A DNA stretch of 64,000 bases from Lachnospiraceae bacterium (GTDB lineage: Bacteria > Bacillota > Clostridia > Lachnospirales > Lachnospiraceae): assembly GCA_022845895.1 (NCBI GenBank), contig AP025573.1:2886501-2950500 (forward strand), in the 5' to 3' direction. The translations under genes and the position numbers were made by a program. This document shows positions 1 to 64,000 of the stretch, one piece after another; position 1 is the first letter of the stretch, and every line of letters starts with the position of its first letter. The notes beneath the pieces are model-generated. The model saw nothing but the letters and a program-made list of their open reading frames with translations, had not been told where the DNA came from and made no database searches.

Positions 1-1900
1 GCGCAGGTGAATCGTTCACTCCGTCACCAGTCATGGCTACTACCTCTCCGGCACTCTTTAAGGCCTTAATGATGCGCAGCTTATCCGCCGGCGACACACG
101 GGCATATACAGAAGCAGTCCGCACAGATTCCTTCAGCGCCGCGTCGTCCATAGCATCCAGCTCATCGCCGGATATGACCGTATCCCCGCTTTCATATATG
201 CCAAGCTCCTTTGCTATGGCAAGGGCAGTCTCTTTATGGTCACCGGTAATCATGACCGTACGTATGCCTGCTTCCCTGCAGACGCGTACCGATTCCGCTA
301 CTTCTTTGCGCGGCGGGTCAATCATGCCAAGCGCGCCGACAAAGGTCATATTTTCCTCTACATTTACGTCGTCATCCGATGGTATGGAAGATAGTGTCCT
401 CAGACAGATTCCGAGCACCCGCAGGGCTTCTTCTGACATTCCGTGGCAGAGCTCTGCTATGTTGTCCCTGTCGGCCTTCGTCATGGGCCGTATCCCACGG
501 GACGTCAGCATATGGCTGCACAGCGGAAGCATCTCATCCACCGCTCCTTTCGTGTAGGCGATGCAGGAGCCGTCTATCTCGTGGACGGTCGTCATCCGCT
601 TGCGCTCAGAATCGAACGGCTGCTCAAACAGACGGGGATATGCGTCCTCCAGCAATTCATGGTCAATGCCGAACTCCTGCGCCATATATATGAGTGCACC
701 TTCCGTAGGGTCGCCGATGATCTCTCCGCTTCTGTCAGGATCGATGCTTGCGTCATTGCAGAGCGCAGCTGCGTACACCATCTCCCGGTACACTTCCGGA
801 TGCTGCCCTACAGCTTCCCTGATTGGAGTAGCCCTGCCGGACTCAAAGTCCCCGTTCACAGCGATATGGGTCACTGTCATCTTATTGAGCGTAAGCGTAC
901 CTGTCTTATCACTGCAGATAACGGTCGCGCTGCCAAGCGTCTCAACAGCGGGCAGCCTCCGTATAAGTGCATTCTTCTTTGCCATACGCTGTACGCCAAG
1001 CGCCATCACGATAGTAGCTGTAGCCGGCAGCCCTTCCGGAATGATAGATATGGCAAGAGAGATCGCCACGAGGAACTGCGGTATGAGCGGCCGCTCATAT
1101 AGCGCACCGATGATAAATATGAGCACGCAGACGATAAGCCCCGCCACCGTAAGCGTCTTACCTGCGGCATTCAGCTTGCGCTTCAGCGGAGTATCCAGCT
1201 CATCCTCATTGTCGAGCATGCCTGCGATACCTCCGACTTCCGTATCCATGCCTGTTGCGACCACTACTCCACAGGCCCGGCCGTAAGTGACAATGGAGGA
1301 ATGATAAGCCATATTGCAGCGGTCTCCGAGTACAGTTGCCTCCGGCAGAATAATATGTGCCTCTTTCTCCGATGGTACAGACTCACCGGTCAGCGAAGCC
1401 TCCTGCACTTTCAGATTGGCGGATTCTATCAGCCTTATGTCCGCCGGTACCTTGTCGCCGTCTCCCAGATGCACCACGTCCCCTATTACGAGCTCCGTCG
1501 CAGGGACGATGCTTTCCTCACCCTGCCGCAGGGCTTTAGCGGTGAGCGCGCTCATATTGCGGAGCGCTTCCATGGAAGACTGCGCCTTCTTCTCCTGCAC
1601 GATACCGATGGCTGCGTTGATTACTACAATTGTGAAGATTACAACCGCCTCCGTCCACTCTCTGAGAACGGCTGAACATGACGCTGCCCCTATGAGTATG
1701 AGTACCATAGGGTCCATAATCTGCGCTTTGAGCATCTGCGCAATCGTCTTCGGCGGTTTCTGGCGCAGTACATTGCGCCCGTTCTTTCTTAACCTTTCGG
1801 CCGCCTCGGCATCGCTCAGGCCATCTGCTGAGGTATCAAGCTTTCTGTAAACCTCTTCCATCTGTTCTGAATGCCAAGGCATCTGTCTGTGATTATCCAT
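1..1900 (-). CDS. Cation-translocating P-type ATPase (P2A/calcium type), 3' end outside window
   Basis: Membrane ATPase that moves a divalent cation (probably Ca2+, possibly Mn2+ or Mg2+) through a phospho-aspartate intermediate. I translated the minus strand from the ATG at 1900; 633 residues lie in the window out of an expected 850-900. Visible in order: cation-ATPase N-terminal domain (about 10-60), first membrane pair (about 62-101), actuator TGES at 171-174, membrane segment with IPEGLP (about 287-292), phosphorylation motif DKTGT at 331-335, and hinge GDGVNDSPA at the window edge. The hinge has Ser where many family members have Ala. A ribosome site (AAGGGAG) lies about 13 nt upstream of the start. 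Its own promoter and a roughly 245-nt leader with a small ORF and terminator precede it, so conditional expression is likely. Ion specificity cannot be read from the sequence. Confidence 0.9.
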
Positions 1901-1963
1901 ATCGGATATACCACTCCCTTCTTTTTTTATTTATCTGATTGCCTTTACAGGCAGAATCAGCTG

Positions 1964-2021
1964 AAAAAAACACAAAAAGGCATAACCTGCCACTCCCGGT
2001 TAAGAAGCGCAGATTATGCCT
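1964..2021 (-). terminator. Intrinsic terminator/attenuator hairpin in the P-type ATPase leader
   Basis: On the minus strand an 8-bp stem AGGCATAA/TTATGCCT continues with CTGC pairing and is followed by a T-rich tract (TTTTTGTG then a run of T). It lies about 65 nt before the ATPase start and downstream of that gene's own promoter, so it would act as an attenuator. The stop codon of the small leader ORF falls in its loop. Confidence 0.7.
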
Positions 2022-2098
2022 GTTATCTCAGTCCATTTTTGAATCAAGCTATTATGATTAATACATTGTTCACCGTCGCTACTGTCAGCGTCGTCCAT
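2000..2098 (-). CDS. Putative 32-codon leader peptide of the P-type ATPase
   Basis: ATG at 2098, TAA at 2000. The product begins MDDADSSDGEQ, so five of the first ten residues are Asp or Glu. A purine-rich AGGGAAAGGA stretch upstream could be its ribosome site, with somewhat long spacing. The ORF lies wholly between a perfect promoter and the ATPase, and its last codons form the 5' arm of the terminator hairpin. That arrangement suggests translation-coupled attenuation. It may instead be a chance ORF inside a structured leader; no homologue is recognised. Confidence 0.4.
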   Translation of the reverse strand: MDDADSSDGEQCINHNSLIQKWTEITGIICAS

Positions 2099-2152
2099 AG
2101 TATTGGCTCTATCCTTTCCCTGTAACATCACTCATAAAATTATATGTGCTTT

Positions 2153-2181
2153 ATTATATGAGAAGAACACAGCAATGTCAA
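2153..2181 (-). promoter_or_regulatory. Sigma-A promoter for the P-type ATPase leader
   Basis: Perfect -35 TTGACA (2176-2181) and perfect -10 TATAAT (2153-2158) with a 17-nt spacer, reading toward the ATPase. The gap 1901-2226 holds this promoter, the leader ORF and the terminator hairpin. Confidence 0.9.
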
Positions 2182-2226
2182 CTACTTTTTACCTTTCTTT
2201 AGACGGACTTTTTCGCTTGCCTTTGG

Positions 2227-2634
2227 TTATACGCCGCTGGCATCGTTCAGTTCAAACAGATTGCCTTCCGGGTCTCTGAAATAGGTGCAGCGCATCCCCC
2301 ATGCTTCGATATATTGAGGTTCGCCAAGAAACGGCACGCCTGCCTCTTTCAGGCGTAAGTAGTCTCCGTCCAGGTCGGTCGTAGGGATAACCGCTGTGAC
2401 AGTGTCAGGCTGCGTTCCCGACTCCGGCTGTTCATATCCCTGGAACAGCGGCATCGCTTCTCCTGCAAATATAGCAAAGCACGGCGCTGCATCCTTGCTT
2501 GCCGCAAAAGAAGTGTAAGGTCCGTTCCTATCGCCCCATACCGGGATCAGGCCGATTTTCTCCGTGTAGAAGTCAAAACATGCCCCATAATCTTTCCGCA
2601 CGAGGATGCGGATTGTCGTCTCATTAAATTTCAT
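2227..2634 (-). CDS. VOC-family (glyoxalase/bleomycin-resistance fold) protein
   Basis: A 135-residue single-domain protein of the vicinal-oxygen-chelate superfamily. The start is placed at ATG 2634 (MKFNETTIRI) rather than ten codons upstream because GAGAGGATC sits at the right distance. The N-terminal half has the IRxLVRKDYxACFDFYTEKIGL beta-alpha pattern; the C-terminal half ends with the typical YFRDPEGNLFELND strand. Members include metal-dependent lyases, dioxygenases and drug-binding proteins; the substrate here cannot be assigned. It follows the AraC gene by 48 nt and may be co-transcribed and controlled by it. Confidence 0.8.
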   Translation of the reverse strand: MKFNETTIRILVRKDYGACFDFYTEKIGLIPVWGDRNGPYTSFAASKDAAPCFAIFAGEAMPLFQGYEQPESGTQPDTVTAVIPTTDLDGDYLRLKEAGVPFLGEPQYIEAWGMRCTYFRDPEGNLFELNDASGV

Positions 2635-2682
2635 CTCTGTAGATCCTCTCTTTCTGTGATTCATTACAGAACTATTATAGAT

Positions 2683-3516
2683 TTAATATTTGGCAATTTC
2701 ACTGTAAAAATCGGACATGTTCGACCTGTATTCCTGCGGCGTTATGCCGCATACGAGCCTGAAGTCCTTTACTAAATGGGACACGTCATAATAGCCCAGC
2801 TTGTCACTTATGTATGCCAGGGCATAGCCCTCTTCATTCAGAAGCCGGATAGCTCTGTTTATTCTTACCAATCTGGAAAAGGATTTCATGCTCATACCGA
2901 GATATAGATTAAACAGCCTGTTCAGATGTCTGGGCGAATAATTAACCTTATCTGATATCTCTACAGAAGTCAGGATGCCTTCCATCCGGATGATGTCCCC
3001 AATCGCACGTGCAAGCTCCTCCGGGTATGGAAACCGGACACTCTGAATCAGCCTCTCTTCCATTCCACACAATAACCCTTCTACCGTCACAGATGTTCTG
3101 AAAATGTCCCTCATCTCCTTATCCATAGAGCTATCTACCTCTTTGAAGGGCACGATCTTGTCAGTCAGTTCATTTTGATTCCTCTTTTTAAAAGCGGAAA
3201 ATCCTGCAGGCTGAAATTCAACGATGAATATGACGTCACATCTATTTGCAATGTCACCTACTCGGACCGGCTTCGTCGCCGGCCCGAATATAAAACTGTG
3301 AAGCTCAGTATGATAGTCAAAGAGCACAAGTGTAACGCTGCCATGGGGCATGACCGTATATGCGTCTGATATGGCCTGCCGGTCAGGAAAAGTGACCGTG
3401 AAATTGGATATCAGATTCCTGAGCTGCCCACATGGGAGCATGTATGCGAAATTTTCTTCGCGTATCAGAATCTCTCTCTTTTCATTTATATGCTGTAAAC
3501 TGCTTTTATCTATCAT
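2683..3516 (-). CDS. AraC-family transcriptional regulator
   Basis: 277-residue DNA-binding protein. The N-terminal roughly 150 residues resemble the DUF6597-like sensor domain often found in AraC members; the C-terminal roughly 95 residues carry the double helix-turn-helix, including SPRHLNRLFNLYLGMSMKSFSRLVR and ending in the CGITPQEYR signature. It lies 25 nt after xdhC and 48 nt before the VOC gene, so it could be the tail of the guaD-xdh transcript or control its neighbours. No ligand can be deduced. Confidence 0.88.
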   Translation of the reverse strand: MIDKSSLQHINEKREILIREENFAYMLPCGQLRNLISNFTVTFPDRQAISDAYTVMPHGSVTLVLFDYHTELHSFIFGPATKPVRVGDIANRCDVIFIVEFQPAGFSAFKKRNQNELTDKIVPFKEVDSSMDKEMRDIFRTSVTVEGLLCGMEERLIQSVRFPYPEELARAIGDIIRMEGILTSVEISDKVNYSPRHLNRLFNLYLGMSMKSFSRLVRINRAIRLLNEEGYALAYISDKLGYYDVSHLVKDFRLVCGITPQEYRSNMSDFYSEIAKY

Positions 3517-3541
3517 GATTATCCTTTTTATGTCATCTCTG

Positions 3542-4057
3542 TCAGGTAGAAGAAAGCCGCTTTTTCATCGTCTTTTCCACTGCATTCAGTATATTTTCAT
3601 AACCGGTACACCTGCACAGATGTCCCGACAGCTGCTTCTTAAGCTCCTCTCTCGTATATTCCCTGCCTGATTCGAGTATCTCGACAGCGCTCATAATGAA
3701 TCCCGGCGTGCAGAAGCCGCACTGGACGGCAGCTTCGTCGATAAATGCCTGCTGGATATCAGACAGCTCTCCGCCCGGCCCCATAAGCCCTTCCAGCGTG
3801 CGGATATCCTTCCCGTCCGCCCACACTGCAAGATAGATGCATGAATTATAACACTCGCCGTCTATCATTACATTACAGGCGCCGCACTCGCCGACCTCGC
3901 AGCCTTTTTTTACGCTCGTCAGATGATAGTCGTTCCTCAACATATCCGTAAGAGACGCACGAACGTCTACCATGCTCTCCACTACTTTCCCATTGATCGT
4001 ACAAGTCACAAGTTTGTACTGCTTGCCCGGAACGGCCCTGCTTTCGTTTCTGCTCAT
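3542..4057 (-). CDS. xdhC: Xanthine dehydrogenase, [2Fe-2S] subunit
   Basis: Small electron-transfer subunit of the molybdenum hydroxylase family, 171 residues (usual 155-175). Plant-type ferredoxin cluster ligands C53, C58 and C61 with a fourth Cys at 69 or 73; second cluster motif CGFC (113-116) and CRC (148-150). Passes electrons from the Mo site of XdhA towards FAD in XdhB. The start overlaps the end of xdhB by 4 nt, the classic coupled arrangement. The order A-B-C matches E. coli xdhABC. Confidence 0.95.
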   Translation of the reverse strand: MSRNESRAVPGKQYKLVTCTINGKVVESMVDVRASLTDMLRNDYHLTSVKKGCEVGECGACNVMIDGECYNSCIYLAVWADGKDIRTLEGLMGPGGELSDIQQAFIDEAAVQCGFCTPGFIMSAVEILESGREYTREELKKQLSGHLCRCTGYENILNAVEKTMKKRLSST

Positions 4058-4938
4058 AACGCCTCACCTCCTGCCCGGTCTACCGCCTCTTCAATCGCTC
4101 TCCTTGCAAGCACCTGGGAGATATGCTCCCGGAACGCCCTGCTTGCCCTCCAGCTGTCTCTCGGGTGGATATCCTGCCGCACTTCCTGCGCAAACCGGCG
4201 GTATGTCTCATCAATGGCCTTCTTTCCTTTTGCCGCACGTTCTGCGGCCGGACAGCGAAGCGGCACAGGACCGGCCACGCCGAAGGCTATCCTCACATCT
4301 ACAAGCTGTTTCTTATCTTCTGAAAGCTTTACGTTCACGGAACAGCCAAGCGTCGCGATATCCATGGCATTTCTCATGGCGTATTTGATATAATGTCCTG
4401 CATATCCATCGTAGGAGGCTTTTGGTATCAATACTGCCGTCTCAATCTCCCCCTGTCTGAGATCCACGCATCCGGCCTTGAGGTAGAATTCGTGAATCGG
4501 AACGGTGCGTACACCGTCCGGTCCGGCCAGCTCCACAAGCGCGTCATATGCAAATAAGGTAGACGCGGAGTCGGCCGAGGTAACGCCGTTGCAAGTATTT
4601 CCTCCGATGGTTCCGATGTTGCGTATCTGGGGGCCTCCGACTTTATCTACTGCTTCGCCGAGCACGCGTATATGTCTTTGGATGAGGGGATGCTTCGTGA
4701 CATGGGAAAAGCTCGTGAGGGACCCGATTCTCAGCGCCCCGTCCTCTTCGAGCATAACCCCGCGCAGCTCATCCAGCCCGTATATGCTTATAAGCTCCAC
4801 ATCTTTAAGCTTTCCTTCCCGTATCTTAATCAGGATATCACTGCCTCCTGCAATTATTTTTGCATCCGGGTGCTCCTCCAGCAATCGTATTGCATGCGAT
4901 ACGCTTTCCGCCTCATACAGTGCCTTTATATCATACAT
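4054..4938 (-). CDS. xdhB: Xanthine dehydrogenase, FAD-binding subunit
   Basis: 294-residue flavin subunit of the CO-dehydrogenase medium-chain family. The start is set at ATG 4938 (MYDIKALYEAES), supported by GGGAGGG and by the E. coli XdhB N-terminus as I remember it. FAD-pyrophosphate motif IIAGGSDILI (about 30-39) and GGPQIRNIGTIGGN (about 100-113), which contacts FAD; DSWRASxxFREH near the C-terminus is typical of XdhB. It overlaps xdhA by 8 nt. Accepts electrons from the Fe-S subunit and would reduce NAD+ or a ferredoxin-type partner. Confidence 0.94.
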   Translation of the reverse strand: MYDIKALYEAESVSHAIRLLEEHPDAKIIAGGSDILIKIREGKLKDVELISIYGLDELRGVMLEEDGALRIGSLTSFSHVTKHPLIQRHIRVLGEAVDKVGGPQIRNIGTIGGNTCNGVTSADSASTLFAYDALVELAGPDGVRTVPIHEFYLKAGCVDLRQGEIETAVLIPKASYDGYAGHYIKYAMRNAMDIATLGCSVNVKLSEDKKQLVDVRIAFGVAGPVPLRCPAAERAAKGKKAIDETYRRFAQEVRQDIHPRDSWRASRAFREHISQVLARRAIEEAVDRAGGEAL

Positions 4939-7234
4939 CAAGCAGCCCTCCCTTCTTAAATTCTTCAAACAGCGTATGCGGGTTCAGGGGAATCTGGCTG
5001 ATGCCGATACCTGTAGCCTGAAGCACCGCGTTGCGTATGGCAGGCGCCACCGAACAGACCGGTGGCTCACCGAGCGCCTTGGTCCCGAATGCACTCGAAG
5101 GTTCATAATTCTCCACGAACTGTCCTTCCAGATGAGGGTGGTCCATCGCCGTAGACAGCTTATAATCGAGCAGATTGCCGTTCAGCGTCCTGCCCGTCTC
5201 CGCATCGAACTTCTCCATCTCAGACAGTGCATATCCGATGCCCATGCTCATACCGCCGTGTACCTGTGCCTTCGCCAGCGCCGGATTGATCAGCCGGCCA
5301 CAGTCGTGGACATTCACGATATCGATAAGGCTTACTTTGCATGCCTCGATATCTACTTCGACTTCCGCCATCGTACAGCCGAAGGAATATGCATTGCTTT
5401 TAATCTGATAGGTGCTCTCCGCCGTCAGATGTTCACTGTGGCTGAGGCTGTACAGTGCTTCTGTTGCCAATTCTCCCAGCGTCATCATCGAACGGCCGTC
5501 ACTCTTTCGCACGATTACGCCTTCCTCCAGGTCGAGCTGGCTGACAGGCATCCGCGTAATTTCCTGTGCATAGGCCAGTATCCGCTCCTTCAAAAGGCCG
5601 GCGGTCTGTTCTATGGAAAAGCCGGCGGTATAGGTCTGCCTGGAGGCATAGGCTCCCGTACCGAAGGGGGTCACATCTGTATCCTGTGATGATATGATAT
5701 GTACATCTTCAAACGGAATGCCGAGCGCATCCGCTGCCATCTGGGAGAATGCCGTGTCCGCTCCCTGCCCGATCTCCGTCTCACCGACCTGCACCTGTAC
5801 AGATCCATCCTGATTCATCACCATCCTGCACGAAGATGTCTCCAGAGAGATGGGCCAGACAGCCGTATTATACCAGAATACGGCCAGGCCTACCCCTCTT
5901 CGGATATTCCCGGTCTGCGAGGCATATTCCCTGGCCTTCCTGTCATAATCCATATATGCCGAGGCCTTATCCATGCATTCATGGAACGTGTCATAATAGT
6001 TTTCGTTCTTGGAAAATGCATCCACATATCCCTGTGGCATCACGTTCTTTCTTCTGAATTCCATCGGTGACATGCCGATTGCCCTTGCCACATCATCTGT
6101 ATGGCTCTCTACCGCGAACATGGCCTGTGGTATTCCATAGCCTCTCATGGCTCCGGCCACCGGTCTGTTAGTAAATACGGTATAACAGTCCGCTTCCACA
6201 TTCGGGCACGGGTAGAGCTGGGGAAAAGCTCCCATCCCTTTTGCCACGACTCCATGGCCGTGGGAGGCATAGGCGCCCTGGTTGGAGTATGCCGTAAGCT
6301 TGCGTGCCGCATACGTGCCGTCCGGCCTGACCCACGATATGATGTGGCTTCTGATCGCGTGCCGCACCCTCGTGCAGTTGAACGCCTCTTCCCTGCTTAT
6401 GTCAAGCTTCACGAGATGCCCCCCGCACTGCATGCTCAGATACGCACAGAGAGGTTCATAGAGGACGTCCTGCTTGTTGCCGAACCCGCCCCCGATATAC
6501 GGCTTGATGACACGCACCTTGCCCCACGGTATTCCAAGCGCCTGCCCTACGACCCTGCGCACGATGTGGGGAATCTGGGTGGAGGCCGTGACATTGATCT
6601 TATGATCCGCCTCATAGGCATAACAGACGAAGTTCTCTATATGGCAGTGCTGCACGGAAGGAGTGTCGTACCACCCCTCTACCTTCATAAGCCCCGGTTC
6701 CTTTATGGCTGCTTCATAATCGCCGTTTCGGATACTCGTATGGTTCAGCACATTGCCCGGATAGCCGTCATGCAGCTGTGGCGCTTCTGCCTTCATGGCA
6801 TCCTCTACATCCAGAACGAACGGATATTCTTCATACTCCACCTTAATAAGCCCCGCCGCCCTGGCCGCAGTCACTTCATCTTCCGCCACGACCGCCGCCA
6901 CGTCATCCCCATAGAACCGCACACGATCCGTCAGCATGAGCCGGTCCGACACATCTTGATGGGCTTCATCTGTCGACCACGGATGTCCTGCTGTAGGGTA
7001 ATAATTCTTCGGCACGTCAAAGCAGGTCAGTACCCGGACTACGCCCGGCAGCTTCTCTGCTTCTTCGGTATCTACGGACAGCACTCTGCCGTTCGCCACG
7101 GTAGAATGTACAATCCGGGCGGTATACGCCTCCCTGCCGCAGAGGTCATCCGTGTACCTGGCTCTCCCAGTCACCTTGTCATACGCGTCCACCCGGTTTA
7201 CGCTCATACCCACTGCTCTCTTACGCTTCTCCAT
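4931..7234 (-). CDS. xdhA: Xanthine dehydrogenase, molybdopterin-binding subunit
   Basis: 767-residue catalytic subunit hydroxylating hypoxanthine or xanthine. The start is the ATG at 7234 (MEKRKRAVG) after a strong AGGAGGTGAG. It begins with the VNRVDAYDKVTGRARYTDD module and carries IGGGFGNKQD, MRGYGIP and the catalytic-Glu motif ALGEPP near the C-terminus, all Mo-cofactor contacts. Overall very like E. coli XdhA (752 residues). It starts 4 nt after guaD, so the two are translationally linked: guanine deaminated by GuaD gives the xanthine used here. Substrate assignment rests on guaD and on the similarity; related Mo hydroxylases act on other heterocycles. Confidence 0.93.
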   Translation of the reverse strand: MEKRKRAVGMSVNRVDAYDKVTGRARYTDDLCGREAYTARIVHSTVANGRVLSVDTEEAEKLPGVVRVLTCFDVPKNYYPTAGHPWSTDEAHQDVSDRLMLTDRVRFYGDDVAAVVAEDEVTAARAAGLIKVEYEEYPFVLDVEDAMKAEAPQLHDGYPGNVLNHTSIRNGDYEAAIKEPGLMKVEGWYDTPSVQHCHIENFVCYAYEADHKINVTASTQIPHIVRRVVGQALGIPWGKVRVIKPYIGGGFGNKQDVLYEPLCAYLSMQCGGHLVKLDISREEAFNCTRVRHAIRSHIISWVRPDGTYAARKLTAYSNQGAYASHGHGVVAKGMGAFPQLYPCPNVEADCYTVFTNRPVAGAMRGYGIPQAMFAVESHTDDVARAIGMSPMEFRRKNVMPQGYVDAFSKNENYYDTFHECMDKASAYMDYDRKAREYASQTGNIRRGVGLAVFWYNTAVWPISLETSSCRMVMNQDGSVQVQVGETEIGQGADTAFSQMAADALGIPFEDVHIISSQDTDVTPFGTGAYASRQTYTAGFSIEQTAGLLKERILAYAQEITRMPVSQLDLEEGVIVRKSDGRSMMTLGELATEALYSLSHSEHLTAESTYQIKSNAYSFGCTMAEVEVDIEACKVSLIDIVNVHDCGRLINPALAKAQVHGGMSMGIGYALSEMEKFDAETGRTLNGNLLDYKLSTAMDHPHLEGQFVENYEPSSAFGTKALGEPPVCSVAPAIRNAVLQATGIGISQIPLNPHTLFEEFKKGGLLDV

Positions 7235-7238
7235 CTGC

Positions 7239-8522
7239 TCACCTCCTGAACACTTCTTCGCCGGCTGCATATTTGCCGGTAATCTCAGCCTCACCGCTTA
7301 CGTATATGAGTCGTTCGAGCCGATCAGTAATGTTCGTGCTCTCACGGTCTGATACCGCGCTGTCATCTATGATAACTGCATCAAATTCATAACCTTGCTC
7401 AAAACTCCCCACTTTTCCGAAGAATGCACCGCCGCCCTTTGTCGCCAGATAAAAACTTTCCGCCGCCGTCAGAGGCTGTAAGCTCTCGTCCACAAGCCTC
7501 CACCGGAGCTTAGATGCCTGTATCGCATGTGCCATGGCCGCAAAGAGGTTCTCCGTCGTACCCCCCGCCACGTCGCTTCCAAGCCCCGTCGGGATTCCTT
7601 CTTCGAGAAAAGCCCGCACCGGAGCTATCCCGGACGACAGGTTCATATTGGATTCCGGACAGTGGGCGACAAACACATTGTTCTCCTTCATCCTCCTGCG
7701 CTCCCGCTCATCCGAGTGTACGCAGTGGGCCATAACCGTCGGTGCATCCGCTCCGAACAGGCCGAACCTGTCATAGGCATCCCCATAGAATTCCGACTCC
7801 GGACAGAGCTCCTGTACCCACTTCACCTCGCTTACGTTTTCCGACAGATGTGACTGTACCGGAAGGCCATACCGCATCTGTATCTTTTTTAGATTTTCCA
7901 TCAACACATCCGTACAGGTAGGAATAAATCTGGGTGTCAGTATGGGCTTCGTATTCCTGTACCGTTTCCGGCAGTCCTTGATCCATTCCACCGTATCTTC
8001 CGCAGAGGCGTCAGCACTTGCTTCAGTCAGGTAATCCGGAGCATTGCGGTCCATGTTCACCTTCCCCACCAGAGTACGAAGGCCGGACTTCTCCAGCATA
8101 TCCATCAAAAGCTCCGTGGCCGGCACATGTACCGTTCCGAAGATACATGCCCGCGTCGTGGCACTGAATTTCAGCCTCTGCGTAAATCTCTCGTACGTTT
8201 CCGCCGCATACCCGGTATCCGAATACTTTGCTTCTTCCGGAAATGTATGTGCATTCAGCCAGTCCAGAAGCTCCAGGTCCATTCCAAGTCCCCGGAACGT
8301 ATACTGCGGCGCATGTATGTGCAGATCCACAAGCCCGGGCACGATGAGCGCCCCTTTCGTATCCTGCACCGGACAGTTCTCATATGCATCCGGGAGCCTC
8401 TCATATACACCTTCCGATGTTCCGTCCCTGCATACTACATACCCGTCCTTTTGTACCGCAAGCTCTGACGGAGTCCTGCTGTAGCAGATATCTCCTTTTA
8501 ATATAAAAATAGATCCATTCAC
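7239..8522 (-). CDS. guaD: Guanine deaminase (amidohydrolase)
   Basis: 427-residue metal-dependent hydrolase converting guanine to xanthine plus ammonia. The start codon is GTG at 8522, 8 nt after a full AGGAGG; a nearby ATG is out of frame. Metal motif PGLVDLHIHAPQY (HxH at 68/70), QSHLSENxxE, HCVHS, HCPESNMNLSSG and GLGSDVAGG follow the guanine-deaminase order exactly. First gene after a guanine-class riboswitch and directly upstream of xdhABC. Confidence 0.93.
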   Translation of the reverse strand: MNGSIFILKGDICYSRTPSELAVQKDGYVVCRDGTSEGVYERLPDAYENCPVQDTKGALIVPGLVDLHIHAPQYTFRGLGMDLELLDWLNAHTFPEEAKYSDTGYAAETYERFTQRLKFSATTRACIFGTVHVPATELLMDMLEKSGLRTLVGKVNMDRNAPDYLTEASADASAEDTVEWIKDCRKRYRNTKPILTPRFIPTCTDVLMENLKKIQMRYGLPVQSHLSENVSEVKWVQELCPESEFYGDAYDRFGLFGADAPTVMAHCVHSDERERRRMKENNVFVAHCPESNMNLSSGIAPVRAFLEEGIPTGLGSDVAGGTTENLFAAMAHAIQASKLRWRLVDESLQPLTAAESFYLATKGGGAFFGKVGSFEQGYEFDAVIIDDSAVSDRESTNITDRLERLIYVSGEAEITGKYAAGEEVFRR

Positions 8523-8546
8523 CGGTCATACCTCCTTCTTCCGTAG

Positions 8547-8585
8547 CAGTCCGCAGATATCCGCAGACTGTTACATCCTGCGGAT
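8547..8585 (-). promoter_or_regulatory. Alternative hairpins between riboswitch and guaD (expression platform)
   Basis: Two mutually exclusive hairpins follow the aptamer. One pairs ATCCGCAG with CTGCGGAT (8559-8585). The other is a near-palindrome (8547-8570) that uses the 3' arm of the first and pairs fully only with G-U wobbles. Neither is followed by a T run, so a simple terminator is not evident; the platform may work on translation or by another route. Confidence 0.45.
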
Positions 8586-8586
8586 T

Positions 8587-8648
8587 CTTATAGACAACTA
8601 TTTACGGTAGTTGGTAGAAACGTTCAACCGATTATGAACCTATATAAG
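8587..8648 (-). ncRNA. Purine riboswitch aptamer (guanine class)
   Basis: The minus strand reads as a purine aptamer: P1 CTTATA/TATAAG, J2/3 GTTTCTACC, L3 with CCGTAAAT, and J3/1 ending GTCTATAAG. The base equivalent to position 74 is C, which pairs with guanine or xanthine-like purines; adenine switches have U. P2 is short (about 5 bp). It lies between a promoter and guaD-xdhABC, a catabolic operon, so ligand binding would be expected to turn expression on. Confidence 0.92.
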
Positions 8649-8677
8649 TCTCCATGTTTTTTGTTGTTTCTTATTTT

Positions 8678-8706
8678 ATCGTATCACAGGAAAAGCAGCC
8701 AGTCAA
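8678..8706 (-). promoter_or_regulatory. Promoter of the riboswitch-guaD-xdhABC operon
   Basis: -35 TTGACT (8701-8706), -10 TACGAT (8678-8683), 17-nt spacer; begins just after the stop codon of the ABC-F gene and drives the aptamer. Confidence 0.75.
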
Positions 8707-8709
8707 TGC

Positions 8710-10506
8710 TTAACTCTGGCTGTTTATCCTGTCATTGAGATCATTCAGATATACCCACCGCTCCATCTTATTCTCCAGCATCTGTTCCGTATCTTTCTTC
8801 TCCTGCATCAATTCATTCAAGGCGGCAGAGTTGGTGGCATTCTCAAGCATGCGTTCCTCCAGGTTCTTAACCTGCTCTTCAAGCGCCGCAATCTCTCCGT
8901 CAATCGCTTCAAATTCCTGCTTTTCTTTGTAAGTGAACTTCAGCTTCTTCTCACCCGTTTTCCATGATTTCGCCGTCTTTTCCTTCTGCCCTTTCTCCCG
9001 TTCAGGTTCACTGTGCCCACTTTGGCCCTTCTTAAGCAGATAGTCCGAGTATCCGCCTTCATATTGGGCTATCCTGCCTTCTCCTTCAAATGCGAAGATT
9101 CTGTTGACGATACGATCCAGAAAATAACGGTCATGTGATACGGCTATCACTATTCCGTCAAACTCGTCCAGATAGTCCTCCAACACGTTCAGCGTCTGGA
9201 TGTCGAGGTCGTTCGTCGGCTCATCCAATACCAGTACATTGGGCGCCTCCATAAGGATACGCAGCAGATACAGCCTTCGTTTCTCCCCGCCGGACAGCTT
9301 CCCTATCCGGCTCCACTGAAGCGTGCCGTCAAACAGGAAGCGTTCCAGCATCTGGGATGCGCTTATCGTCCCTTCCGGTATGGTGACATACTCTCCTGCT
9401 TCCTTCGCGTAATCGATGACGCGCATGGAATCATCCATATACTCATTTTCCTGAGAAAAATAACCCATCTTAATCGTCTCGCCTATCTCCACGCTGCCAA
9501 AATCCGGTTCCAGGTTCCCGGTGATGATCTTTAGCAGCGTACTCTTGCCACACCCGTTTTCACCAACGATGCCGATGCGGTCATTCCGGAGAAAGGTATA
9601 GGAATAATCCGCTATTACAGTCTGTCCGCCGTATGATTTTGCTATGTGCGCAGCCTCCACCGTCTTCTTTCCCATTCTGGAAGACAGAGAACTCATCGAC
9701 ACGCTTTTCTCCTGTTCCGGAGCGCTCTGTTCCTGAAGCGCCTCGATTCTGCCGATGTGGGCTTTCTGTTTCGTGGACCTGGCCCGCGCCCCCCGTGCCA
9801 GCCACTTGAGCTCCGTCCGAAGCAGGCTCTGCCTCTTCCTCTCGGCCGCGCTCTCCATGTCCTGGCGCTGCATCTTCAGATTCACATAATCGGAATAGCG
9901 GCCGGGATAATTGTAGAGCGACGCCCTCTCAATCTCAACGATTCTGGTTGCCACCCTGTCCAGAAAGTAACGGTCATGGGTCACCATCACGATAGCCCCC
10001 CGGAACTTAACAAGATATTGTTCCAGCCACTCTGCCATAGCACCGTCGAGATGGTTGGTCGGCTCATCGAGCACAAGTATATCCACAGGTGCCAGAAGCG
10101 CTCCTGCCAGCGCTGTCCGCTTCTTCTGGCCTCCGGACAGCGTATCTGCTTTCGTGTCATAAGAAGGAAGGCCAAGGCGGTTGATCATCGCCTTGGCTTC
10201 ACTTTCCATCGTCCATTCATTGCCCTTGTCCACATTGTCCTTCAGAACCGCTTCTAAAATAGTTGCTGCTTCATCAAATACGGGATTCTGGGGCAGATAG
10301 CGCAGCTTCACATTATTACCCGCGCTTATGATGCCGCTGTCCGCCTTCTCTATGCCTGCCACAACTTTGAGCAGGGTACTCTTGCCGGTTCCGTTGACGC
10401 CGACGATGCCGATTTTATCATTGTCATTGATACTGAAATCCACACCGTCCAGCAGGAGCTTATCTGTATAGGACTTTGTGATACCTTCCATTGTCAGTAA
10501 GTTCAT
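8710..10506 (-). CDS. ABC-F family ATPase (Uup/ribosome-associated type)
   Basis: 598-residue soluble protein with two ABC cassettes and no membrane segments. Walker A GVNGTGKST and GENGCGKST; signatures LSGGQKKR and LSGGEKRR; Walker B VLVLDEPTNHLD and LVLDEPTNDLD. A charged linker between the cassettes (about 200-270) and a C-terminal coiled coil (about 530-590) match the Uup subtype. Such proteins act on the ribosome (rescue, translation quality or antibiotic protection). It sits 3 nt after the NCS2 permease gene with GAGGA as ribosome site, so it is probably co-transcribed with it. A resistance role is possible but not shown. Confidence 0.9.
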   Translation of the reverse strand: MNLLTMEGITKSYTDKLLLDGVDFSINDNDKIGIVGVNGTGKSTLLKVVAGIEKADSGIISAGNNVKLRYLPQNPVFDEAATILEAVLKDNVDKGNEWTMESEAKAMINRLGLPSYDTKADTLSGGQKKRTALAGALLAPVDILVLDEPTNHLDGAMAEWLEQYLVKFRGAIVMVTHDRYFLDRVATRIVEIERASLYNYPGRYSDYVNLKMQRQDMESAAERKRQSLLRTELKWLARGARARSTKQKAHIGRIEALQEQSAPEQEKSVSMSSLSSRMGKKTVEAAHIAKSYGGQTVIADYSYTFLRNDRIGIVGENGCGKSTLLKIITGNLEPDFGSVEIGETIKMGYFSQENEYMDDSMRVIDYAKEAGEYVTIPEGTISASQMLERFLFDGTLQWSRIGKLSGGEKRRLYLLRILMEAPNVLVLDEPTNDLDIQTLNVLEDYLDEFDGIVIAVSHDRYFLDRIVNRIFAFEGEGRIAQYEGGYSDYLLKKGQSGHSEPEREKGQKEKTAKSWKTGEKKLKFTYKEKQEFEAIDGEIAALEEQVKNLEERMLENATNSAALNELMQEKKDTEQMLENKMERWVYLNDLNDRINSQS

Positions 10507-10509
10507 CTT

Positions 10510-11937
10510 TTATTCCTCATTTTCTTCTGCAAACGGGTCTTTCCCTTCCGGAATTGCTATATTCAGCACCATGGCTACCAATGCCGCAGGGACGATGCCG
10601 GAACCTCCGAAGACATAGCCCACCCACTCCGGGAGCTGGTTCAGCACGTCTGCCGTAGAGCCGAGCCCGTAGCCGAAACCGAGTGCCACCGCCACAATCG
10701 TGACAACCCTGTTATTGACGCCTCCCTTTGTCACAAGCTGGATCCCGCTGACTACGATAGACGAGAACATCATGACCGCAGCGCCGCCAAGCACGGACTG
10801 CGGCATCATCTCGAACAGAGCGGCAATCTTGGGAAAGAATCCACAGAGCACGAGGATGCCCGCGCCCATGGACAGCGCGAACAGATTGACAATCTTCGTC
10901 ATCCCCACAAGCCCCACATTCTGGCTGAAGGAAGTGTTAGGCAGCACTCCGAAAAATGAAGCAAATGAAGATCCAAGACCGTCACATATGACTCCGCCTG
11001 ACAGCTCCTTATCCGTAGCTTCTCTGCCGAGACCGCCTTCTGTAATGCCGGAGATATCTCCTATGGTCTCAACTGCCGTGACAATGAACATAATCAGTAT
11101 CGGTACGACCGCCTTGACATCGAAGACAAACTTGACCGGCATGAACTTAGGCAGTGCGAACCAGTCCGCTCCTGCCACCTTCCCCCAGTCCAGTACCCAG
11201 GAGCATGTAGCGGTGACCGCCTTCTGCGTCCCGGCATCCACATACTCATATGTGGTCGGAAGGAACAGTGCCAGCACCGCACATACGATATATCCGATGA
11301 TAATGCCGAACAAGATAGATGCCGCGCTGCTGATTCCTTTTGTAAAGTGCTTAAGCAGGATGATGCTTACCAGCACGACGGCACCTACGAGCAGATTCAC
11401 CGGAGATCCGAAGTCGCCGTTCGTATTGCCGCCGCCGAAGGAATTGATGCCGACAGATATGAGCGAAAGCCCGATGGCCATCACTACCGTGCCGGTCACG
11501 ACCGGCGGGAAGAACCGTCTCAGAGGTTTCAGAAAGAAACCGAGCACCCCCTCGAACAGCCCTCCAATCAGGCTTGCACCAAGTATAGCACCGTAGGCAA
11601 TCACACCGCCGCCCATGGATGCGCATATCCCCTTGCTCACTCCGATGAATCCGGAGCTCGTCCCCATGATAATCGGCAGCCTCGCGCCGACAGGCCCTAT
11701 GGTGAAGAGCTGGACAAGCGATACCACCCCAGCTATGAGCATAGCGCTCTGCAGCACATCTCTCAACACTCCCGCATCTCCAAGTCCGCACATCCCTCCG
11801 ATAATCAGCAGCGGCGTCAGGTTCCCTACAAACATGGCGAGCACATGCTGCAGCCCAAGTACAACCGCCTGTCCGAACGGAATCCTCCCTTCCAGTTCAT
11901 AAGGGCTTGCATATGTCTTAGCTTTCTCATTTCCCAT
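10510..11937 (-). CDS. NCS2-family nucleobase:cation symporter (xanthine/uracil permease type)
   Basis: 475-residue integral membrane protein with about 12-14 hydrophobic segments. The start is set at ATG 11937 (MGNEKAKTYAS) because AGGAGG lies 8 nt upstream; an earlier ATG overlaps that site. Family signatures: QHVLAMFVGNLTPLLIIGG near the N-terminus and the substrate-site region TAVETIGDISGITEGGLGREATDKELSGGVICDGLGS, where the TVETIGD-type Glu contacts the base. It probably imports xanthine or another purine for the adjacent guaD-xdh pathway. It has its own promoter and no riboswitch was seen ahead of it. Confidence 0.9.
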   Translation of the reverse strand: MGNEKAKTYASPYELEGRIPFGQAVVLGLQHVLAMFVGNLTPLLIIGGMCGLGDAGVLRDVLQSAMLIAGVVSLVQLFTIGPVGARLPIIMGTSSGFIGVSKGICASMGGGVIAYGAILGASLIGGLFEGVLGFFLKPLRRFFPPVVTGTVVMAIGLSLISVGINSFGGGNTNGDFGSPVNLLVGAVVLVSIILLKHFTKGISSAASILFGIIIGYIVCAVLALFLPTTYEYVDAGTQKAVTATCSWVLDWGKVAGADWFALPKFMPVKFVFDVKAVVPILIMFIVTAVETIGDISGITEGGLGREATDKELSGGVICDGLGSSFASFFGVLPNTSFSQNVGLVGMTKIVNLFALSMGAGILVLCGFFPKIAALFEMMPQSVLGGAAVMMFSSIVVSGIQLVTKGGVNNRVVTIVAVALGFGYGLGSTADVLNQLPEWVGYVFGGSGIVPAALVAMVLNIAIPEGKDPFAEENEE

Positions 11938-11972
11938 TCTCTCTTCCTCCTGTGTAAAACTCATACTTCAAA

Positions 11973-12001
11973 AGAGTACCATCGATGTCATGCCTTGTCA
12001 A
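11973..12001 (-). promoter_or_regulatory. Promoter for the NCS2 permease and ABC-F genes
   Basis: -35 TTGACA (11996-12001), -10 TACTCT (11973-11978), 17-nt spacer, in the 121-nt gap after the D-serine ammonia-lyase gene. Confidence 0.65.
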
Positions 12002-12058
12002 TGGTCTGGGATTCCATCATGGAGGGGCATCGTTGCAAACCTCCTTTTATACTCCGTC

Positions 12059-13375
12059 TCAATCCAGATAAGTCTTCTTGTATTCCTCCCGGACGTCTTC
12101 CGGCACGAGCCTGCCCCCTGTAGCCCATGCGATATGTACCGCGTCTTTCATCTTGTCTTCCAGCCCGTGCTCCCGGATATAGGCGCGTGTCTCCTCATAC
12201 TTAAGCAGTCTCGCAGGTCCATCAAACGCCGCACATGCGCTCGGCTCCAGGAAGATGTCCTCCGTCTCAAGAAGATTACGCATGTACTCGTACAGCCACT
12301 TGTCTTTCAATGTAAATTCCCCGCTTAGGAGCGGTTCCATCACCTTGCCGACAAAACCTGACGGACGCCCTACGGCCAGCCCGTCTGCATGAGTCAGGCC
12401 GGTCAGTCCGACATCCTGTACAGAGATGTCGTTGTGCAGCCCTGTAGCCATGCCGAGCAGCATGCACGGGGCCTGTACCGGCTCTACGAAGAAGCAGTGT
12501 ACATTGTCCCCCCACAGTTCCTTGAGCCCGAACGTAACCCCGCCCGGAGCTCCGCCGACGCCGCACGGGATGTAGACGAACAGCGGATGGGCTTCATCTA
12601 CCTTGACGTCCAGCTCTTCCAGCTGGCTTCTGAGACGCTTTGCAGCTACCGCGTAGCCCATAAATAGATTCTTTGAATTCTCATCATCGATAAAGTAGCT
12701 CTTCGGATTGGCGTCTGATTCCCGTCTGCCGTTTTTAACCGCCTCGCTGTAGTCGGATGCATATTCGACCACTTTCACCCCGTGGCTTCTCAGCATGTCC
12801 TTCTTCCACTGCCTTGCATCCGCGGACATATGGACGATGACTTCGTAGCCCACGGCCGCGCTGGCGATTCCGATACTTAGGCCCAGATTTCCTGTGGAAC
12901 CGACCTGTATCGTATACTGGCTGAAGAATTTCCTGCACGAATCAGACGCAAGGACGGAGTAGTCATCCCCTAGCGTTATCAGACCTGCTTCCAGCGCCAG
13001 ATCCTCCGTGTGCTTCAGCACTTCATAGATGCCGCCTCTCGCCTTTACGGAACCGGCGATCGCGAGATGGCTGTCCTGCTTTACCATCAGGCGTCCCCGG
13101 ATGCCACTTCCATATGCCTTGTCCAGATACGCCTGCATCTTCGGCACCGGAGTCAGCACGGACTCGATGAGCCCGCCCCGGTCAGCGGTCTCTGGAAAGC
13201 ATTTCACGATGAACGGGGCGAAACGGGCCAGTCTGTCCTCCGCGTCTTCGATATCTTCCATCGTCACCTCCAGGCTGACTTCCCCGTAGGGCCTGAGCCC
13301 GGGATTGACCCATGCGGTCTCCTCCGCAGCTGCAATCTTCTTTACAAGGGGTATCTCCATAATCTTCTTATCCAT
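12059..13375 (-). CDS. dsdA: D-serine ammonia-lyase
   Basis: 438-residue PLP enzyme splitting D-serine to pyruvate and ammonia. The start is ATG 13375 (MDKKIMEIP), 9 nt after AGGAGG; the ATG three codons earlier abuts that site. The PLP lysine is in [14 protein letters not shown] (about K111); [13 protein letters not shown] and the phosphate-binding CGVGGAPGG are as in E. coli DsdA (442 residues). No dsdC or dsdX neighbour is present. It diverges from the T-box operon; no clear promoter was identified for it. Confidence 0.93.
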
Positions 13376-13460
13376 AAGGCACATCCTCCTCTACTTATTT
13401 TATACATTTTAACACAACTGCATAATTATTACTATCATGACAGATACGTATTATAACTGT

Positions 13461-13489
13461 TTGACAACCCGGACTTTCAGTGTTATAAT
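13461..13489 (+). promoter_or_regulatory. Sigma-A promoter of the T-box operon
   Basis: Perfect TTGACA (13461-13466) and TATAAT (13484-13489) with a 17-nt spacer, immediately ahead of the T-box leader. Confidence 0.92.
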
Positions 13490-13513
13490 ACACGAAAATC
13501 AAAAAACCGATGA

Positions 13514-13765
13514 TGAGGAAGTTATGCTGCCAAACGGTCTTAAGCGAATCCGGGATGGTGTAAGCCGGACAGACGCCAGTGACAGCAAGTGGGCCTCAGA
13601 GGGCAAGGTGAACGTATTCCAAGTAGCCGAGACGCAGAGGCCGGCGTTAAAGGGCCGGGGATGTTGTCATGCATCCTGCTGAGAGGGTATGTCCATACCA
13701 AGCAAGGTGGCACCGCAGGAGTTCAGCCTGTCCTTGAAAACAATTGTTTTCAAGGACTTTTTTTA
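13514..13765 (+). ncRNA. T-box riboswitch, specifier reads UGG (tryptophan)
   Basis: tRNA-sensing leader. The Stem I base TGAGG/CCTCA (13514-13518 with 13594-13598) encloses a specifier loop whose 3' side is AGTGGG, so the codon is best read as UGG at 13590-13592. Upper stem TGCTG/CAGCA, an AGCGA-like bulge and distal GATGGTGTAAGCC match Stem I architecture. The T-box core AAGGTGGCACCGCAGG is at 13704-13719. Its TGGC would pair with a tRNA ending GCCA, that is discriminator G73, as in bacterial tRNA-Trp. A terminator follows. Uncharged tRNA-Trp would therefore turn on the three genes downstream. Confidence 0.9.
13730..13765 (+). terminator. T-box terminator
   Basis: A 28-nt perfect palindrome (arms GTCCTTGAAAACA and TGTTTTCAAGGAC) followed by seven T. 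It is the regulated terminator of the T-box; the antiterminator would use the T-box core just upstream. Confidence 0.92.
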
Positions 13766-13817
13766 TTGCATGCGCAGCCGCGCTTCCTGATAATAACTAA
13801 CAGAAAGGACGATGTCA

Positions 13818-14195
13818 ATGAATGATGAATTTACACTGTACGATCTAAAGGTAGAAGTCATCGGCTCAGATAAGCCGATGGTATGCAGCCATGAGGTGGG
13901 GGACTATTTTCTCGTAAAAGGGGAGAATCTCGTATTTCCACAGAACTCCTCTTTCTCCATGTATTCTCTTGCGGCCCTTCTCCCACTTCTCCCTGCGAAG
14001 CAGAGAGAGCTGCACGAAAATGACTGGATGCTCTCCGACTCTGTCATCGCCTGCCCGGATCCCAATTGCGGGGCCAGGTTCAAAATCACACGAATCGGGA
14101 CCCGGACGCTGCGGCATTCTGAATGTACTGTTGAAAGCATACGTTCAAAAAACGATGACCTTATAAATCAGACGGAGGAACACGAGAATGAATGA
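13818..14195 (+). CDS. TIGR04076 family protein
   Basis: 125-residue small protein of unknown function. The start at ATG 13818 (MNDEFTLYDLKVEVIG) is 8 nt after AAGGA; another in-frame ATG lies two codons earlier but too close to it. The family pattern is visible: a V-x-V-I strand start, MVCSHEVGDYFLV, and the conserved CPDPxxGARFKITR near residue 90. First gene after the T-box and overlapping the aldo/keto reductase by 8 nt, so the two proteins probably work together. As I recall, family members are often beside oxidoreductases, but no reaction is known to me. Confidence 0.75.
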   Translation: MNDEFTLYDLKVEVIGSDKPMVCSHEVGDYFLVKGENLVFPQNSSFSMYSLAALLPLLPAKQRELHENDWMLSDSVIACPDPNCGARFKITRIGTRTLRHSECTVESIRSKNDDLINQTEEHENE

Positions 14196-15243
14196 GAGAA
14201 TTGAACTGACCAAAGACTATACCATCAGCCGGGTACTGAACGGCTGCTGGCAGCTGTCGGAAGGACACAGCCTGCAGGCCCGCCTTGATTTCAAGGATGT
14301 GATGCATGCATTCCATATGCTGGTGGAACAAGGCTTCACTACCTTTGACTGTGCGGATATCTATACCGGGGTGGAAGAATTTATCGGTACATTCATTACG
14401 GAGTTGAAGGCCGGGCACGGAGTCTCTGCAGACGACATCCAGATCCACACGAAATACGTGCCGGATATCAATTATCTGAGCCAGGTGGATTATGCATTTA
14501 CCGAGCGTATTATCGACCGCAGCCTGAAGAGGCTGAACCGTGACACTCTGGACCTTGTACAGTTCCACTGGTGGGACTATGACGTGCCGGGCTGTGTGGA
14601 GACGGCAGGCAGCCTGCTGCGGCTGAAGGAAAAGGGGAAGATACGCAATATCGGGGTCACGAACTTTGATACGGCCCATCTGGAGGAGCTGGTAGATGCC
14701 GGAATACCGGTCGTGTCCATGCAGGCCCAGTATTCCCTGTTCGACAGGCGTCCGGAACGCACGCTTCTCGAATACTGCAGGGCAAATGATATCAAAATGC
14801 TCTGCTACGGTACGTTGTCCGGCGGATTCCTGTCAGAGAGATGGATCGGGGAAGCCGCCGCCGAGCCTGAGACACGCTCTCAGGTCAAGTATCTCCAGAT
14901 TATTGAAGATACCCTTGGATGGGAGGGCTATCAGGACCTGCTCCGGCTGCTGGCCGGCATTGCGGAAAAATATCATGTAAGCATATCCAACGTGGCATCC
15001 AAATATATCCTGTGCCAGGACGGCGTGGCGGGAGCCATCATCGGAATACGCAACAGCCGCCATGTACGGTCTAATGCCAGAATCTTCGGATTTGAACTGA
15101 CGGAAGCTGAAATCTGCAAGATAAGGGACTTCCTGCGGGAATATCCCGCGCCGGAAGGAGAGCCCTTTGAGCTGGAACGTACCGTCGGTTCCAAATACCG
15201 CAGCATCATGCACATGAATATCAATGAAAAGGAACAAAGTTAA
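14188..15243 (+). CDS. Aldo/keto reductase
   Basis: 351-residue NAD(P)H-dependent oxidoreductase of TIM-barrel fold. Catalytic tetrad visible: D54 and Y59 (FDCADIYTG), K89 (HTKY), H127 (VQFHWWD). GKIRNIGVTNF and the late AIIGIRNSRHV cofactor loop are typical. The C-terminal extension after about 315 is short and lacks the ferredoxin-like CxxCxxC tail of some anaerobic members. Middle gene of the T-box (Trp) operon, so a role in aromatic amino-acid-linked metabolism is possible but is only inference. Confidence 0.88.
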   Translation: MNERIELTKDYTISRVLNGCWQLSEGHSLQARLDFKDVMHAFHMLVEQGFTTFDCADIYTGVEEFIGTFITELKAGHGVSADDIQIHTKYVPDINYLSQVDYAFTERIIDRSLKRLNRDTLDLVQFHWWDYDVPGCVETAGSLLRLKEKGKIRNIGVTNFDTAHLEELVDAGIPVVSMQAQYSLFDRRPERTLLEYCRANDIKMLCYGTLSGGFLSERWIGEAAAEPETRSQVKYLQIIEDTLGWEGYQDLLRLLAGIAEKYHVSISNVASKYILCQDGVAGAIIGIRNSRHVRSNARIFGFELTEAEICKIRDFLREYPAPEGEPFELERTVGSKYRSIMHMNINEKEQS

Positions 15244-15267
15244 CTGCACAATAGGAGAATCAATGAC

Positions 15268-16713
15268 ATGGAAAAGAAAAAACTTGAATTCAGAGGAGGG
15301 TGTGGCGTGGCATTCCTCCCGGTATGCATCTTCTTATTCTTCTGTATCTTATACTTTGTAGTGTTTAAGACGTTCGAGATGTATGCCCTTGCAATGGGAG
15401 CTTTCGTCGCGCTTCTGATCAGCGCCCTGTTTACGAGAAGAGGGGATTACGAGCGGTTTTGGGAAGCCGTGTATGCCGGCGCCAGAGAGGCAGTTCCGGT
15501 GACGGTACTATTACTTATCATCGGCATGTTTTCGGCCATGATCAAAGCGACCAATATCTCAACCGGTTTTGTGTGGCTTGCAGACAGCCTGAACGTGGAC
15601 GGAGGCCTGTTTACAGCATTTACATTCTTTGCCGTATGCGTCATCGCCTCTGCCACCGGATCCTCCCTCGGGACGATGTTCACCTGCTTTCCCATCTTCT
15701 ATGCAGCCGGCATCCTACTCGGCAGCAATCCGTCCGCCCTTGCGGGCGCTATCGTATGCGGCGGAATCTTCGGTGACAATGTGGCCCCGATATCAGATAC
15801 GACTATCATCTCAGCCGGCACGCAGGAATATACGAAGAAATCCGGGTTTGCAGATGTAGGCGGGTGCGTTGCCAGCCGCCTGAAGTATTCGCTTGCAGCC
15901 GGCGCCATCTCCTTTGCCTTATTCTGGATCTTCGGCGGCGGCGGAACTTCCGGAAGCGGAGCAAAAGAGATTCTCGCTGAAAATAAGAATCCTGTCACCC
16001 TGGTAATGCTCGTTCCAGTGGCGCTTATGCTGATTACCGCCGTAAAGACACGGAACATCTATAAGGCGATTACGGTGGGGCTGATTCTTGGAACGATTAT
16101 CGGGCTGGCCTTCCGTCTTCTCACCCCGGACAGCATCCTTTCTGTCAAAGACGGTGCCCCCGCCGGATTCCTCACGGATGGCATCAATGGCATGATTGCC
16201 ACCATAACCCTCGTAATCTCCGTGTACGGCATCATGGGCGTACTTACGGCAGCCGGGGCTCTGGAAAGGATTACAGACATGATTCTCGGGAGCAGGCTTG
16301 GCAAGAGCGCCTGCGGTGCGGAGATTGCCATGATGCTCGGCATCTCTGTCACTACGATGTTCTTCGGCGGCGTGACGAGCGCCTCTATGGCGACCTTCGG
16401 AAAGATTCAGAACGAGATTGGAAAGCGTGCCGGCCTGCACCCTTACCGCCGCGCCAACCTCCTTGACGGTTTTGCCAATTCTATCGTCCTTGCCGTCCCT
16501 TTCCTGAGCGTCTTCGTATTCATCGGCTCCTCCCTCACAGCCGGATATGAATACGCCCAAGCACTGTCTGTCACCCAGGTGGGGGGATTCATGTTCTACT
16601 GCTTCTCTCTGTTCCTCGTATTGCTCTTCTCCGTGATTACCGGATGGGGGCGGACGTATGAAGGAGACGGCGGACGTCCCGTGAAAAAAGCCGACGGTGA
16701 GATATCGTTCTAG
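15268..16713 (+). CDS. NhaC-family antiporter-like transporter, putative tryptophan/aromatic amino-acid carrier
   Basis: 481-residue membrane protein with about 11-12 hydrophobic segments. Family features: IIGMFSAMIKATNIS, SLGTMFTCFPIFYAAG, the GGIFGDNVAPISDTTIISAGTQE motif of NhaC-type Na+/H+ antiporters, and LLDGFANSIVLAVPFL late in the protein. NhaC relatives under amino-acid T-boxes are predicted amino-acid transporters, and this one sits behind a T-box reading Trp. I infer tryptophan or a related aromatic compound as substrate; a true ion antiporter remains possible. It starts 24 nt after the reductase. Confidence 0.75.
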   Translation: MEKKKLEFRGGCGVAFLPVCIFLFFCILYFVVFKTFEMYALAMGAFVALLISALFTRRGDYERFWEAVYAGAREAVPVTVLLLIIGMFSAMIKATNISTGFVWLADSLNVDGGLFTAFTFFAVCVIASATGSSLGTMFTCFPIFYAAGILLGSNPSALAGAIVCGGIFGDNVAPISDTTIISAGTQEYTKKSGFADVGGCVASRLKYSLAAGAISFALFWIFGGGGTSGSGAKEILAENKNPVTLVMLVPVALMLITAVKTRNIYKAITVGLILGTIIGLAFRLLTPDSILSVKDGAPAGFLTDGINGMIATITLVISVYGIMGVLTAAGALERITDMILGSRLGKSACGAEIAMMLGISVTTMFFGGVTSASMATFGKIQNEIGKRAGLHPYRRANLLDGFANSIVLAVPFLSVFVFIGSSLTAGYEYAQALSVTQVGGFMFYCFSLFLVLLFSVITGWGRTYEGDGGRPVKKADGEISF

Positions 16714-16757
16714 TCATAAATTATGCGTTACATAAGAATTTCCAATAGAATAAAAAG

Positions 16758-16793
16758 GAGCCAGAATCGGCCTTACCGGCCTGATTCTGGCTC
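16758..16793. terminator. Bidirectional terminator between convergent genes
   Basis: 11-bp stem GAGCCAGAATC/GATTCTGGCTC with an inner GGCC/GGCC pair. The minus-strand side is followed by TTTTTATT; the plus side by weaker CTTCTTG. It separates the transporter above from the convergent permease gene. Confidence 0.85.
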
Positions 16794-16812
16794 TTCTTGC
16801 ATGCAAAGCCCA

Positions 16813-18195
16813 TTACAGGAATATGTATTTTAGGATAAACAATATGGCCAGTATGTACATGAGCAGACTGATCTTCTTCTCCTTCGCCTTTCCTGTGAGC
16901 AGATTCAGCGCTACGAAAGAGATGACTCCCATGGAGATACCTTCGGAAATGCTGTAGAAGAACGGCATCGCCAGAATACAGATATAACATGGAATCGACT
17001 CGGCATAATCTTCAAAATCGATATTCACTACGTTCGTCAGCATATAGAAGCCTACGACTACAAGAGCCGGAGCTGTGGCAAATGAAGGAATCGCCAGGAA
17101 GATTGGTGACAGGAACAGCGCAAGTCCGAATAGAATCGCCGTCGTTACCGCGGTAAGTCCTGTCCTTCCTCCCTCTGATACGCCGGATGCACTCTCTACA
17201 TATGTAGTAGTTGTCGTCGTTCCCAATACCGCGCCTGCCGTCGTCGCTACGGCATCCGCCAGCAGGGCACCCTTGATACGCGGAAGTTTTCCCTCTTCGT
17301 TAAGCATGTTTGCTTTGGAAGATACGCCAATCAAGGTCCCAATCGTATCAAACATATCTACAAACAGGAACGCAAATATGACTACGACAAAGTTAACGGT
17401 AAAAATTCCTGAAAAGTCCAGCTTCATAAATACCGGCGCCAGGCTTGGTATGGACAGTCCTCCGCTAAAATCCGGGAGCAGCCCGTAGAATCCAAGTTCC
17501 GGGTTCGGTACATAGAGTCCGGCAAACTGGCAGATAATACCGAGCACCCAGGTAATCAGGATACCCCAGAGAATATTACCCTTTATGTTCTTGATGACAA
17601 GTATACCGGTAATGATGATGCCGATGACCGCCAGAAGCACGGTGATACCCACATCATTAAAGGATGCCTCCACTCCTTTGGCCGCATTGTATCCGTCCAG
17701 CGTAAACAGCTGGAGCAGTGTAGATCCTCCCGTGACTACATTGGCATTCTGAAGGCCGATGAAAGCGATGAAGAGGCCGATGCCAACGCTTACTGCCGCT
17801 TTCAGGTTCTTTGGAATAGCGTTGAAGATGGCCTCACGCACATTTGTAAGGGAAAGGATGATAAAGATGATACCTTCCACGAACACTGCGGTGAGCGCTA
17901 CCTCCCACTTATACCCCATTCCCAGTACGACCGTGTACGCAAAATATGCGTTCAGCCCCATACCAGGCGCAAGAGCAAATGGATAGTTGGCGCAGATAGC
18001 CATAAGCAGCGTACCAACGAGAGCGGCAAGAGCAGTCGCTGTAAAGATTGCCCCAGAATCCATGCCGGTAGCGGACAGGATGCTCGGATTGACAGCCAGA
18101 ATATACGCCATCGTCATGAATGTCGTGATTCCGGCCAGAATCTCTGTCTTCACATCTGTACCGTTATCACTGAGTTTGAATAGCTTTTCTAACAT
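16813..18195 (-). CDS. NCS2-family adenine/guanine/hypoxanthine permease (AzgA/PbuG type)
   Basis: 460-residue membrane protein with about 12-13 hydrophobic segments. Begins with the subgroup signature FKLSDNGTDVKTEILAGITTFMTMAYILAVNP; contains APGMGLNAYFAYTV, FLFVDMFDTIGTLIGVSSKA and the GTTTTTTYVESASGVSEGGRTGLT substrate motif of the AzgA/PbuG branch. The strong GGAGG ribosome site is 6 nt from the ATG. No purine aptamer lies upstream; a TATACT box precedes it but the -35 is poor. With the other NCS2 gene it gives two distinct purine importers within 8 kb. Confidence 0.9.
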   Translation of the reverse strand: MLEKLFKLSDNGTDVKTEILAGITTFMTMAYILAVNPSILSATGMDSGAIFTATALAALVGTLLMAICANYPFALAPGMGLNAYFAYTVVLGMGYKWEVALTAVFVEGIIFIILSLTNVREAIFNAIPKNLKAAVSVGIGLFIAFIGLQNANVVTGGSTLLQLFTLDGYNAAKGVEASFNDVGITVLLAVIGIIITGILVIKNIKGNILWGILITWVLGIICQFAGLYVPNPELGFYGLLPDFSGGLSIPSLAPVFMKLDFSGIFTVNFVVVIFAFLFVDMFDTIGTLIGVSSKANMLNEEGKLPRIKGALLADAVATTAGAVLGTTTTTTYVESASGVSEGGRTGLTAVTTAILFGLALFLSPIFLAIPSFATAPALVVVGFYMLTNVVNIDFEDYAESIPCYICILAMPFFYSISEGISMGVISFVALNLLTGKAKEKKISLLMYILAILFILKYIFL

Positions 18196-18268
18196 TGAAT
18201 TCCCTCCTTTGTAGTATTTGTTCTCTCTTTCCTACATGAATAGTATAGCATATTTTAGTGTAACAAAA

Positions 18269-18293
18269 CAGACCCGTAATGTAAACGGGTCTG
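18269..18293 (-). terminator. Terminator of the fructose PTS operon
   Basis: Minus-strand stem CAGACCCGT/ACGGGTCTG with a 7-nt loop, followed by TTTTGTT, just after the stop codon of ptsI. Confidence 0.85.
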
Positions 18294-18300
18294 CTTAATT

Positions 18301-19920
18301 TTATGACTCCCGGATTTTTTTTCTGAGCGGAAGCACCATGCCGGGAGATACCGACAGTTCATCGATTCCCATAGACAGGAAGGTACCGGTCAGCGCCAGG
18401 TCGGAGGCCAGCTCTCCGCATATGCCGATCCATCTGCCTTCTGCGTGTGCGCTCTCTGCCGCCATACGAATCATGGCGAGTACGGCGGGATGATGGGCGT
18501 CATAGAATTCATCCAGCTTCTCATTCTGCCTGTCGATCGCCAGCGTATACTGGGTCAGGTCGTTCGTTCCTACGCTGAAGAAATCAACCTCTTTTGCCAG
18601 TTCACGGCTCACCATGACAGCGGCCGGCGTCTCTATCATGATTCCGATTTCCACGTCTTCCCGGAAGCTGATGCCTTCTTCTTGCAGTTCCGCTTTCACC
18701 TCTTCGATGATTTCTTTGATCTTCTTTACCTCTGCTACCGAAATGATCATCGGGAACATGATGGCTATCTGCCCGAAGGCGGAAGCCCGGTACAACGCCC
18801 TAAGCTGCGTCTTGAAGATGTCGGTCTGCGTGAGGCAGATACGAATCGCCCGGTATCCGAGCGCGGGATTCTCCTCCTTGTCAAGACCGAAATACTCTGC
18901 CTGCTTGTCTGCGCCGATGTCGAGCGTCCGGATAATCACTTTCCTACCCGCCATATTCTCTGCTACCGTCTTATATACTCCAAACTGCTGCTCTTCCGTC
19001 GGGTACGTGCTGCTCTCCAGATAGAGGAACTCGCTTCGGAACAGCCCGATACCGCCTGCGTCATTCTTAAGTACAGCTCCGACGTCGGCCATATTGCCTA
19101 TATTGGCATATACGTCTATCTTCTGCCCTCCCGCCGTGATATTATCCTTCCCTTTGAGCTGCAGCAGAAGTTCTTTCTGTGCCATATCTTCCTGCTGCTT
19201 CTTCTTCATCCGTTCCATCGTCGGCGCATCGGGCTCGATGTATATCTTGCCTTCAAAGCCGTCTACAACCGCAGTCCTGCCGTCATACTCCGGCCTGAGG
19301 CCTTCTCCCGCCCCAATGACTGCCGGAATATTCATCGTCCTGGCAAGAATCGCCGTATGGGAATTGGACGATCCATACATCGTCACAAATGACAGCACCT
19401 TTTCCTTGTCCAGCTGCACCGTCTCGCTCGGCACGAGATCGTCGGCCGCGATGATGACCGGCCCGTCGATTGACATCGGGCTCCCCTGGCTTTTGCACAG
19501 CACATGGAGAAGCCGTTCGGACACATCTCTGACGTCAGCGGCACGTCCTTGCATATACGCGTCATCCATCGCCTGGAACATAGCCTCATAATTGTCGGCT
19601 GTAGTGCCGATGGCGTACTCGGCGTTCACTTCCTGGGTCGTAATTATATTGACGACGGACTCTACATAATCCAGATCCTCTAGCATCATCTGATGTATTT
19701 CGAAGATCATGGCGTTCGCCTCGCCCACATCTTCCATCGCCTTGTCATGCAGTTCCTGAAGCTCCAAGGAGGCTTTGGCCCTGGCTTCTTCAAACCGTTT
19801 CACTTCCTGATCCGTATCCTTCACATGGCATCTCTTGATAGTAATCTCATCTCTTTTATAAAATGCAATCTTACCGATTGCGATACCGCCGTATACACTT
19901 TTACCTTCTAACGTAATCAT
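18301..19920 (-). CDS. ptsI: PEP-protein phosphotransferase (Enzyme I), fructose operon copy
   Basis: 539-residue cytoplasmic enzyme that takes phosphate from PEP and passes it to HPr. Order: HPr-binding helical domain (about 30-145), phospho-His domain with the active H188 in SNSHTAILAR, and PEP-binding barrel with GIGLFRSEFLYL, DIGADKQ, MIETPAAV, FFSVGTNDLTQY and the active-site Cys in WIGICGELASD. Length is slightly under the 570-575 of model enzymes but complete. It follows ptsH by 28 nt as last gene of fruR-fruK-fruA-ptsH-ptsI. A second ptsI lies at 26350-27975. Confidence 0.95.
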   Translation of the reverse strand: MITLEGKSVYGGIAIGKIAFYKRDEITIKRCHVKDTDQEVKRFEEARAKASLELQELHDKAMEDVGEANAMIFEIHQMMLEDLDYVESVVNIITTQEVNAEYAIGTTADNYEAMFQAMDDAYMQGRAADVRDVSERLLHVLCKSQGSPMSIDGPVIIAADDLVPSETVQLDKEKVLSFVTMYGSSNSHTAILARTMNIPAVIGAGEGLRPEYDGRTAVVDGFEGKIYIEPDAPTMERMKKKQQEDMAQKELLLQLKGKDNITAGGQKIDVYANIGNMADVGAVLKNDAGGIGLFRSEFLYLESSTYPTEEQQFGVYKTVAENMAGRKVIIRTLDIGADKQAEYFGLDKEENPALGYRAIRICLTQTDIFKTQLRALYRASAFGQIAIMFPMIISVAEVKKIKEIIEEVKAELQEEGISFREDVEIGIMIETPAAVMVSRELAKEVDFFSVGTNDLTQYTLAIDRQNEKLDEFYDAHHPAVLAMIRMAAESAHAEGRWIGICGELASDLALTGTFLSMGIDELSVSPGMVLPLRKKIRES

Positions 19921-19948
19921 CTCGAACCATTCCCTTTTTTGCAGTGAA

Positions 19949-20206
19949 TTATAAGTTTTCCTTCATAAATGCTTCCAGCTCGCTGACAGCCTTCTCTTCG
20001 TCATCACCTTCAGCCGTCATGAATACTTCCTCGCCGCACTTGGCACCAAGCCCCATCACGCCAAAGATTCTCTTGGCATCCGCGCTCTTCTCGCCTTTTC
20101 CAATCTTTATCTCAGACTGGAATCCATTCGCCTTCTTGACGAGAAGTCCTGCTGGCCTTGCGTGGATTCCTTCCTTGTCCGTGAGTACATACCTAAATTC
20201 TTTCAT
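19949..20206 (-). CDS. ptsH: HPr phosphocarrier protein lacking the regulatory Ser46
   Basis: 85-residue phosphocarrier. The phosphorylated histidine H15 is in GIHARPA. At the position of the Gram-positive regulatory Ser46 the sequence is AKRIFGVMGLG, with Arg46, where B. subtilis has KSIMGVMSLG. It can relay phosphate but should not be a substrate of HPr kinase, so it is unlikely to act as CcpA co-repressor. Encoded 28 nt before ptsI and 76 nt after fruA, so it is probably a fructose-dedicated HPr. An ordinary HPr may exist elsewhere in the genome. Confidence 0.93.
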   Translation of the reverse strand: MKEFRYVLTDKEGIHARPAGLLVKKANGFQSEIKIGKGEKSADAKRIFGVMGLGAKCGEEVFMTAEGDDEEKAVSELEAFMKENL

Positions 20207-20282
20207 AATCTTCTCTCCTTTTCTTCCTTAATATGATACTGTCAGGTTCCAAACAGATTACAGAACCATGTGCCTGATGCTG

Positions 20283-22226
20283 CTACCGTTTTTCTTCCGG
20301 AAGCGGCCGTTTCAAAAGTACGATTCCGGCCATGGACACAACAGCGCCTGCTGCCATCGCCAGTAAGAACATCGGTGCATTTTCGATAATCCCGATGACA
20401 AAGATGCCGCCATGAGGTGCTCTGGATCCACAGCCGAAGGCCATGGAGAGCGCCCCAGCCACCGCGGAGCCTAGCACGCACGGAGGAATGATACGAAGTG
20501 GATCCGCTGCTGCGAACGGAATCGCACCTTCTGTTATAAAAGACAGCCCCATGATATAGTTCGTTATGGTCGTCTGCTTCTCGTTCTTCGTGAACCGGTT
20601 CCTGAAGAATGTCGTCGCAAGCGCGATTGCCAGTGGAGGCGTCATGCCTCCTATCATGACCGCCGCCATGATATCGATCTGGCCGCTCGCGATTGCTGCC
20701 GTACCGAACACATAGGCGGCCTTGTTGAACGGACCTCCGAAATCAATGGACATCATGCCGCCAAGCACTGCTCCGAGCAGAATCTTACTGGATTCTCCCA
20801 TCCCTGCCAGCATGTCATTCAGCCACGTATTGAATGCTCCTATCGGCGGATTCACGATATATATCATGATGATACCCATAAACAGGATACCTAAGAAAGG
20901 AAACAGCAGCACCGGTTTCGTACCCTCCAGCGACTTTGGCAGCCTGCCAAGCAGCTTCTTGATGAGCACCATGAGGTATCCGGCCACAAAACCGGCGATA
21001 AGTGCTCCGAAGAAGCCCGATGAGATCCATTCCTCCTCCGGAAGCATGACAGAAGTTCCTGCCTTGGCCAGAAGGCCGCCCACGATACCTGGCATGAGTG
21101 CCGGCCTGTCACCGATAGCCATAGCGATATAACCTGCAAGTATCGGGAACATCATTCCAAATGCCGTATTGCCGACTGTGTTGAAGAACAGCGCCAGAGG
21201 GCTCCCCTTGCCAAAGTCCGCTCCTCCGGCATTGGCCCCGTCCACGAGGAAGGATAAGGCAATCAGGATACCGCCGCCGATGACGAACGGAAGCATGTGG
21301 GACACGCCGTTCATCAGGCTCTTATATATCTTGCGTCCGAGGCTTTCCCCATCATCAGACATGCTCTCTTCTTCGCCGCCTTTGCTGTGGTAGACAGGAA
21401 CATTGCCGCTGACAGCTTCTGTAATCAGCTGTTCCGCTTTGCTGATGCCATTTGCCACCTTAGTCATAAGGACCGGCTTACCGTCAAACCGTGCCATCTT
21501 GACATCCTTGTCCGCGGCGATGATGATGCAGTCACATGCGGCTATCTCGGCAGCTGTCAGAACATTCTTATCTCCACCTGAACCATTCGTCTCTACCTTA
21601 ATCGTATATCCCATCTCTGCAGCTTTGTTCTCCAGGCTCTCCGCCGCCATATACGTATGGGCGATTCCGGTCGGACACGCGGTGACTGCCAGTATGCGGA
21701 AGGCTTCCCCTGCCGGCTTTTCTTCTTTTTTTTCTACTTTACTTTCTTCTTCCTGATCTTCCGGAAACTTGGCACGCTCGGCCTCATCTATTACTTTCAG
21801 GAATTCATCTGCGGATCCTGCCATCATAAGATGCTCCCGGAAGCTGTCATCCATAAGCAGCATAGACAGCCTGCTAAGTACCTCCAGATGTATATTGTCT
21901 TCCGTATCCGGTGCCGCAATCAGGAAGATAAGGTGTACCGGCTGTCCATCCAGCGAGTCATAATCTACGCCGTCTTTTACCACCATGGCTGCAAGCCCCG
22001 GGGCCTTGACCGCATTCGTCTTGGCATGTGGTATGGCGATTCCTTCTCCGATACCTGTCGTACCTTCTTCTTCCCTTTTATAGACGCCTGCCCTGTACGC
22101 ATCTATGTCGGAGATATTGCCCCCTGCCGCCATGAGTTCCACCATCCGGTCAATGGTCTCACCCTTCGTGTTCACTGCACCATCCAGTTCAATGCTTGCC
22201 TTTTTGAGCAAGTCTACGATTTTCAT
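20283..22226 (-). CDS. fruA: PTS fructose transporter, fused IIA-IIB-IIC
   Basis: 647-residue membrane permease that imports and phosphorylates fructose to fructose-1-phosphate. The start is ATG 22226 (MKIVDLLKK), 10 nt after AGGAGG; an ATG three codons earlier abuts that site. IIA domain (1-147) with active H67 in GIAIPHAKT; charged linker about 150-172; IIB (about 176-275) with active C184 in VTACPTGIAHTYMAAE; IIC (about 300-645) with roughly 9-10 hydrophobic segments and GGPFNKAAY. Between fruK and ptsH in the operon. Confidence 0.95.
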   Translation of the reverse strand: MKIVDLLKKASIELDGAVNTKGETIDRMVELMAAGGNISDIDAYRAGVYKREEEGTTGIGEGIAIPHAKTNAVKAPGLAAMVVKDGVDYDSLDGQPVHLIFLIAAPDTEDNIHLEVLSRLSMLLMDDSFREHLMMAGSADEFLKVIDEAERAKFPEDQEEESKVEKKEEKPAGEAFRILAVTACPTGIAHTYMAAESLENKAAEMGYTIKVETNGSGGDKNVLTAAEIAACDCIIIAADKDVKMARFDGKPVLMTKVANGISKAEQLITEAVSGNVPVYHSKGGEEESMSDDGESLGRKIYKSLMNGVSHMLPFVIGGGILIALSFLVDGANAGGADFGKGSPLALFFNTVGNTAFGMMFPILAGYIAMAIGDRPALMPGIVGGLLAKAGTSVMLPEEEWISSGFFGALIAGFVAGYLMVLIKKLLGRLPKSLEGTKPVLLFPFLGILFMGIIMIYIVNPPIGAFNTWLNDMLAGMGESSKILLGAVLGGMMSIDFGGPFNKAAYVFGTAAIASGQIDIMAAVMIGGMTPPLAIALATTFFRNRFTKNEKQTTITNYIMGLSFITEGAIPFAAADPLRIIPPCVLGSAVAGALSMAFGCGSRAPHGGIFVIGIIENAPMFLLAMAAGAVVSMAGIVLLKRPLPEEKR

Positions 22227-22240
22227 GATATACATTCCTC

Positions 22241-23161
22241 CTATAATCTATACTCTGACGGTTCTTCCCCGAGCAGCTCCACTATCTCTTCTTTGCCGGC
22301 CAGCCAGCTCGTGAAGGCCGTGGCGCTTCCCGCCGCAATGCCCAGCTTAAATGCTTTTTCGTAGTCTCCCGTATTCATCCACCCGGTTAGAAATCCTGCT
22401 ACCATAGAGTCTCCGGCACCTACCGAATTTTTAACCTCGCCTTTGGGCGGCCGGCCTTTGCATATCGTCTGTTCTTCCGTTAAGAGGATAGCTCCGTCCC
22501 CCGCCATAGACACGAGCACATTCCGGGCCCCTTTCTCCTGTAGCATGCGGGCATGCCGTATGATATCTTCTTCTGAATCCAGCACTGTGCCAAACATCTC
22601 GCCCAGTTCATGGTTATTCGGCTTTATTAGAAATGGATGATACTTCAGTACGTTCAGCAGCAGCTCCTTCGTCGCGTCTACCGCGATGTGAATCTCACGT
22701 CCATCTAGCCTCGCCATAATCTTCTCGTAGATATCCGGCGGCATCGTATCGGGAATGCTTCCTGCCAATACAAGAAAGTCGCCTGCTTCCAGACTGTCCA
22801 GCCGCCCATACAGCTCTTGCAGCGCCTCTTCCGTAATGGAAGGGCCCTGTCCGTTAATCTCTGTTTCCTGTCCGTCATTAATCTTGACGTTGATTCTCGT
22901 AAACCCCTGCCCAAGCCTGATAAAATCTGTATCGCAGCCGCAGCCGTTCAGCATCTGTTCCAGCGCATCCCCGGTAAAGCCGGCTACGAATCCAAGCGCC
23001 CTGCTCTTGCGCCCAAGATTCGAGAGCATGACAGAGACATTGTTGCCTTTGCCGCCCGGATAGATATGCTCGCCTGCCGTCCGGTTAATCTCACCCGGGG
23101 TAAGCTTCTCCGTCTGGATTACATAATCCAGCGACGGGTTGAAAGTTACCGTATAAATCAT
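22241..23161 (-). CDS. fruK: 1-phosphofructokinase
   Basis: 306-residue PfkB-family kinase turning fructose-1-phosphate into fructose-1,6-bisphosphate. The start is ATG 23161 (MIYTVTFNPSLDYV), 7 nt after GGAGG and overlapping the fruR stop by 4 nt. GGKGNNVSVMLSNLG substrate motif, late NSVGAGDSMVAGFLTG with the catalytic Asp and anion hole. 14 nt before fruA. Confidence 0.94.
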   Translation of the reverse strand: MIYTVTFNPSLDYVIQTEKLTPGEINRTAGEHIYPGGKGNNVSVMLSNLGRKSRALGFVAGFTGDALEQMLNGCGCDTDFIRLGQGFTRINVKINDGQETEINGQGPSITEEALQELYGRLDSLEAGDFLVLAGSIPDTMPPDIYEKIMARLDGREIHIAVDATKELLLNVLKYHPFLIKPNNHELGEMFGTVLDSEEDIIRHARMLQEKGARNVLVSMAGDGAILLTEEQTICKGRPPKGEVKNSVGAGDSMVAGFLTGWMNTGDYEKAFKLGIAAGSATAFTSWLAGKEEIVELLGEEPSEYRL

Positions 23162-23907
23162 CCTTCTACCTCCACTACATTCCTGCAAGCCCTGTATGAA
23201 TCGTCATGCAGCCTTGTCGTCACCACCGTGCAACCGTCAAAATCTGCAAATGTCACGGATGAGACCTGATTGATTTTGCTTGAATCTGACAGTATATAAC
23301 TTTTCCGGCACTGCGAGACTGCTTTCTCCTTCACGAGCGCCTCAGTGATATCCGGTGTCGTGAAGCCTTTGTCCCTGCTCACGCCGTTCGTCCCAAAAAA
23401 CCCCTTCGTGAAGTTGTATTTCTTCAGGCTCTCTATAGCCTCTGCCCCGACTATCGCTTCTGTCGCCTCTTTCAGCTCTCCCCCGAGGAGATAGACACTG
23501 CATCCTTTTTTCAGCAGCTTCTGCGCATGCCCAATGGCATTGGTCACATATACCGCATCCAGCTCTGTAACATAGTCAATCAGCAAATCCACGCTGCTCC
23601 CCGCGTCCATATAGACAAAATCATCTTTTTCTATGAGCGCGGCGGCATGCTTTGCAATCGCCACCTTCTCTTCAATATTCAGGTCTCTTCTTACCGACAG
23701 CGATGCGTCCTTCGTCATAACCTCCAGATTCACCGCCGTCGCCCCGCCGTGCACCTTGATAAGGCTGCCTTTCCGGTGCAGCGCGGTCAGGTCTCTCCTT
23801 ATGGTGGATTCCGATGTGTCAAGCTGCTCGGTCAGTTCCTGGACCGTAACCGTCTTTTTGTCATTTACAAGCTTAAGTATCTCGTTGTAACGTTCCTCCG
23901 CCAGCAT
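23158..23907 (-). CDS. fruR: DeoR-family regulator of the fructose operon
   Basis: 249-residue repressor. The start is ATG 23907 (MLAEERYNEILKLV), preceded by GGAGG. N-terminal helix-turn-helix TVQELTEQLDTSESTIRRDLTAL (about 20-42) followed by LIKVHGGA; the C-terminal sugar-phosphate sensor has the DeoR motifs YMDAGSSVDLLIDY, YLLGGEL and FFGTNGVSRDKGFTTPD. Fructose-1-phosphate is the expected inducer by analogy. First gene of the operon, hence autoregulated. Confidence 0.92.
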   Translation of the reverse strand: MLAEERYNEILKLVNDKKTVTVQELTEQLDTSESTIRRDLTALHRKGSLIKVHGGATAVNLEVMTKDASLSVRRDLNIEEKVAIAKHAAALIEKDDFVYMDAGSSVDLLIDYVTELDAVYVTNAIGHAQKLLKKGCSVYLLGGELKEATEAIVGAEAIESLKKYNFTKGFFGTNGVSRDKGFTTPDITEALVKEKAVSQCRKSYILSDSSKINQVSSVTFADFDGCTVVTTRLHDDSYRACRNVVEVEG

Positions 23908-23977
23908 ATTAGTACCTCCAGTCTTTAAGATAGTCATTATCATTCATATTCTTCCAATTTCGTTCACTTCTGTTATT

Positions 23978-24006
23978 ATAATATAATCATTTTCAGTCAT
24001 TGTCAA
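23978..24006 (-). promoter_or_regulatory. Promoter of the fruRKA-ptsHI operon
   Basis: -35 TTGACA (24001-24006), 17-nt spacer, -10 TATTAT (23978-23983). Similar TGAAAATGA and TGATAATGA blocks lie around the -10 and near the fruR start and could be FruR sites. Confidence 0.75.
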
Positions 24007-24157
24007 TTAAATTCCGCCAATAATAACCACCAAAAAGAACTTTATTTTATTATGCACATTTGACAAAGAGATTATCAGAATAGTTTTTCTTTTTAAAATG
24101 TTCTATACTGTTATTCAGTGGCATTACTATATGGCTCGAATCTGGAGAATAGATGAT

Positions 24158-24475
24158 ATGAGATATGTAAAAATTATATTAGAAAATATTCTGATAACAT
24201 GGGCATATGCGTTCCTGACCGTTCCCCATAAGATAATAAATGGCGGCGTGACGAGCTTTTCCATGATCGCTGCCTCGTTCCTCCACTCGGACACCGCATT
24301 GATTGCCAACGTTATCACGCTCCTGCTGCTTGCATCCCGCAGGATAAGGGCTACGGAAAGGATTCTCCGCCTCTCCCGCTTACACCTGCGCATCTCCCAC
24401 CCGGCTCCCCGCCCGCTATCTACTTCACTTGACAAGGGCGAGTGCGGCTGTGTGACGTTACTGGCCAGCGGATGA
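24158..24475 (+). pseudogene. Truncated YitT-family membrane protein running into repeat copy A
   Basis: From ATG 24158 about 58-60 codons read like the N-terminus of a YitT/DUF161 membrane protein (MRYVKIILENILITWAYAF, then IINGGVTSFSMIA). The frame then enters the GC-rich repeat near 24335-24360 and stops at 24475. Intact family members are about 280 residues, so at least three quarters are missing and the tail is repeat-derived. GGAG lies 10 nt before the start. Probably a remnant left by insertion or deletion at the repeat. Confidence 0.55.
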
Positions 24476-24540
24476 ACGCTGGCTGCGTCAGTTAAGTGAT
24501 AAAATATCGCAAGCTTAATGTGAATAACACAAAGAGCAGA
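24360..24540 (-). repeat. GC-rich repeat element, copy A (truncated)
   Basis: The reverse complement matches copy C closely, for example GTAGATAGCGGGCGGGGAG, then GAGATGCGCAGGTGTAAGCG and GGCGGAGAATCC, and the 5' flank (CATCCGCTGGCCAG, ATATTTTATCA). The match stops at GGAGAATCC near 24360, so the inner hairpin and closing arm are missing. The break joins the YitT remnant. Confidence 0.8.
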
Positions 24541-24633
24541 TGAATGATAAGAGTTTTGAAAGTCCAGATGAATCAGGCTGGCGAATATGTTCGTTGTGAA
24601 TCAATTACAGCGAGGCGAGCACGCCGTTGCTGC

Positions 24634-24699
24634 AAGAAGAGCCGGAACCAGGCAGGGAATGTCATCCCAACATCCCCGTACCTGATACCGGCTCTTCTT
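24634..24699. repeat. Long imperfect hairpin between repeat copies A and B
   Basis: Outer arms AAGAAGAGCCGG and CCGGCTCTTCTT (12 bp perfect) with further inner pairing (CAGG/CCTG, GGGAATG/CATCCC). There is no long T run on either side, so it may be a decayed terminator or a separate small repeat. Nothing else supportable was seen between 24541 and 24744. Confidence 0.5.
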
Positions 24700-24744
24700 C
24701 ATTACGATTACTTTCAACTAAAGTTATCAGCCTGCTTAGCCCCT

Positions 24745-25027
24745 TTTCACTATGCTGACACAGCCAAATCCCTTCCATCAGCCAATCGTGTTACACAGCC
24801 GCCCCCGCCCATGCCAGTAAAGTAGATAGCCGATGGGGAGGTATGGGACAGATGCGCAGGTGTAAGCGGAAGGGACGGAGAATCCTCACCAGATTCCTTG
24901 GCTTGTGGGGTGAGAGCCGCTATCGGCGAACACCCCACAGGCTTAGGAATCTGTGTGATAGTCGTAGTTCCCGGACGCATCGGAGCATCTGCCCCATACC
25001 TCCCCAGCGGCGTCCACTTCACTAAAC
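24745..25027 (+). repeat. GC-rich repeat element, copy B
   Basis: Same element as copy C, same orientation. Outer stem GGGGAGGTATGGG/CCCATACCTCCCC (13 bp) extended by CAGATGC/GCATCTG; inner stem AGATTCCT/AGGAATCT with GTGGGGTG/CACCCCAC, capped by GCCG-CTAT-CGGC. Unpaired conserved blocks AGATGCGCAGGTGTAAGCG, ACGGAGAATCC and GCATCGGAGCA. Stem bases differ from copy C but pairing is kept. Confidence 0.85.
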
Positions 25028-25233
25028 CCCCATTGAACAAAACGGCGATGTGTGATATCATATGAACACAATTCAAACATTCTGATTTTCTGATTTCATC
25101 TACGGCAGATCGCCGTACCTATCCGATGTTTGTAACAAATCTTTTATGCGAAGGAGGGATGCCTATGGGGGCTGTTCTTTTGTTTTCCGTCTGTTAACCG
25201 TGGATAAAGTATGATAAAATGAAGGAGAACCAT

Positions 25234-25983
25234 ATGAACAAAAGACAAAAGCTGATACCATTAAACAAACTGAACCTTACGGACCGTTTCCTCTTCGAGG
25301 AAGTGATGGAGGACCCCCTGGCCCAACAGGAGGCGCTCGGCATCATCCTGGGCAGGGATGTCCCGCTCCTTACCCAGAACGAGGCGGAGAAGGAGCTTCG
25401 GATTTCGCCGGAGGCCCGCTCCGTCCGCCTGGACATCTCCCTGCTGGAGCCCGGGATTCCGGACTACAGCCAGCTGAACGAGTCCTATCTCATCATGATC
25501 ACGCCCTTCGACCTGTTCGGCTGCGGGAAGTACCGGTACACCTTCCGGGCCGTGTGCGAGGAAGAGCCGGGATGCATCTTAGAAGACGGGGCGACCCGGA
25601 TCTTCCTGAACACCCGTGGAGCGAATGACGATAAGGTCCCACAGGAGCTGGCGGAGTTCCTGCACTACGTGGAGCATACGACGGACGAGGCGGCAGAACA
25701 TGCCGGGAGCGAACGCATCCGCCGCATCCACGACCGGGTCCGGAAGGTACGCAATAGTGAAGAAGTCGGGGTGAAATATATGCAGGCATGGGAAGAGAAA
25801 TATTATGAGAAAGAAGAGGCAAGACACGAAGGGGTGAAAGAAGGGCGTAAAGAAGCGCTTACAGATTTACTAAAGAAGAAGCTTGAAAAAGGGAAGTCTG
25901 TCGAGGAAATCGCCGAGGCTTTGGAAGAGTCCGAAGAGACGATTCGTGGGCTTATGAAAGAACTGGGGGTTCAAGTAATATAG
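25234..25983 (+). CDS. Rpn/PD-(D/E)XK nuclease-family transposase-like protein, internally deleted
   Basis: 249 residues; start at ATG 25234 (MNKRQKLIPLNKLNLTDRFLF), 6 nt after AAGGAG. The N-terminus, the SLLEPGIPDY block, FDLFGCGKYRYTF, FLNTRGANDD, EVGVKYMQAWEEKYYEKEEAR and the charged C-terminal tail all match the Lachnospiraceae Rpn/PDDEXK_2 group as I know it. Between SVRLD and ISLLEPG the segment that normally carries the second catalytic motif (E-x-Q/K, about 35-40 residues) is absent, so nuclease activity is doubtful although the frame is open. Flanked on each side by a direct copy of the GC-rich repeat. A decayed member is the best reading. Confidence 0.72.
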   Translation: MNKRQKLIPLNKLNLTDRFLFEEVMEDPLAQQEALGIILGRDVPLLTQNEAEKELRISPEARSVRLDISLLEPGIPDYSQLNESYLIMITPFDLFGCGKYRYTFRAVCEEEPGCILEDGATRIFLNTRGANDDKVPQELAEFLHYVEHTTDEAAEHAGSERIRRIHDRVRKVRNSEEVGVKYMQAWEEKYYEKEEARHEGVKEGRKEALTDLLKKKLEKGKSVEEIAEALEESEETIRGLMKELGVQVI

Positions 25984-26027
25984 ACGCCGCTGGAGACGTA
26001 TGTTAATGCTCAACATCGACCAATTTG

Positions 26028-26341
26028 TTCTTTGCTGCACATATTAAACTTGTCATATTTTATCATTCATCTCGCGCAGTCAGCGGCCATCCGCTGGCCA
26101 GCAACGCCTCACGACCGCCCTCGCCCTTGTTAGTGAAGTAGATAGCGGGCGGGGAGCCGGGTGGAAGATGCGCAGGTGCAAGCGTAAGAGGCGGAGAATC
26201 CGTCCCGGAATCCTTGGTTTGCGGAAGAGGAGCTGCTATCAGCGACTCTGCCGCAAAGTTAGGATTCCGTGGACTAGTCGAAGCCTCGGTCGCATCGGAG
26301 CAGATGCCACCCGGCTCCCTGACCGCAGCCACTTTACTACC
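26028..26341 (+). repeat. GC-rich repeat element, copy C (most complete)
   Basis: About 314 bp. 5' flank with an ATATTTTATCA block and hairpin CAGCGG/CCGCTG; closing arms TAGTGAAGT/ACTTTACTA; outer stem GGGAGCCGGGTGG/CCACCCGGCTCCC; inner stem GGAATCCT/AGGATTCC plus TTTGCGG/CCGCAAA; cap GCTG-CTAT-CAGC. It ends 8 nt from the stop codon of the second ptsI. It fills most of the gap 25984-26349; no gene is supportable there. Confidence 0.85.
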
Positions 26342-26349
26342 CCCCCCAA

Positions 26350-27975
26350 TTACTGGATATCCCGGATCTTCTTCCTGAGTCCAAGTACCTGAGGTGGTGT
26401 CACGGATAATTCGTCTATGCCTATCTGGATAAAGAACTCTGTCAGCGTCAGGTCTGCCGCCAGATCTCCGCAGATACTGATTCTTTTCCCCTCCAGGTGT
26501 ACATTGTTCGTCACGATACGGATCATCTTGAGCAGTGCGGGATGATGCGGGTCATAATATCTGCTGATTCTGCCGTTCTGCCGGTCCGCCGCCATCGTAT
26601 ACTGTGACAGGTCGTTCGTCCCTATGCTGAAGAAGTCCACCTCTCTGGCGAGTTCCCCGCTAATCATTACAGCGGCCGGAGTCTCTATCATTACGCCAAC
26701 CTGTATATCTTCATCAAAAGCTGTCTTTTCATCTTTGAGCTCGCGCTTGGCCGCTTCCAGCATCACCTTCGCGCTCTGCACCTCATCGAGCGATGTGATC
26801 ATCGGGAACATGATCGAAACATTGCCAAATACCGAGGCGCGCAGTATAGCCCGCAGCTGGGTCTTGAACATCTCGTCCTTATCGAGGGAGATGCGGATTC
26901 CGCGGTATCCCATCGCCGGGTTGCTCTCCTCTCCGAAATCAAGACATTCTGCCTGCTTGTCGCCGCCCAGGTCAGCCGTCCTTATGACCACACGCTTCGC
27001 TCCCATGGCCTCGGCTGCCAGCTTATATGTCTGGAACTGCTGCTCTTCGGTGGGCAGCTTATGCCTGTTCTCCATATAGAGGAACTCGCTCCGGAACAGG
27101 CCGATACCGCCGGCGTCGCTGCGCAGTACATTTTCTATGTCTTCCCGTTTGCCGATATTGGCACAGATGTCAATCCTCTGCCCGCTCTGGGTGACGTTAT
27201 CCTTTCCCTTGAGACGCTCCAGATTCTTCACCTGTGACACATTGCTTTCTTTCTTCTGCTTCATCCTCGTTAGCGTCGTGTAATCCGGCTCTATGTATAT
27301 CTTTCCCTCAAAACCGTCGATGATGATGGTCTTGCCGTCATAATCCTTCTTCAGCGCCTCTCCAAGTCCGATGACAGAAGGAATCCCCATCGTTCTTGCC
27401 AGCACTGCGGTGTGTGAGTTGATTGCGCCGTATCTCGTGACAAACCCGAGAATCTTCGTCTTATCAAGCTGCACCGCTTCGCTCGGATATATTTCATTAG
27501 ACGCCAGCACGATTGGTTCATCCGTAAGCAGCTTGTCTTTCCAGCTTCTGGACAGAATACGCACGAGCCTGCTTGACACGTCTCGGATATCCGTGTCATG
27601 CCCCTGGACATAATTCTTCCCCTCCTGCACGCACGTCTCAATAAACCGCTCCGAAGCAGACTGTACCGCATACTCCGCGTTCAGCTTCTGTTCCAGTATC
27701 ACACCGGTAATCGCGTCAATATAATCCTGATCCTCCAGGATCATCTGCTGCATCTCAAAAATGGCGGCATTCGCCTCCCCGACATCTTTAATGGAATCGG
27801 TATACAAGTCTTTCAGTTCCAGAAGGGCCTTCTCCCGCCCTTTCTGGAACCTCATGATCTCCTTTTCCACATCTTTGACATCAAACTTCTTGATCTCTTT
27901 TGTATCTCTCCTGTAAAACGACAGCCGTCCGATTGCGACGCCTTCCGAAACTTTCTTCCCTGTCAATGTAATCAT
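26350..27975 (-). CDS. ptsI: PEP-protein phosphotransferase (Enzyme I), second copy
   Basis: 541-residue paralogue of the fructose-operon Enzyme I, same domain order. Active H188 in INSHTAVLAR; GIGLFRSEFLYM, DLGGDKQAEC, MIETPAAV, FFSIGTNDLSQY and active-site Cys in ISICGDLAADL are all present, so it should be functional. No HPr gene is adjacent and its sequence has diverged widely from the other copy. It may be the general Enzyme I or serve another PTS or regulatory phospho-relay. Its 3' end abuts repeat copy C. Confidence 0.93.
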   Translation of the reverse strand: MITLTGKKVSEGVAIGRLSFYRRDTKEIKKFDVKDVEKEIMRFQKGREKALLELKDLYTDSIKDVGEANAAIFEMQQMILEDQDYIDAITGVILEQKLNAEYAVQSASERFIETCVQEGKNYVQGHDTDIRDVSSRLVRILSRSWKDKLLTDEPIVLASNEIYPSEAVQLDKTKILGFVTRYGAINSHTAVLARTMGIPSVIGLGEALKKDYDGKTIIIDGFEGKIYIEPDYTTLTRMKQKKESNVSQVKNLERLKGKDNVTQSGQRIDICANIGKREDIENVLRSDAGGIGLFRSEFLYMENRHKLPTEEQQFQTYKLAAEAMGAKRVVIRTADLGGDKQAECLDFGEESNPAMGYRGIRISLDKDEMFKTQLRAILRASVFGNVSIMFPMITSLDEVQSAKVMLEAAKRELKDEKTAFDEDIQVGVMIETPAAVMISGELAREVDFFSIGTNDLSQYTMAADRQNGRISRYYDPHHPALLKMIRIVTNNVHLEGKRISICGDLAADLTLTEFFIQIGIDELSVTPPQVLGLRKKIRDIQ

Positions 27976-28017
27976 AGTACCTCTATCCTCTACTGCCTCT
28001 TCATGTTCAATAACATA

Positions 28018-28046
28018 ACTTTACACGTTATAGCAGCTTCCGTCAA
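28018..28046 (-). promoter_or_regulatory. Possible promoter of the second ptsI
   Basis: -35 TTGACG (28041-28046), 17-nt spacer, -10 TAAAGT (28018-28023). The -10 is weak; no terminator was seen between cysK and this gene, so read-through is also possible. Confidence 0.4.
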
Positions 28047-28057
28047 GAACTAATATT

Positions 28058-28987
28058 TTACTCAAACAGCGGAGTTGACAGATATCTCTCTCCCGTGTCC
28101 GGAAGCAGTGCTACGATTGTTTTTCCTTTATTTTCCACTCTCATAGCCAGCGTTATTGCCGCATGAAGCGCAGCTCCTGAGGAGATGCCGGTGAGAACAC
28201 CCTGCTTTGCAGCCAGAAGCCTGGACGCATTGTAAGCCTCTTCATTTTCTACTGTCATTATCTCATCATAGATGTCCGTGTCCAGTATGTCCGGAACAAA
28301 TCCCGCACCGATACCCTGCAGGCCATGCGGTCCCGGCTTTCCTCCCGAGAGGACAGGGGAGGCGGCCGGCTCGACGGCAACCACTTTTATATCCGGGTTC
28401 TTTTCCTTCAGGTACGCGCCCGTACCTGTGACCGTTCCACCGGTACCTACGCCTGCCACGAATATGTCGACCGTTCCGTCTGTGTCTTGCCATATCTCAG
28501 GCCCTGTCGTTTCCCTATGCGCTCTCGGGTTCGCCTCATTCACAAACTGGCCGAGCACGATAGCATCTTCCGACTTGGCCGCCAGCTCTTCTGCTTTCGC
28601 GATAGCTCCCGGCATTCCTTTGGCACCTTCCGTGAGGACAATCTCGGCCCCATATCCTTTCAACAGCTTCCTGCGCTCTATGCTCATCGTCTCCGGCATG
28701 GTAAATACGGTCCGGTATCCCCTCGACGCGGCAACGGAAGCCAGCCCGATCCCTGTATTGCCGCTTGTCGGTTCGATAATCGTCGAACCAGGGGCGATAA
28801 GCCCTCTCTCTTCCGCGTCGAGCAGCATGGATAAGGCTGCTCTGTCTTTTACGCTGCCCGCAGGGTTGAAAAGCTCCAGCTTTACAAGCACTTTTGCCTG
28901 CAGCCCCTTTTCCTCCTCAATTCTGGCCACTTCCAGAAGCGGCGTCCTTCCTATCATTTCTTCTACGTTCTTGTATATCTGTCCCAT
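28058..28987 (-). CDS. cysK: Cysteine synthase A (O-acetylserine sulfhydrylase)
   Basis: 309-residue PLP enzyme making cysteine from O-acetylserine and sulfide. PLP lysine K47 in [12 protein letters not shown]; substrate loop [16 protein letters not shown]; phosphate site [12 protein letters not shown]; late [12 protein letters not shown]. Length is standard. It is 53 nt after metY and in line with the Rrf2 gene, an arrangement suggesting sulfur-controlled expression. Confidence 0.95.
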
Positions 28988-29040
28988 TATGAAACTCCTC
29001 CTTTTCCGCTGCCGGATTGCCCGGCTTTACTGATATATGG

Positions 29041-30324
29041 CTATATTGCCGCCAATGCCTGATCCAGATCTTGGATAATATCGTCGATGTGTTCTGTCCC
29101 GACAGACAGGCGTACGCTGTTCGGGCGTATGCCCGAATTGCCTAGCTCTTCCTCCGTCATCTGGGAATGTGTCGTGCTGGCCGGATGGATGACAAGTGAT
29201 TTAACGTCTGCCACATTAGCCAGCAGAGAAAATATTTCCAGCTTATCAATGAAGCGCCTCGCTTCCTCTTCGCCGCCTTTCACTTCAAAGGTAAAGATAG
29301 AACAGCCCCCTTCTGGAAAGTATCTGCCGTACAGATTATGGTATGGGCTGTCTGCCAGCATCGGATGGTTCACCCGTTCTACTTTCGGGTGCCTGCTCAG
29401 GTAATCGACTACCTGCAGCGTATTCTGTACATGGCGTTCCACCCGCAGAGACAGCGTCTCAAGCCCCTGCAGAAACAGAAATGCGTGCAGCGGCGCCATC
29501 GTGGCTCCTGTGTCCCTCAATATGACTGCCCGGATTCTCGTCACAAATGCCGCCGCCCCGGCCGCCTCGGTAAATTTGACGCCGTGATAGCTGGCATCCG
29601 GTTCGGTAAGCTGCGGGTATCTGCCTGATGCCTTCCAGTCAAATCTGCCACCGTCTATAATTACGCCGCCAATCGCCGTTCCATGCCCCCCGATAAATTT
29701 TGTGGCCGAATGTACGACGATATCTGCACCATGTTCAAATGGCCGCAGCAGATACGGTGTCGCGAACGTACTGTCCATCACGAGCACGATCCCATGCCTG
29801 TGGGCCGTCTCCGCCACTTTTTCTATATCTGCAAGATTGGCGTTTGGATTGCCGATGGATTCGAGGAACAGTGCCTTTGTGTTGTCCTGTATTGCCTCTT
29901 CCCACGCCCCTTCTTCATCGGGATCGATAAACGTCGTCGTTATCCCCTGTGCGGGCAGCGTATGTTCCAGAAGGTTATAGCTTCCGCCATATATGTATTT
30001 GCTTGCCACGATATGGCCACCGGCGTGGGCAAGATTCTGGAACGTATACGTTATCGCCGCTGCCCCCGAAGCTACGCCGAGCGCTGCCACGCCGCCTTCC
30101 AGCGCTGCCATGCGCTTCTCAAATATGTCCTGCGTGGAATTGGTGAGCCGGCCGTATATGTTCCCTGCATCCGCAAGGGAGAACCGGTCTGCCGCATGCT
30201 GGCAGTCACGGAATACATAAGAAGTCGTCTGGTATATAGGTACCGCCCTGGCGTCGCTTGCCGGGTCTGGCTGCTCCTGTCCTACATGTAGCTGCAATGT
30301 CTCAAATTTCCAATCTCTGCTCAT
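29041..30324 (-). CDS. metY: O-acetylhomoserine sulfhydrylase (aminocarboxypropyltransferase)
   Basis: 427-residue cystathionine-gamma-synthase-family PLP enzyme. N-terminus FETLQLHVGQEQPDPASDARAVPIYQTTSYVF and length near 430 are typical of MetY rather than MetB (about 380). PLP lysine in VVHSATKFIGGHGTAIGG. Converts O-acetylhomoserine plus sulfide to homocysteine. Ribosome site GAGGA 8 nt before the ATG. Between the Rrf2 gene and cysK. Confidence 0.92.
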   Translation of the reverse strand: MSRDWKFETLQLHVGQEQPDPASDARAVPIYQTTSYVFRDCQHAADRFSLADAGNIYGRLTNSTQDIFEKRMAALEGGVAALGVASGAAAITYTFQNLAHAGGHIVASKYIYGGSYNLLEHTLPAQGITTTFIDPDEEGAWEEAIQDNTKALFLESIGNPNANLADIEKVAETAHRHGIVLVMDSTFATPYLLRPFEHGADIVVHSATKFIGGHGTAIGGVIIDGGRFDWKASGRYPQLTEPDASYHGVKFTEAAGAAAFVTRIRAVILRDTGATMAPLHAFLFLQGLETLSLRVERHVQNTLQVVDYLSRHPKVERVNHPMLADSPYHNLYGRYFPEGGCSIFTFEVKGGEEEARRFIDKLEIFSLLANVADVKSLVIHPASTTHSQMTEEELGNSGIRPNSVRLSVGTEHIDDIIQDLDQALAAI

Positions 30325-30394
30325 AACTGTTGTCCTCGCTTTCCTTATACCGCCTTTTTATTGTTCCGTCTGTGATGTCCTGTGCATGCTGCCG

Positions 30395-30835
30395 TTACAG
30401 GTAATACATAGGAACGAATTGTTCCTGCTTTTCCCGATATTCATCCACGAGCCTGGCAAGGGTACGCTCCTGAAACAATTCATTCACCATCCTGTCGATT
30501 TCATCCCAGACGAGTTCCCGGATAGCCGCTTCCACTTCATCTTCACCTTCATCCGGTGTCCTGTTGACAATCGAGAATTCTCCTTCCAGAGCCTCCAGAA
30601 TCTCTTTCACCGTTATCTCTGATGCATCTTTTGCAAGCCTGTATCCTCCTCCGGCGCCCTTGACGCTTGCCACGATACCTGCTTTGCGCAAAGTGCCGAA
30701 CACCTGCTCAAGATAGTTCAGCGACAGGTTCTGCCGACTGGCCGTCTGCATGAGGGACACTGTTTCCCCATTTGTATTTGCCGCCATATCCACAAGTGCT
30801 CTCAGCCCATATCTGCCCTTGGTTGATATCTTCAT
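30395..30835 (-). CDS. Rrf2-family regulator, CymR-like
   Basis: 146 residues from ATG 30835 (MKISTKGRYGLRALVDMA), chosen over upstream ATGs because GGAGG is 8 nt away and the N-terminus fits the family. Winged helix about 1-80 with GAGGGYRLAKD wing; no cysteines in the region where IscR-type members hold an Fe-S cluster, as in CymR. It heads the metY-cysK transcript, so I infer a cysteine or sulfur-status repressor. An inverted repeat at its promoter could be its own operator. Confidence 0.82.
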   Translation of the reverse strand: MKISTKGRYGLRALVDMAANTNGETVSLMQTASRQNLSLNYLEQVFGTLRKAGIVASVKGAGGGYRLAKDASEITVKEILEALEGEFSIVNRTPDEGEDEVEAAIRELVWDEIDRMVNELFQERTLARLVDEYREKQEQFVPMYYL

Positions 30836-30863
30836 CTCTGGCGCCTCCATTCTAATTCCTACT

Positions 30864-30878
30864 AAATCGATATGATTT
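30864..30878 (-). promoter_or_regulatory. Candidate Rrf2 operator
   Basis: Inverted repeat AAATC-N5-GATTT located just downstream of the -10 box, at the expected transcription start region of the Rrf2-metY-cysK transcript; a natural site for autorepression. Confidence 0.45.
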
Positions 30879-30889
30879 ATATGTTTTAT

Positions 30890-30918
30890 GTTATACACCT
30901 TTTTTCCTACCATGTCAA
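30890..30918 (-). promoter_or_regulatory. Promoter of the Rrf2-metY-cysK operon
   Basis: -35 TTGACA (30913-30918), 17-nt spacer, -10 TATAAC (30890-30895). Confidence 0.8.
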
Positions 30919-30962
30919 TATACTTTCTGAAAAAATATTCCAAATCTCCGCACATGAAGAAC

Positions 30963-31004
30963 GCCCGGCACAAGAATGTACGTTGATACATCCCTGCGCC
31001 GGGC
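30963..31004 (-). terminator. Hairpin after the cysteine-rich Rrf2 gene
   Basis: Arms GCCCGGC/GCCGGGC with further inner pairing across a 42-nt span, followed on the minus strand by GTTCTTC. The T tract is weak, but the position between two genes and ahead of a new promoter supports termination. Confidence 0.6.
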
Positions 31005-31018
31005 GCCTGCCCTTAGTC

Positions 31019-31441
31019 CTATCTTTTCTCTGCGGCCACTTTGGCTATCTCACCCACAGTCACCGCGTCTGCAACGCTTACAATCACATCCCGGAGCCTC
31101 CCCCACGTATCCTGTGTCGGACAGAGGCTGCAGTCGATACCGCAGCTGCTTTCTTTTGTAAGGCATTCTACAGGCACAAGTTCCCCTTCCACTGCTTCCA
31201 GCACCTCTCGCACGGTAAGCTGCCCTGGGTCTTTTGCCAGGCAATATCCGCCCTGCGCGCCGCGTACACTGGACACGATTCCTGCGGTTTTCAAAGATTT
31301 GACGATGCGTTCCAGATATTTTTCTGAGAGTTTCCTCCGCTCTGCTATATTCTTAAGACTTTCCAGACGCTTGAGGTCCGAATGCATCGCAAGGTCAGCA
31401 GCTATCTCTAACGCATAGATTCCTTTTGTCGATATCTTCAT
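31019..31441 (-). CDS. Rrf2-family regulator with four clustered cysteines (IscR-like)
   Basis: 140-residue winged-helix regulator. Wing GAQGGYCLAKD and dimerisation helix are typical. Cysteines C93, C100, C104 and C107 lie where IscR and NsrR bind an Fe-S cluster, so it may sense Fe-S or redox state. Spacing C-x6-C-x3-C-x2-C differs from the C-x5-C-x5-C of IscR. GGGAGG precedes the ATG; it begins 41 nt after the GntR gene ends. Confidence 0.82.
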   Translation of the reverse strand: MKISTKGIYALEIAADLAMHSDLKRLESLKNIAERRKLSEKYLERIVKSLKTAGIVSSVRGAQGGYCLAKDPGQLTVREVLEAVEGELVPVECLTKESSCGIDCSLCPTQDTWGRLRDVIVSVADAVTVGEIAKVAAEKR

Positions 31442-31482
31442 ATGCAGTTCCTCCCAACAGGTTATTTCTCATCAGCCCTGCC

Positions 31483-32133
31483 TTACGCTATGATTCCCTC
31501 CACTATCTCACGTTTCAGGTCCATTATATCATCCTTAAGCACTTCTTTTGCCTCTTCCAGATTCCGCCTTTCCAGAGCTTCTATCAGCAGGATGTGCCGT
31601 TGGGCCGTCGTCTCGTTCCTGTGGACGCTGGAAGAGAAGTAATATTGTACCGCACTTCTGGAAGAGAATTTCAGCGCCCGCTCTACCGCTTCGCAGATCT
31701 TATCATTGCCGCAGAAGCTGCACAGAAGCAGGTGGAAGCTGATATTGCTTTTCCAGTATCTTGCTATCTTCTTTTCACTGTGAATCTTCGTCGCTTCCAG
31801 AACATCCTTCTTCAACAGTTCTATCTGACTGTCCTTCAGTTGGACAAAGGTCTTCTCAAGCGCTGCTGTCTCCAGGACGACACGCATCTCCACAATATCG
31901 GAAATCTCCTTAATCGAAATCGGACATATCTGGTATCCCATCCTCGGACGGCTTTCAAGAATCTTCTCATTGCACAGTTCCACGAGCGCCTCCCGCACCG
32001 GAGACTTGCTGACTCCATGCTTCTCAATCAGCTCACGCTCCGTTATGATGTCATTCTGCCTGTAATTTCCATCAATAATCTCGTTCAAGATATTCTCATA
32101 GATCTGATCCTTTAGCTTTATATTACCTGACAT
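31483..32133 (-). CDS. GntR-family regulator, FCD (FadR) subgroup
   Basis: 216 residues. N-terminal winged helix with DIITERELIEKHGVSKSPVREALVEL (about 26-50); C-terminal all-helical FCD ligand domain with the Asp/His pattern of metal-assisted carboxylate binding (EMRVVLETAAL, ISFHLLLCSFCGN). Members sense amino or organic acids. It ends the 12-gene hyu-dpp-cyu cluster and is its likely regulator; a perfect palindrome in the hyuA leader is a candidate target. A 116-nt gap separates it from the hydrolase gene, so it may have its own promoter. Confidence 0.87.
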   Translation of the reverse strand: MSGNIKLKDQIYENILNEIIDGNYRQNDIITERELIEKHGVSKSPVREALVELCNEKILESRPRMGYQICPISIKEISDIVEMRVVLETAALEKTFVQLKDSQIELLKKDVLEATKIHSEKKIARYWKSNISFHLLLCSFCGNDKICEAVERALKFSSRSAVQYYFSSSVHRNETTAQRHILLIEALERRNLEEAKEVLKDDIMDLKREIVEGIIA

Positions 32134-32249
32134 TTCTGTCCTCCTGATTTCGCATGATTTCCACCTTACATTGTATTTTGCCTATGTATTATTCTACCAG
32201 AATTTTCTTCTGTTGGATACCCCTTCATGTGATGCACGCCCTGCGTATA

Positions 32250-32735
32250 CTACTTGTGGAAATGCAGCCTGCATGTGGCGCATCCTTCTGCAATCGCACC
32301 ATTCAGATCGAACTTAAGCCCCATCGCTTTTGCGATATTACGGTCACCGTCCATGGCGATATCGCACAGCCTGGCACATTGGTCGTCGTCCATGCCAAGG
32401 TCTTTCCATGCAGCAAGCAGCGGACAGTAATGGAACTGGATTTTCAAATCTTCCGTCGAGCATTCATCTACTTCCATATCAAAGGTACTCATGCCGAGGT
32501 CATCGAGGAATACCTTACGGAAGCTGCTCAAGTCTGAAGCGTCCTCACATCTGGACCGGAATTTTTCTCCGTCTTTCTCTCCTCTCCTTGCAATAGCTTT
32601 TCTCATAACATCCTCGATGTCCACGCCTGCCTTGACTGCCTCGTCGTAGATAAGGCCCATCCATGCCGCCCTGTGGCCGATTGCATTGCGGTTGATCTGT
32701 GTCTCTCTTTCATTTCCCATTCTTTCTTCTGCCAT
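32250..32735 (-). CDS. L-2-amino-thiazoline-4-carboxylate (ATC) hydrolase-family protein
   Basis: 161 residues from ATG 32735, with AAGGAGG 9 nt upstream. The family pattern is visible: RRGEKDGEKFR, FHYCPLLAAWKDLG and the C-terminal EGCATCRLHF. The characterised Pseudomonas enzyme opens ATC to an N-carbamoyl-cysteine intermediate en route to cysteine; many clostridial relatives are uncharacterised. Placement next to a cysteine-desulfidase homologue and hydantoinase genes supports a sulfur-ring substrate, but this is inference. Confidence 0.7.
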   Translation of the reverse strand: MAEERMGNERETQINRNAIGHRAAWMGLIYDEAVKAGVDIEDVMRKAIARRGEKDGEKFRSRCEDASDLSSFRKVFLDDLGMSTFDMEVDECSTEDLKIQFHYCPLLAAWKDLGMDDDQCARLCDIAMDGDRNIAKAMGLKFDLNGAIAEGCATCRLHFHK

Positions 32736-32768
32736 GATTCATATCCTCCTTGATTGTTTTATTTCTTA

Positions 32769-34049
32769 TCAGCCCACGCAATTCATCATGATGCTGATAA
32801 TCTCCTTATCCGTCTCTCTCATTCCGTCCCTGCCGAGTTTCCCTACATTACGGATCGTACCGTCCACGTCATTTGTGACGATACCATCCCCGCCTCTGAA
32901 CTGTCTGCCGTCCTCGTACATCTGATAACCGAGTATCCCTGCGTCTACAGAGGCTGCAATCTTTCCCGCACATGACGGCTTTGCACCGTCGCATATGATG
33001 CCCGAAACGATAGCCAGCGAATTAACGATCGTATGCGCGATTTCCTCATAACGTCCGCCCATAAGATAAGCGATGCCTGTCCCGCTGGCACATCCGGCGT
33101 TTACCGCCCCGCAGAATGCAGACAGTTTGCCTATCTGCAATCTCTGGTATATCGTCATAAGGTTGGACACGGCCAATGCTTTTACGAGTGTCTCCTGGTC
33201 GCTATCCAGATATTTCGCATAAGTGATGACGGGAACGGAAGCAGCGATTCCCTGGTTTCCACTTCCCGATACGATTATGACCGGGGATTCGCACCCGCCC
33301 ATCCGGGCATCGGCTCCTGCTGCAGCCATCGCCTTCGCCCTGTTCCTTATGCCGTCCCCGTCATGTGCCAGTATGACGCTGCCTACGCCGGCTCCATATC
33401 CGCCTTCTATCCCTTCTTCGGCAATCGCATAGTTATACCTGATCTGCGGTTCTATCACGGGATAGATATCCTCTATACGAAGGGCATCCGCAAATGCGAC
33501 TATGTCTTTGACGTTCAGCAGGTTTTCTTCTTCCACGCCATCGGCTTCTGCTTTTTCCAGCTGCTCAAATATGATATTCCCGTCTTTTTCAATCCGTACT
33601 ATATTCGTGTGGTATCGGGCAATCCTCAGCAGGACATAACTTTCCTTGTGGATCAGCCTGATACCGATCTCGAACAGGGAGTCTCCTTCCGCCGGCATCA
33701 CCTTGACCCCATGTGTACGCAGATACTCCCGGATGCTCTCACGCTTATATGCGGAGACCTCCGCTATGACTTCCAGACGCTTGCCTGCATCCCCTGCTAT
33801 CACCCCCGCCACAGCAGCAGCCTCGATGCCCTTCAGTCCTCCGGTGTTCGGGATGACCACGCTCTTGACATTCTTGATGATATTGCCGCTGACAGAGACT
33901 TCTATGCGCTCGGGTATGGCCCCCAGTATCTCTCTTGCCTTTGCGGCCCCGTACGCTATAGCTATCGGCTCGGTGCACCCCATGGCGGGCACCAGCTCTT
34001 CTTCCAGTATCTGAAGATATCTCTGGTATTTGTAATCTTCTCTTTTCAT
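32769..34049 (-). CDS. L-cysteine desulfidase-family protein (CyuA/YhaM, UPF0597)
   Basis: 426 residues; start set at ATG 34049 (MKREDYKYQRYLQIL), 1 nt after the preceding stop; a GTG three codons earlier is the alternative. Conserved Fe-S/active-site cysteines: C25 in AMGCTEP, CGAVNAGCASG and CDGAKPSCAGK; glycine-rich SGSGNQG. The family splits L-cysteine into pyruvate, ammonia and sulfide, using an oxygen-labile Fe-S cluster; E. coli CyuA is the model. It would be the last step of a cysteine-yielding pathway. L-serine dehydratase activity is an alternative. Confidence 0.85.
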   Translation of the reverse strand: MKREDYKYQRYLQILEEELVPAMGCTEPIAIAYGAAKAREILGAIPERIEVSVSGNIIKNVKSVVIPNTGGLKGIEAAAVAGVIAGDAGKRLEVIAEVSAYKRESIREYLRTHGVKVMPAEGDSLFEIGIRLIHKESYVLLRIARYHTNIVRIEKDGNIIFEQLEKAEADGVEEENLLNVKDIVAFADALRIEDIYPVIEPQIRYNYAIAEEGIEGGYGAGVGSVILAHDGDGIRNRAKAMAAAGADARMGGCESPVIIVSGSGNQGIAASVPVITYAKYLDSDQETLVKALAVSNLMTIYQRLQIGKLSAFCGAVNAGCASGTGIAYLMGGRYEEIAHTIVNSLAIVSGIICDGAKPSCAGKIAASVDAGILGYQMYEDGRQFRGGDGIVTNDVDGTIRNVGKLGRDGMRETDKEIISIMMNCVG

Positions 34050-34050
34050 T

Positions 34051-35268
34051 TCATACACCCTTTTGCAGTCTCATTAACAGGTCTGCCACATAATCAATTT
34101 CTTCTTCCGTATTCCAATAGTGCAGAGAAAGCCTTGCGACTCCTTCTATCTGGAACAGCTTCTGGATTCCGGGACAGAAGAAGTGATGTCCCATCATCCC
34201 TACGTTGTGGCTGTTCAGATACAGCGCGATTTCCCGGATACTCTTGCCTTCCATACATACGCCTACCACGCCTGCTCTTTTCTCTGCTTCTTCCGGCCCT
34301 ATGATCTGCAGTCCGGGAATTGTCTGAAGCTGGCGGATCAGCCGCCCGGCCAGCAGGTTAATCCTGTCTTTTACACATACCGCACCGCCGATATCTTCGA
34401 GATACTTTACCGCTTCTGACAGGCCGAAGATGGCCGGATAGTCTTTTTCACCGTAATTCCACTTCTGCATATCCCTGTGATAGGAGAAGGTTCCCTGACG
34501 GTAGTCCCAGACGCCGCTGTTCCAGGCCGGTATACTTCCCCTCAGCTCTGGCTGGCTGCTCTCCCTGACATATAAGATTCCCGATCCGGAAGGTCCCCGC
34601 AGATATTTGCGCCCGGCTGCTGCCAGATAATCACAACTTAACTTTGTCACGTCTATCTCTACGGCCCCTATCGTACCGGAGGCATCTACAAGATAACGGA
34701 CACCTTTTTCCTTCGCTATCTGGCCGGCTGCCTCCACGTCCTGCAGCACCCCCAGGCTGTTTGCCGAATGGGTCACTGCTATAAGCGCGGTATTGAGGTC
34801 AATCAGGCTTTCCAGCGCCTGGCAGTCTATTCGTCCCGGAAGCTTTGCCGGCGCGTATCGGATTTCTACTCCGTACAGGTCGCGGATCTGGAACCACGGA
34901 GCCGCATTGCTGATGAAGCTCATCTCATCCAATATGATATTTTGTCCCCGTTCCCACGGAATCCCAAGAGCAATCAGGCCGATTCCCATACTGCCGTTCG
35001 GCATAAGCGCAATCTCTGACGGCTTAGCATGAATGAGGCCTGCCGTTCGTTTTAGAGCCAAATCATATGCTTTCTGCGTCAGTTCTTCTGCCCTTGCGCT
35101 TGTGGCGCCGTAACGCATGATGATATCATAATACCGGCCCGCGGCCTGGATGACCGGCAGCGGAGGAACGGACGTGGATGCGTGGTTCATATAGATATTG
35201 CCGCAGGGCGTGTCCGCCCTTATCCGTTCTATATCCATCCGGCAGCCGTTTTTCTTAATCGTATCCAT
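34051..35268 (-). CDS. Aminotransferase class V-fold PLP enzyme
   Basis: 405 residues. PLP lysine in AAAGRKYLRGPSGSGILYV; YLVDASGTIGAVEIDV supplies the pyridine-N aspartate. Overall like isopenicillin-N epimerase and cysteine-desulfurase relatives. At the SufS catalytic-Cys loop (GHHCA) it reads GHHFFCPG, shifting the Cys by two, so a true desulfurase is uncertain. It could act as a C-S lyase, epimerase or transaminase on the imported compound. The start is 0 nt after the dppF stop and its stop is 1 nt before the desulfidase start. Confidence 0.78.
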   Translation of the reverse strand: MDTIKKNGCRMDIERIRADTPCGNIYMNHASTSVPPLPVIQAAGRYYDIIMRYGATSARAEELTQKAYDLALKRTAGLIHAKPSEIALMPNGSMGIGLIALGIPWERGQNIILDEMSFISNAAPWFQIRDLYGVEIRYAPAKLPGRIDCQALESLIDLNTALIAVTHSANSLGVLQDVEAAGQIAKEKGVRYLVDASGTIGAVEIDVTKLSCDYLAAAGRKYLRGPSGSGILYVRESSQPELRGSIPAWNSGVWDYRQGTFSYHRDMQKWNYGEKDYPAIFGLSEAVKYLEDIGGAVCVKDRINLLAGRLIRQLQTIPGLQIIGPEEAEKRAGVVGVCMEGKSIREIALYLNSHNVGMMGHHFFCPGIQKLFQIEGVARLSLHYWNTEEEIDYVADLLMRLQKGV

Positions 35269-36276
35269 CTACTCTTTCCCCCGCTTTGCTGCCTGATGGC
35301 ACGCCACACTGTGCCCATTCGCGATTTCCCGCAACAAAGGCGTCTCTTTCCTGCATCGATCGTCTGCATATCTGCATCTGGTATGGAATGCACAGCCTGC
35401 CGGCACATTGACGGGGCTTGGCACATCGCCTTCCAGTATGATCCTGTTCTGTTCCTTCTCCGGATCCGGCAGCAAGATGGCGGAGAACAATGCCTGCGTG
35501 TAGGGGTGCAGCGGATGATGGTACAGCTCCTCACATTCCGCGATTTCCACCATTCTCCCGAGATACATGACCATCACGCGGCTGCACATATGCCTTACGA
35601 CGGACAGTCCATGGGAGATGAACAGATAGGTAAGGTTGAACTCCTCCTGAATGTCGTCCAGCAGATTGATGATTTGGGACTGAGTAGATACGTCCAGTGC
35701 CGATACCGCTTCATCGCAGACGATAAGCTTCGGGTTCAGTATAAGCGCGCGGGCAATGCCGACCCGCTGCCGCTGGCCGCCTGAGCACTCAAACGGATAC
35801 CTGCCGTAGTAATCGGATGACAGCCCTACCACTTCCAGCATATGCAATACCTTTTCCTGCACCTCTTTCTTGTCCGCAATCTTCTGGACGAGCAGAGGCT
35901 CACCGATCATCTTACCAATCGTGTTTCTCGGATTCAGGGAAGTGTACGGATCCTGGTACACTATCTGGGCATGTCTTCTGAAATCACGTAACTGCTGTCC
36001 TTTCAATTTCAGCACATCCTGTCCCCCGAACAGCACTTCCCCTTTTGTCGGCTCGAACAGGTGGAGCACCAGTTTTCCAAGTGTTGTCTTGCCGCAGCCG
36101 GATTCTCCTACGATTCCCACCGTCTCTTTCGTATACACTTCAAAACTGATATCTTCGACCGCCCTGACCACCCTTTTATCCCTCGAAAAAGCCCCTGACT
36201 TAGCGGAATAATGCTTGGATACATGGTTTACTTTCAGCAAAGGCCGGACATCCTGTACATTCTTTTGATTTGTCAT
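35269..36276 (-). CDS. Dipeptide/oligopeptide ABC transporter ATPase (DppF-like)
   Basis: 335 residues from ATG 36276 ([10 protein letters not shown]); the open frame extends 37 codons further but overlaps the previous gene without family similarity. Walker [10 protein letters not shown], signature [16 protein letters not shown], Walker [13 protein letters not shown], and the C-terminal oligopeptide extension with [14 protein letters not shown], which binds an Fe-S cluster in some homologues. Pairs with the next ATPase as a heterodimer. Begins 5 nt after the preceding stop codon. Confidence 0.88.
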
Positions 36277-36281
36277 ATGCA

Positions 36282-37262
36282 TCACCTGTCTTCCATGGCA
36301 TACTGCCAGCACAATACTTTCTGTCCCTCTCCGGTCTCCACGAGCGGGGGCTTTTGTTCCCTGCAGATATCCGCGGCACAGTCGCACCGGCTTGCGAACT
36401 TGCAGCCTCTGATCTTCTCCGACGGTTTTGGAACCGTGCCCTCTATCATGAACAGACGCTCCTTCTTCTGGTCCGGCCTTGGAATCGCCTTTAAAAGCCC
36501 TCTCGTATACGGATGCAGCGGGCAGGCAAAAAACTTCTTTACAGGTGCTTCCTCCACTATGCTGCCTGCATACATGACCATAACCCTGTCCGACACCTCC
36601 GCTATCACGCCCATATCGTGGGTGATGAACATGACGGCCATCCCGAGCTCTCTGCGGAGCCTCTTGATGATATCCAGTATCTGTGCCTGGATGGTCACAT
36701 CCAGCGCTGTCGTCGGTTCATCGGCAATAAGCAGCTTCGGGCAGCAGGCGATGGCCATCGCTATCATGACCCTCTGGCGCATTCCCCCGGACATCTGATG
36801 CGGATATTCCCTAGCCCTTTTTTCAGGCATCGGAATCCCGACCATGTCAAGCAGTTCCACTGCCTTCTTCCACGCCTCTTTCTTGCTGACCGTCTCATGA
36901 TGCCGTATCGTCTCCACTATCTGATACCCGCAGGTAAGCAGAGGGTTCAGCGAAGATAGCGGCTCCTGGAATATCATGGAGATCTCTTTCCCCGTAACAG
37001 CAGAAAACTCTTTCCTGCTCATTTCCAGCGTATTTCTGCCTTCAAAGGTAATCGTACCTTCCGCGACTCTCCCAAGATTATCCGGAATGAGCCGCATGAC
37101 AGACATGGACGTCACGCTCTTTCCGCATCCGGATTCTCCGATGACACCGAGAATCTCACCTCTGTCCACATGGAAGGACACATGGTCGATTGCCTTGACC
37201 GTTCCGGCTTCACCATAGAATTCCGTGACGAGATTATCCACGTGTAACAATGTTTTGCTCAC
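36282..37262 (-). CDS. Dipeptide/oligopeptide ABC transporter ATPase (DppD-like)
   Basis: 326 residues, starting with GTG 37262 after GGGAGGG. Walker [27 protein letters not shown] signature, [14 protein letters not shown] Walker B, and the C-terminal [14 protein letters not shown] plus [15 protein letters not shown] motif. Co-acts with the DppF-like protein on the inner face of the membrane. 16 nt after the peptidase gene. Confidence 0.9.
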
Positions 37263-37278
37263 AATATGTCCCTCCCTT

Positions 37279-38367
37279 CTAATCTACGATGAGAATCTCA
37301 TGCCCAAGCCCTGTCAGGCATCTTGCTCCCTTAGGGCCGATATACAAGTCGTCTTCCAGCCGGACTCCAAAGCGCCCCGGCAGATAGATGCCTGGCTCAT
37401 CGGAACATACATTCCCCTCCTGTATCACGCTCCGGTTTCCCGCAACGATATACGGGGGCTCGTGGATATCAAGTCCAATGCCATGTCCGAGCCGATGGGT
37501 AAAGAACTTGCCGTAGCCGGCTTCCCGAATTACCTCCCTTGCCGCTTCATCGAGGCACCCGCATGTAATACCCGGCTTTGCCTTCTTAAACGCAGCCTCA
37601 TTGGCTGTCCGGACGATACCAAATACTTCCTCAAACTCTTCCGGCGCTTTCCCTACAGCTACCGTTCTTGTAATATCGGAGTAGTAGCCTTCATAACTTC
37701 CTCCAAAGTCGATGATGACCGCATCCTGGCGTCTGATCTTGATATCCTCTGCCTGGTGGTGGGGCATGGCGCCATACTGCCCGGATGCCACAAGAGGCAG
37801 CCCCTGGCATATAAGCCCTTCTTCCTCCAGATGGCCTTTCAGCCGCAGCGCCACTTCCCGTTCGGTATACCCTGACAGCCCCTGCCTGAGCGTCCTTGAC
37901 AGCGCGGTTTCTGATCTTATCTGTGCTGCCATCAACGCTTCTAATTCCTCTGCATCTTTTCTCGCTCTGAGCACCTCCATCACTTCTTTGCCGAGGCACC
38001 ACGATGCATGCTCCATCTTACGTGCCAGACGGTAAGCCATCACATGCGGCATCGTATCTCCCGCCGCGATGCAAAGCTTCTTATCGCCGATGCACGCAGC
38101 AGCCTTCTCATATGGATCATCCGTTTCCCGCCACAAGATACATGGAATCTGCTCCTTTATATCCTTCTGGAGATTATCTGCCTCAAACCGGGGCAGGATA
38201 AAATATGCTTCCTCCCGCAACACGATAAGGAATATGGGGCGCTCCATTGCAATCCCGCGAAATCCGGTCATATAATACAAGTCTGTGGAAGGGGCCAGAA
38301 TCAGGCAGTCAATCTGCTTTTCCCCCATAGCCCTCTGTACGTCATCTATCCTCTTCTTAATGTCCAT
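37279..38367 (-). CDS. M24B-family metallopeptidase (Xaa-Pro peptidase/creatinase fold)
   Basis: 362 residues; creatinase-type N-domain (about 1-130) then pita-bread catalytic domain. All five metal ligands are visible: D220 (VIIDFGG), D231 (SDITRT), H295 (GHGIGLDIHEPP), E324 (SDEPGIY), E338 (RLEDD). Most likely a cytosolic Xaa-Pro dipeptidase acting on imported peptides; the fold also includes creatinase and other C-N hydrolases, relevant beside a hydantoinase. It splits the transporter genes, which suggests its substrate is what the transporter brings in. Confidence 0.88.
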   Translation of the reverse strand: MDIKKRIDDVQRAMGEKQIDCLILAPSTDLYYMTGFRGIAMERPIFLIVLREEAYFILPRFEADNLQKDIKEQIPCILWRETDDPYEKAAACIGDKKLCIAAGDTMPHVMAYRLARKMEHASWCLGKEVMEVLRARKDAEELEALMAAQIRSETALSRTLRQGLSGYTEREVALRLKGHLEEEGLICQGLPLVASGQYGAMPHHQAEDIKIRRQDAVIIDFGGSYEGYYSDITRTVAVGKAPEEFEEVFGIVRTANEAAFKKAKPGITCGCLDEAAREVIREAGYGKFFTHRLGHGIGLDIHEPPYIVAGNRSVIQEGNVCSDEPGIYLPGRFGVRLEDDLYIGPKGARCLTGLGHEILIVD

Positions 38368-38392
38368 CCTGCATCCTCCTTAACCATCCTGC

Positions 38393-39226
38393 CTATAAGT
38401 TCCTTAATTCCGGATTCGTCGCTTCCTGCAGCGAATCTCCCAACAGGCTGAATCCGAGAACCGACAGGAAGATGAACACGCCGGGTATCATGGAGTACCA
38501 GGGCGCGTTGAATATAAACAGGCTTCCGGCCGATATCATCGCCCCCCACTCCGGCGTAGGCATCTGTGCGCCCAGCCCGATAAAAGAGAATCCCGACGCG
38601 GCAATCAGCGCATTGCCGATTCCCATCGTAATCTGAGGAATCACCATGGACATCGTCTGGGGGATGATTATGGTAAAGACGATCTTGGCCGGATGCATGC
38701 CGATTGCCTTCGCAGACTCTACGTATAGCTTTTCTTTAATCACAATTACCATTCCACGTACCATCCTGGCGTAATTCGGCCACCATGACACCGCCAGCGC
38801 GAAGATGGTGGGTCCGATTCCCGCTCCGATAGCCGCCGCGATGATCATTGCCAGAAATATCTGTGGAAATGACATGAATACATCACATATGCGCATCACC
38901 AGATTGTCGAACCAGCCGCCGATATAGCCGGCAATCCCTCCTATCACGATACCGGCGGCAGCCGCACACAGAACGACCGCCAGAGCGGTACCCATGGAAT
39001 ACCATGAGCCGTACGCCATCCTGCTGAACAGGTCTCTTCCCATCTCATCTGTTCCGAACCAGTGGGCACTGCCCGGCGCCACCAGTTTTGCATTCATATC
39101 TACGACAAGCGGCTTATATCTCGCTATAAATGGTCCCGTAACCATGAACAGCACAATCATAACTGATATGAGAGTACCCGCCGTGGACGGCACGTCTCTG
39201 AAAAAATATTTTTTCATCTTCTTCAT
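38393..39226 (-). CDS. Dipeptide ABC transporter permease (DppC-like)
   Basis: 277-residue inner-membrane permease with about 6 hydrophobic segments. N-terminal extracellular loop with HWFGTDEMGRDLFSRMAYGSW, the DppC hallmark, and the EAA-type ATPase contact loop VESAKAIGMHPAKIVFTIIIP. Its ATG overlaps the dppB stop by one base. Confidence 0.92.
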   Translation of the reverse strand: MKKMKKYFFRDVPSTAGTLISVMIVLFMVTGPFIARYKPLVVDMNAKLVAPGSAHWFGTDEMGRDLFSRMAYGSWYSMGTALAVVLCAAAAGIVIGGIAGYIGGWFDNLVMRICDVFMSFPQIFLAMIIAAAIGAGIGPTIFALAVSWWPNYARMVRGMVIVIKEKLYVESAKAIGMHPAKIVFTIIIPQTMSMVIPQITMGIGNALIAASGFSFIGLGAQMPTPEWGAMISAGSLFIFNAPWYSMIPGVFIFLSVLGFSLLGDSLQEATNPELRNL

Positions 39227-40233
39227 CAGCTTAACCTCACTCTTGGATCAATCAGCACATAAGATATGTCAACTAACAGGTTAATCAATATGAATATGAC
39301 TGCCATTGTAAGCGTAATCCCGGCTACGACCATCAAGTCCAGCGATGCGATTGCATCGAGGGCATAAGATCCAAGCCCCGGCCAGCTGAATATCTTCTCT
39401 ATGAGCACCGTGCCGCCGATCATGCCCCCCGCCTGCATCCCCAGCAGTGTCAGGATAGGCGAGATTGCATTCTTCATGGCATGGCGCCTGATTACCGTAT
39501 GTTCCGGAAGCCCTTTGGATCTGGCCGTCCTTATGTAGTCCTGGCGAAGTTCCTGCAGAAGCTGTGTCCGCATCATCCTCGTCGTAATGCCGCAATAGCC
39601 GAGCACAAGGCTCAATACCGGAAGGAGCAGATGCCTGGCAGCCTGTAAGAACAATGTAAAGTCTCCGGCAAAAGCGCTGTCCAGCAGATAAAAGCCCGTA
39701 ACAGTGTCAGGAGGTATCGTCCCTACCGGCAGCCGGTAGCCGGCCGGCAGCCACTGAAGCCTGTAGTAGAATACGTACTGGAATATGAGCGCCAGCCAGT
39801 AAGGCGGAACTGCCATGCCTGCCACTGAAAAGAACCGGATGATGCCGTCCAGCACACCGCTGCGCTTCAGTGCCGCTACGCTCCCCAGAATGAGGGCAAG
39901 GACAAAGAAAACCACAAGTGAAACAGCTGTCAGCTCAAGCGTGGCGGAAAGCCTGGAAGATATCTCCTGCGCTACCGGCTGTTTCGTCTTGAAAGAAGTT
40001 CCCATATCAAGCTTCAGCAGCCCCTTCATATAGTTGAGATACTGGACATAAATCGGCTTATCAAGTCCCAGTTCCACCCGTTTTGCCTCCACCTGCTCAT
40101 TCGTCGCGGACGGCCCTGCTGCCGCCCTGGCCGGGTCGGACGGCAGATAATAGGTTGCCAGGAATACGAGCATCGTAACGCCGATGATGACAAGCACAAG
40201 CGATGCACATCTTCTCAATAAAAATTTTCCCAT
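39226..40233 (-). CDS. Dipeptide ABC transporter permease (DppB-like)
   Basis: 335-residue permease with about 6 hydrophobic segments. N-terminal LLRRCASLVLVIIGVTMLVFLATYYLPSDPAR, the EAA loop DYIRTARSKGLPEHTVIRRHAMKNA, and C-terminal ISYVLIDPRVRLS are all DppB hallmarks. GGAGG precedes the ATG; 24 nt after the binding-protein gene. Confidence 0.92.
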   Translation of the reverse strand: MGKFLLRRCASLVLVIIGVTMLVFLATYYLPSDPARAAAGPSATNEQVEAKRVELGLDKPIYVQYLNYMKGLLKLDMGTSFKTKQPVAQEISSRLSATLELTAVSLVVFFVLALILGSVAALKRSGVLDGIIRFFSVAGMAVPPYWLALIFQYVFYYRLQWLPAGYRLPVGTIPPDTVTGFYLLDSAFAGDFTLFLQAARHLLLPVLSLVLGYCGITTRMMRTQLLQELRQDYIRTARSKGLPEHTVIRRHAMKNAISPILTLLGMQAGGMIGGTVLIEKIFSWPGLGSYALDAIASLDLMVVAGITLTMAVIFILINLLVDISYVLIDPRVRLS

Positions 40234-40257
40234 AACGGTTTCCTCCGTTTTTATCTA

Positions 40258-41856
40258 CTAATCCCCTACAGTCAGCTGGTAGAACCGGATGGAATAGAAG
40301 TAATCGAGCGGATGCAGCACATACCCTTTGTACGTATGGCTGATTGCCTCCACCGTGTTCGGAGATGCCGCATATACGGCCGCACAGTCGTCTACAAGCA
40401 TCTGCTGCGCCTGCTTCAGTAGTTCCGTCTTCTCTTTTGCATCCACAGTAGCAGCAGCGTCATCCAGCAGTTTGTCGAACTCCGGCTTTTCATAAAAGCT
40501 CCAGTTATAAGAACCCCCGCTGTTGATGCTGTGGAAGTTCTGCTTCAGGAAGAATGCTGCATCTCCGGTAAATGCGCCCATATTAAGCGCAGACATTTCC
40601 GGCGCCGTATCCGGTGATGTATTTTCCTCTACGAGGGAAGTCCACGGCATAATCTCGATTTTGACCGTAATGCCGATCTCTGCGAGATTCGCCTGAAGAA
40701 TCTGTGCCATCTGCACTTGGTCGTCACTGCCTTCGCAGAGGTGTACCCTGATCTCACACGGTCCGGCTCCCGACTCTTCCATGAGCTGTTTCGCCTTCTC
40801 CATATCCTGCTTCTGCTCCGGTATATCCGTGTTATGCTCTGCAAAATCAGCCGGCATGAAGCCGCTCGGTACGGTGGCCTGTCCATTGTATACAGTATTC
40901 TTGACACCTTCATAGTCAAAGGCCAGTGATACCGCCTGCCTTACCTTTGGATTGTCAAACGGCGCCTTCTTCATGTTGAACGTAAAGATATTCGTCTGAA
41001 GGGAGCCTCCCTTTAAGATATCGATATCCGGATTCTTCTCCAGCATATCGAGATTCTCTGTCAGAGGAATCTGGAGCTTATCCACTTCCCCGGAATTGAG
41101 CATCTGGATCTGTGTCGCGTTGTCCTTGACAATCAGCGTCTGGACCACGTCTATCTGATTGTCCTTCCATCCCTGCCAGTAGTCATCGAATCTGGATAGT
41201 GTAACATACTGGTCGTCCACATAATCCGTCACCTGATATGCCCCGGTTCCGCAGGAGTTCTTCTTCAGATACTTCTGTGCCCAGTCTCCGTCCTCCTCAT
41301 GCTCTTTGCAAAACGTAGGAGAGATGATACCTATCTTGGCAACGTTATATAAGAATCCTGAATTTTCTGCCTTCAGCGTCATCTTCACCGTCATGTCATC
41401 CGTCGCCTCTATCGTATCGATCTCCTCAACGCAGGAAGATACAGAATTGACAAATGCCCTGGCCCGCTCAAACGAATATACGACAGCATCGGCATCCAGA
41501 TCTGTGCCGTCATAGAATGTTACACCGTCGCGGATATGGAAGATATATGTCCTGGCATCTGGTATCTCCCACTCCTCGGCCAGCCATGGCTCCAGGTCTG
41601 TAGTTCCCCGGACTTCTTCCACAAGAGGTTCATAGCAGTTCCTCGTCGCATGCATATCTGCCGCATTCATAAGGTTGGTCGGGTCTATACTGTCCGGCAT
41701 GAAGGCAAGGGCTGCAACAAACGTCTTGTCATCTTTCGTATCTGCCTTGCCCGCTTTGCCGGATGCCTTCTTGTCGCCGCCACAGGCACACAGTGAACAG
41801 GCCAGCGCCGCTGCCATACCCAATACCAGAACTCTTCTCATAACATTTCTCTTCAT
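40258..41856 (-). CDS. ABC transporter substrate-binding lipoprotein (DppA/OppA-like, SBP family 5)
   Basis: 532 residues. Lipoprotein signal MKRNVMRRVLVLGMAAALAC with lipobox LCAC, modified Cys at 25, followed by a short Lys/Gly/Ala linker. Family-5 features: EPLVEEVRGTTDLEPWLAEEWEI, YIFHIRDGVTFYDGTDLDADAVVYSFERA, and VRQAVSLAFDYEG. Anchored outside the cell, it delivers a peptide or peptide-like solute to the DppB/C permease. With hyuA and hyuB directly upstream, the cargo may be a modified or cyclic amino-acid derivative rather than a plain peptide; the pocket cannot be judged by eye. Confidence 0.9.
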   Translation of the reverse strand: MKRNVMRRVLVLGMAAALACSLCACGGDKKASGKAGKADTKDDKTFVAALAFMPDSIDPTNLMNAADMHATRNCYEPLVEEVRGTTDLEPWLAEEWEIPDARTYIFHIRDGVTFYDGTDLDADAVVYSFERARAFVNSVSSCVEEIDTIEATDDMTVKMTLKAENSGFLYNVAKIGIISPTFCKEHEEDGDWAQKYLKKNSCGTGAYQVTDYVDDQYVTLSRFDDYWQGWKDNQIDVVQTLIVKDNATQIQMLNSGEVDKLQIPLTENLDMLEKNPDIDILKGGSLQTNIFTFNMKKAPFDNPKVRQAVSLAFDYEGVKNTVYNGQATVPSGFMPADFAEHNTDIPEQKQDMEKAKQLMEESGAGPCEIRVHLCEGSDDQVQMAQILQANLAEIGITVKIEIMPWTSLVEENTSPDTAPEMSALNMGAFTGDAAFFLKQNFHSINSGGSYNWSFYEKPEFDKLLDDAAATVDAKEKTELLKQAQQMLVDDCAAVYAASPNTVEAISHTYKGYVLHPLDYFYSIRFYQLTVGD

Positions 41857-41885
41857 CCTTTTTCCTCCTTTGTCCGTAGTAACGG

Positions 41886-43559
41886 CTATTCCCCATAGCC
41901 ATAATACTCTTTTGCATGTTCCGCGCTTATGTAACCGTTCTCTATGTCTTCCTTCACCGCTTCTTTATCTCTTTCAAGAGGGCTGCCATATCCACCTCCT
42001 CCTCCGGTCCGTATCTGTACGATATCGCCTTTCTTGAGGGAAAGCGTGTTCGTCTTCAGATACCTCCTCTCATCCGGTGTTCCCGGATTCACTACCGCAA
42101 CGGGCGCTGTCCCGTTCCCGCCGCCAAACAGCCCCCAGGCTGTCGTCTTCGTCCGTTCGATCCACAGCATCAGATGACAGTCTCCCTCCGTCTCCACACG
42201 GTATGTGCGGATGACGCCTGCACCTCCGCGCCATTTCCCAGGCCCCTGCGAATCACTGCGTATCTCGTAGGAGAGCAGACGAAGCGGATACTTATCTTCT
42301 ATAAACTCGACGCTCCAGTTTTTTAAGTCCCCGTTGACCACGTTGATCATACAGTTCTGGCCGTCTCCACCTGCAAATGCTCCCCATCCTCCGGAGGTAG
42401 CTTCGCAGATGCCGAACGGTTTGCCCCGGACTGAGTCGTACCCGCGGAAGATTATGAGACTGGAATCTCCATAATGGGCTGCCGCCGCCTCTTTCTCCAT
42501 AACAGGCGACAGGGCTTTTCCTATCAGATCAATCAAAAGACCCAGTCCTGTGAAATACCATCCGCACGGTGCCGGTTCTTCCGCCGCCAGAAATGTCCCC
42601 TTTTCCACAATAACCTCCAGATTCTGGAACGTGCCTCCCGATACCTGGCTTTTCGGATTGATCATCTGCTTATATCCTACTCTGCAAGCAGCAATGGTCT
42701 GTGCCATCCCGCAGTTGATCGGGCCGTTTCCCATCCTGGAGCTTCCGCTTAAGTCAATCTTCATCTCGTCCCCTTGTATGGATATCTTCACCTTGAGCCT
42801 GCGCGGCTCGTCTGTCATTCCGTCATTATCAAGACAACCTTCCGCTTCATACACGCCATCGGGTATAGCTGCTACTGCCATCCTGTCCAGTTCTTCCGAC
42901 TGCCGGAAGATTTCCTCTGCCGCCTCCTGCATCACGTCGGTGCCGTAACGGTCAAAAAGCTCGTTCATCCGGGTTCCGCCAGTATAGCACGCTGCAATGC
43001 AGGCATTCAGGTCTCCCTTCATCATCGTATGATACCGGCTGTTGATTGCGATAATTTCCATCACGTCTGTACATAGTTCCCCTTCCGAGCAGAGCCGGAC
43101 TGGTGGAATCCGCAGGCCCTCCTGGTATACGTCCGTAGAATCCGCATTGCCGATCGGATCCTTGCCTCCCATATCCTGCATGGCTGCCCGTACTGCCGTG
43201 AAGCCGTGAAGCTCTCCCCCGTAGAAGATTGGCGCAAGTACCGTGACATCTGCCACATGGGTTCCCTGCAGGTAAGGTTCATTCATAACGAATACGTCTC
43301 CTTCACGATAGCCGCATATTCCAATCCGCTCTGTTACAATATTGATACATATCTCCAGATTACCCAGGAATATCGGAAGCCCGGACGACTGGCCGAGAAG
43401 CCTGGCATCCCGGTTGAATATTCCTACGCTGCAGTCCTTCATCTCATAGATGCCCGGACCGAAGGAACTTTTTATCAGACAGCTATTCATCTCCCGCGCG
43501 GCAGAATTCACTGCATTCCGGATGATTTCAACGACAATCGGACTTACTTTTGCTCCCAT
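41886..43559 (-). CDS. hyuB: Hydantoinase B/oxoprolinase-family protein
   Basis: 557 residues, whole-length match to the HyuB domain: N-terminal PIVVEIIRNAVNSAAREMNSCLIKSSFGPGIYEMKDCS, GLPIFLGNLE, C-terminal SDSQGPGKWRGGAG and GGGGYGSPLERD. Partner subunit of HyuA in ATP-dependent opening of five-membered cyclic amides such as 5-oxoproline, hydantoins or 2-oxothiazolidine-4-carboxylate. 12 nt after hyuA. The family also includes acetone-carboxylase subunits, so the ring type is open. Confidence 0.9.
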   Translation of the reverse strand: MGAKVSPIVVEIIRNAVNSAAREMNSCLIKSSFGPGIYEMKDCSVGIFNRDARLLGQSSGLPIFLGNLEICINIVTERIGICGYREGDVFVMNEPYLQGTHVADVTVLAPIFYGGELHGFTAVRAAMQDMGGKDPIGNADSTDVYQEGLRIPPVRLCSEGELCTDVMEIIAINSRYHTMMKGDLNACIAACYTGGTRMNELFDRYGTDVMQEAAEEIFRQSEELDRMAVAAIPDGVYEAEGCLDNDGMTDEPRRLKVKISIQGDEMKIDLSGSSRMGNGPINCGMAQTIAACRVGYKQMINPKSQVSGGTFQNLEVIVEKGTFLAAEEPAPCGWYFTGLGLLIDLIGKALSPVMEKEAAAAHYGDSSLIIFRGYDSVRGKPFGICEATSGGWGAFAGGDGQNCMINVVNGDLKNWSVEFIEDKYPLRLLSYEIRSDSQGPGKWRGGAGVIRTYRVETEGDCHLMLWIERTKTTAWGLFGGGNGTAPVAVVNPGTPDERRYLKTNTLSLKKGDIVQIRTGGGGGYGSPLERDKEAVKEDIENGYISAEHAKEYYGYGE

Positions 43560-43571
43560 CTCATCTCCTCC

Positions 43572-45578
43572 TTACATTTTTGTTATAATCATGCTTCCGG
43601 CTTCATCTGCCACCAGCTTCCACTTAGGCGGAACGACGGTCGTGGACGTCAGCTCTACTATAATCGCCGGCCCTTCGATCATGCTTCCGGTTACAAGATC
43701 TTCCCTTGCATATACATTCATGTCATACGGTACACCGTCAAAATAACCAGGAATCCGATCAATGACATGTGTCCTGTCCACGCCTTCCCTTCCAGCCGTC
43801 TGTGACTTCCTGACCGGTACGACGACCGTAACCCGGTAATTCACCACTTCGATGATATCGTCCGGGGAATGATGTCCGTACAGCCGTTCATATATGCCGT
43901 TGAACTGCTCCTCTATGTAGTCTCTGCAATACCCCATGCCTTCAGGGATGTCCACAGATATGGTGTATTCCTGTCCGAAGTATCTCATATCCAGAGAGCA
44001 GATATATTGTTTGGGCTGCCGTGCGATTCCCTCTTTTTCCAGAACTTCCTGCAGATCTTCTTTCAGGAGTTCAAAGTTGCCGTCGTACTCTTCCTCCTCC
44101 AGAGAATCCAGCAGGCACAGGCTTGTGACTGCGGCATCGTGCCGGATATCTGCCTGCAGCATCCCCCAGGCAGAGAATACGCCAGGATTGGCGGGAACGA
44201 TGACTTCCTCTATGTCCAGTTCCTCTGCAATAAGCGCTGCATGCATCGGTCCTGCCCCTCCGAAAGCCAGGATGGAGAAATTCCTTGGATCGATGCCCCG
44301 GCGGACCGTCAGTTCCCTTATGGCATCTGCCATCTTATGGTTCGCAATCGAGCACACCCCTTCTCCGGCCATAATCATATCGAGTCCAAATCTCTTTCCA
44401 TAGCTGTCAAAGGCCTCTTTCGTCTTATCCTCATTAATCTTCATCCTCCCTCCGAGAAAGTGCCTGGGGGAGAGATGTCCCAGTATGAGATTGGCATCCG
44501 TTATCGTGGGAGCCGTTCCTCCTTTATCGTAACAGACTGGACCTGGCATTGCGCCTGCGCTCTGAGGGCCGACCCGCATACCACCCGCTTCTTCCCATGC
44601 GATGCTGCCGCCGCCTGCCCCGATGCTGAATACATTCACTGTAGGAGCAAGGATTGGAAATCCTTCCATCTCTGCCTCCACTGCCGTCTCAATCTTGCCA
44701 TTTACCACAAGGCTGACATCAAAGCTCGTTCCTCCTATGTCAAAACCGATGATGTTCTCCCTCTCGATGGCACTGGCACCGATGGCTCCGCCTACCGGAC
44801 CGGACATCAGCGTCTGCACTGCTTTGACAGCAGCCATCTCTGCGCGTATGACTCCTCCGCTTGACTGCATCATATACAGCGTGCCATTAAACCCTCTCTT
44901 CTTCAGCTCTCCAGACAAAGCATACACGTGATGCCTCGTGCTCGGAGCAACATAAGCGTTCATCACCGCCGTACTTACCCTTTCATACTCCCTGGATTCC
45001 CGGGCGATTTCATGAGATGCGGTGACAATAACTTCTCCATCCATATGTTCTTTCAAGATCCGGCATAATTTCTGCTCATTCTCTGTATTGATATAGCTGT
45101 TTATGAGACATACTGCAATCGATTCATACTGTCCCTTCAGCATGGGAATCAGCTCCTGAACTGCTTCATATGTGACTTCCTTCTCCACCTCTCCCTCATA
45201 TGTAGTACGCTCATCAATCTCATAGATATCTTTGCGCGGTATGAGCGGCTCCGGTTTCCTGTAATGGCTGTTGTAGATTTCCGGACGGTTGGCCCTTGCA
45301 ATCTCATATACATCCCGGAACCCTTTCGTAGTAACCAGTGCACAGTGCGCGCCTCTGCGCTCTATCACAGAATTCAATCCGGATGTCGTGCCATGTACGA
45401 TACTGGCAACCTTTTCGTAATTCCCTGACGTAAGCTCATCGAACCCCTTAAGCATCCCTTCCTCCAGCGCCTGCGGGGTCGTCAGCACCTTCGTGGTCGT
45501 CAGGCTGCCTGTCTCATCGTCAATCAGTACGACATCCGTGAATGTCCCTCCGACATCGGCTGCTAATCTGTATGACAT
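43572..45578 (-). CDS. hyuA: Hydantoinase A/oxoprolinase-family protein
   Basis: 668 residues. N-terminal ASKHA ATPase-type signature AADVGGTFTDVVLIDDETG, second nucleotide-binding element IIGFDIGGTSFDVSLV, IGAGGGSIAWEEAGGMRVGPQSAGAMPGP, and AFGGAGPMHAALIAEEL. Length fits HyuA rather than fused 5-oxoprolinase (about 1200). First gene of the long operon, with AAGGAGG 7 nt ahead. With HyuB it would phosphorylate and open a cyclic amide; the neighbours point to a cysteine-related ring. Confidence 0.92.
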   Translation of the reverse strand: MSYRLAADVGGTFTDVVLIDDETGSLTTTKVLTTPQALEEGMLKGFDELTSGNYEKVASIVHGTTSGLNSVIERRGAHCALVTTKGFRDVYEIARANRPEIYNSHYRKPEPLIPRKDIYEIDERTTYEGEVEKEVTYEAVQELIPMLKGQYESIAVCLINSYINTENEQKLCRILKEHMDGEVIVTASHEIARESREYERVSTAVMNAYVAPSTRHHVYALSGELKKRGFNGTLYMMQSSGGVIRAEMAAVKAVQTLMSGPVGGAIGASAIERENIIGFDIGGTSFDVSLVVNGKIETAVEAEMEGFPILAPTVNVFSIGAGGGSIAWEEAGGMRVGPQSAGAMPGPVCYDKGGTAPTITDANLILGHLSPRHFLGGRMKINEDKTKEAFDSYGKRFGLDMIMAGEGVCSIANHKMADAIRELTVRRGIDPRNFSILAFGGAGPMHAALIAEELDIEEVIVPANPGVFSAWGMLQADIRHDAAVTSLCLLDSLEEEEYDGNFELLKEDLQEVLEKEGIARQPKQYICSLDMRYFGQEYTISVDIPEGMGYCRDYIEEQFNGIYERLYGHHSPDDIIEVVNYRVTVVVPVRKSQTAGREGVDRTHVIDRIPGYFDGVPYDMNVYAREDLVTGSMIEGPAIIVELTSTTVVPPKWKLVADEAGSMIITKM

Positions 45579-45686
45579 ATCCCTTCCTCCTTATATTTCT
45601 GCAATAACTGTTATCGTGTAAACTTGCTACTATCATTGATAATCGCTGTAATAATATCTCTGATAATATCAGAAAGGCTAAAAAAA

Positions 45687-45700
45687 ATTGACCGGTCAAT
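45687..45700. promoter_or_regulatory. Perfect palindrome in the hyuA leader, candidate GntR operator
   Basis: 14-bp palindrome ATTGACCGGTCAAT about 27 nt downstream of the hyu -10 box, in the early transcribed region. FadR-type GntR proteins bind short palindromes with GGTC/GACC-like halves, so the regulator at 31483-32133 is the natural candidate. Confidence 0.5.
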
Positions 45701-45726
45701 AGCCATTTCTTTTTTGATTTGATTAA

Positions 45727-45755
45727 ATATTATCACTCGCCATTTATTTTGTCAA
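45727..45755 (-). promoter_or_regulatory. Promoter of the hyu-dpp-cyu operon
   Basis: -35 TTGACA (45750-45755), 17-nt spacer, -10 TAATAT (45727-45732). The gap 45579-45921 holds this promoter, the palindrome, and the divergent cold-shock promoter. Confidence 0.78.
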
Positions 45756-45811
45756 TACAATTCTGCATATCCGATATTTTAGTAATATTGTAAAAAATAT
45801 TGTCGAATGCA

Positions 45812-45840
45812 TTGACTTTTTTATAAAAATATGCTAATCT
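45812..45840 (+). promoter_or_regulatory. Promoter of the cold-shock gene
   Basis: -35 TTGACT (45812-45817), 17-nt spacer, -10 TAATCT (45835-45840), followed by an A/T-rich leader of about 75 nt, as is common for cold-shock mRNAs. Confidence 0.7.
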
Positions 45841-45921
45841 GACGAGGTATTATCTATAGATGTAACTTATAGTTAATACGGTATCTAATTATTTATTTTT
45901 ATTTTTTATGGAGGTAACACA

Positions 45922-46122
45922 ATGAACAGAGGTACAGTAAAATGGTTCAACAACCAAAAGGGTTATGGTTTCATCTCAGATGAGACTGGCAACGATGTAT
46001 TCGTACACTACTCAGGACTGAACATGGACGGATTCAAGTCTCTGGAAGAAGGACAGGAAGTAGAGTTCGAAGTAACTGAAGGCTCTAAAGGTCCTCAGGC
46101 TGTCAACGTAACAAGAGTTTAG
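45922..46122 (+). CDS. Cold-shock protein (CspA family)
   Basis: 66-residue OB-fold nucleic-acid chaperone. RNP1 KGYGFIS (13-19) and RNP2 VFVHYS (26-31), N-terminal GTVKWFN. GGAGG lies before the ATG. Monocistronic: own promoter and strong terminator. Confidence 0.96.
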
Positions 46123-46228
46123 TCAATTGCATTAATCAGAATTTGGATGTACCTTTTTTATATATAAAACAAGACTTGAAAGATTGATTTAGATATTAAA
46201 AAGTAATACACGAAATGAGATTAAGAGA

Positions 46229-46261
46229 AGAGGGATGTCAATTTTGACATCCCTCTTTTTT
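46229..46261 (+). terminator. Terminator of the cold-shock gene
   Basis: 12-bp perfect stem AGAGGGATGTCA/TGACATCCCTCT with a 4-nt loop and six following T. It may also work for the convergent ACT gene, since runs of A flank the other side only weakly. Confidence 0.92.
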
Positions 46262-46265
46262 GTCA

Positions 46266-46709
46266 TTACATATTCGCCCTATACGCCTCATCCGCGCTAT
46301 ACACGTCAAATCCGCTGCCCTTCAGGATATCGATGACCCTCGCCGGATCGTCGCTTTTGAGCACCGCAGCCGCATCGCTTCCGTTGGCAAACGCGTACAT
46401 ATATTCTATATTGACTTCACCTTCTACGATCTGGTGCATCGCTTTGCTCAGGGAACCGGTAGCGTGGGGCACGCGCAGCGCCACTACATCTGTCAGCATA
46501 GCCGTAATATCCGCTTCCTTCAGAACCGCCCTTCCTTTGTGGGGATCGGACACGATCATCCGGAGCATTCCGTAGTCGGATGTGTCTGCCAGGCTGAGAG
46601 CTACTATATTCACTCCGCCTTCCGCAAGTATGGCAAGCACTTCGTCAAGTCGGCCCTCCCTGTTTTCCAAAAATACTGATAACTGCTGTACTGTATTACT
46701 CATACCCAT
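46266..46709 (-). CDS. Tandem ACT-domain protein
   Basis: 147 residues with two ACT repeats (about 6-72 and 76-145), recognised by QLSVFLENREGRLDEVLAILAEGGVNI and the later GEVNIEYMYAFA. ACT repeats bind amino acids. Last gene of the aromatic-acid operon, after a phenylacetate-CoA ligase gene; clostridial pairs of this sort are common. Probably an aromatic amino-acid sensor or allosteric partner; no enzymatic domain. Confidence 0.85.
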   Translation of the reverse strand: MGMSNTVQQLSVFLENREGRLDEVLAILAEGGVNIVALSLADTSDYGMLRMIVSDPHKGRAVLKEADITAMLTDVVALRVPHATGSLSKAMHQIVEGEVNIEYMYAFANGSDAAAVLKSDDPARVIDILKGSGFDVYSADEAYRANM

Positions 46710-46726
46710 CTCTTTTCCCTTCCTTC

Positions 46727-48058
46727 TTACAAGTCTCTCTTGTCGATGACACGCTTTGCCTTGCCTTCGCTTCGTTCTATCGTCTTAGGCTCAACGAGCT
46801 TCACCCTCGCGGATACGCCGAGCGCCTGTTTCAGAGCCGCCCCGACCTTATTCTTCAGTTCATCCAGCTTACGGATCTCGTCCGAGAAGTATCGTTCATC
46901 TACTTCCACCATAACAGTCAGGACATCGAGATTGTTCTCCCGCTCCACGATCATCAGATAATGTGGTGCCACGCCGCCACCCATGGAGAGCAGCGCTGTC
47001 TCTACCTGTGTCGGGAATACATTGACGCCGCGTATAACTTTCATATCATCCGTACGTCCGGTGAACTTCTGGATTCTCGGCAGTGTCCTTCCACATTCGC
47101 ACGTGTTGTATTCAATGCTGGTCAGATCCTTCGTCCTGTAACGAATCAGCGGCATACCCTCTTTGGCAAGCGTGGTGAATACGAGCTCTCCCGTCTCGTT
47201 GTCCGCGCATGGGGTATCATCTCCCGGATTCAGAATCTCAGGATAGAAATAGTCTTCATACACGTGGAGCCCTTTGTGGTGGATACAGTCCATGGCAACC
47301 CCTGGTCCTGTAATCTCGCACAGCCCGTAGATATCGAAGCTGTTGATATGCAGGATGCCTTCGATCTTCTTGCGCATCTCATCTGTCCACGGCTCTGCGC
47401 CATTGATGCTCGCCTTAATCTGCAGACGGTCCACAATTCCGGCTTCCTGCGCCGCCTCTGCCAGATAGAGCGCATAGGACGGCGTGCAGGCGAATGCCGT
47501 CGCGCCGAAGTCCTCCATGCACATGAGCTGGCGCTTCGTGTTGCCGGATGACATAGGTATCGCCATCGCCCCGAGTGCCTTCGCCCCGAGATCCAGGCCC
47601 ATGCCTCCGGTGAACAGGCCATATCCGTAACATACGTGGATGCGGTCAGCCTCTGTAAGTCCTGCCATCGTAAGCCCTCTGGCGACACATTCGCCCCATA
47701 CGTCCACATCGTTCTGCGTATAAGAAGCCAGGGTAAGCTTCCCTGTCGTCCCGGATGTCCCCTGCACTCTCGCAATCTTCTCCTGAGGGACTGCCAGAAG
47801 CCCGAACGGATAGTTGTCCCTCAGGTCCTCCTTTGTCGTGAACGGGAGCTTGCCGATATCTTCGATACCTTTGATATCACCAGGCTCCACCCCGATCTCA
47901 TCCATCTTCTTCCGGTAGAACTCCACATTCTCATATACGTTCTTTACCTGTTGTACGAGACGTACGCTTTGAAGCGCGCTCATCTCATCCCTGCTCATAC
48001 ACTCTATCTTCGGGTCTCTGATCTTTTCCTTCCAGTCTTTTAATGCTACTCCTGCCAT
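46727..48058 (-). CDS. Phenylacetate-CoA ligase family (second copy)
   Basis: 443-residue adenylate-forming enzyme. P-loop VQGTSGTTGKLTLASYTQND (about 98-117), GLCEITGPGVAMD, YRTKDLTSI and C-terminal PKTIERSEGKAKRVID with the catalytic Lys region. In amino-acid-fermenting anaerobes such enzymes can run as acyl-CoA synthetases making ATP from aryl-acetyl-CoA produced by IorAB. 24 nt after the other ACT gene. Preferred aryl group unknown. Confidence 0.9.
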   Translation of the reverse strand: MAGVALKDWKEKIRDPKIECMSRDEMSALQSVRLVQQVKNVYENVEFYRKKMDEIGVEPGDIKGIEDIGKLPFTTKEDLRDNYPFGLLAVPQEKIARVQGTSGTTGKLTLASYTQNDVDVWGECVARGLTMAGLTEADRIHVCYGYGLFTGGMGLDLGAKALGAMAIPMSSGNTKRQLMCMEDFGATAFACTPSYALYLAEAAQEAGIVDRLQIKASINGAEPWTDEMRKKIEGILHINSFDIYGLCEITGPGVAMDCIHHKGLHVYEDYFYPEILNPGDDTPCADNETGELVFTTLAKEGMPLIRYRTKDLTSIEYNTCECGRTLPRIQKFTGRTDDMKVIRGVNVFPTQVETALLSMGGGVAPHYLMIVERENNLDVLTVMVEVDERYFSDEIRKLDELKNKVGAALKQALGVSARVKLVEPKTIERSEGKAKRVIDKRDL

Positions 48059-48082
48059 GTCAATCTACTCCTATTCTTAATT

Positions 48083-48502
48083 TTATAAATCTGATTCCTC
48101 TACCATCTTCACACCTGCATCCTTAAGAATCTGAGCTGCTCCCTCATAGTCATCCGTACTGAATACCAGAACTGGCGCTTTTCCTTCGCGGATTACAAAT
48201 GAATAGATGTAGTTTACATTTATTCTGCCTTCTGCAAGTATTGCCAACATCTGATTGAGATTGCCTTTCTTATCTTCCAGTTCCACGCCTATGACGTCAT
48301 GAAGCCTGACGACAAATCCCTTTTCAGTCAAACTCCCCTTCGCCTCTGCTGGCTTATCGACTACGAGACGAAGGATACCAAACTCCGGCGTGTCGAAAGA
48401 CGCGACAGCCCGGATATTGATGTGCGCCTCTGTGAGACGGGACGTAACATCCATAAGGCTTCCCGGCTTGTTCTCCACGAATACTGATAATTGCCTGATC
48501 AT
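48083..48502 (-). CDS. Tandem ACT-domain protein
   Basis: 139 residues, two ACT repeats starting MIRQLSVFVENKPGSLMDVTSRLTEAHINI and KGNLNQMLAILAEGRINVNYIYSF. Related to the 147-residue ACT protein at the operon end. Between iorB and the second ligase gene, so each ligase gene has an ACT neighbour in the operon. Confidence 0.86.
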   Translation of the reverse strand: MIRQLSVFVENKPGSLMDVTSRLTEAHINIRAVASFDTPEFGILRLVVDKPAEAKGSLTEKGFVVRLHDVIGVELEDKKGNLNQMLAILAEGRINVNYIYSFVIREGKAPVLVFSTDDYEGAAQILKDAGVKMVEESDL

Positions 48503-48542
48503 ACCACACCTCCTTAATTTTAATCAGGTACGCCGGGGACTT

Positions 48543-49121
48543 CTATCTGGCTTCCAGATGATATCCCACATCAAAGGCCTGCTTGTTTATATCAACCGTT
48601 TTCGGCGGCACTGTCTTTTCTATCACGTCGTACCACTGCTCTTTGGTAAAGTCCATGTGCCTCGCCGCGACGCCGAGCACAATCATGTTAAATACTCTGG
48701 AGTTGCCGAGCTTCCTGGATTCTTCTGTAGCATTGACGCTGTATAGCCTGTACTCTTTTCCAAGTTCTTCCAATATATTGTCCGGATATTCTGCAGCGCC
48801 GATGACGACCGGCATAGGATCGATTCTCCAGTCATTTACAATCAGGGCCCCATCCTTTTTGAGATAGTGCGCGTACCGGTAAGCCTCAAGCCGCTCAAAG
48901 GCGATGACGATATCTGCCAGGCCTTCTTCTACAATCGGCTCTGCAACCTTATCACCATAGCGGACGAAGGTGACGACACTTCCGCCCCGCTGTGCCATTC
49001 CGTGCACTTCTGAAAGTTTGACATCATAGCCCATGCCTATCGCAAGTCCACCGAGTATCCTGCTTGTGAGCAGCGTTCCCTGGCCGCCCACACCAACTAT
49101 CATAATATTTTTTGCCGTCAT
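48543..49121 (-). CDS. iorB: Indolepyruvate:ferredoxin oxidoreductase, beta subunit
   Basis: 192-residue gamma-type oxidoreductase domain. N-terminal NIMIVGVGGQGTLLTSRILGGLA and HGMAQRGGSVVTFVRYG motifs. With IorA it oxidatively decarboxylates aryl-pyruvates (from Trp, Tyr, Phe) to aryl-acetyl-CoA, reducing ferredoxin. Its ATG overlaps the iorA stop by one base. Confidence 0.95.
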   Translation of the reverse strand: MTAKNIMIVGVGGQGTLLTSRILGGLAIGMGYDVKLSEVHGMAQRGGSVVTFVRYGDKVAEPIVEEGLADIVIAFERLEAYRYAHYLKKDGALIVNDWRIDPMPVVIGAAEYPDNILEELGKEYRLYSVNATEESRKLGNSRVFNMIVLGVAARHMDFTKEQWYDVIEKTVPPKTVDINKQAFDVGYHLEAR

Positions 49122-50875
49122 TATCTGTCACCTGCCTTTACTAATTCTATCGCATCGAACTTACATAAGTCCTCGCACAAGCCGCAGCCGGTACACATCG
49201 TATCGTCGATATGTATCGTTCCGTCCCCGTTTCTCGTCATGGCCGGACATCCCGGCTTCATGCACATCCCGCATTTCCTGCACTTGTCCTCATGGGCAAC
49301 GTAGACCGGCTTTCTGGCCTTGCTCAGCAGCACGCACGGTGATTTCGTGATAATGACCGACACTTCATCCCTGGCAGTCTCTTCTTTGATGACTTTTTCG
49401 AGCGTCTCTATATCAAATGCATTGACTTCCACCACATTTTTGACACCCATGGCCCGGCACAGTCCCGGTATGTCCATCGCATATGTCGGGTCTCCCTGCA
49501 GCGTCTTTCCCGTTGCCGCGTGGTCCTGATGCCCGGTCATCCCTGTCGTGGAATTATCAAGTATCATGACCGTTCCTGTCGCATTGTTGTACATCATGTT
49601 CATGAGGGAATTGATACCTGTATGTAAGAAGGTCGAATCACCAATCACCGCAACCCAGTTCTTGATATACTCTTTTCCCTTCGCTTTTTCCATCCCGTGG
49701 AGGCTGGAGATGCTCGCCCCCATACATATCGTAGTGTCCACTACGCTTAGCGGGGCAACCGCTCCGAGCGTATAGCATCCGATATCACCGGCAGCATGCA
49801 TCTTAAGCTTCTGAAGCACATAGAACACGCTCCGGTGTGGACATCCGGGACATAATATCGGCGGACGCATCGGCGCCGGCTTCGGAGCCGCAATCTCAAG
49901 CTTCTGCCCGAGAACCGCCGTGCGTATCATGTTGGCGCTGTACTCGCCCTGTACGGTAAATATCTCCTTGCCGATGGCCTCTATCCCCCATGACTTCACC
50001 TGCTCTTCAATCACCGGGTCAAGCTCTTCCACGATATAAAGCTTATCTACCTTGGACGCGAAGTCCTCTATCATCTTTCTCGGCAGAGGATTGACCATGC
50101 CGAGCTTCAGCACGGACGCCTCCGGCATCGCCTCTTTCACATACTGGTAAGGAATACCGCTCGTGATGACTCCGATACCGGTATCCCTGATTTCCACCGT
50201 GTTGATGGGCAGAGTCTCCGCAGCTTCTGCCAGCTCTGAGTTCCTCTTCTCGATCTCCACGTGCCGGAGCTTTGCATTCCCCGGCATCATGACTGTCTTT
50301 CTGACATCCTTGACATAAGGCCGGTCTTCGACAGCCTCGCGTTCTTTCAGTTCTACAAGCCCCTGGGAATGCGCCAATCTTGTCGTGATGCGGAATACGA
50401 AAGGACGGTCGTACTTCTCGCTCAGTTCAAACGCTGCCTTCATATACTCCTTCGCCTCAGCGCTGTCGGCAGGCTCCAGCACAGGAAGCTGGGCCGCGCG
50501 GGCAACCATACGGGTATCCTGCTCATTCTGGGAACTGTACAGCCCCGGGTCGTCAGCCACGACGATGACCATACCTCCGTTCACACCCATATACGATACC
50601 GTATAAGCCGGGTCGGCCGCCACATTGAATCCGACGTGCTTCATACAGGCCATGGAACGCACCCCTGAGACAGAGGCTCCAATCGCCACCTCTGTCGCTA
50701 CTTTTTCATTCGGCGACCACTCACAGTACAAGGCATCTTTATACTGGACGAGATACTCGCTGATCTCCGTACTCGGCGTGCCCGGATAAGCCGCAGACAC
50801 CTTCACCCCTGCTTCATATGCCCCTCTGGCAATGGCTTCATTGCCGAGCATTACTACTTTTTTTCCCTCTGACAT
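49121..50875 (-). CDS. iorA: Indolepyruvate:ferredoxin oxidoreductase, alpha subunit
   Basis: 584 residues. N-terminal pyrimidine domain GNEAIARGAYEAGVKVSAAYPGTPSTEI, TPP-binding CPGCPHR and GDSTFLHTGINSLMNMMYNN with ILDNSTTGMTGHQ, and two C-terminal 4Fe-4S motifs (CRKCGMCMKPGCP and CTGCGLCEDLCKF, about 530-577). 3 nt after the first ligase gene. The ferredoxin product is oxygen-sensitive, fitting an anaerobe. Confidence 0.96.
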   Translation of the reverse strand: MSEGKKVVMLGNEAIARGAYEAGVKVSAAYPGTPSTEISEYLVQYKDALYCEWSPNEKVATEVAIGASVSGVRSMACMKHVGFNVAADPAYTVSYMGVNGGMVIVVADDPGLYSSQNEQDTRMVARAAQLPVLEPADSAEAKEYMKAAFELSEKYDRPFVFRITTRLAHSQGLVELKEREAVEDRPYVKDVRKTVMMPGNAKLRHVEIEKRNSELAEAAETLPINTVEIRDTGIGVITSGIPYQYVKEAMPEASVLKLGMVNPLPRKMIEDFASKVDKLYIVEELDPVIEEQVKSWGIEAIGKEIFTVQGEYSANMIRTAVLGQKLEIAAPKPAPMRPPILCPGCPHRSVFYVLQKLKMHAAGDIGCYTLGAVAPLSVVDTTICMGASISSLHGMEKAKGKEYIKNWVAVIGDSTFLHTGINSLMNMMYNNATGTVMILDNSTTGMTGHQDHAATGKTLQGDPTYAMDIPGLCRAMGVKNVVEVNAFDIETLEKVIKEETARDEVSVIITKSPCVLLSKARKPVYVAHEDKCRKCGMCMKPGCPAMTRNGDGTIHIDDTMCTGCGLCEDLCKFDAIELVKAGDR

Positions 50876-50878
50876 ATC

Positions 50879-52189
50879 TTATAGTCCATCCTTTCTCATA
50901 TCGGTTACTCTCTTGGCCTTCCCCTCGAATCTCTGCAGAGAATACGGGGCGACAAGCTTAATCTGGGTCGCAAGGCCAAGCTGCGCCTTCAGTCCCTTCT
51001 TAATCCGCTGTTCCAGCTCGCTCAGCTTGCTGTAGCTGTCTAACAGCCGGTCATCTATCAGTTCTACCGTTATCGTCATCACATCCAGACGGTTCTTCCG
51101 CTCTAGGACAATCTCGTAATGGGGCCCTATCTCAGGAACCTGAAGCAGGACTTCCTCAATCTGTGTCGGGAATACGTTGACGCCCCGGATGACAAGCATA
51201 TCGTCCGCACGCCCGGACAGGTTTTCCATCCGCACGGTCGTCCGGCCGCACGCACACGGTTCGTACATCAGCCTGGTCAGATCGCCGGTACGATATCTCA
51301 CTAGCGGAAGCGCTTCTTTGCCGAGACAGGTCACGACCAATTCTCCGTGTTCCCCCGGTGGGAGCACCTCGCCCGTCTCAGGATCGATCACCTCCGGTAT
51401 GAACCAGTCCTCGTTCACATGCATCCCGCACAGGCTCTCGCATTCACCCGCCACGCCGGGGCCGCACAGCTCGCTCATACCGTAGTTCTGGGTACACAGG
51501 AACTGCTCCCCCCACACTTTGTGCATCTCATCTCTCATCGGCTCTGTCATGCCCTCGCCGCCGAACAGTCCGATATGCACCATCAGGTCTCTGGAAGGGT
51601 CTATCCCCCTCGCCCTGATCTCTTCACCGAGGTGAAGCGCATAGGACGGAGTCGCTACGAGGAGCGTCGTGCCCATATCCTGCATGAACATGATCTGCTT
51701 CTTCGTATTGCCCGAAGACATCGGAATGACGGAGGCTCCTAGCATCTCCAGGCCGCCGTGGAGTCCGAGCGCACCTGTAAACGTCCCGTATCCGAATGCG
51801 ATCTGCGCCACATCGTCCGGTGTGGCACCGCCCATACAGGCAATCCTTGCCACGTTGTTGAGCCATACGTCCAGATCCTTCTTCGTATAGCCTACTACCG
51901 TGGGCTTTCCGGTCGTACCGGAGCTGGCGTGGAAACGCACCAGTTCCTTTTTATCTACCGCAAATAGTCCCATGGGATAATTGTCTCTGAAATCTGCCTT
52001 ATATGTAAATGGAAGCTTCTGCAAATCTGTCAGGCTGTTGATATCATCAGGTTTTACGCCTGCCTCATCCATCTTCTTACGGTACGGCACTGATCTTTCA
52101 TAGATGTAGTACACCGTCTCCTTAAGCTTATCAAGCTGGATATCCTCTATCTCGGCTCTCGGCAGGGTCTCTTCTTTCGCCCAAATCAT
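50879..52189 (-). CDS. Phenylacetate-CoA ligase family (first copy)
   Basis: 436 residues, same family as the copy at 46727 but clearly diverged. P-loop FHASSGTTGKPTVVGYTKKD, MSELCGPGVAGECE, YRTGDLTRL and YSLQRFEGKAKRVTD. Opens the operon PCL-iorA-iorB-ACT-PCL-ACT. Two ligases may split the work between phenyl, hydroxyphenyl and indole acids. GGAGG precedes the ATG. Confidence 0.92.
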   Translation of the reverse strand: MIWAKEETLPRAEIEDIQLDKLKETVYYIYERSVPYRKKMDEAGVKPDDINSLTDLQKLPFTYKADFRDNYPMGLFAVDKKELVRFHASSGTTGKPTVVGYTKKDLDVWLNNVARIACMGGATPDDVAQIAFGYGTFTGALGLHGGLEMLGASVIPMSSGNTKKQIMFMQDMGTTLLVATPSYALHLGEEIRARGIDPSRDLMVHIGLFGGEGMTEPMRDEMHKVWGEQFLCTQNYGMSELCGPGVAGECESLCGMHVNEDWFIPEVIDPETGEVLPPGEHGELVVTCLGKEALPLVRYRTGDLTRLMYEPCACGRTTVRMENLSGRADDMLVIRGVNVFPTQIEEVLLQVPEIGPHYEIVLERKNRLDVMTITVELIDDRLLDSYSKLSELEQRIKKGLKAQLGLATQIKLVAPYSLQRFEGKAKRVTDMRKDGL

Positions 52190-52224
52190 GTTATTTCCTC
52201 CTTCATACCATACATGCTTTTTTT

Positions 52225-52253
52225 AGTATAGCACATTGCTTTCACGGATTAAA
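52225..52253 (-). promoter_or_regulatory. Possible promoter of the ior operon
   Basis: -10 TATACT (52225-52230) with a poor -35 TTTAAT (52248-52253) at 17-nt spacing. Only the -10 is convincing. Confidence 0.4.
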
Positions 52254-52256
52254 GCA

Positions 52257-52997
52257 TTAATTTGCGAAAAATCTTTCCCTTTCAGAAATTTCCTGATACA
52301 GCTCCCTTGTCTTTGAAGTTGTCTTTCCGTTGATTACGACCGTACCATATACCGTCTCCATGACGACATATTCATGGCAGTCTGTATACGAGTATAGATG
52401 GTATGCGCCAAACTCGCTGTTCTTAAAGCCGCCCGCCTGAATCCGGAAGCTGCCGATGCCCCCGGTGCGCCTTCCCACGTCCATGTCATCTTCATATGCC
52501 ACGGATCTGATATCTTCGTATTCCACCCTTTTATTCCCTATAACAGAAGTGTGGATATTCATACCGTCCATTTCAAACCGTACGTTCACATCACCTGTAT
52601 AAAGCGCAGCTGCCACGAGAAGACCGATTGCCACAAGCACCGCCACCGTGACCTTCGTCATGAACGTATCTTTCTTTCTTGCCGCAGACGTCGTTCCCGG
52701 CACCTTCTTCCTGCAAATTGTATTCGTCGCTATGACAAGGAAGATGACGACACCGAAGATTCCGACCGGCATAATCCATCTCAATCCGCGGGGCAGATCA
52801 TATTCATACACATTGCATAGCAGAAGTATGACTGTTATGACGGACATGCCTGCCCCCATGACACGGCAGAGCTTCTTCTCATCGTACTTTGCCTTCTCCT
52901 CTATATCTGCCGTATTATAGCCCGCTATGAGAAAGCTGCCCCTTCCGGACAGCAGTACTATGGATAACAGCGCAAATATAGCCGTTAAAATCCACAT
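52257..52997 (-). CDS. DUF3784-type membrane protein with a C-terminal PH-like domain
   Basis: 246 residues. N-terminal helix pair with RGSFLIAGYNTADIEEKAKYDEKKLCRVMGA (DUF3784 pattern), four hydrophobic segments up to about 145, then a soluble domain of about 100 residues rich in beta strands with YEDIRSVAYEDD and ending in strand-turn repeats, as in bacterial PH domains. No function known to me. Stand-alone between the ior operon and the flavin protein. Confidence 0.6.
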   Translation of the reverse strand: MWILTAIFALLSIVLLSGRGSFLIAGYNTADIEEKAKYDEKKLCRVMGAGMSVITVILLLCNVYEYDLPRGLRWIMPVGIFGVVIFLVIATNTICRKKVPGTTSAARKKDTFMTKVTVAVLVAIGLLVAAALYTGDVNVRFEMDGMNIHTSVIGNKRVEYEDIRSVAYEDDMDVGRRTGGIGSFRIQAGGFKNSEFGAYHLYSYTDCHEYVVMETVYGTVVINGKTTSKTRELYQEISERERFFAN

Positions 52998-53015
52998 ATT
53001 CTCACCTCTCTATCA

Positions 53016-53495
53016 TCAGTTGGTGCCATCGTGGTGCTTGCAGGCATATTCCTCAAGCTCAACTTTTATGACCGCCACGGCATTGATCCATTTCTCATCG
53101 AAGTTATCAAAGTCTTTTCCGGTCTGATGCTTCATGATTACCTTCAGCGCCTTCAGCTTTTCCTTGGCGTCCTCCTCTATCACAGCCCTGCCTGTACCGA
53201 TAAGGCTTGCGAAGCAGAAGCTGTGGCTGCATGGCTTCTCTGCCGACATAAGCCCGTGCCTGCAGTCAAGTTCTATGCCTACGTCCGGATTCTCTCTGAG
53301 CACTTCCATCTTTCTTCCGACCTTTGAGCTGTGCAGGTAAAAGGTAAGCTTTCTGTCCTCACATAGATAGCCGAAATTCATCGGCACTATGTACACGCTT
53401 CCCTTGTCACAGAGCCCAATCCGGCACACGCTGCACTCGTCAATTACCTTGCATATCTCCGTCATATCCTTGATTTCCCGTTTTGGTCTTCTCAT
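53016..53495 (-). CDS. Pyridoxamine-5'-phosphate oxidase-like flavoprotein (NimA/5-nitroimidazole-resistance type)
   Basis: 159 residues from the ATG at 53495 (MRRPKREIKDM), which fits the family N-terminus; ATGs at 53501 and 53504 are nearer to AAGGA and cannot be excluded. Split-barrel FMN fold: CSVCRIGLCDKGSVYIVPMNFGYL, FYLHSSKVGRKMEVLRENPDVGIELD, FASLIGTGRAVI. Relatives reduce small compounds or bind flavin; some confer nitroimidazole resistance. Function here is unproven. Confidence 0.82.
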   Translation of the reverse strand: MRRPKREIKDMTEICKVIDECSVCRIGLCDKGSVYIVPMNFGYLCEDRKLTFYLHSSKVGRKMEVLRENPDVGIELDCRHGLMSAEKPCSHSFCFASLIGTGRAVIEEDAKEKLKALKVIMKHQTGKDFDNFDEKWINAVAVIKVELEEYACKHHDGTN

Positions 53496-53572
53496 CGTCA
53501 TCATCCATCCTTCTTGATTTTTTTAGCTGAAGCGGCTGCCCGCACGTTATAATTTCAATTATAATAAGAAAG

Positions 53573-53602
53573 CTCCCATATTTCAATGTGAAATCATGGG
53601 AG
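53573..53602 (-). terminator. Terminator of the FHA-ABC exporter operon
   Basis: Stem CTCCCAT/ATGGGAG with an inner ATTTCA/TGAAAT stem, followed on the minus strand by CTTTCTTATT. It lies 40 nt after the permease stop. Confidence 0.82.
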
Positions 53603-53642
53603 TTACGTTATTCCGTATTATCATCAGCCCTCTTCCTGCCTG

Positions 53643-54572
53643 TCACCTCTTGTCCCGGTCTATGAATTCCAGGCTGATGGCCGCAATCAGGGCATATGCT
53701 GCCGCAAAGACCAGCAGATAGCCCCATCTGCGGTATACAAGCTCCGCTTTATATTCATATATCCTGCGGTATGTATAGTCATGCAGGAAACTTTCCACCG
53801 CAGTGTGGATATCATCTGTTAGCTTGTCCGGAAGTAAATCCATCAGCTCTTCCACTCCTTCTATACTCTCGAACATTTCTATCTCCGAGTCTAGCAGTTC
53901 CGACGGTATCTCGTTCATATCAGACTCTATGCACAGGACTCTCTGTCCCCACTTGCTCACAGTCAGGTCTGAGATTATCCTTGCGTTACCGGTAATCGGG
54001 AAGATAGAACCAGAAAAGATAAGCTGTATGATAAGCAGGAACGGCATGACCGTCATAGCAGCCGTCGTGCTCTTTACGAGAGACGACACGGCAAGCCCGA
54101 GCATGTCAGATGAAAAGAGAATCAATAGCATCGTGATATAAAAGTCTGCATAAAAGCTCCCCGTCACGAGACCTTTGTCTGGAAAATCCATAAAAAGCCC
54201 ATAGATGGACGTCATGAGCAGCGCCTGCACGGCACAGATGACTCCCTGGCAGATTACATGGGCACCAATATAAGCAGACATATGAAGGCCCGTACGGTGT
54301 TCTCTCTTGATAATCTGCCTCTCCCGGCACACCGTCTGGATCGAATTAAAGATGCCAATCCAGATGCCGGCTGATACGATGGCGAAAAATCCGGAACGGG
54401 TCCCTTCCTTTTTTAAAAACATCGTATCCCCAAGTACAAGTGACAGAAGAAGGGTGACTATCACTGCGAATACAATCCCTTTCCAGTCCTTCTCATTCTT
54501 AAATATCCGGAAAAACTTACCTACATACACTTTCGTCTGCCCAAGGCGGCCTTCTCTTCTCTCTCTGTCCAT
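53643..54572 (-). CDS. ABC-2 type transporter permease
   Basis: 309 residues. About six hydrophobic segments: one near 35-55, four between 65 and 200, and one at the C-terminus; a long soluble loop (about 205-275) lies outside the membrane core. ERQIIKREHRTGLHMSAYIGAHVICQG is the amphipathic coupling region of ABCG-type permeases. Its start is 3 nt after the FHA-ATPase stop, so the two make one exporter. Cargo unknown. Confidence 0.82.
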   Translation of the reverse strand: MDRERREGRLGQTKVYVGKFFRIFKNEKDWKGIVFAVIVTLLLSLVLGDTMFLKKEGTRSGFFAIVSAGIWIGIFNSIQTVCRERQIIKREHRTGLHMSAYIGAHVICQGVICAVQALLMTSIYGLFMDFPDKGLVTGSFYADFYITMLLILFSSDMLGLAVSSLVKSTTAAMTVMPFLLIIQLIFSGSIFPITGNARIISDLTVSKWGQRVLCIESDMNEIPSELLDSEIEMFESIEGVEELMDLLPDKLTDDIHTAVESFLHDYTYRRIYEYKAELVYRRWGYLLVFAAAYALIAAISLEFIDRDKR

Positions 54573-54575
54573 TCC

Positions 54576-56078
54576 TTATCTTTCCTCAATCTGCCTGTAT
54601 TTTCCAATATAGATGTCCGACAGCCCTTCTCCGCCTTCGTCCTCGCGGTTCATCTTTCTGACGATTCCCTCCATGGAATCCGTCTCAAAAAACTCTTCTG
54701 CCTCCCGGGGCGATCCGTAGAAGGCCAGATGACCGACATTGTCCTCTTTTCCTTTCGCCAGCACGATAACTTTATCGAAGAGGTCTATGATTCGGTCCGG
54801 CGAATGTGTAATCACAAGGATTATCTTATTATTATCCGCTATCTCCCTGAGACACACCATCAGATGCCTCGCCATAATCCCATCCAGTCCGGAGTCCGGC
54901 TCATCGAGAAAGAACAGGCTAGGATCCACGATATATTCCACTGCTATGCTCAGACGCTTACGCTGACCGCCCGACAGCTTCCCGACAAGCGAATCTCTCT
55001 CCCGCTCCAGCCCCATCAGCGCCAACACTTCTTCCACACGTCCTTTGCGCTCCGCGGATGTGACACGCTCTGGGAGCTTGATTTCAGCAGCATTCTCCAG
55101 CGTCTCTATTACAGAATCTTCCAGCCGGAGCCAGTCCTGCTGAGGTACAAATCCGATATCATACTTCATCCTGTTATAATTCTTGTATACATCCACACCG
55201 TCTTTTATGATAGTGCCCCGGGCTTTCTCATACCCCATGACCGCATTGACGAAAGTCGTCTTGCCTGCGCCTGACCCTCCAAGCACAAGCACCATCTCAC
55301 CCGGTTCTACAGTGAGGTCGATATCCTTAAGCAGAAGCTGCCTGCGGAACATCTTCCACACGCTTCTCTCTTCAATATGTATCGTAAGCCTGTTGCCTGA
55401 TGCTTCATGATGGTTATATTCCAGCCTGCCGCTTCTGTACAGGAACAGCGTCTTTCCAATCCGCACCACGTCCAGCTGATTGAGGCCCTGCCTTTCCTTT
55501 ATGAGCTGTCCGTTGACATATATGCCATACTTCGTATTGTGTTCCGTTACCGTCCATCGGTGGCCGTCGTGTTTCAGAAGGGCGAACCTTTTTGGGAGTT
55601 CTCCGCCCTCTGCAGACTGTTCTTCCTGAATCTCCTCTCCTCCGGTCTCTTCCCTGCAGCTCAGAAAGAAGCTGGCATCTTTGTCTTCCAGTTCCAGTGC
55701 CTTCCATTCGCACTTATCCTCTACCCTGCCTCTGAAAATGATTACCACCGCCCGGTCGTCCCCCGTGCCAAACTGGGGATTGTCAATCTTCAGGACATCC
55801 CCGTCTGAAAGCTTCACATGATGATTGCCTTCCGTATATCTGGAGCCAATCTTCCCGCCATTGTAATATGTGCCATATTCGGACCCTAAGTCCCGGTACG
55901 TATATCCGCACTCCTCTTTGATAAGCTTTCCGTGCATTTTTGCGGCAAACGGGCAGTCGACCTGTACCTCAACGGGACTTCCTTTCTTCCTGCGCCCGAT
56001 GAATACGGTCTCCGAGACAGGTATCTGCTCGACCTCCTCCTGTCCGCAGCAGATAATCAGCTTTGCAGCATATGCCAT
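54576..56078 (-). CDS. ABC transporter ATPase with two N-terminal FHA domains
   Basis: 500 residues. FHA-1 about 25-100 (FIGRR, KMHGKL, GSEYGTYYNG), FHA-2 about 165-220 (TEHNTKYGIYVNG), then an ABCG-type cassette: Walker A GGSGAGKTT (267-275), signature LSGGQRKRLSIAVEY (368-382), Walker B FFLDEPDSGLDG. FHA domains bind phospho-threonine, so export may be gated by a Ser/Thr kinase. Mycobacterial Rv1747 has a similar layout. An inverted repeat lies in its leader. Confidence 0.9.
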   Translation of the reverse strand: MAYAAKLIICCGQEEVEQIPVSETVFIGRRKKGSPVEVQVDCPFAAKMHGKLIKEECGYTYRDLGSEYGTYYNGGKIGSRYTEGNHHVKLSDGDVLKIDNPQFGTGDDRAVVIIFRGRVEDKCEWKALELEDKDASFFLSCREETGGEEIQEEQSAEGGELPKRFALLKHDGHRWTVTEHNTKYGIYVNGQLIKERQGLNQLDVVRIGKTLFLYRSGRLEYNHHEASGNRLTIHIEERSVWKMFRRQLLLKDIDLTVEPGEMVLVLGGSGAGKTTFVNAVMGYEKARGTIIKDGVDVYKNYNRMKYDIGFVPQQDWLRLEDSVIETLENAAEIKLPERVTSAERKGRVEEVLALMGLERERDSLVGKLSGGQRKRLSIAVEYIVDPSLFFLDEPDSGLDGIMARHLMVCLREIADNNKIILVITHSPDRIIDLFDKVIVLAKGKEDNVGHLAFYGSPREAEEFFETDSMEGIVRKMNREDEGGEGLSDIYIGKYRQIEER

Positions 56079-56126
56079 ACCTCATTCCTCTCTTTCGTAT
56101 GTTGCTACTTCCGATGACATGATGGT

Positions 56127-56162
56127 AGGGTCAAAAGATGAAATGCATGGCCTTCTGACCCT
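56127..56162 (-). promoter_or_regulatory. Inverted repeat in the leader of the FHA-ABC operon
   Basis: Arms AGGGTCAAAAG and CTTCTGACCCT (11 bp, one mismatch) separated by 14 nt. A TATAAT box at 56174-56179 places it right after the transcription start. It could be a repressor site or a 5' mRNA hairpin. Confidence 0.45.
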
Positions 56163-56183
56163 GGTATCAAGATATTATACTAC

Positions 56184-56220
56184 AAAATCCCGAACTACCG
56201 GTAATTTCTACCATTTCGGG
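56184..56220 (-). terminator. Terminator after the WYL regulator gene
   Basis: Minus-strand stem CCCGAA/TTCGGG with inner GGTA/TACC, followed by ATTTTG, 8 nt after the regulator stop codon. Confidence 0.65.
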
Positions 56221-56227
56221 CAATTTA

Positions 56228-57139
56228 TTACTGTTTGCCGTTATATTTCCATAAGATCCCCCTGGCAATATCGTGGAGGCGGTCGCGCAGCTCCACTGGT
56301 TCCAGCAGCTCCGCCTTATTACCAAAGCTTAGAATCCAGCTGAATATATTCTCCTCATCGGCAAAGTCAAACTGGAACAGCAGACTTTTGTCCTCCTGTT
56401 CCTCAAAGCTGTCCGCTCCATATTCTTCGATAAGCCTCCATCTCATTTCAGGAGCAAATACAGCTTTCACCGGTATGTGCCTGTCATATGCCGAATCTGC
56501 AGGCAGTTCATAGGGCTCTGCCTCCCGCCGGGCAAACTGCTCCGGGAGCACTTCCAGCTCCAGCATGCGGTTCAGCTTGAACAGACGGTAATCGTTCCGG
56601 TCCGGACAATATCCACGGACATACCAGGATGCCCATTGGAACACGAGCAGGCAAGGCTCGATCTTCCTGACACTCTCCCCCTTGGGCGCATAGTAGCGGA
56701 ACGCGATATATCTCTGGTTTTCTATCGCGTCCTGTATCTGCTCAATCTTCGGTGCCAGTGTCGATTTGTAGTAAGAGGACAGGTCTATGAGTATATGGCT
56801 GTTGGACGCAAGTGTAGTGCTCCTTACATCCAGCTTATCCATCAGCTGTCTGTATCTGCTTGTCCCGGCCACGCTGTCCAGGCTCTTCAGCCCTGTCAGT
56901 ATGGCCTGCATCTCTGAGGAGGTCAGAAGCGTCTTCTCCAGCTTGTAACCTTCCATGATGGATATGCCGCCTCCGCTTCCCTGCGTGGTGACAAGCGGTA
57001 TTCCAGCCTTGCACAGATCCTCGATGTCCCTGTTGATCGTTCTTCTGGACACTTCGAACTTTTCCGCCAGATATGGGGCCGTCACCTTTTCCTGCTGCAG
57101 CAGCACGGATAAGATTCCTATCAGCCTGTCTATTTTCAT
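56228..57139 (-). CDS. YafY-type transcriptional regulator (HTH_11 plus WYL domain)
   Basis: 303 residues. N-terminal winged helix KVTAPYLAEKFEVSRRTINRDIEDLCKAGIPL (about 17-49) with GSGGGISI wing; WYL domain about 135-225 with IAFRYYAPKGE and QWASWYVRGYCPDRNDYRLFKLNRM. WYL domains bind ligands or nucleic acids. 51 nt after mgtE and upstream of a terminator; its target is unknown. Confidence 0.88.
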   Translation of the reverse strand: MKIDRLIGILSVLLQQEKVTAPYLAEKFEVSRRTINRDIEDLCKAGIPLVTTQGSGGGISIMEGYKLEKTLLTSSEMQAILTGLKSLDSVAGTSRYRQLMDKLDVRSTTLASNSHILIDLSSYYKSTLAPKIEQIQDAIENQRYIAFRYYAPKGESVRKIEPCLLVFQWASWYVRGYCPDRNDYRLFKLNRMLELEVLPEQFARREAEPYELPADSAYDRHIPVKAVFAPEMRWRLIEEYGADSFEEQEDKSLLFQFDFADEENIFSWILSFGNKAELLEPVELRDRLHDIARGILWKYNGKQ

Positions 57140-57190
57140 AATATGCAGCCGCCTTTCTTTTATTATCTTCCACCCGGGCGGTTTCCTGCC

Positions 57191-58522
57191 TTACAGATGG
57201 AATACCATTGTCGCAATCTTGAAGAAGATGATGATGGAGCATGTATCCACTATCGTCGTGATGAGCGGTGCTGCCATAATCGCCGGATCCAGCCTGAGCT
57301 GTTTTGCGAAGATCGGCAGCATGCAGCCCACCATCTTCGCCACCATTATCGTGCCGATAAGAGAGATGCCTATCACTGCCGCCAGCCCCAGATCTCGGTG
57401 CATGACATAGATTCGGATGCCGTTGGCGGCGGCCAGCACTGTCCCCACTACGAGAGATACCCTGAATTCCTTCCAGACGACGGTAAACAGGTCCTTAAAG
57501 TGCAGCTCGTCTACAGCCAGGCCCCTGATGACGAGCGTGGAGCTCTGTGAACCGCAGTTGCCGCCTGTATCGGTAAGCATCGGGATAAATGATACGAGGA
57601 GCGGAACGGCAGCGATTGCCGCTTCATACCGGGTGATGATGGTGCCTGTTATAGTAGCTGAGAACATCAGGAATAACAGCCAGCCGATGCGGTTCCTGGC
57701 ATGCCGGAACACACCTGTCTTTAGATAAGAGTCGTCATTTGCCGTCATGGCTGCCATCTTGTGCATATCTTCTGTCGTCTCGTCCGTAAGGACTCCGATG
57801 GCGTCATCAAACGTCACGATCCCGACAAGCCGTTCCTCAAGGTCCAGAACCGGTATCGCTATGAGACCATACTTGCGGAACAGCTTCGCGGCATCCTCCT
57901 GATCGTCGGTTGTCCGTACGGAGATAAAGTTATCCTGCATCAGATCCGCGATTTGGACTGTCTCTGCATTCGTCATGAGTGCTTTGGCCGTCACGATTCC
58001 GACAAGCTTCTTGCGCTCTACCACATAGCATGTGTATACTGTCTCGCTCTCGATTCCGACCCGGCGGATCTTGGCAAGCGCCTGGCCGACTGTCATCTCA
58101 GGAGACAGCTCCACATACTCTACCGTCATGATGCTTCCTGCACTGTCCTCCGGATACTTCAGCAGCCGGTTGATATCGGCCCGTGTCTCCCCGCTTACAT
58201 GTTCCAGAAGCTTCGTCACTACGTTGGCCGGCATATCTTCCAGGAAATCTACCGCATCGTCCGTGTACATGGTATCCAGAATATAGGATATCTCCTGGCT
58301 CGTGAAGCCTTCCAGCAGTGTCTGCCTCTGATCATCCTCCATATAGGAGAATACTTCAGCGGCCTTCTCCTTGTCTATCATGCGGAATATGGCCGCCAGC
58401 TCGGAATCATCCAGCTCCATCAGAAGTTCTGCCAGATCGACCGGGTTATACGCTTCCAGCATGTTGTGAATCTCTTTATACTTCTTTGCATACAGCAGTT
58501 CTTTCAACGTGTTTCTTATCAT
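57191..58522 (-). CDS. mgtE: Magnesium transporter MgtE
   Basis: 443 residues from ATG 58522 (MIRNTLKELLYAKKY), 6 nt after GGAGG. N-domain of helical repeats (about 1-125), two CBS domains (about 130-250; MTVEYVELSPEMTVGQAL, FISVRTTDDQEDAAKLF), then five membrane helices with SFIPMLTDTGGNCGSQSSTL, the Mg2+ pore signature. Cytosolic Mg2+ binding to the N and CBS domains closes the channel. Preceded by a 250-nt leader with its own terminator, so RNA-level control is likely. Confidence 0.95.
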   Translation of the reverse strand: MIRNTLKELLYAKKYKEIHNMLEAYNPVDLAELLMELDDSELAAIFRMIDKEKAAEVFSYMEDDQRQTLLEGFTSQEISYILDTMYTDDAVDFLEDMPANVVTKLLEHVSGETRADINRLLKYPEDSAGSIMTVEYVELSPEMTVGQALAKIRRVGIESETVYTCYVVERKKLVGIVTAKALMTNAETVQIADLMQDNFISVRTTDDQEDAAKLFRKYGLIAIPVLDLEERLVGIVTFDDAIGVLTDETTEDMHKMAAMTANDDSYLKTGVFRHARNRIGWLLFLMFSATITGTIITRYEAAIAAVPLLVSFIPMLTDTGGNCGSQSSTLVIRGLAVDELHFKDLFTVVWKEFRVSLVVGTVLAAANGIRIYVMHRDLGLAAVIGISLIGTIMVAKMVGCMLPIFAKQLRLDPAIMAAPLITTIVDTCSIIIFFKIATMVFHL

Positions 58523-58545
58523 CTTGCGCCTCCTTGTCCCGGACA

Positions 58546-58582
58546 GAAAAATGCTGCCCGCCCTGGTACCGGACAGACAGCA
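58546..58582 (-). terminator. Attenuator terminator in the mgtE leader
   Basis: 12-bp stem TGCTGTCTGTCC/GGGCGGGCAGCA (three G-U pairs) with a 7-nt loop and TTTTT on the minus strand, only 24 nt ahead of the mgtE ATG and downstream of its promoter. It therefore must be bypassed for mgtE expression. Confidence 0.85.
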
Positions 58583-58636
58583 CAATATAAAGCCTTGCTC
58601 TATTATAAATCTATACGAACAAAAGACGTACTTTCT

Positions 58637-58729
58637 TCAAAAGAACGATTCAAAAAGGGCAGACTCCACGTGCATGCCATATCCGATTGTCATCATCAAG
58701 TTGCAACTTCGTCCCGAATGACCATCCAT
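58637..58729 (-). CDS. Putative 30-codon leader peptide of mgtE
   Basis: ATG 58729, TGA 58637. GGGAGG lies 9 nt before the ATG, a good ribosome site. The product starts MDGHSGRSCNLMM. It ends about 55 nt before the attenuator. It overlaps a stretch that can also fold (GTCAT/ATGAC, AAGTT/AACTT), so the region may be coding, structured RNA, or both. No homologue recognised. Confidence 0.42.
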   Translation of the reverse strand: MDGHSGRSCNLMMTIGYGMHVESALFESFF

Positions 58730-58775
58730 GTAGGTTCGCCTCCCTTTCTTTTATAATTCTTTCGTGACTTTAATC

Positions 58776-58804
58776 AGCATAGCTTACTTGCCTTTAAAAG
58801 TCAA
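58776..58804 (-). promoter_or_regulatory. Promoter of the mgtE leader
   Basis: -35 TTGACT (58799-58804), 17-nt spacer, -10 TATGCT (58776-58781). The 283-nt gap 58523-58805 is filled by this promoter, the small ORF and the attenuator. Confidence 0.72.
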
Positions 58805-58805
58805 G

Positions 58806-59300
58806 TCAGCTTCCGCTGTTTCTTATCCGGATCAGTGGCGTGACCGATACGGCGCCCGATATATCTATGTTCCTTGTCGTTGCCGGATACGTCAGATGAA
58901 AGGACAGCCGTGCCTCCGAGACAGCCGCTTCATTTGTCGTAAAGCTGCCGGACGCGGAAGCATTCCGCTCTGTCCCTGTCGGAGCAAAGAAGGAATACAG
59001 CCCTCTTAAGCTCCCGTTGATCCTTGGAACTATCTGCATATATCCCTGCGGTTCCGGTGTTGCCAGAAATATATAGTCCACAAGATAGAGCCAGCCCGGT
59101 TCGAGCATGATATCCGAGTCCCCCTCAAGGCGAATCCCCTGTCCCACATTAAAAAGCTGGATAAGCGGCAGGCTGCTCCCAGATGCAGGACTGCCGGTCA
59201 CACCGAACTGCGCAAAAAAATCCGGCCTCTCTTCCGGTGCCGGATCCGGTCCCGGTGGACAGGCCGGCGGTTTATTACCATGGCAGCATCTTAACTTCAT
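58806..59300 (-). CDS. Hypothetical protein with Cys/Pro-rich head and a jelly-roll-like domain
   Basis: 164 residues, no signal peptide or membrane helix. Head of about 25 residues rich in Cys and Pro (CCHGNKPPACPPGPDPAPEE), then FAQFGVTGSPASGSSLPL and an all-beta domain (LEPGWLYLVDYIFLATPEP, RINGSLRGLYSFFAPTGTERNASASGSF). The pattern resembles C1q/TNF-like jelly rolls at the end of exosporium BclA-type proteins. A spore-surface or envelope role is a guess. AAGGAAG precedes the ATG. Confidence 0.6.
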   Translation of the reverse strand: MKLRCCHGNKPPACPPGPDPAPEERPDFFAQFGVTGSPASGSSLPLIQLFNVGQGIRLEGDSDIMLEPGWLYLVDYIFLATPEPQGYMQIVPRINGSLRGLYSFFAPTGTERNASASGSFTTNEAAVSEARLSFHLTYPATTRNIDISGAVSVTPLIRIRNSGS

Positions 59301-59356
59301 TTTCTACACTTCCTTATAATCCTTTAATATAAGGTATAAGAAGCGGCCTGCTTTTG

Positions 59357-60223
59357 TTACTTTTCTCTCTTTAAATTATAGAAGAACATGAGAACCGCCA
59401 TGGCACAGATAATCAGATAGCCAAGCCAGCTTAAGATGTCCGGTATCTGTCCGAAGATGAAAAACCCGAGCAGAGCGGAGAATATAATCTGTGAATAGTC
59501 GTACACCGATATCTCCCGCGCCGGTGCATGGCTGTACGCCGCGGTAATACCGAACTGACCGCCCGCGGCCGCAAGGCCTGCGAGCAGAAGCATCAGTACC
59601 TGCAGCCATCCCATCGGATGGAAGTCGAATATGAGGAACGGCAGCGTCACCAGGCAGGAAAACGCCGAGAAGAAGCATACGATGAGCGGCCCCTTCTCTC
59701 CCCTTAGGCTCAGCTTCCGCACGAACGTATATGCCGCTCCTGCCCCAAGGCCTCCTGCCAGGCCAATCAGGGACGGCAGAAGGTCCATATTGGAAAACGT
59801 CGGCCTGATGACGAACAGGCTGCCCGCAAATGCTCCAGCCACAAGAAGCGCCTGTAGTACCGTTACCCTCTCCTTCAGGATGAAGAAGCTGAAGATGACG
59901 ACAAAAAACGGGGACATCTTATTGAGCATCGACGCATCGGCCAGGACAAGATGGTCTACCGCGTAAAAGTTGCAGAGTATGCCAAGCGTACCGAACAGCG
60001 CGCGAAGCAGCAGCAGCTTTAAGTTCCCCTCTTTGCATTTCAGCGGAATAGCCTCCCGCCTTATTAGTATAAAGGCGAAGAAAAATGCCACCAGGTTGCG
60101 GAAGAAGCTCTTCTGAACAGAAGGCAGGTCTCCGGAGAGCCGCACGAACATGTTCATGAGCGCAAAGCAGAACGCCGATAGTACAATATACAAGATCCCT
60201 TTATATCTGTTATTTACACTCAT
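59357..60223 (-). CDS. EamA/DMT-superfamily transporter
   Basis: 288 residues, ten hydrophobic segments in two homologous halves; N-terminal YIVLSAFCFALMNMFVRLSGDLPSVQKSFFRNLVAF and VDHLVLADASMLNKMSPFFVVIFSFFILKERV are typical EamA half-repeats. Usually exports amino acids or metabolites. 17 nt after polC, so possibly co-transcribed with it. Substrate unknown. Confidence 0.87.
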   Translation of the reverse strand: MSVNNRYKGILYIVLSAFCFALMNMFVRLSGDLPSVQKSFFRNLVAFFFAFILIRREAIPLKCKEGNLKLLLLRALFGTLGILCNFYAVDHLVLADASMLNKMSPFFVVIFSFFILKERVTVLQALLVAGAFAGSLFVIRPTFSNMDLLPSLIGLAGGLGAGAAYTFVRKLSLRGEKGPLIVCFFSAFSCLVTLPFLIFDFHPMGWLQVLMLLLAGLAAAGGQFGITAAYSHAPAREISVYDYSQIIFSALLGFFIFGQIPDILSWLGYLIICAMAVLMFFYNLKREK

Positions 60224-60240
60224 CTGTTACATTACCACCT

Positions 60241-63200
60241 TTACATGCTCAAGTCGAACAGGGACAGCTGGTTGGATTCCGGAATATCTCCGAACAGCCC
60301 CATGTCCGCCATATAATCGATGACTGTCTTGCTGGCCTTCGTGCGCTGCCTGAAATCATCCCTGGAGAGGTACGGGCCGTCCTTCGCGGCCTCTTCCACT
60401 GCCTCCGCCGCCTTGTCTCCCATGCCGTCTATGCTGGAAAGAGGCGGCATAAGCTTTCCGTCGATGATCTGGAACTTGGATGCCTTCGCCCTGTAGATGT
60501 CAAGCGGCATGAACTCATAGCCTCTCGCGTACATCTCCTGGACAATCCTCATATCCTTCATCGTATCCTGTTCCTTCTTGCTGAGGGAATCAGAACGGCG
60601 TTTATAATCATTGATATAATAGTTCAGCTTTTCCTTTCCCTGGCACATCAGTTCATAGGAGAACGCATCTGCCCGGATTCCAAAATATGCGCCGTAATAT
60701 GCAAGCGGATAATTGATCTTGCAGTAGGCGATGCGGTATGCCATCATGACATACGCCGCAGCATGGGCTTTCGGAAACATGTACTTGATCTGTTTGCACG
60801 ACCAGATATACCAGTCCGGTACGTCCGCCTCTTTCATCGCTTTTTCAAATTCCGGCGTAAGCCCTTTTCCTTTCCTGACCTTTTCCATGATGGTAAAAGA
60901 AAGTTCACTGTCCATCCCTTTGTTGATCAGATACGTCATGATGTCGTCACGGGTACAGATGGCGGTAGAGATGGTCGCCTTGCCGCTCTTGATCAGTTCC
61001 TGGGCGTTGTTGAGCCACACGTCCGTCCCGTGGGACAGGCCGGATATGCGGATCAGGTCCGACAGCGTCTGCGGCTTCGTGTCCACGACCATCTGTACGA
61101 CAAATTCCGTACCGAATTCCGGGATGCCGAGGCACCCCACCGGACATCCTCCGATGTCGTCAGGCTTGATTCCAAGCGCCGACGTATCGTGGAACAGTGA
61201 CATGACGCCTTTGTCGTCCAGCGGAATCTTCGTCGCATCAAAACGGTTGTCCGTCTCGTCGTATTCATTCTCCATCGCCGGGGAGCTTATGAACTCCTCC
61301 AGCGTCTTGATCATGGTCGGATCATCATGGCCCAGGATATCGAGCTTCAGCAGGTTGTGATCGATGGAATGGTAATCAAAGTGTGTGGTGACAATATCTG
61401 TCGTCATATCATTCGCAGGGTGCTGTACCGGTGTAAAAGAATTGATATCCTCGCCGAGCGGAAGTACGATGATGCCTCCTGGATGCTGCCCGGTACTCCT
61501 TCGGATACCGGTGCAGCCCTGTACGATTCTGTCAATCTCGCAGTTACGCTTTCTCTGTTCCCGCTCTTCAAAATAATTCTTAACGTAGCCAAAGGCCGTC
61601 TTATCTGCAAGCGTACCAATAGTGCCCGCGCGGAACGTCTGCCCGTCTCCGAATATGACTTCTGTATATTTGTGCGCGTTGCTCTGATAATCCCCGGAAA
61701 AGTTCAAGTCGATATCTGGTTCCTTATTGCCCTTGAAACCGAGGAACGTCTCAAATGGGATATCAAAGCCGTCCTTTATGAGCTTCTCCCCGCATACAGG
61801 ACACATCTTATCCGGCATATCCCAGCCGCACCCTCCTGCATATGCCCTTACTTCTTCAGAATCAAAATCGCTGTAATGGCAGCTCTTGCAGTAGTAGTGA
61901 GGGCTGAGCGGATTGACTTCCGTTATGCCCGCCATCGTCGCGACAAAGGAAGATCCTACCGAACCACGTGACCCTACCAGATAGCCATCCTCATTGGACT
62001 TCCATACAAGCTTCTGGGCTATGATATACATCACGGCAAAGCCATTGGATATGATTGAGTTCAGCTCCCGCTCCAGCCGTTCCGTAACGACCTCGGGAAG
62101 CTCATCCCCATACATGGAACGTGCCTTGTTGTAACAGATATCCCGCAGCATCTGGTCGGAATCCGGAATGACAGGGGGGCACTTGTCGGGGCGGACAGGA
62201 GATATCTTCTCCACAGAATCTGCAATCTTATTCGGATTGTCAATCACGACCTCCCTGGCTTTTGCCGAGCCGAGGTATTCGAATTCCGCCAGCATCTCGT
62301 CCGTCGTGCGCAGATACAGCGGAGCCTGCTCGTCGGCATCCGTAAAGCCTTTGCCCGCCATGATGATCCTCCGGTACACCTCATCCTCCGGATCCATGAA
62401 ATGAACGTCACACGTCGCCACCACGGGCTTGCCGAACTTCTCTCCCAGCTTGACGATCGTCCGGTTCATATTCTTTATATCTTCCTCCGACCGAATCTTC
62501 GAGATTCTCTCGCTGGCAATCATAAATTTATTATTGCCGAGCGGCTGTATCTCCAGATAGTCATAGAAGTTCACGATACGGGCAATCCGCTCCTGGCTCT
62601 TATCGTCCAGAAGCGCCTGGTAGAGCTCTCCTGCCTCGCAGGCGCTGCCTACGATAAGCCCCTCCCTGTATCTGGACAGTTCGCTCTTGGGTATCCTTGG
62701 CTGCCGTCCGAAATAATCAAGGTGGGACTTGGATATGAGGGTATACAGATTCACTCTGCCAATCTCATTCTTAGCCAGTATGATGACATGGAACGACGGA
62801 AGCTTTTTTATCGCGTTGGCATTCGAAGAGCCGAACTGGTTCAGCTTCCCAAGCGTATGGATATCCCTCTCTTTCAGCATATCAACGAACCGGACGAATA
62901 TCTCCGCCGTGGCTCCTGCATCGTCCACGGCCCGGTGATGGTTCTCAAGCGAGATATTCAGCGCCTTGGCAACGACGTTCAGCTTGAATTTGGACAGCGT
63001 GGGCAGCAATATCCTGGCCATAGCTACCGTGTCTACCGATGTAAAGTCCGGTATCCTATCCATATACCGGCAGTTCTGATCTATAAATCCCACATCAAAT
63101 CCTGCGTTGTGCGCTACGAGGGCCGCATCCCCGACAAATTCCAGGAACTCCGGCAGCGCCGTCTCAATCGTAGGAGCATCCATGACCATCTGGTCCGTGA

Positions 63201-64000
63201 TACTCGTAAGCTGTGTGATACGGAACGGAATCGGCACCTTCGGATTGACAAAAGTGCTGAACTTATCGGTAATCCTGCCTCCCTCTACCTTCACTGCACC
63301 AATTTCGATAATCTTATCTTTGATGGAACTGAATCCGGTCGTCTCAAGGTCAAATACCACGAACGTGTCATCAAGCGTCTGCCCCTTTTCATTCACCGCG
63401 ACATCGGTCAGGTCGTCCACGAGATATCCTTCCACTCCGTATATGACCTTAAACGGGTCCTCTTTGTCCAGCGTCTCAATATAATGGTTTGCGTCCGGGA
63501 ATGCCTGCACCACCCCGTGGTCGGTGATGGCAATCGCTTTATGGCCCCAGTCATGCGCCCTTTTTACGAGATCCTTCACTTCCGTCACTCCATCCATATC
63601 GCTCATCTTGGAATGACAGTGAAGCTCCACCCTCTTCTCCGGCGCGGTGTCCTTTCTTGACTCTGTAAAGTCCGCAATCTTCTTGATACCTGTGACAGAG
63701 CCTATCGTCAGCTCCCCGTCAAACTTGTCAATCGTAGTGACTCCCTTTATCTTCAGAAACGCACCCTTCTTGATATCTGCCAGTATATCCGGCAGCTGTT
63801 CGTTTCTCACAAACATCTTCACGGTAATCGTATCCGAGAAGTCTGTGACGGCGTACATGACAATCGTCTTTTCATTTCGAATCTCTCTCGTATCAAAGCT
63901 GATGACCTTGCCGCGGATGGTAATCTCCCCCATCTCTCCTACGACCTGTTCAAGCTCGATCGTCTCATCATCGAAATTCCTTCCCCAGATAAGGCTCGGG
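60241..64000 (-). CDS. polC: DNA polymerase III PolC-type, N-terminus outside window
   Basis: Replicative polymerase of low-GC Gram-positives. The frame stays open to the window edge past the internal Met at 63933 (PSLIWGRNFDDETIELEQ lies ahead of it), so the gene is cut by the window; 1253 codons are visible out of about 1450. Order in the visible part: OB domain (GEITIRGKVIS), PHP domain (VELHCHSKMSDMDG), proofreading exonuclease inserted in it (FVVFDLETTGFSS), Zn finger (CKSCHY...CPVCG), catalytic palm PDIDLNFSGDYQ, fingers, and a C-terminal beta-clamp-type NQLSLFDL motif. Confidence 0.97.
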   Translation of the reverse strand, partial: PSLIWGRNFDDETIELEQVVGEMGEITIRGKVISFDTREIRNEKTIVMYAVTDFSDTITVKMFVRNEQLPDILADIKKGAFLKIKGVTTIDKFDGELTIGSVTGIKKIADFTESRKDTAPEKRVELHCHSKMSDMDGVTEVKDLVKRAHDWGHKAIAITDHGVVQAFPDANHYIETLDKEDPFKVIYGVEGYLVDDLTDVAVNEKGQTLDDTFVVFDLETTGFSSIKDKIIEIGAVKVEGGRITDKFSTFVNPKVPIPFRITQLTSITDQMVMDAPTIETALPEFLEFVGDAALVAHNAGFDVGFIDQNCRYMDRIPDFTSVDTVAMARILLPTLSKFKLNVVAKALNISLENHHRAVDDAGATAEIFVRFVDMLKERDIHTLGKLNQFGSSNANAIKKLPSFHVIILAKNEIGRVNLYTLISKSHLDYFGRQPRIPKSELSRYREGLIVGSACEAGELYQALLDDKSQERIARIVNFYDYLEIQPLGNNKFMIASERISKIRSEEDIKNMNRTIVKLGEKFGKPVVATCDVHFMDPEDEVYRRIIMAGKGFTDADEQAPLYLRTTDEMLAEFEYLGSAKAREVVIDNPNKIADSVEKISPVRPDKCPPVIPDSDQMLRDICYNKARSMYGDELPEVVTERLERELNSIISNGFAVMYIIAQKLVWKSNEDGYLVGSRGSVGSSFVATMAGITEVNPLSPHYYCKSCHYSDFDSEEVRAYAGGCGWDMPDKMCPVCGEKLIKDGFDIPFETFLGFKGNKEPDIDLNFSGDYQSNAHKYTEVIFGDGQTFRAGTIGTLADKTAFGYVKNYFEEREQRKRNCEIDRIVQGCTGIRRSTGQHPGGIIVLPLGEDINSFTPVQHPANDMTTDIVTTHFDYHSIDHNLLKLDILGHDDPTMIKTLEEFISSPAMENEYDETDNRFDATKIPLDDKGVMSLFHDTSALGIKPDDIGGCPVGCLGIPEFGTEFVVQMVVDTKPQTLSDLIRISGLSHGTDVWLNNAQELIKSGKATISTAICTRDDIMTYLINKGMDSELSFTIMEKVRKGKGLTPEFEKAMKEADVPDWYIWSCKQIKYMFPKAHAAAYVMMAYRIAYCKINYPLAYYGAYFGIRADAFSYELMCQGKEKLNYYINDYKRRSDSLSKKEQDTMKDMRIVQEMYARGYEFMPLDIYRAKASKFQIIDGKLMPPLSSIDGMGDKAAEAVEEAAKDGPYLSRDDFRQRTKASKTVIDYMADMGLFGDIPESNQLSLFDLSM

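Follow-up and report, generated by a model that had tools for sequence, protein, structure and literature searches.

The repeated sequences found around an Rpn-family gene in the window, the whole stretch of 64,000 nucleotides analysed here, are best read as members of a family of very large repetitive extragenic palindromes, specific, by DNA similarity, to the genus of Extibacter muris and Dorea sp. D27. The elements lie at gene 3' ends, are strongly structured, exchange sequence between sites and are associated with Rpn genes. We favour, with slightly better than even confidence, the reading that they are an oversized REP/BIME-like family, homogenised through gene conversion, whose members form the ends of the flanking transcripts. 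In the following, G000 indicates the window's genome, G002 and G003 indicate E. muris DSM 28560 and Dorea sp. D27, and G001 a fourth genome of the genus.

The first-pass annotation had described three copies of a repeat at this locus. Repeats are indeed present there, with homology bounds at 24324-24422, 24822-25036 and 26138-26349, but the units are two composite elements: copies A and B are the inverted arms of composite 1, copy C is the remainder of composite 2, and shared spacer DNA surrounds the three arm homologies. Composite 1 (24324-25036) is formed by a C-type arm in reverse orientation, a spacer and a B-type arm in forward orientation. The C-type arm has lost its outer half: the remnant (24324..24422, minus strand) starts, by repeat homology, at 24324, where it is fused to a truncated yitT-like gene fragment (24098..24323, plus strand) matching only profile positions 2-58 of 205 of Pfam YitT_membrane. 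Its inner foot, read from the sequence at 24415-24422, is CTATCTAC (equivalent to GTAGATAG). The spacer (24423..24821, no strand), delimited by sequence and homology, contains a central hairpin, AAGAAGAGCCGG...CCGGCTCTTCTT, at 24634-24699. The B-type arm (24822..25036, plus strand), composed of a long stem plus an inner stem, is one of 30 B arms counted in the stretches fetched from this genome.

The Rpn-family nuclease ORF (25219..25983, plus strand; TIGR01784, 55.6 bits with a cut-off of 52.1) follows, and its last codons overlap the outer end of the B-type arm of composite 2 (25961..26002, minus strand; element query 829-789, 81% identity). The rest of this arm is deleted; the same outer end is also present at the counterpart site in E. 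muris. Remaining spacer DNA, recognised by repeat homology (26003..26137, no strand), leads to the C-type arm (26138..26349, plus strand), whose outer end abuts the stop codon (26350-26352) of a minus-strand ORF in the ORF list (26350-27975), which, from reading its sequence without a search, we take to be ptsI-like. The window also carries a purine riboswitch aptamer (8571-8667, minus strand, 51.6 bits).

The repeat, first described as a feature of the locus around the Rpn ORF, is present there but is distributed genome-wide: a search of the 4.16-Mb genome returned 81 matches for the B arm, a count in which the palindrome also matches its own reverse, and 55 for the C arm. Element DNA was found in 37 of the 38 fetched stretches of this genome, and the search for further copies that had been suggested at the outset yielded 26 near-full elements plus fragments. 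The near-full composites have different flanks and measure 777-845 bp when extrapolated to their ends, a few of which are damaged. Each is built of two inverted, branched hairpin arms of about 210-250 bp, separated by a spacer of about 340-400 bp, for a total of about 830 bp. A terminal repeat close to ATGKGGGTTTAAGTAAAGTGG is found at both element ends, and GTAG at the inner foot of both arms. No target-site duplication was apparent by eye in the flanks of these occupied sites.

The same family is found in G002 and G003. It was not found in 94 other relatives, where at most five candidates were scored per genome, so that weak relatives could be missed. A scan of a genome collection with the core pattern matched only E. 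muris and Dorea sp. D27, in 50 stretches, near relatives of the window's genome being perhaps excluded from that collection. The core pattern had no match in viral contigs, nor the B arm in plasmids or phages; a plasmid or phage origin was rejected, the whole element having produced just two chance-like 35-bp matches in the plasmid collection. A known RNA family was likewise rejected, as no Rfam 15 covariance model matched at its gathering score, in agreement with the initial failure to recognise a named family; at a loose threshold six weak matches to microRNA and lncRNA families were obtained, all far below their cut-offs. No earlier description of such elements in this bacterial group was found in a limited and partial literature search.

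The elements are non-coding, foldable, dispersed and extragenic, with many arms arranged as inverted pairs. In these respects, and in their placement at gene ends, they resemble REP, BIME and REPIN sequences, which are dispersed extragenic palindromes often found as inverted pairs (PMC3733652, accessible part). They differ from them in size, since a REP unit is 20-40 bp long, against arms of about 210-250 bp and a composite of about 830 bp. Like bcr1, ERIC, YPAL and other stem-loop repeats, they are folded, repeated and specific to a species or group (PMC2267715). Within the part of that paper that was available, 67 of the 92 listed families are 31-200 bp long and two exceed 1 kb, and neither a stop-to-stop placement nor an exchange between positions was found described.

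Of 36 gene 3' ends identified by a mechanical reading of ORFs around the 26 composites, 34 are no more than 25 bp away from the element. Twelve composites have a gene 3' end on both sides, 12 on one side and one, ambiguous, on none; the last is undetermined. The mechanical choice of ORFs includes an apparently spurious one, opposite a real gene, on the left of L022, ambiguous ones on the right of L030 and L053, and, on the left of L021, a case where a shorter ORF ends at the element. A convergent setting is thus found for 12 of the 26 copies. In the window, where a crude ORF call yields 53 gene adjacencies, it is found for 5, the others being tandem (44) or divergent (4). In many copies the ATGKGGGTTTAAGTAAAGTGG-like element end directly follows the stop codon, and in some it supplies it; either end of the element can face a gene 3' end. 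A comparable placement is described for REPs, which are found for the most part where genes are convergent or unidirectional; they abut ORF ends and at times supply the stop codon (PMC3733652, accessible part).

Gene conversion by itself does not account for the exact fit of the elements from stop to stop. Instead of an ordinary terminator hairpin, the structure may act as the end of the flanking transcripts, whether through termination, through insulation or by protecting the 3' end; of the steps we propose, this is the one for which the evidence is thinner. Such a role would explain the structural conservation, the abutment to stop codons and the long persistence of the elements. In the single window-family copy scanned, no terminator-like site was detected, so that a role in termination would need a mechanism other than that of a canonical intrinsic terminator.

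The ability to fold was evaluated by comparison with shuffled sequences. The B-type arm of composite 1 and the C-type arm of composite 2 gave z-scores of -7.65 and -6.50, with none of 100 shuffles folding as well, and a whole composite reached z -20 (20 shuffles). The long stem, inner stem and CTAT-type loop, as originally drawn, were recovered in both full arms (-131.9 and -142.3 kcal/mol), although the blocks that had been called unpaired and fixed are partly paired in the predicted fold.

Covariation was analysed on 97 arms from three genomes, kept out of 112 found after arms with less than 75% coverage had been dropped; the 15 removed lacked the GTAGATAG foot, were of odd length or were identical to others. 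The stem differences quoted in the first-pass annotation are real and compensatory: two-sided Watson-Crick changes are seen in 19 of the 44 pairs that both strands support, but in only 1-4 when partners are slid, and 6 structural pairs are found among the 30 strongest corrected mutual-information pairs, against 0.06 expected. This covariation arises mostly between three arm subfamilies, and so reflects few events. Within B arms, two-sided changes are found in 2 of 51 pairs, and 3 of the top 10 mutual-information pairs are structural; within C arms they are found in 11 of 49 pairs, almost all of them following a single 38:11 split, and the 30 strongest mutual-information pairs include no structural one. 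Selection on structure had been proposed from these changes: the structure is conserved, but covariation alone cannot separate selection on an RNA from palindrome correction or gene conversion, and compensatory changes can arise by correction of a DNA palindrome without any selection on structure.

On the outward strand, G-U exceeds A-C in 27 versus 17 columns when pairs found on both strands are considered, and in 46 versus 27 for the union of pairs, a bias that is suggestive of RNA, although weakly. Together with the covarying stems and the very stable folds, it would fit a structured non-coding RNA, transcribed from the spacer outward and acting in trans or as a riboregulator. We regard such an RNA as improbable: the strand bias is weak, either element end may face a gene 3' end, no Rfam family matches at the gathering score, and the spacer of the single copy scanned has no promoter-like match, the two obtained there being within the left flank or at it.

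Twelve sites (L023, L024, L026, L032, L033, L036, L037, L042, L043, L044, L053 and L057) were compared with their counterparts in G002 and/or G003. The flanks match at 84-100%, short stray matches aside, and element DNA or a remnant of it is present at all 12. Position is thus inherited. Sequence is not: orthologous arms behave like random ones, with a mean fractional rank of 0.456 and the top rank in 3 of 21 cases against 1.8 expected, the G002 and G003 pools consisting of fetched arms rather than of all copies, and one of the two L026 C arms having been dropped. The orthologous arm was never closer than the best copy of the home genome, in a comparison that favours the larger pool.

Most elements, moreover, appear to be mosaics, whose arms and spacer show little shared ancestry. 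When the four of the 26 composites with damaged ends were left out (L046, L028_1, L025 and L040), the C and B arms of the same copy had the same nearest neighbour in 4 of 22 cases, and Mantel correlations were 0.165 for C and B arms (p 0.11), 0.146 for C arm and spacer (p 0.18) and 0.22 for spacer and B arm (p 0.09). Two pairs are nevertheless closely alike: L043 and L045 over their whole length (97.9, 99.7 and 94.9% for the three parts), L053 and L055 over most or all of theirs, a pattern expected from duplication of the unit as a whole. At sites L036 and L053 the composite is flipped in place in G002 relative to G000, as judged from arm positions. The G002 counterparts of L023 and L024 (L163 and L165) are remnants of 65 and 162 bp in which both outer ends are kept and the inside is deleted.

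The combination of inherited sites, orthologous copies no more alike than random ones, and mosaic structure points to ectopic gene conversion between elements, by which copies would overwrite each other. This is the simplest account; the alternative is repeated replacement or re-insertion at the same site. Recent transposition, considered earlier, was dropped because no examined counterpart in G002 or G003 was empty.

That REP-type palindromes serve the 3' ends of mRNAs, and that gene conversion shapes their evolution, are suspicions of long standing.

For REPs, gene conversion was proposed in a 1988 review, known here by its title in the reference list of PMC3733652. What these long copies reveal is that a site can be passed on while the sequence inside it is swapped with that of other sites. 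This makes it possible to test directly, in gut bacteria that can be cultivated, both a transcript-end function and conversion within the genome.

The first-pass annotation had also proposed the hairpin as a substrate for mobilisation, which finds no support in the 12 sites, all of which already carry element DNA in G002 or G003. A related possibility is a non-autonomous, MITE- or REPIN-like element, moved in trans by a Y1 (RAYT-type) transposase and still re-inserting at gene ends. The inverted-arm architecture, the GTAG inner feet, the dispersed copies and the two copy pairs alike over their whole length are what it would predict; Y1 transposase matches occur in all four genus genomes, and one Y1 lineage, seen in G000, G002 and G003 and not in G001, has the same distribution as the element. 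We nevertheless consider it unlikely. Three Y1 lineages carry short palindromes of their own; element-like DNA adjoins none of 12 Y1 loci, where only 22-28-bp matches with E 0.014 or worse were obtained; no empty site was seen among the 12 examined; and the arms of a copy mostly differ in their nearest relatives. Because of the shared distribution of one Y1 lineage, a RAYT-driven REPIN was at first judged a strong candidate; it was weakened once the examined Y1 lineages proved to have their own palindromes. In this respect the family differs from REPIN/RAYT systems, as the element flanks no RAYT-like gene examined in this genus. Neither type of palindrome adjoins L253, a fourth Y1 gene, intact and found in G000 only, which is a possible mobiliser.

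Among the Y1 (RAYT-like) genes, the one at L250 (2864-3863, G000), as well as L256 and L259, is flanked by inverted repeats of 79-84 nt with a GGGACGTAACC hairpin. At L250 the repeat starts just after a stop codon, and the motif recurs next to element L045. The palindromes of two further Y1 lineages are different ones.

In G001 both flanks were found close together at eight element sites. Three of them (L033, L042 and L044) have a short hairpin instead of the element, terminator-like in the scan at L042 and L044 and not at L033; four (L026, L036, L043 and L057) have a different large palindrome, and L023 has other DNA. G001 had initially appeared to be without the element, the search with the window family having given short central-hairpin matches only; the different palindromic family was then recognised there. 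A related copy of the G001-type palindrome, L212, folds at z -26.9 (20 shuffles). The family has its central hairpin in common with that of the window, the hairpin of composite 1 resembling it in a comparison which includes the window copy (G000:2911123-2911170). Among 200 genomes of the bacterial family, with at most two candidates scored per genome, so that weak relatives may have escaped notice, G001-type sequences were found in G001, weakly in G000 and, over 30 bp, in one other.

A different palindrome family thus occupies some of the same gene ends in a sister species. A broader reading, which we regard as possible though rather unlikely, is that these are site-locked, self-homogenising 3'-end modules: each species would keep its own palindrome at largely shared gene ends through copy-into-copy conversion, possibly stimulated by the action of Rpn or of palindrome-cutting nucleases on the hairpins, and families would turn over in place, as between the G000 and G001 types.

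The association with Rpn genes recurs in three genomes. Profile searches gave 13 Rpn-family matches in four genomes, 11 in G000, G002 and G003 and two in G001. In all 11 of the former, the Rpn match is followed by element DNA at a distance of 0-110 bp, and in seven an element also ends 165-187 bp upstream of the match. These figures would suit a transposon encoding Rpn, with the elements as its ends and solo elements as its remnants. We hold such a transposon to be very improbable, because the elements far outnumber Rpn genes, the element facing Rpn may present either end, the two Rpn genes of G001 show a weak trace of a window-family element at best, and a small Rpn fragment of G000, L034, has none beside it. 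The window Rpn also lacks catalytic residues, and published rpn genes are reported, in the accessible part of PMC10327210, to have no identifiable terminal repeats and to be likely hitchhikers. Here, by contrast, element DNA adjoins the gene in three species, the rider gene being an Rpn-family member whose intact copy has a C-terminal short-repeat tail.

Under gene conversion between elements, the reading preferred above, element homology would also allow a site to gain or lose element-bounded gene cassettes, such as Rpn in this case. At the window site E. muris (L110) has one composite and no Rpn, whereas this genome has element, Rpn and element. At L023 the latter arrangement is found in G003, a single element in G000 and the 65-bp remnant in G002; at L056 the Rpn gene is common to G000 and G003 (L222), with a flank identity of 92%. 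The elements would thereby provide Rpn nuclease genes with a concrete carrier.

In L110 the composite meets the 3' end of a yitT-like piece with its B end and the ptsI-like stop with its C end. The piece matches positions 114-181 of the 205-position profile with E 1.1e-4, which does not reach the curated cut-off, and its last codons enter the element. The 5' part of the yitT-like gene is kept in the window (24098-24323) and the 3' part in E. muris (L110 2900-3900); the gene underwent different deletions beside the element in the two genomes.

The window Rpn ORF, recognised by its family profile above the cut-off, had no Pfam match at 0.001; the intact copy at L056 matches PF12784. In the window Rpn, L049 and G003 L225, a common in-frame deletion between TGGACATCT direct repeats has removed the VYNTEMQ stretch, and with it the catalytic E-x-Q motif. 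We take its EMQ, from reading rather than alignment, to be equivalent to E82/Q84 of RpnA.

In RpnA, the changes D11A, D63A, E82A and Q84K abolished all three phenotypes tested (PMC5350276, accessible part). As the window protein has lost the stretch, it is probably not an active nuclease. The three still-open ORFs in two genomes may be either dead nucleases that are kept or the products of a recurrent deletion.

Identical 1157-bp stretches of a transposase-like ORF are found near two Rpn-element loci (L056 3845-5001 and L049 2745-3901), and what appears by eye to be the start of the same ORF adjoins element L031.
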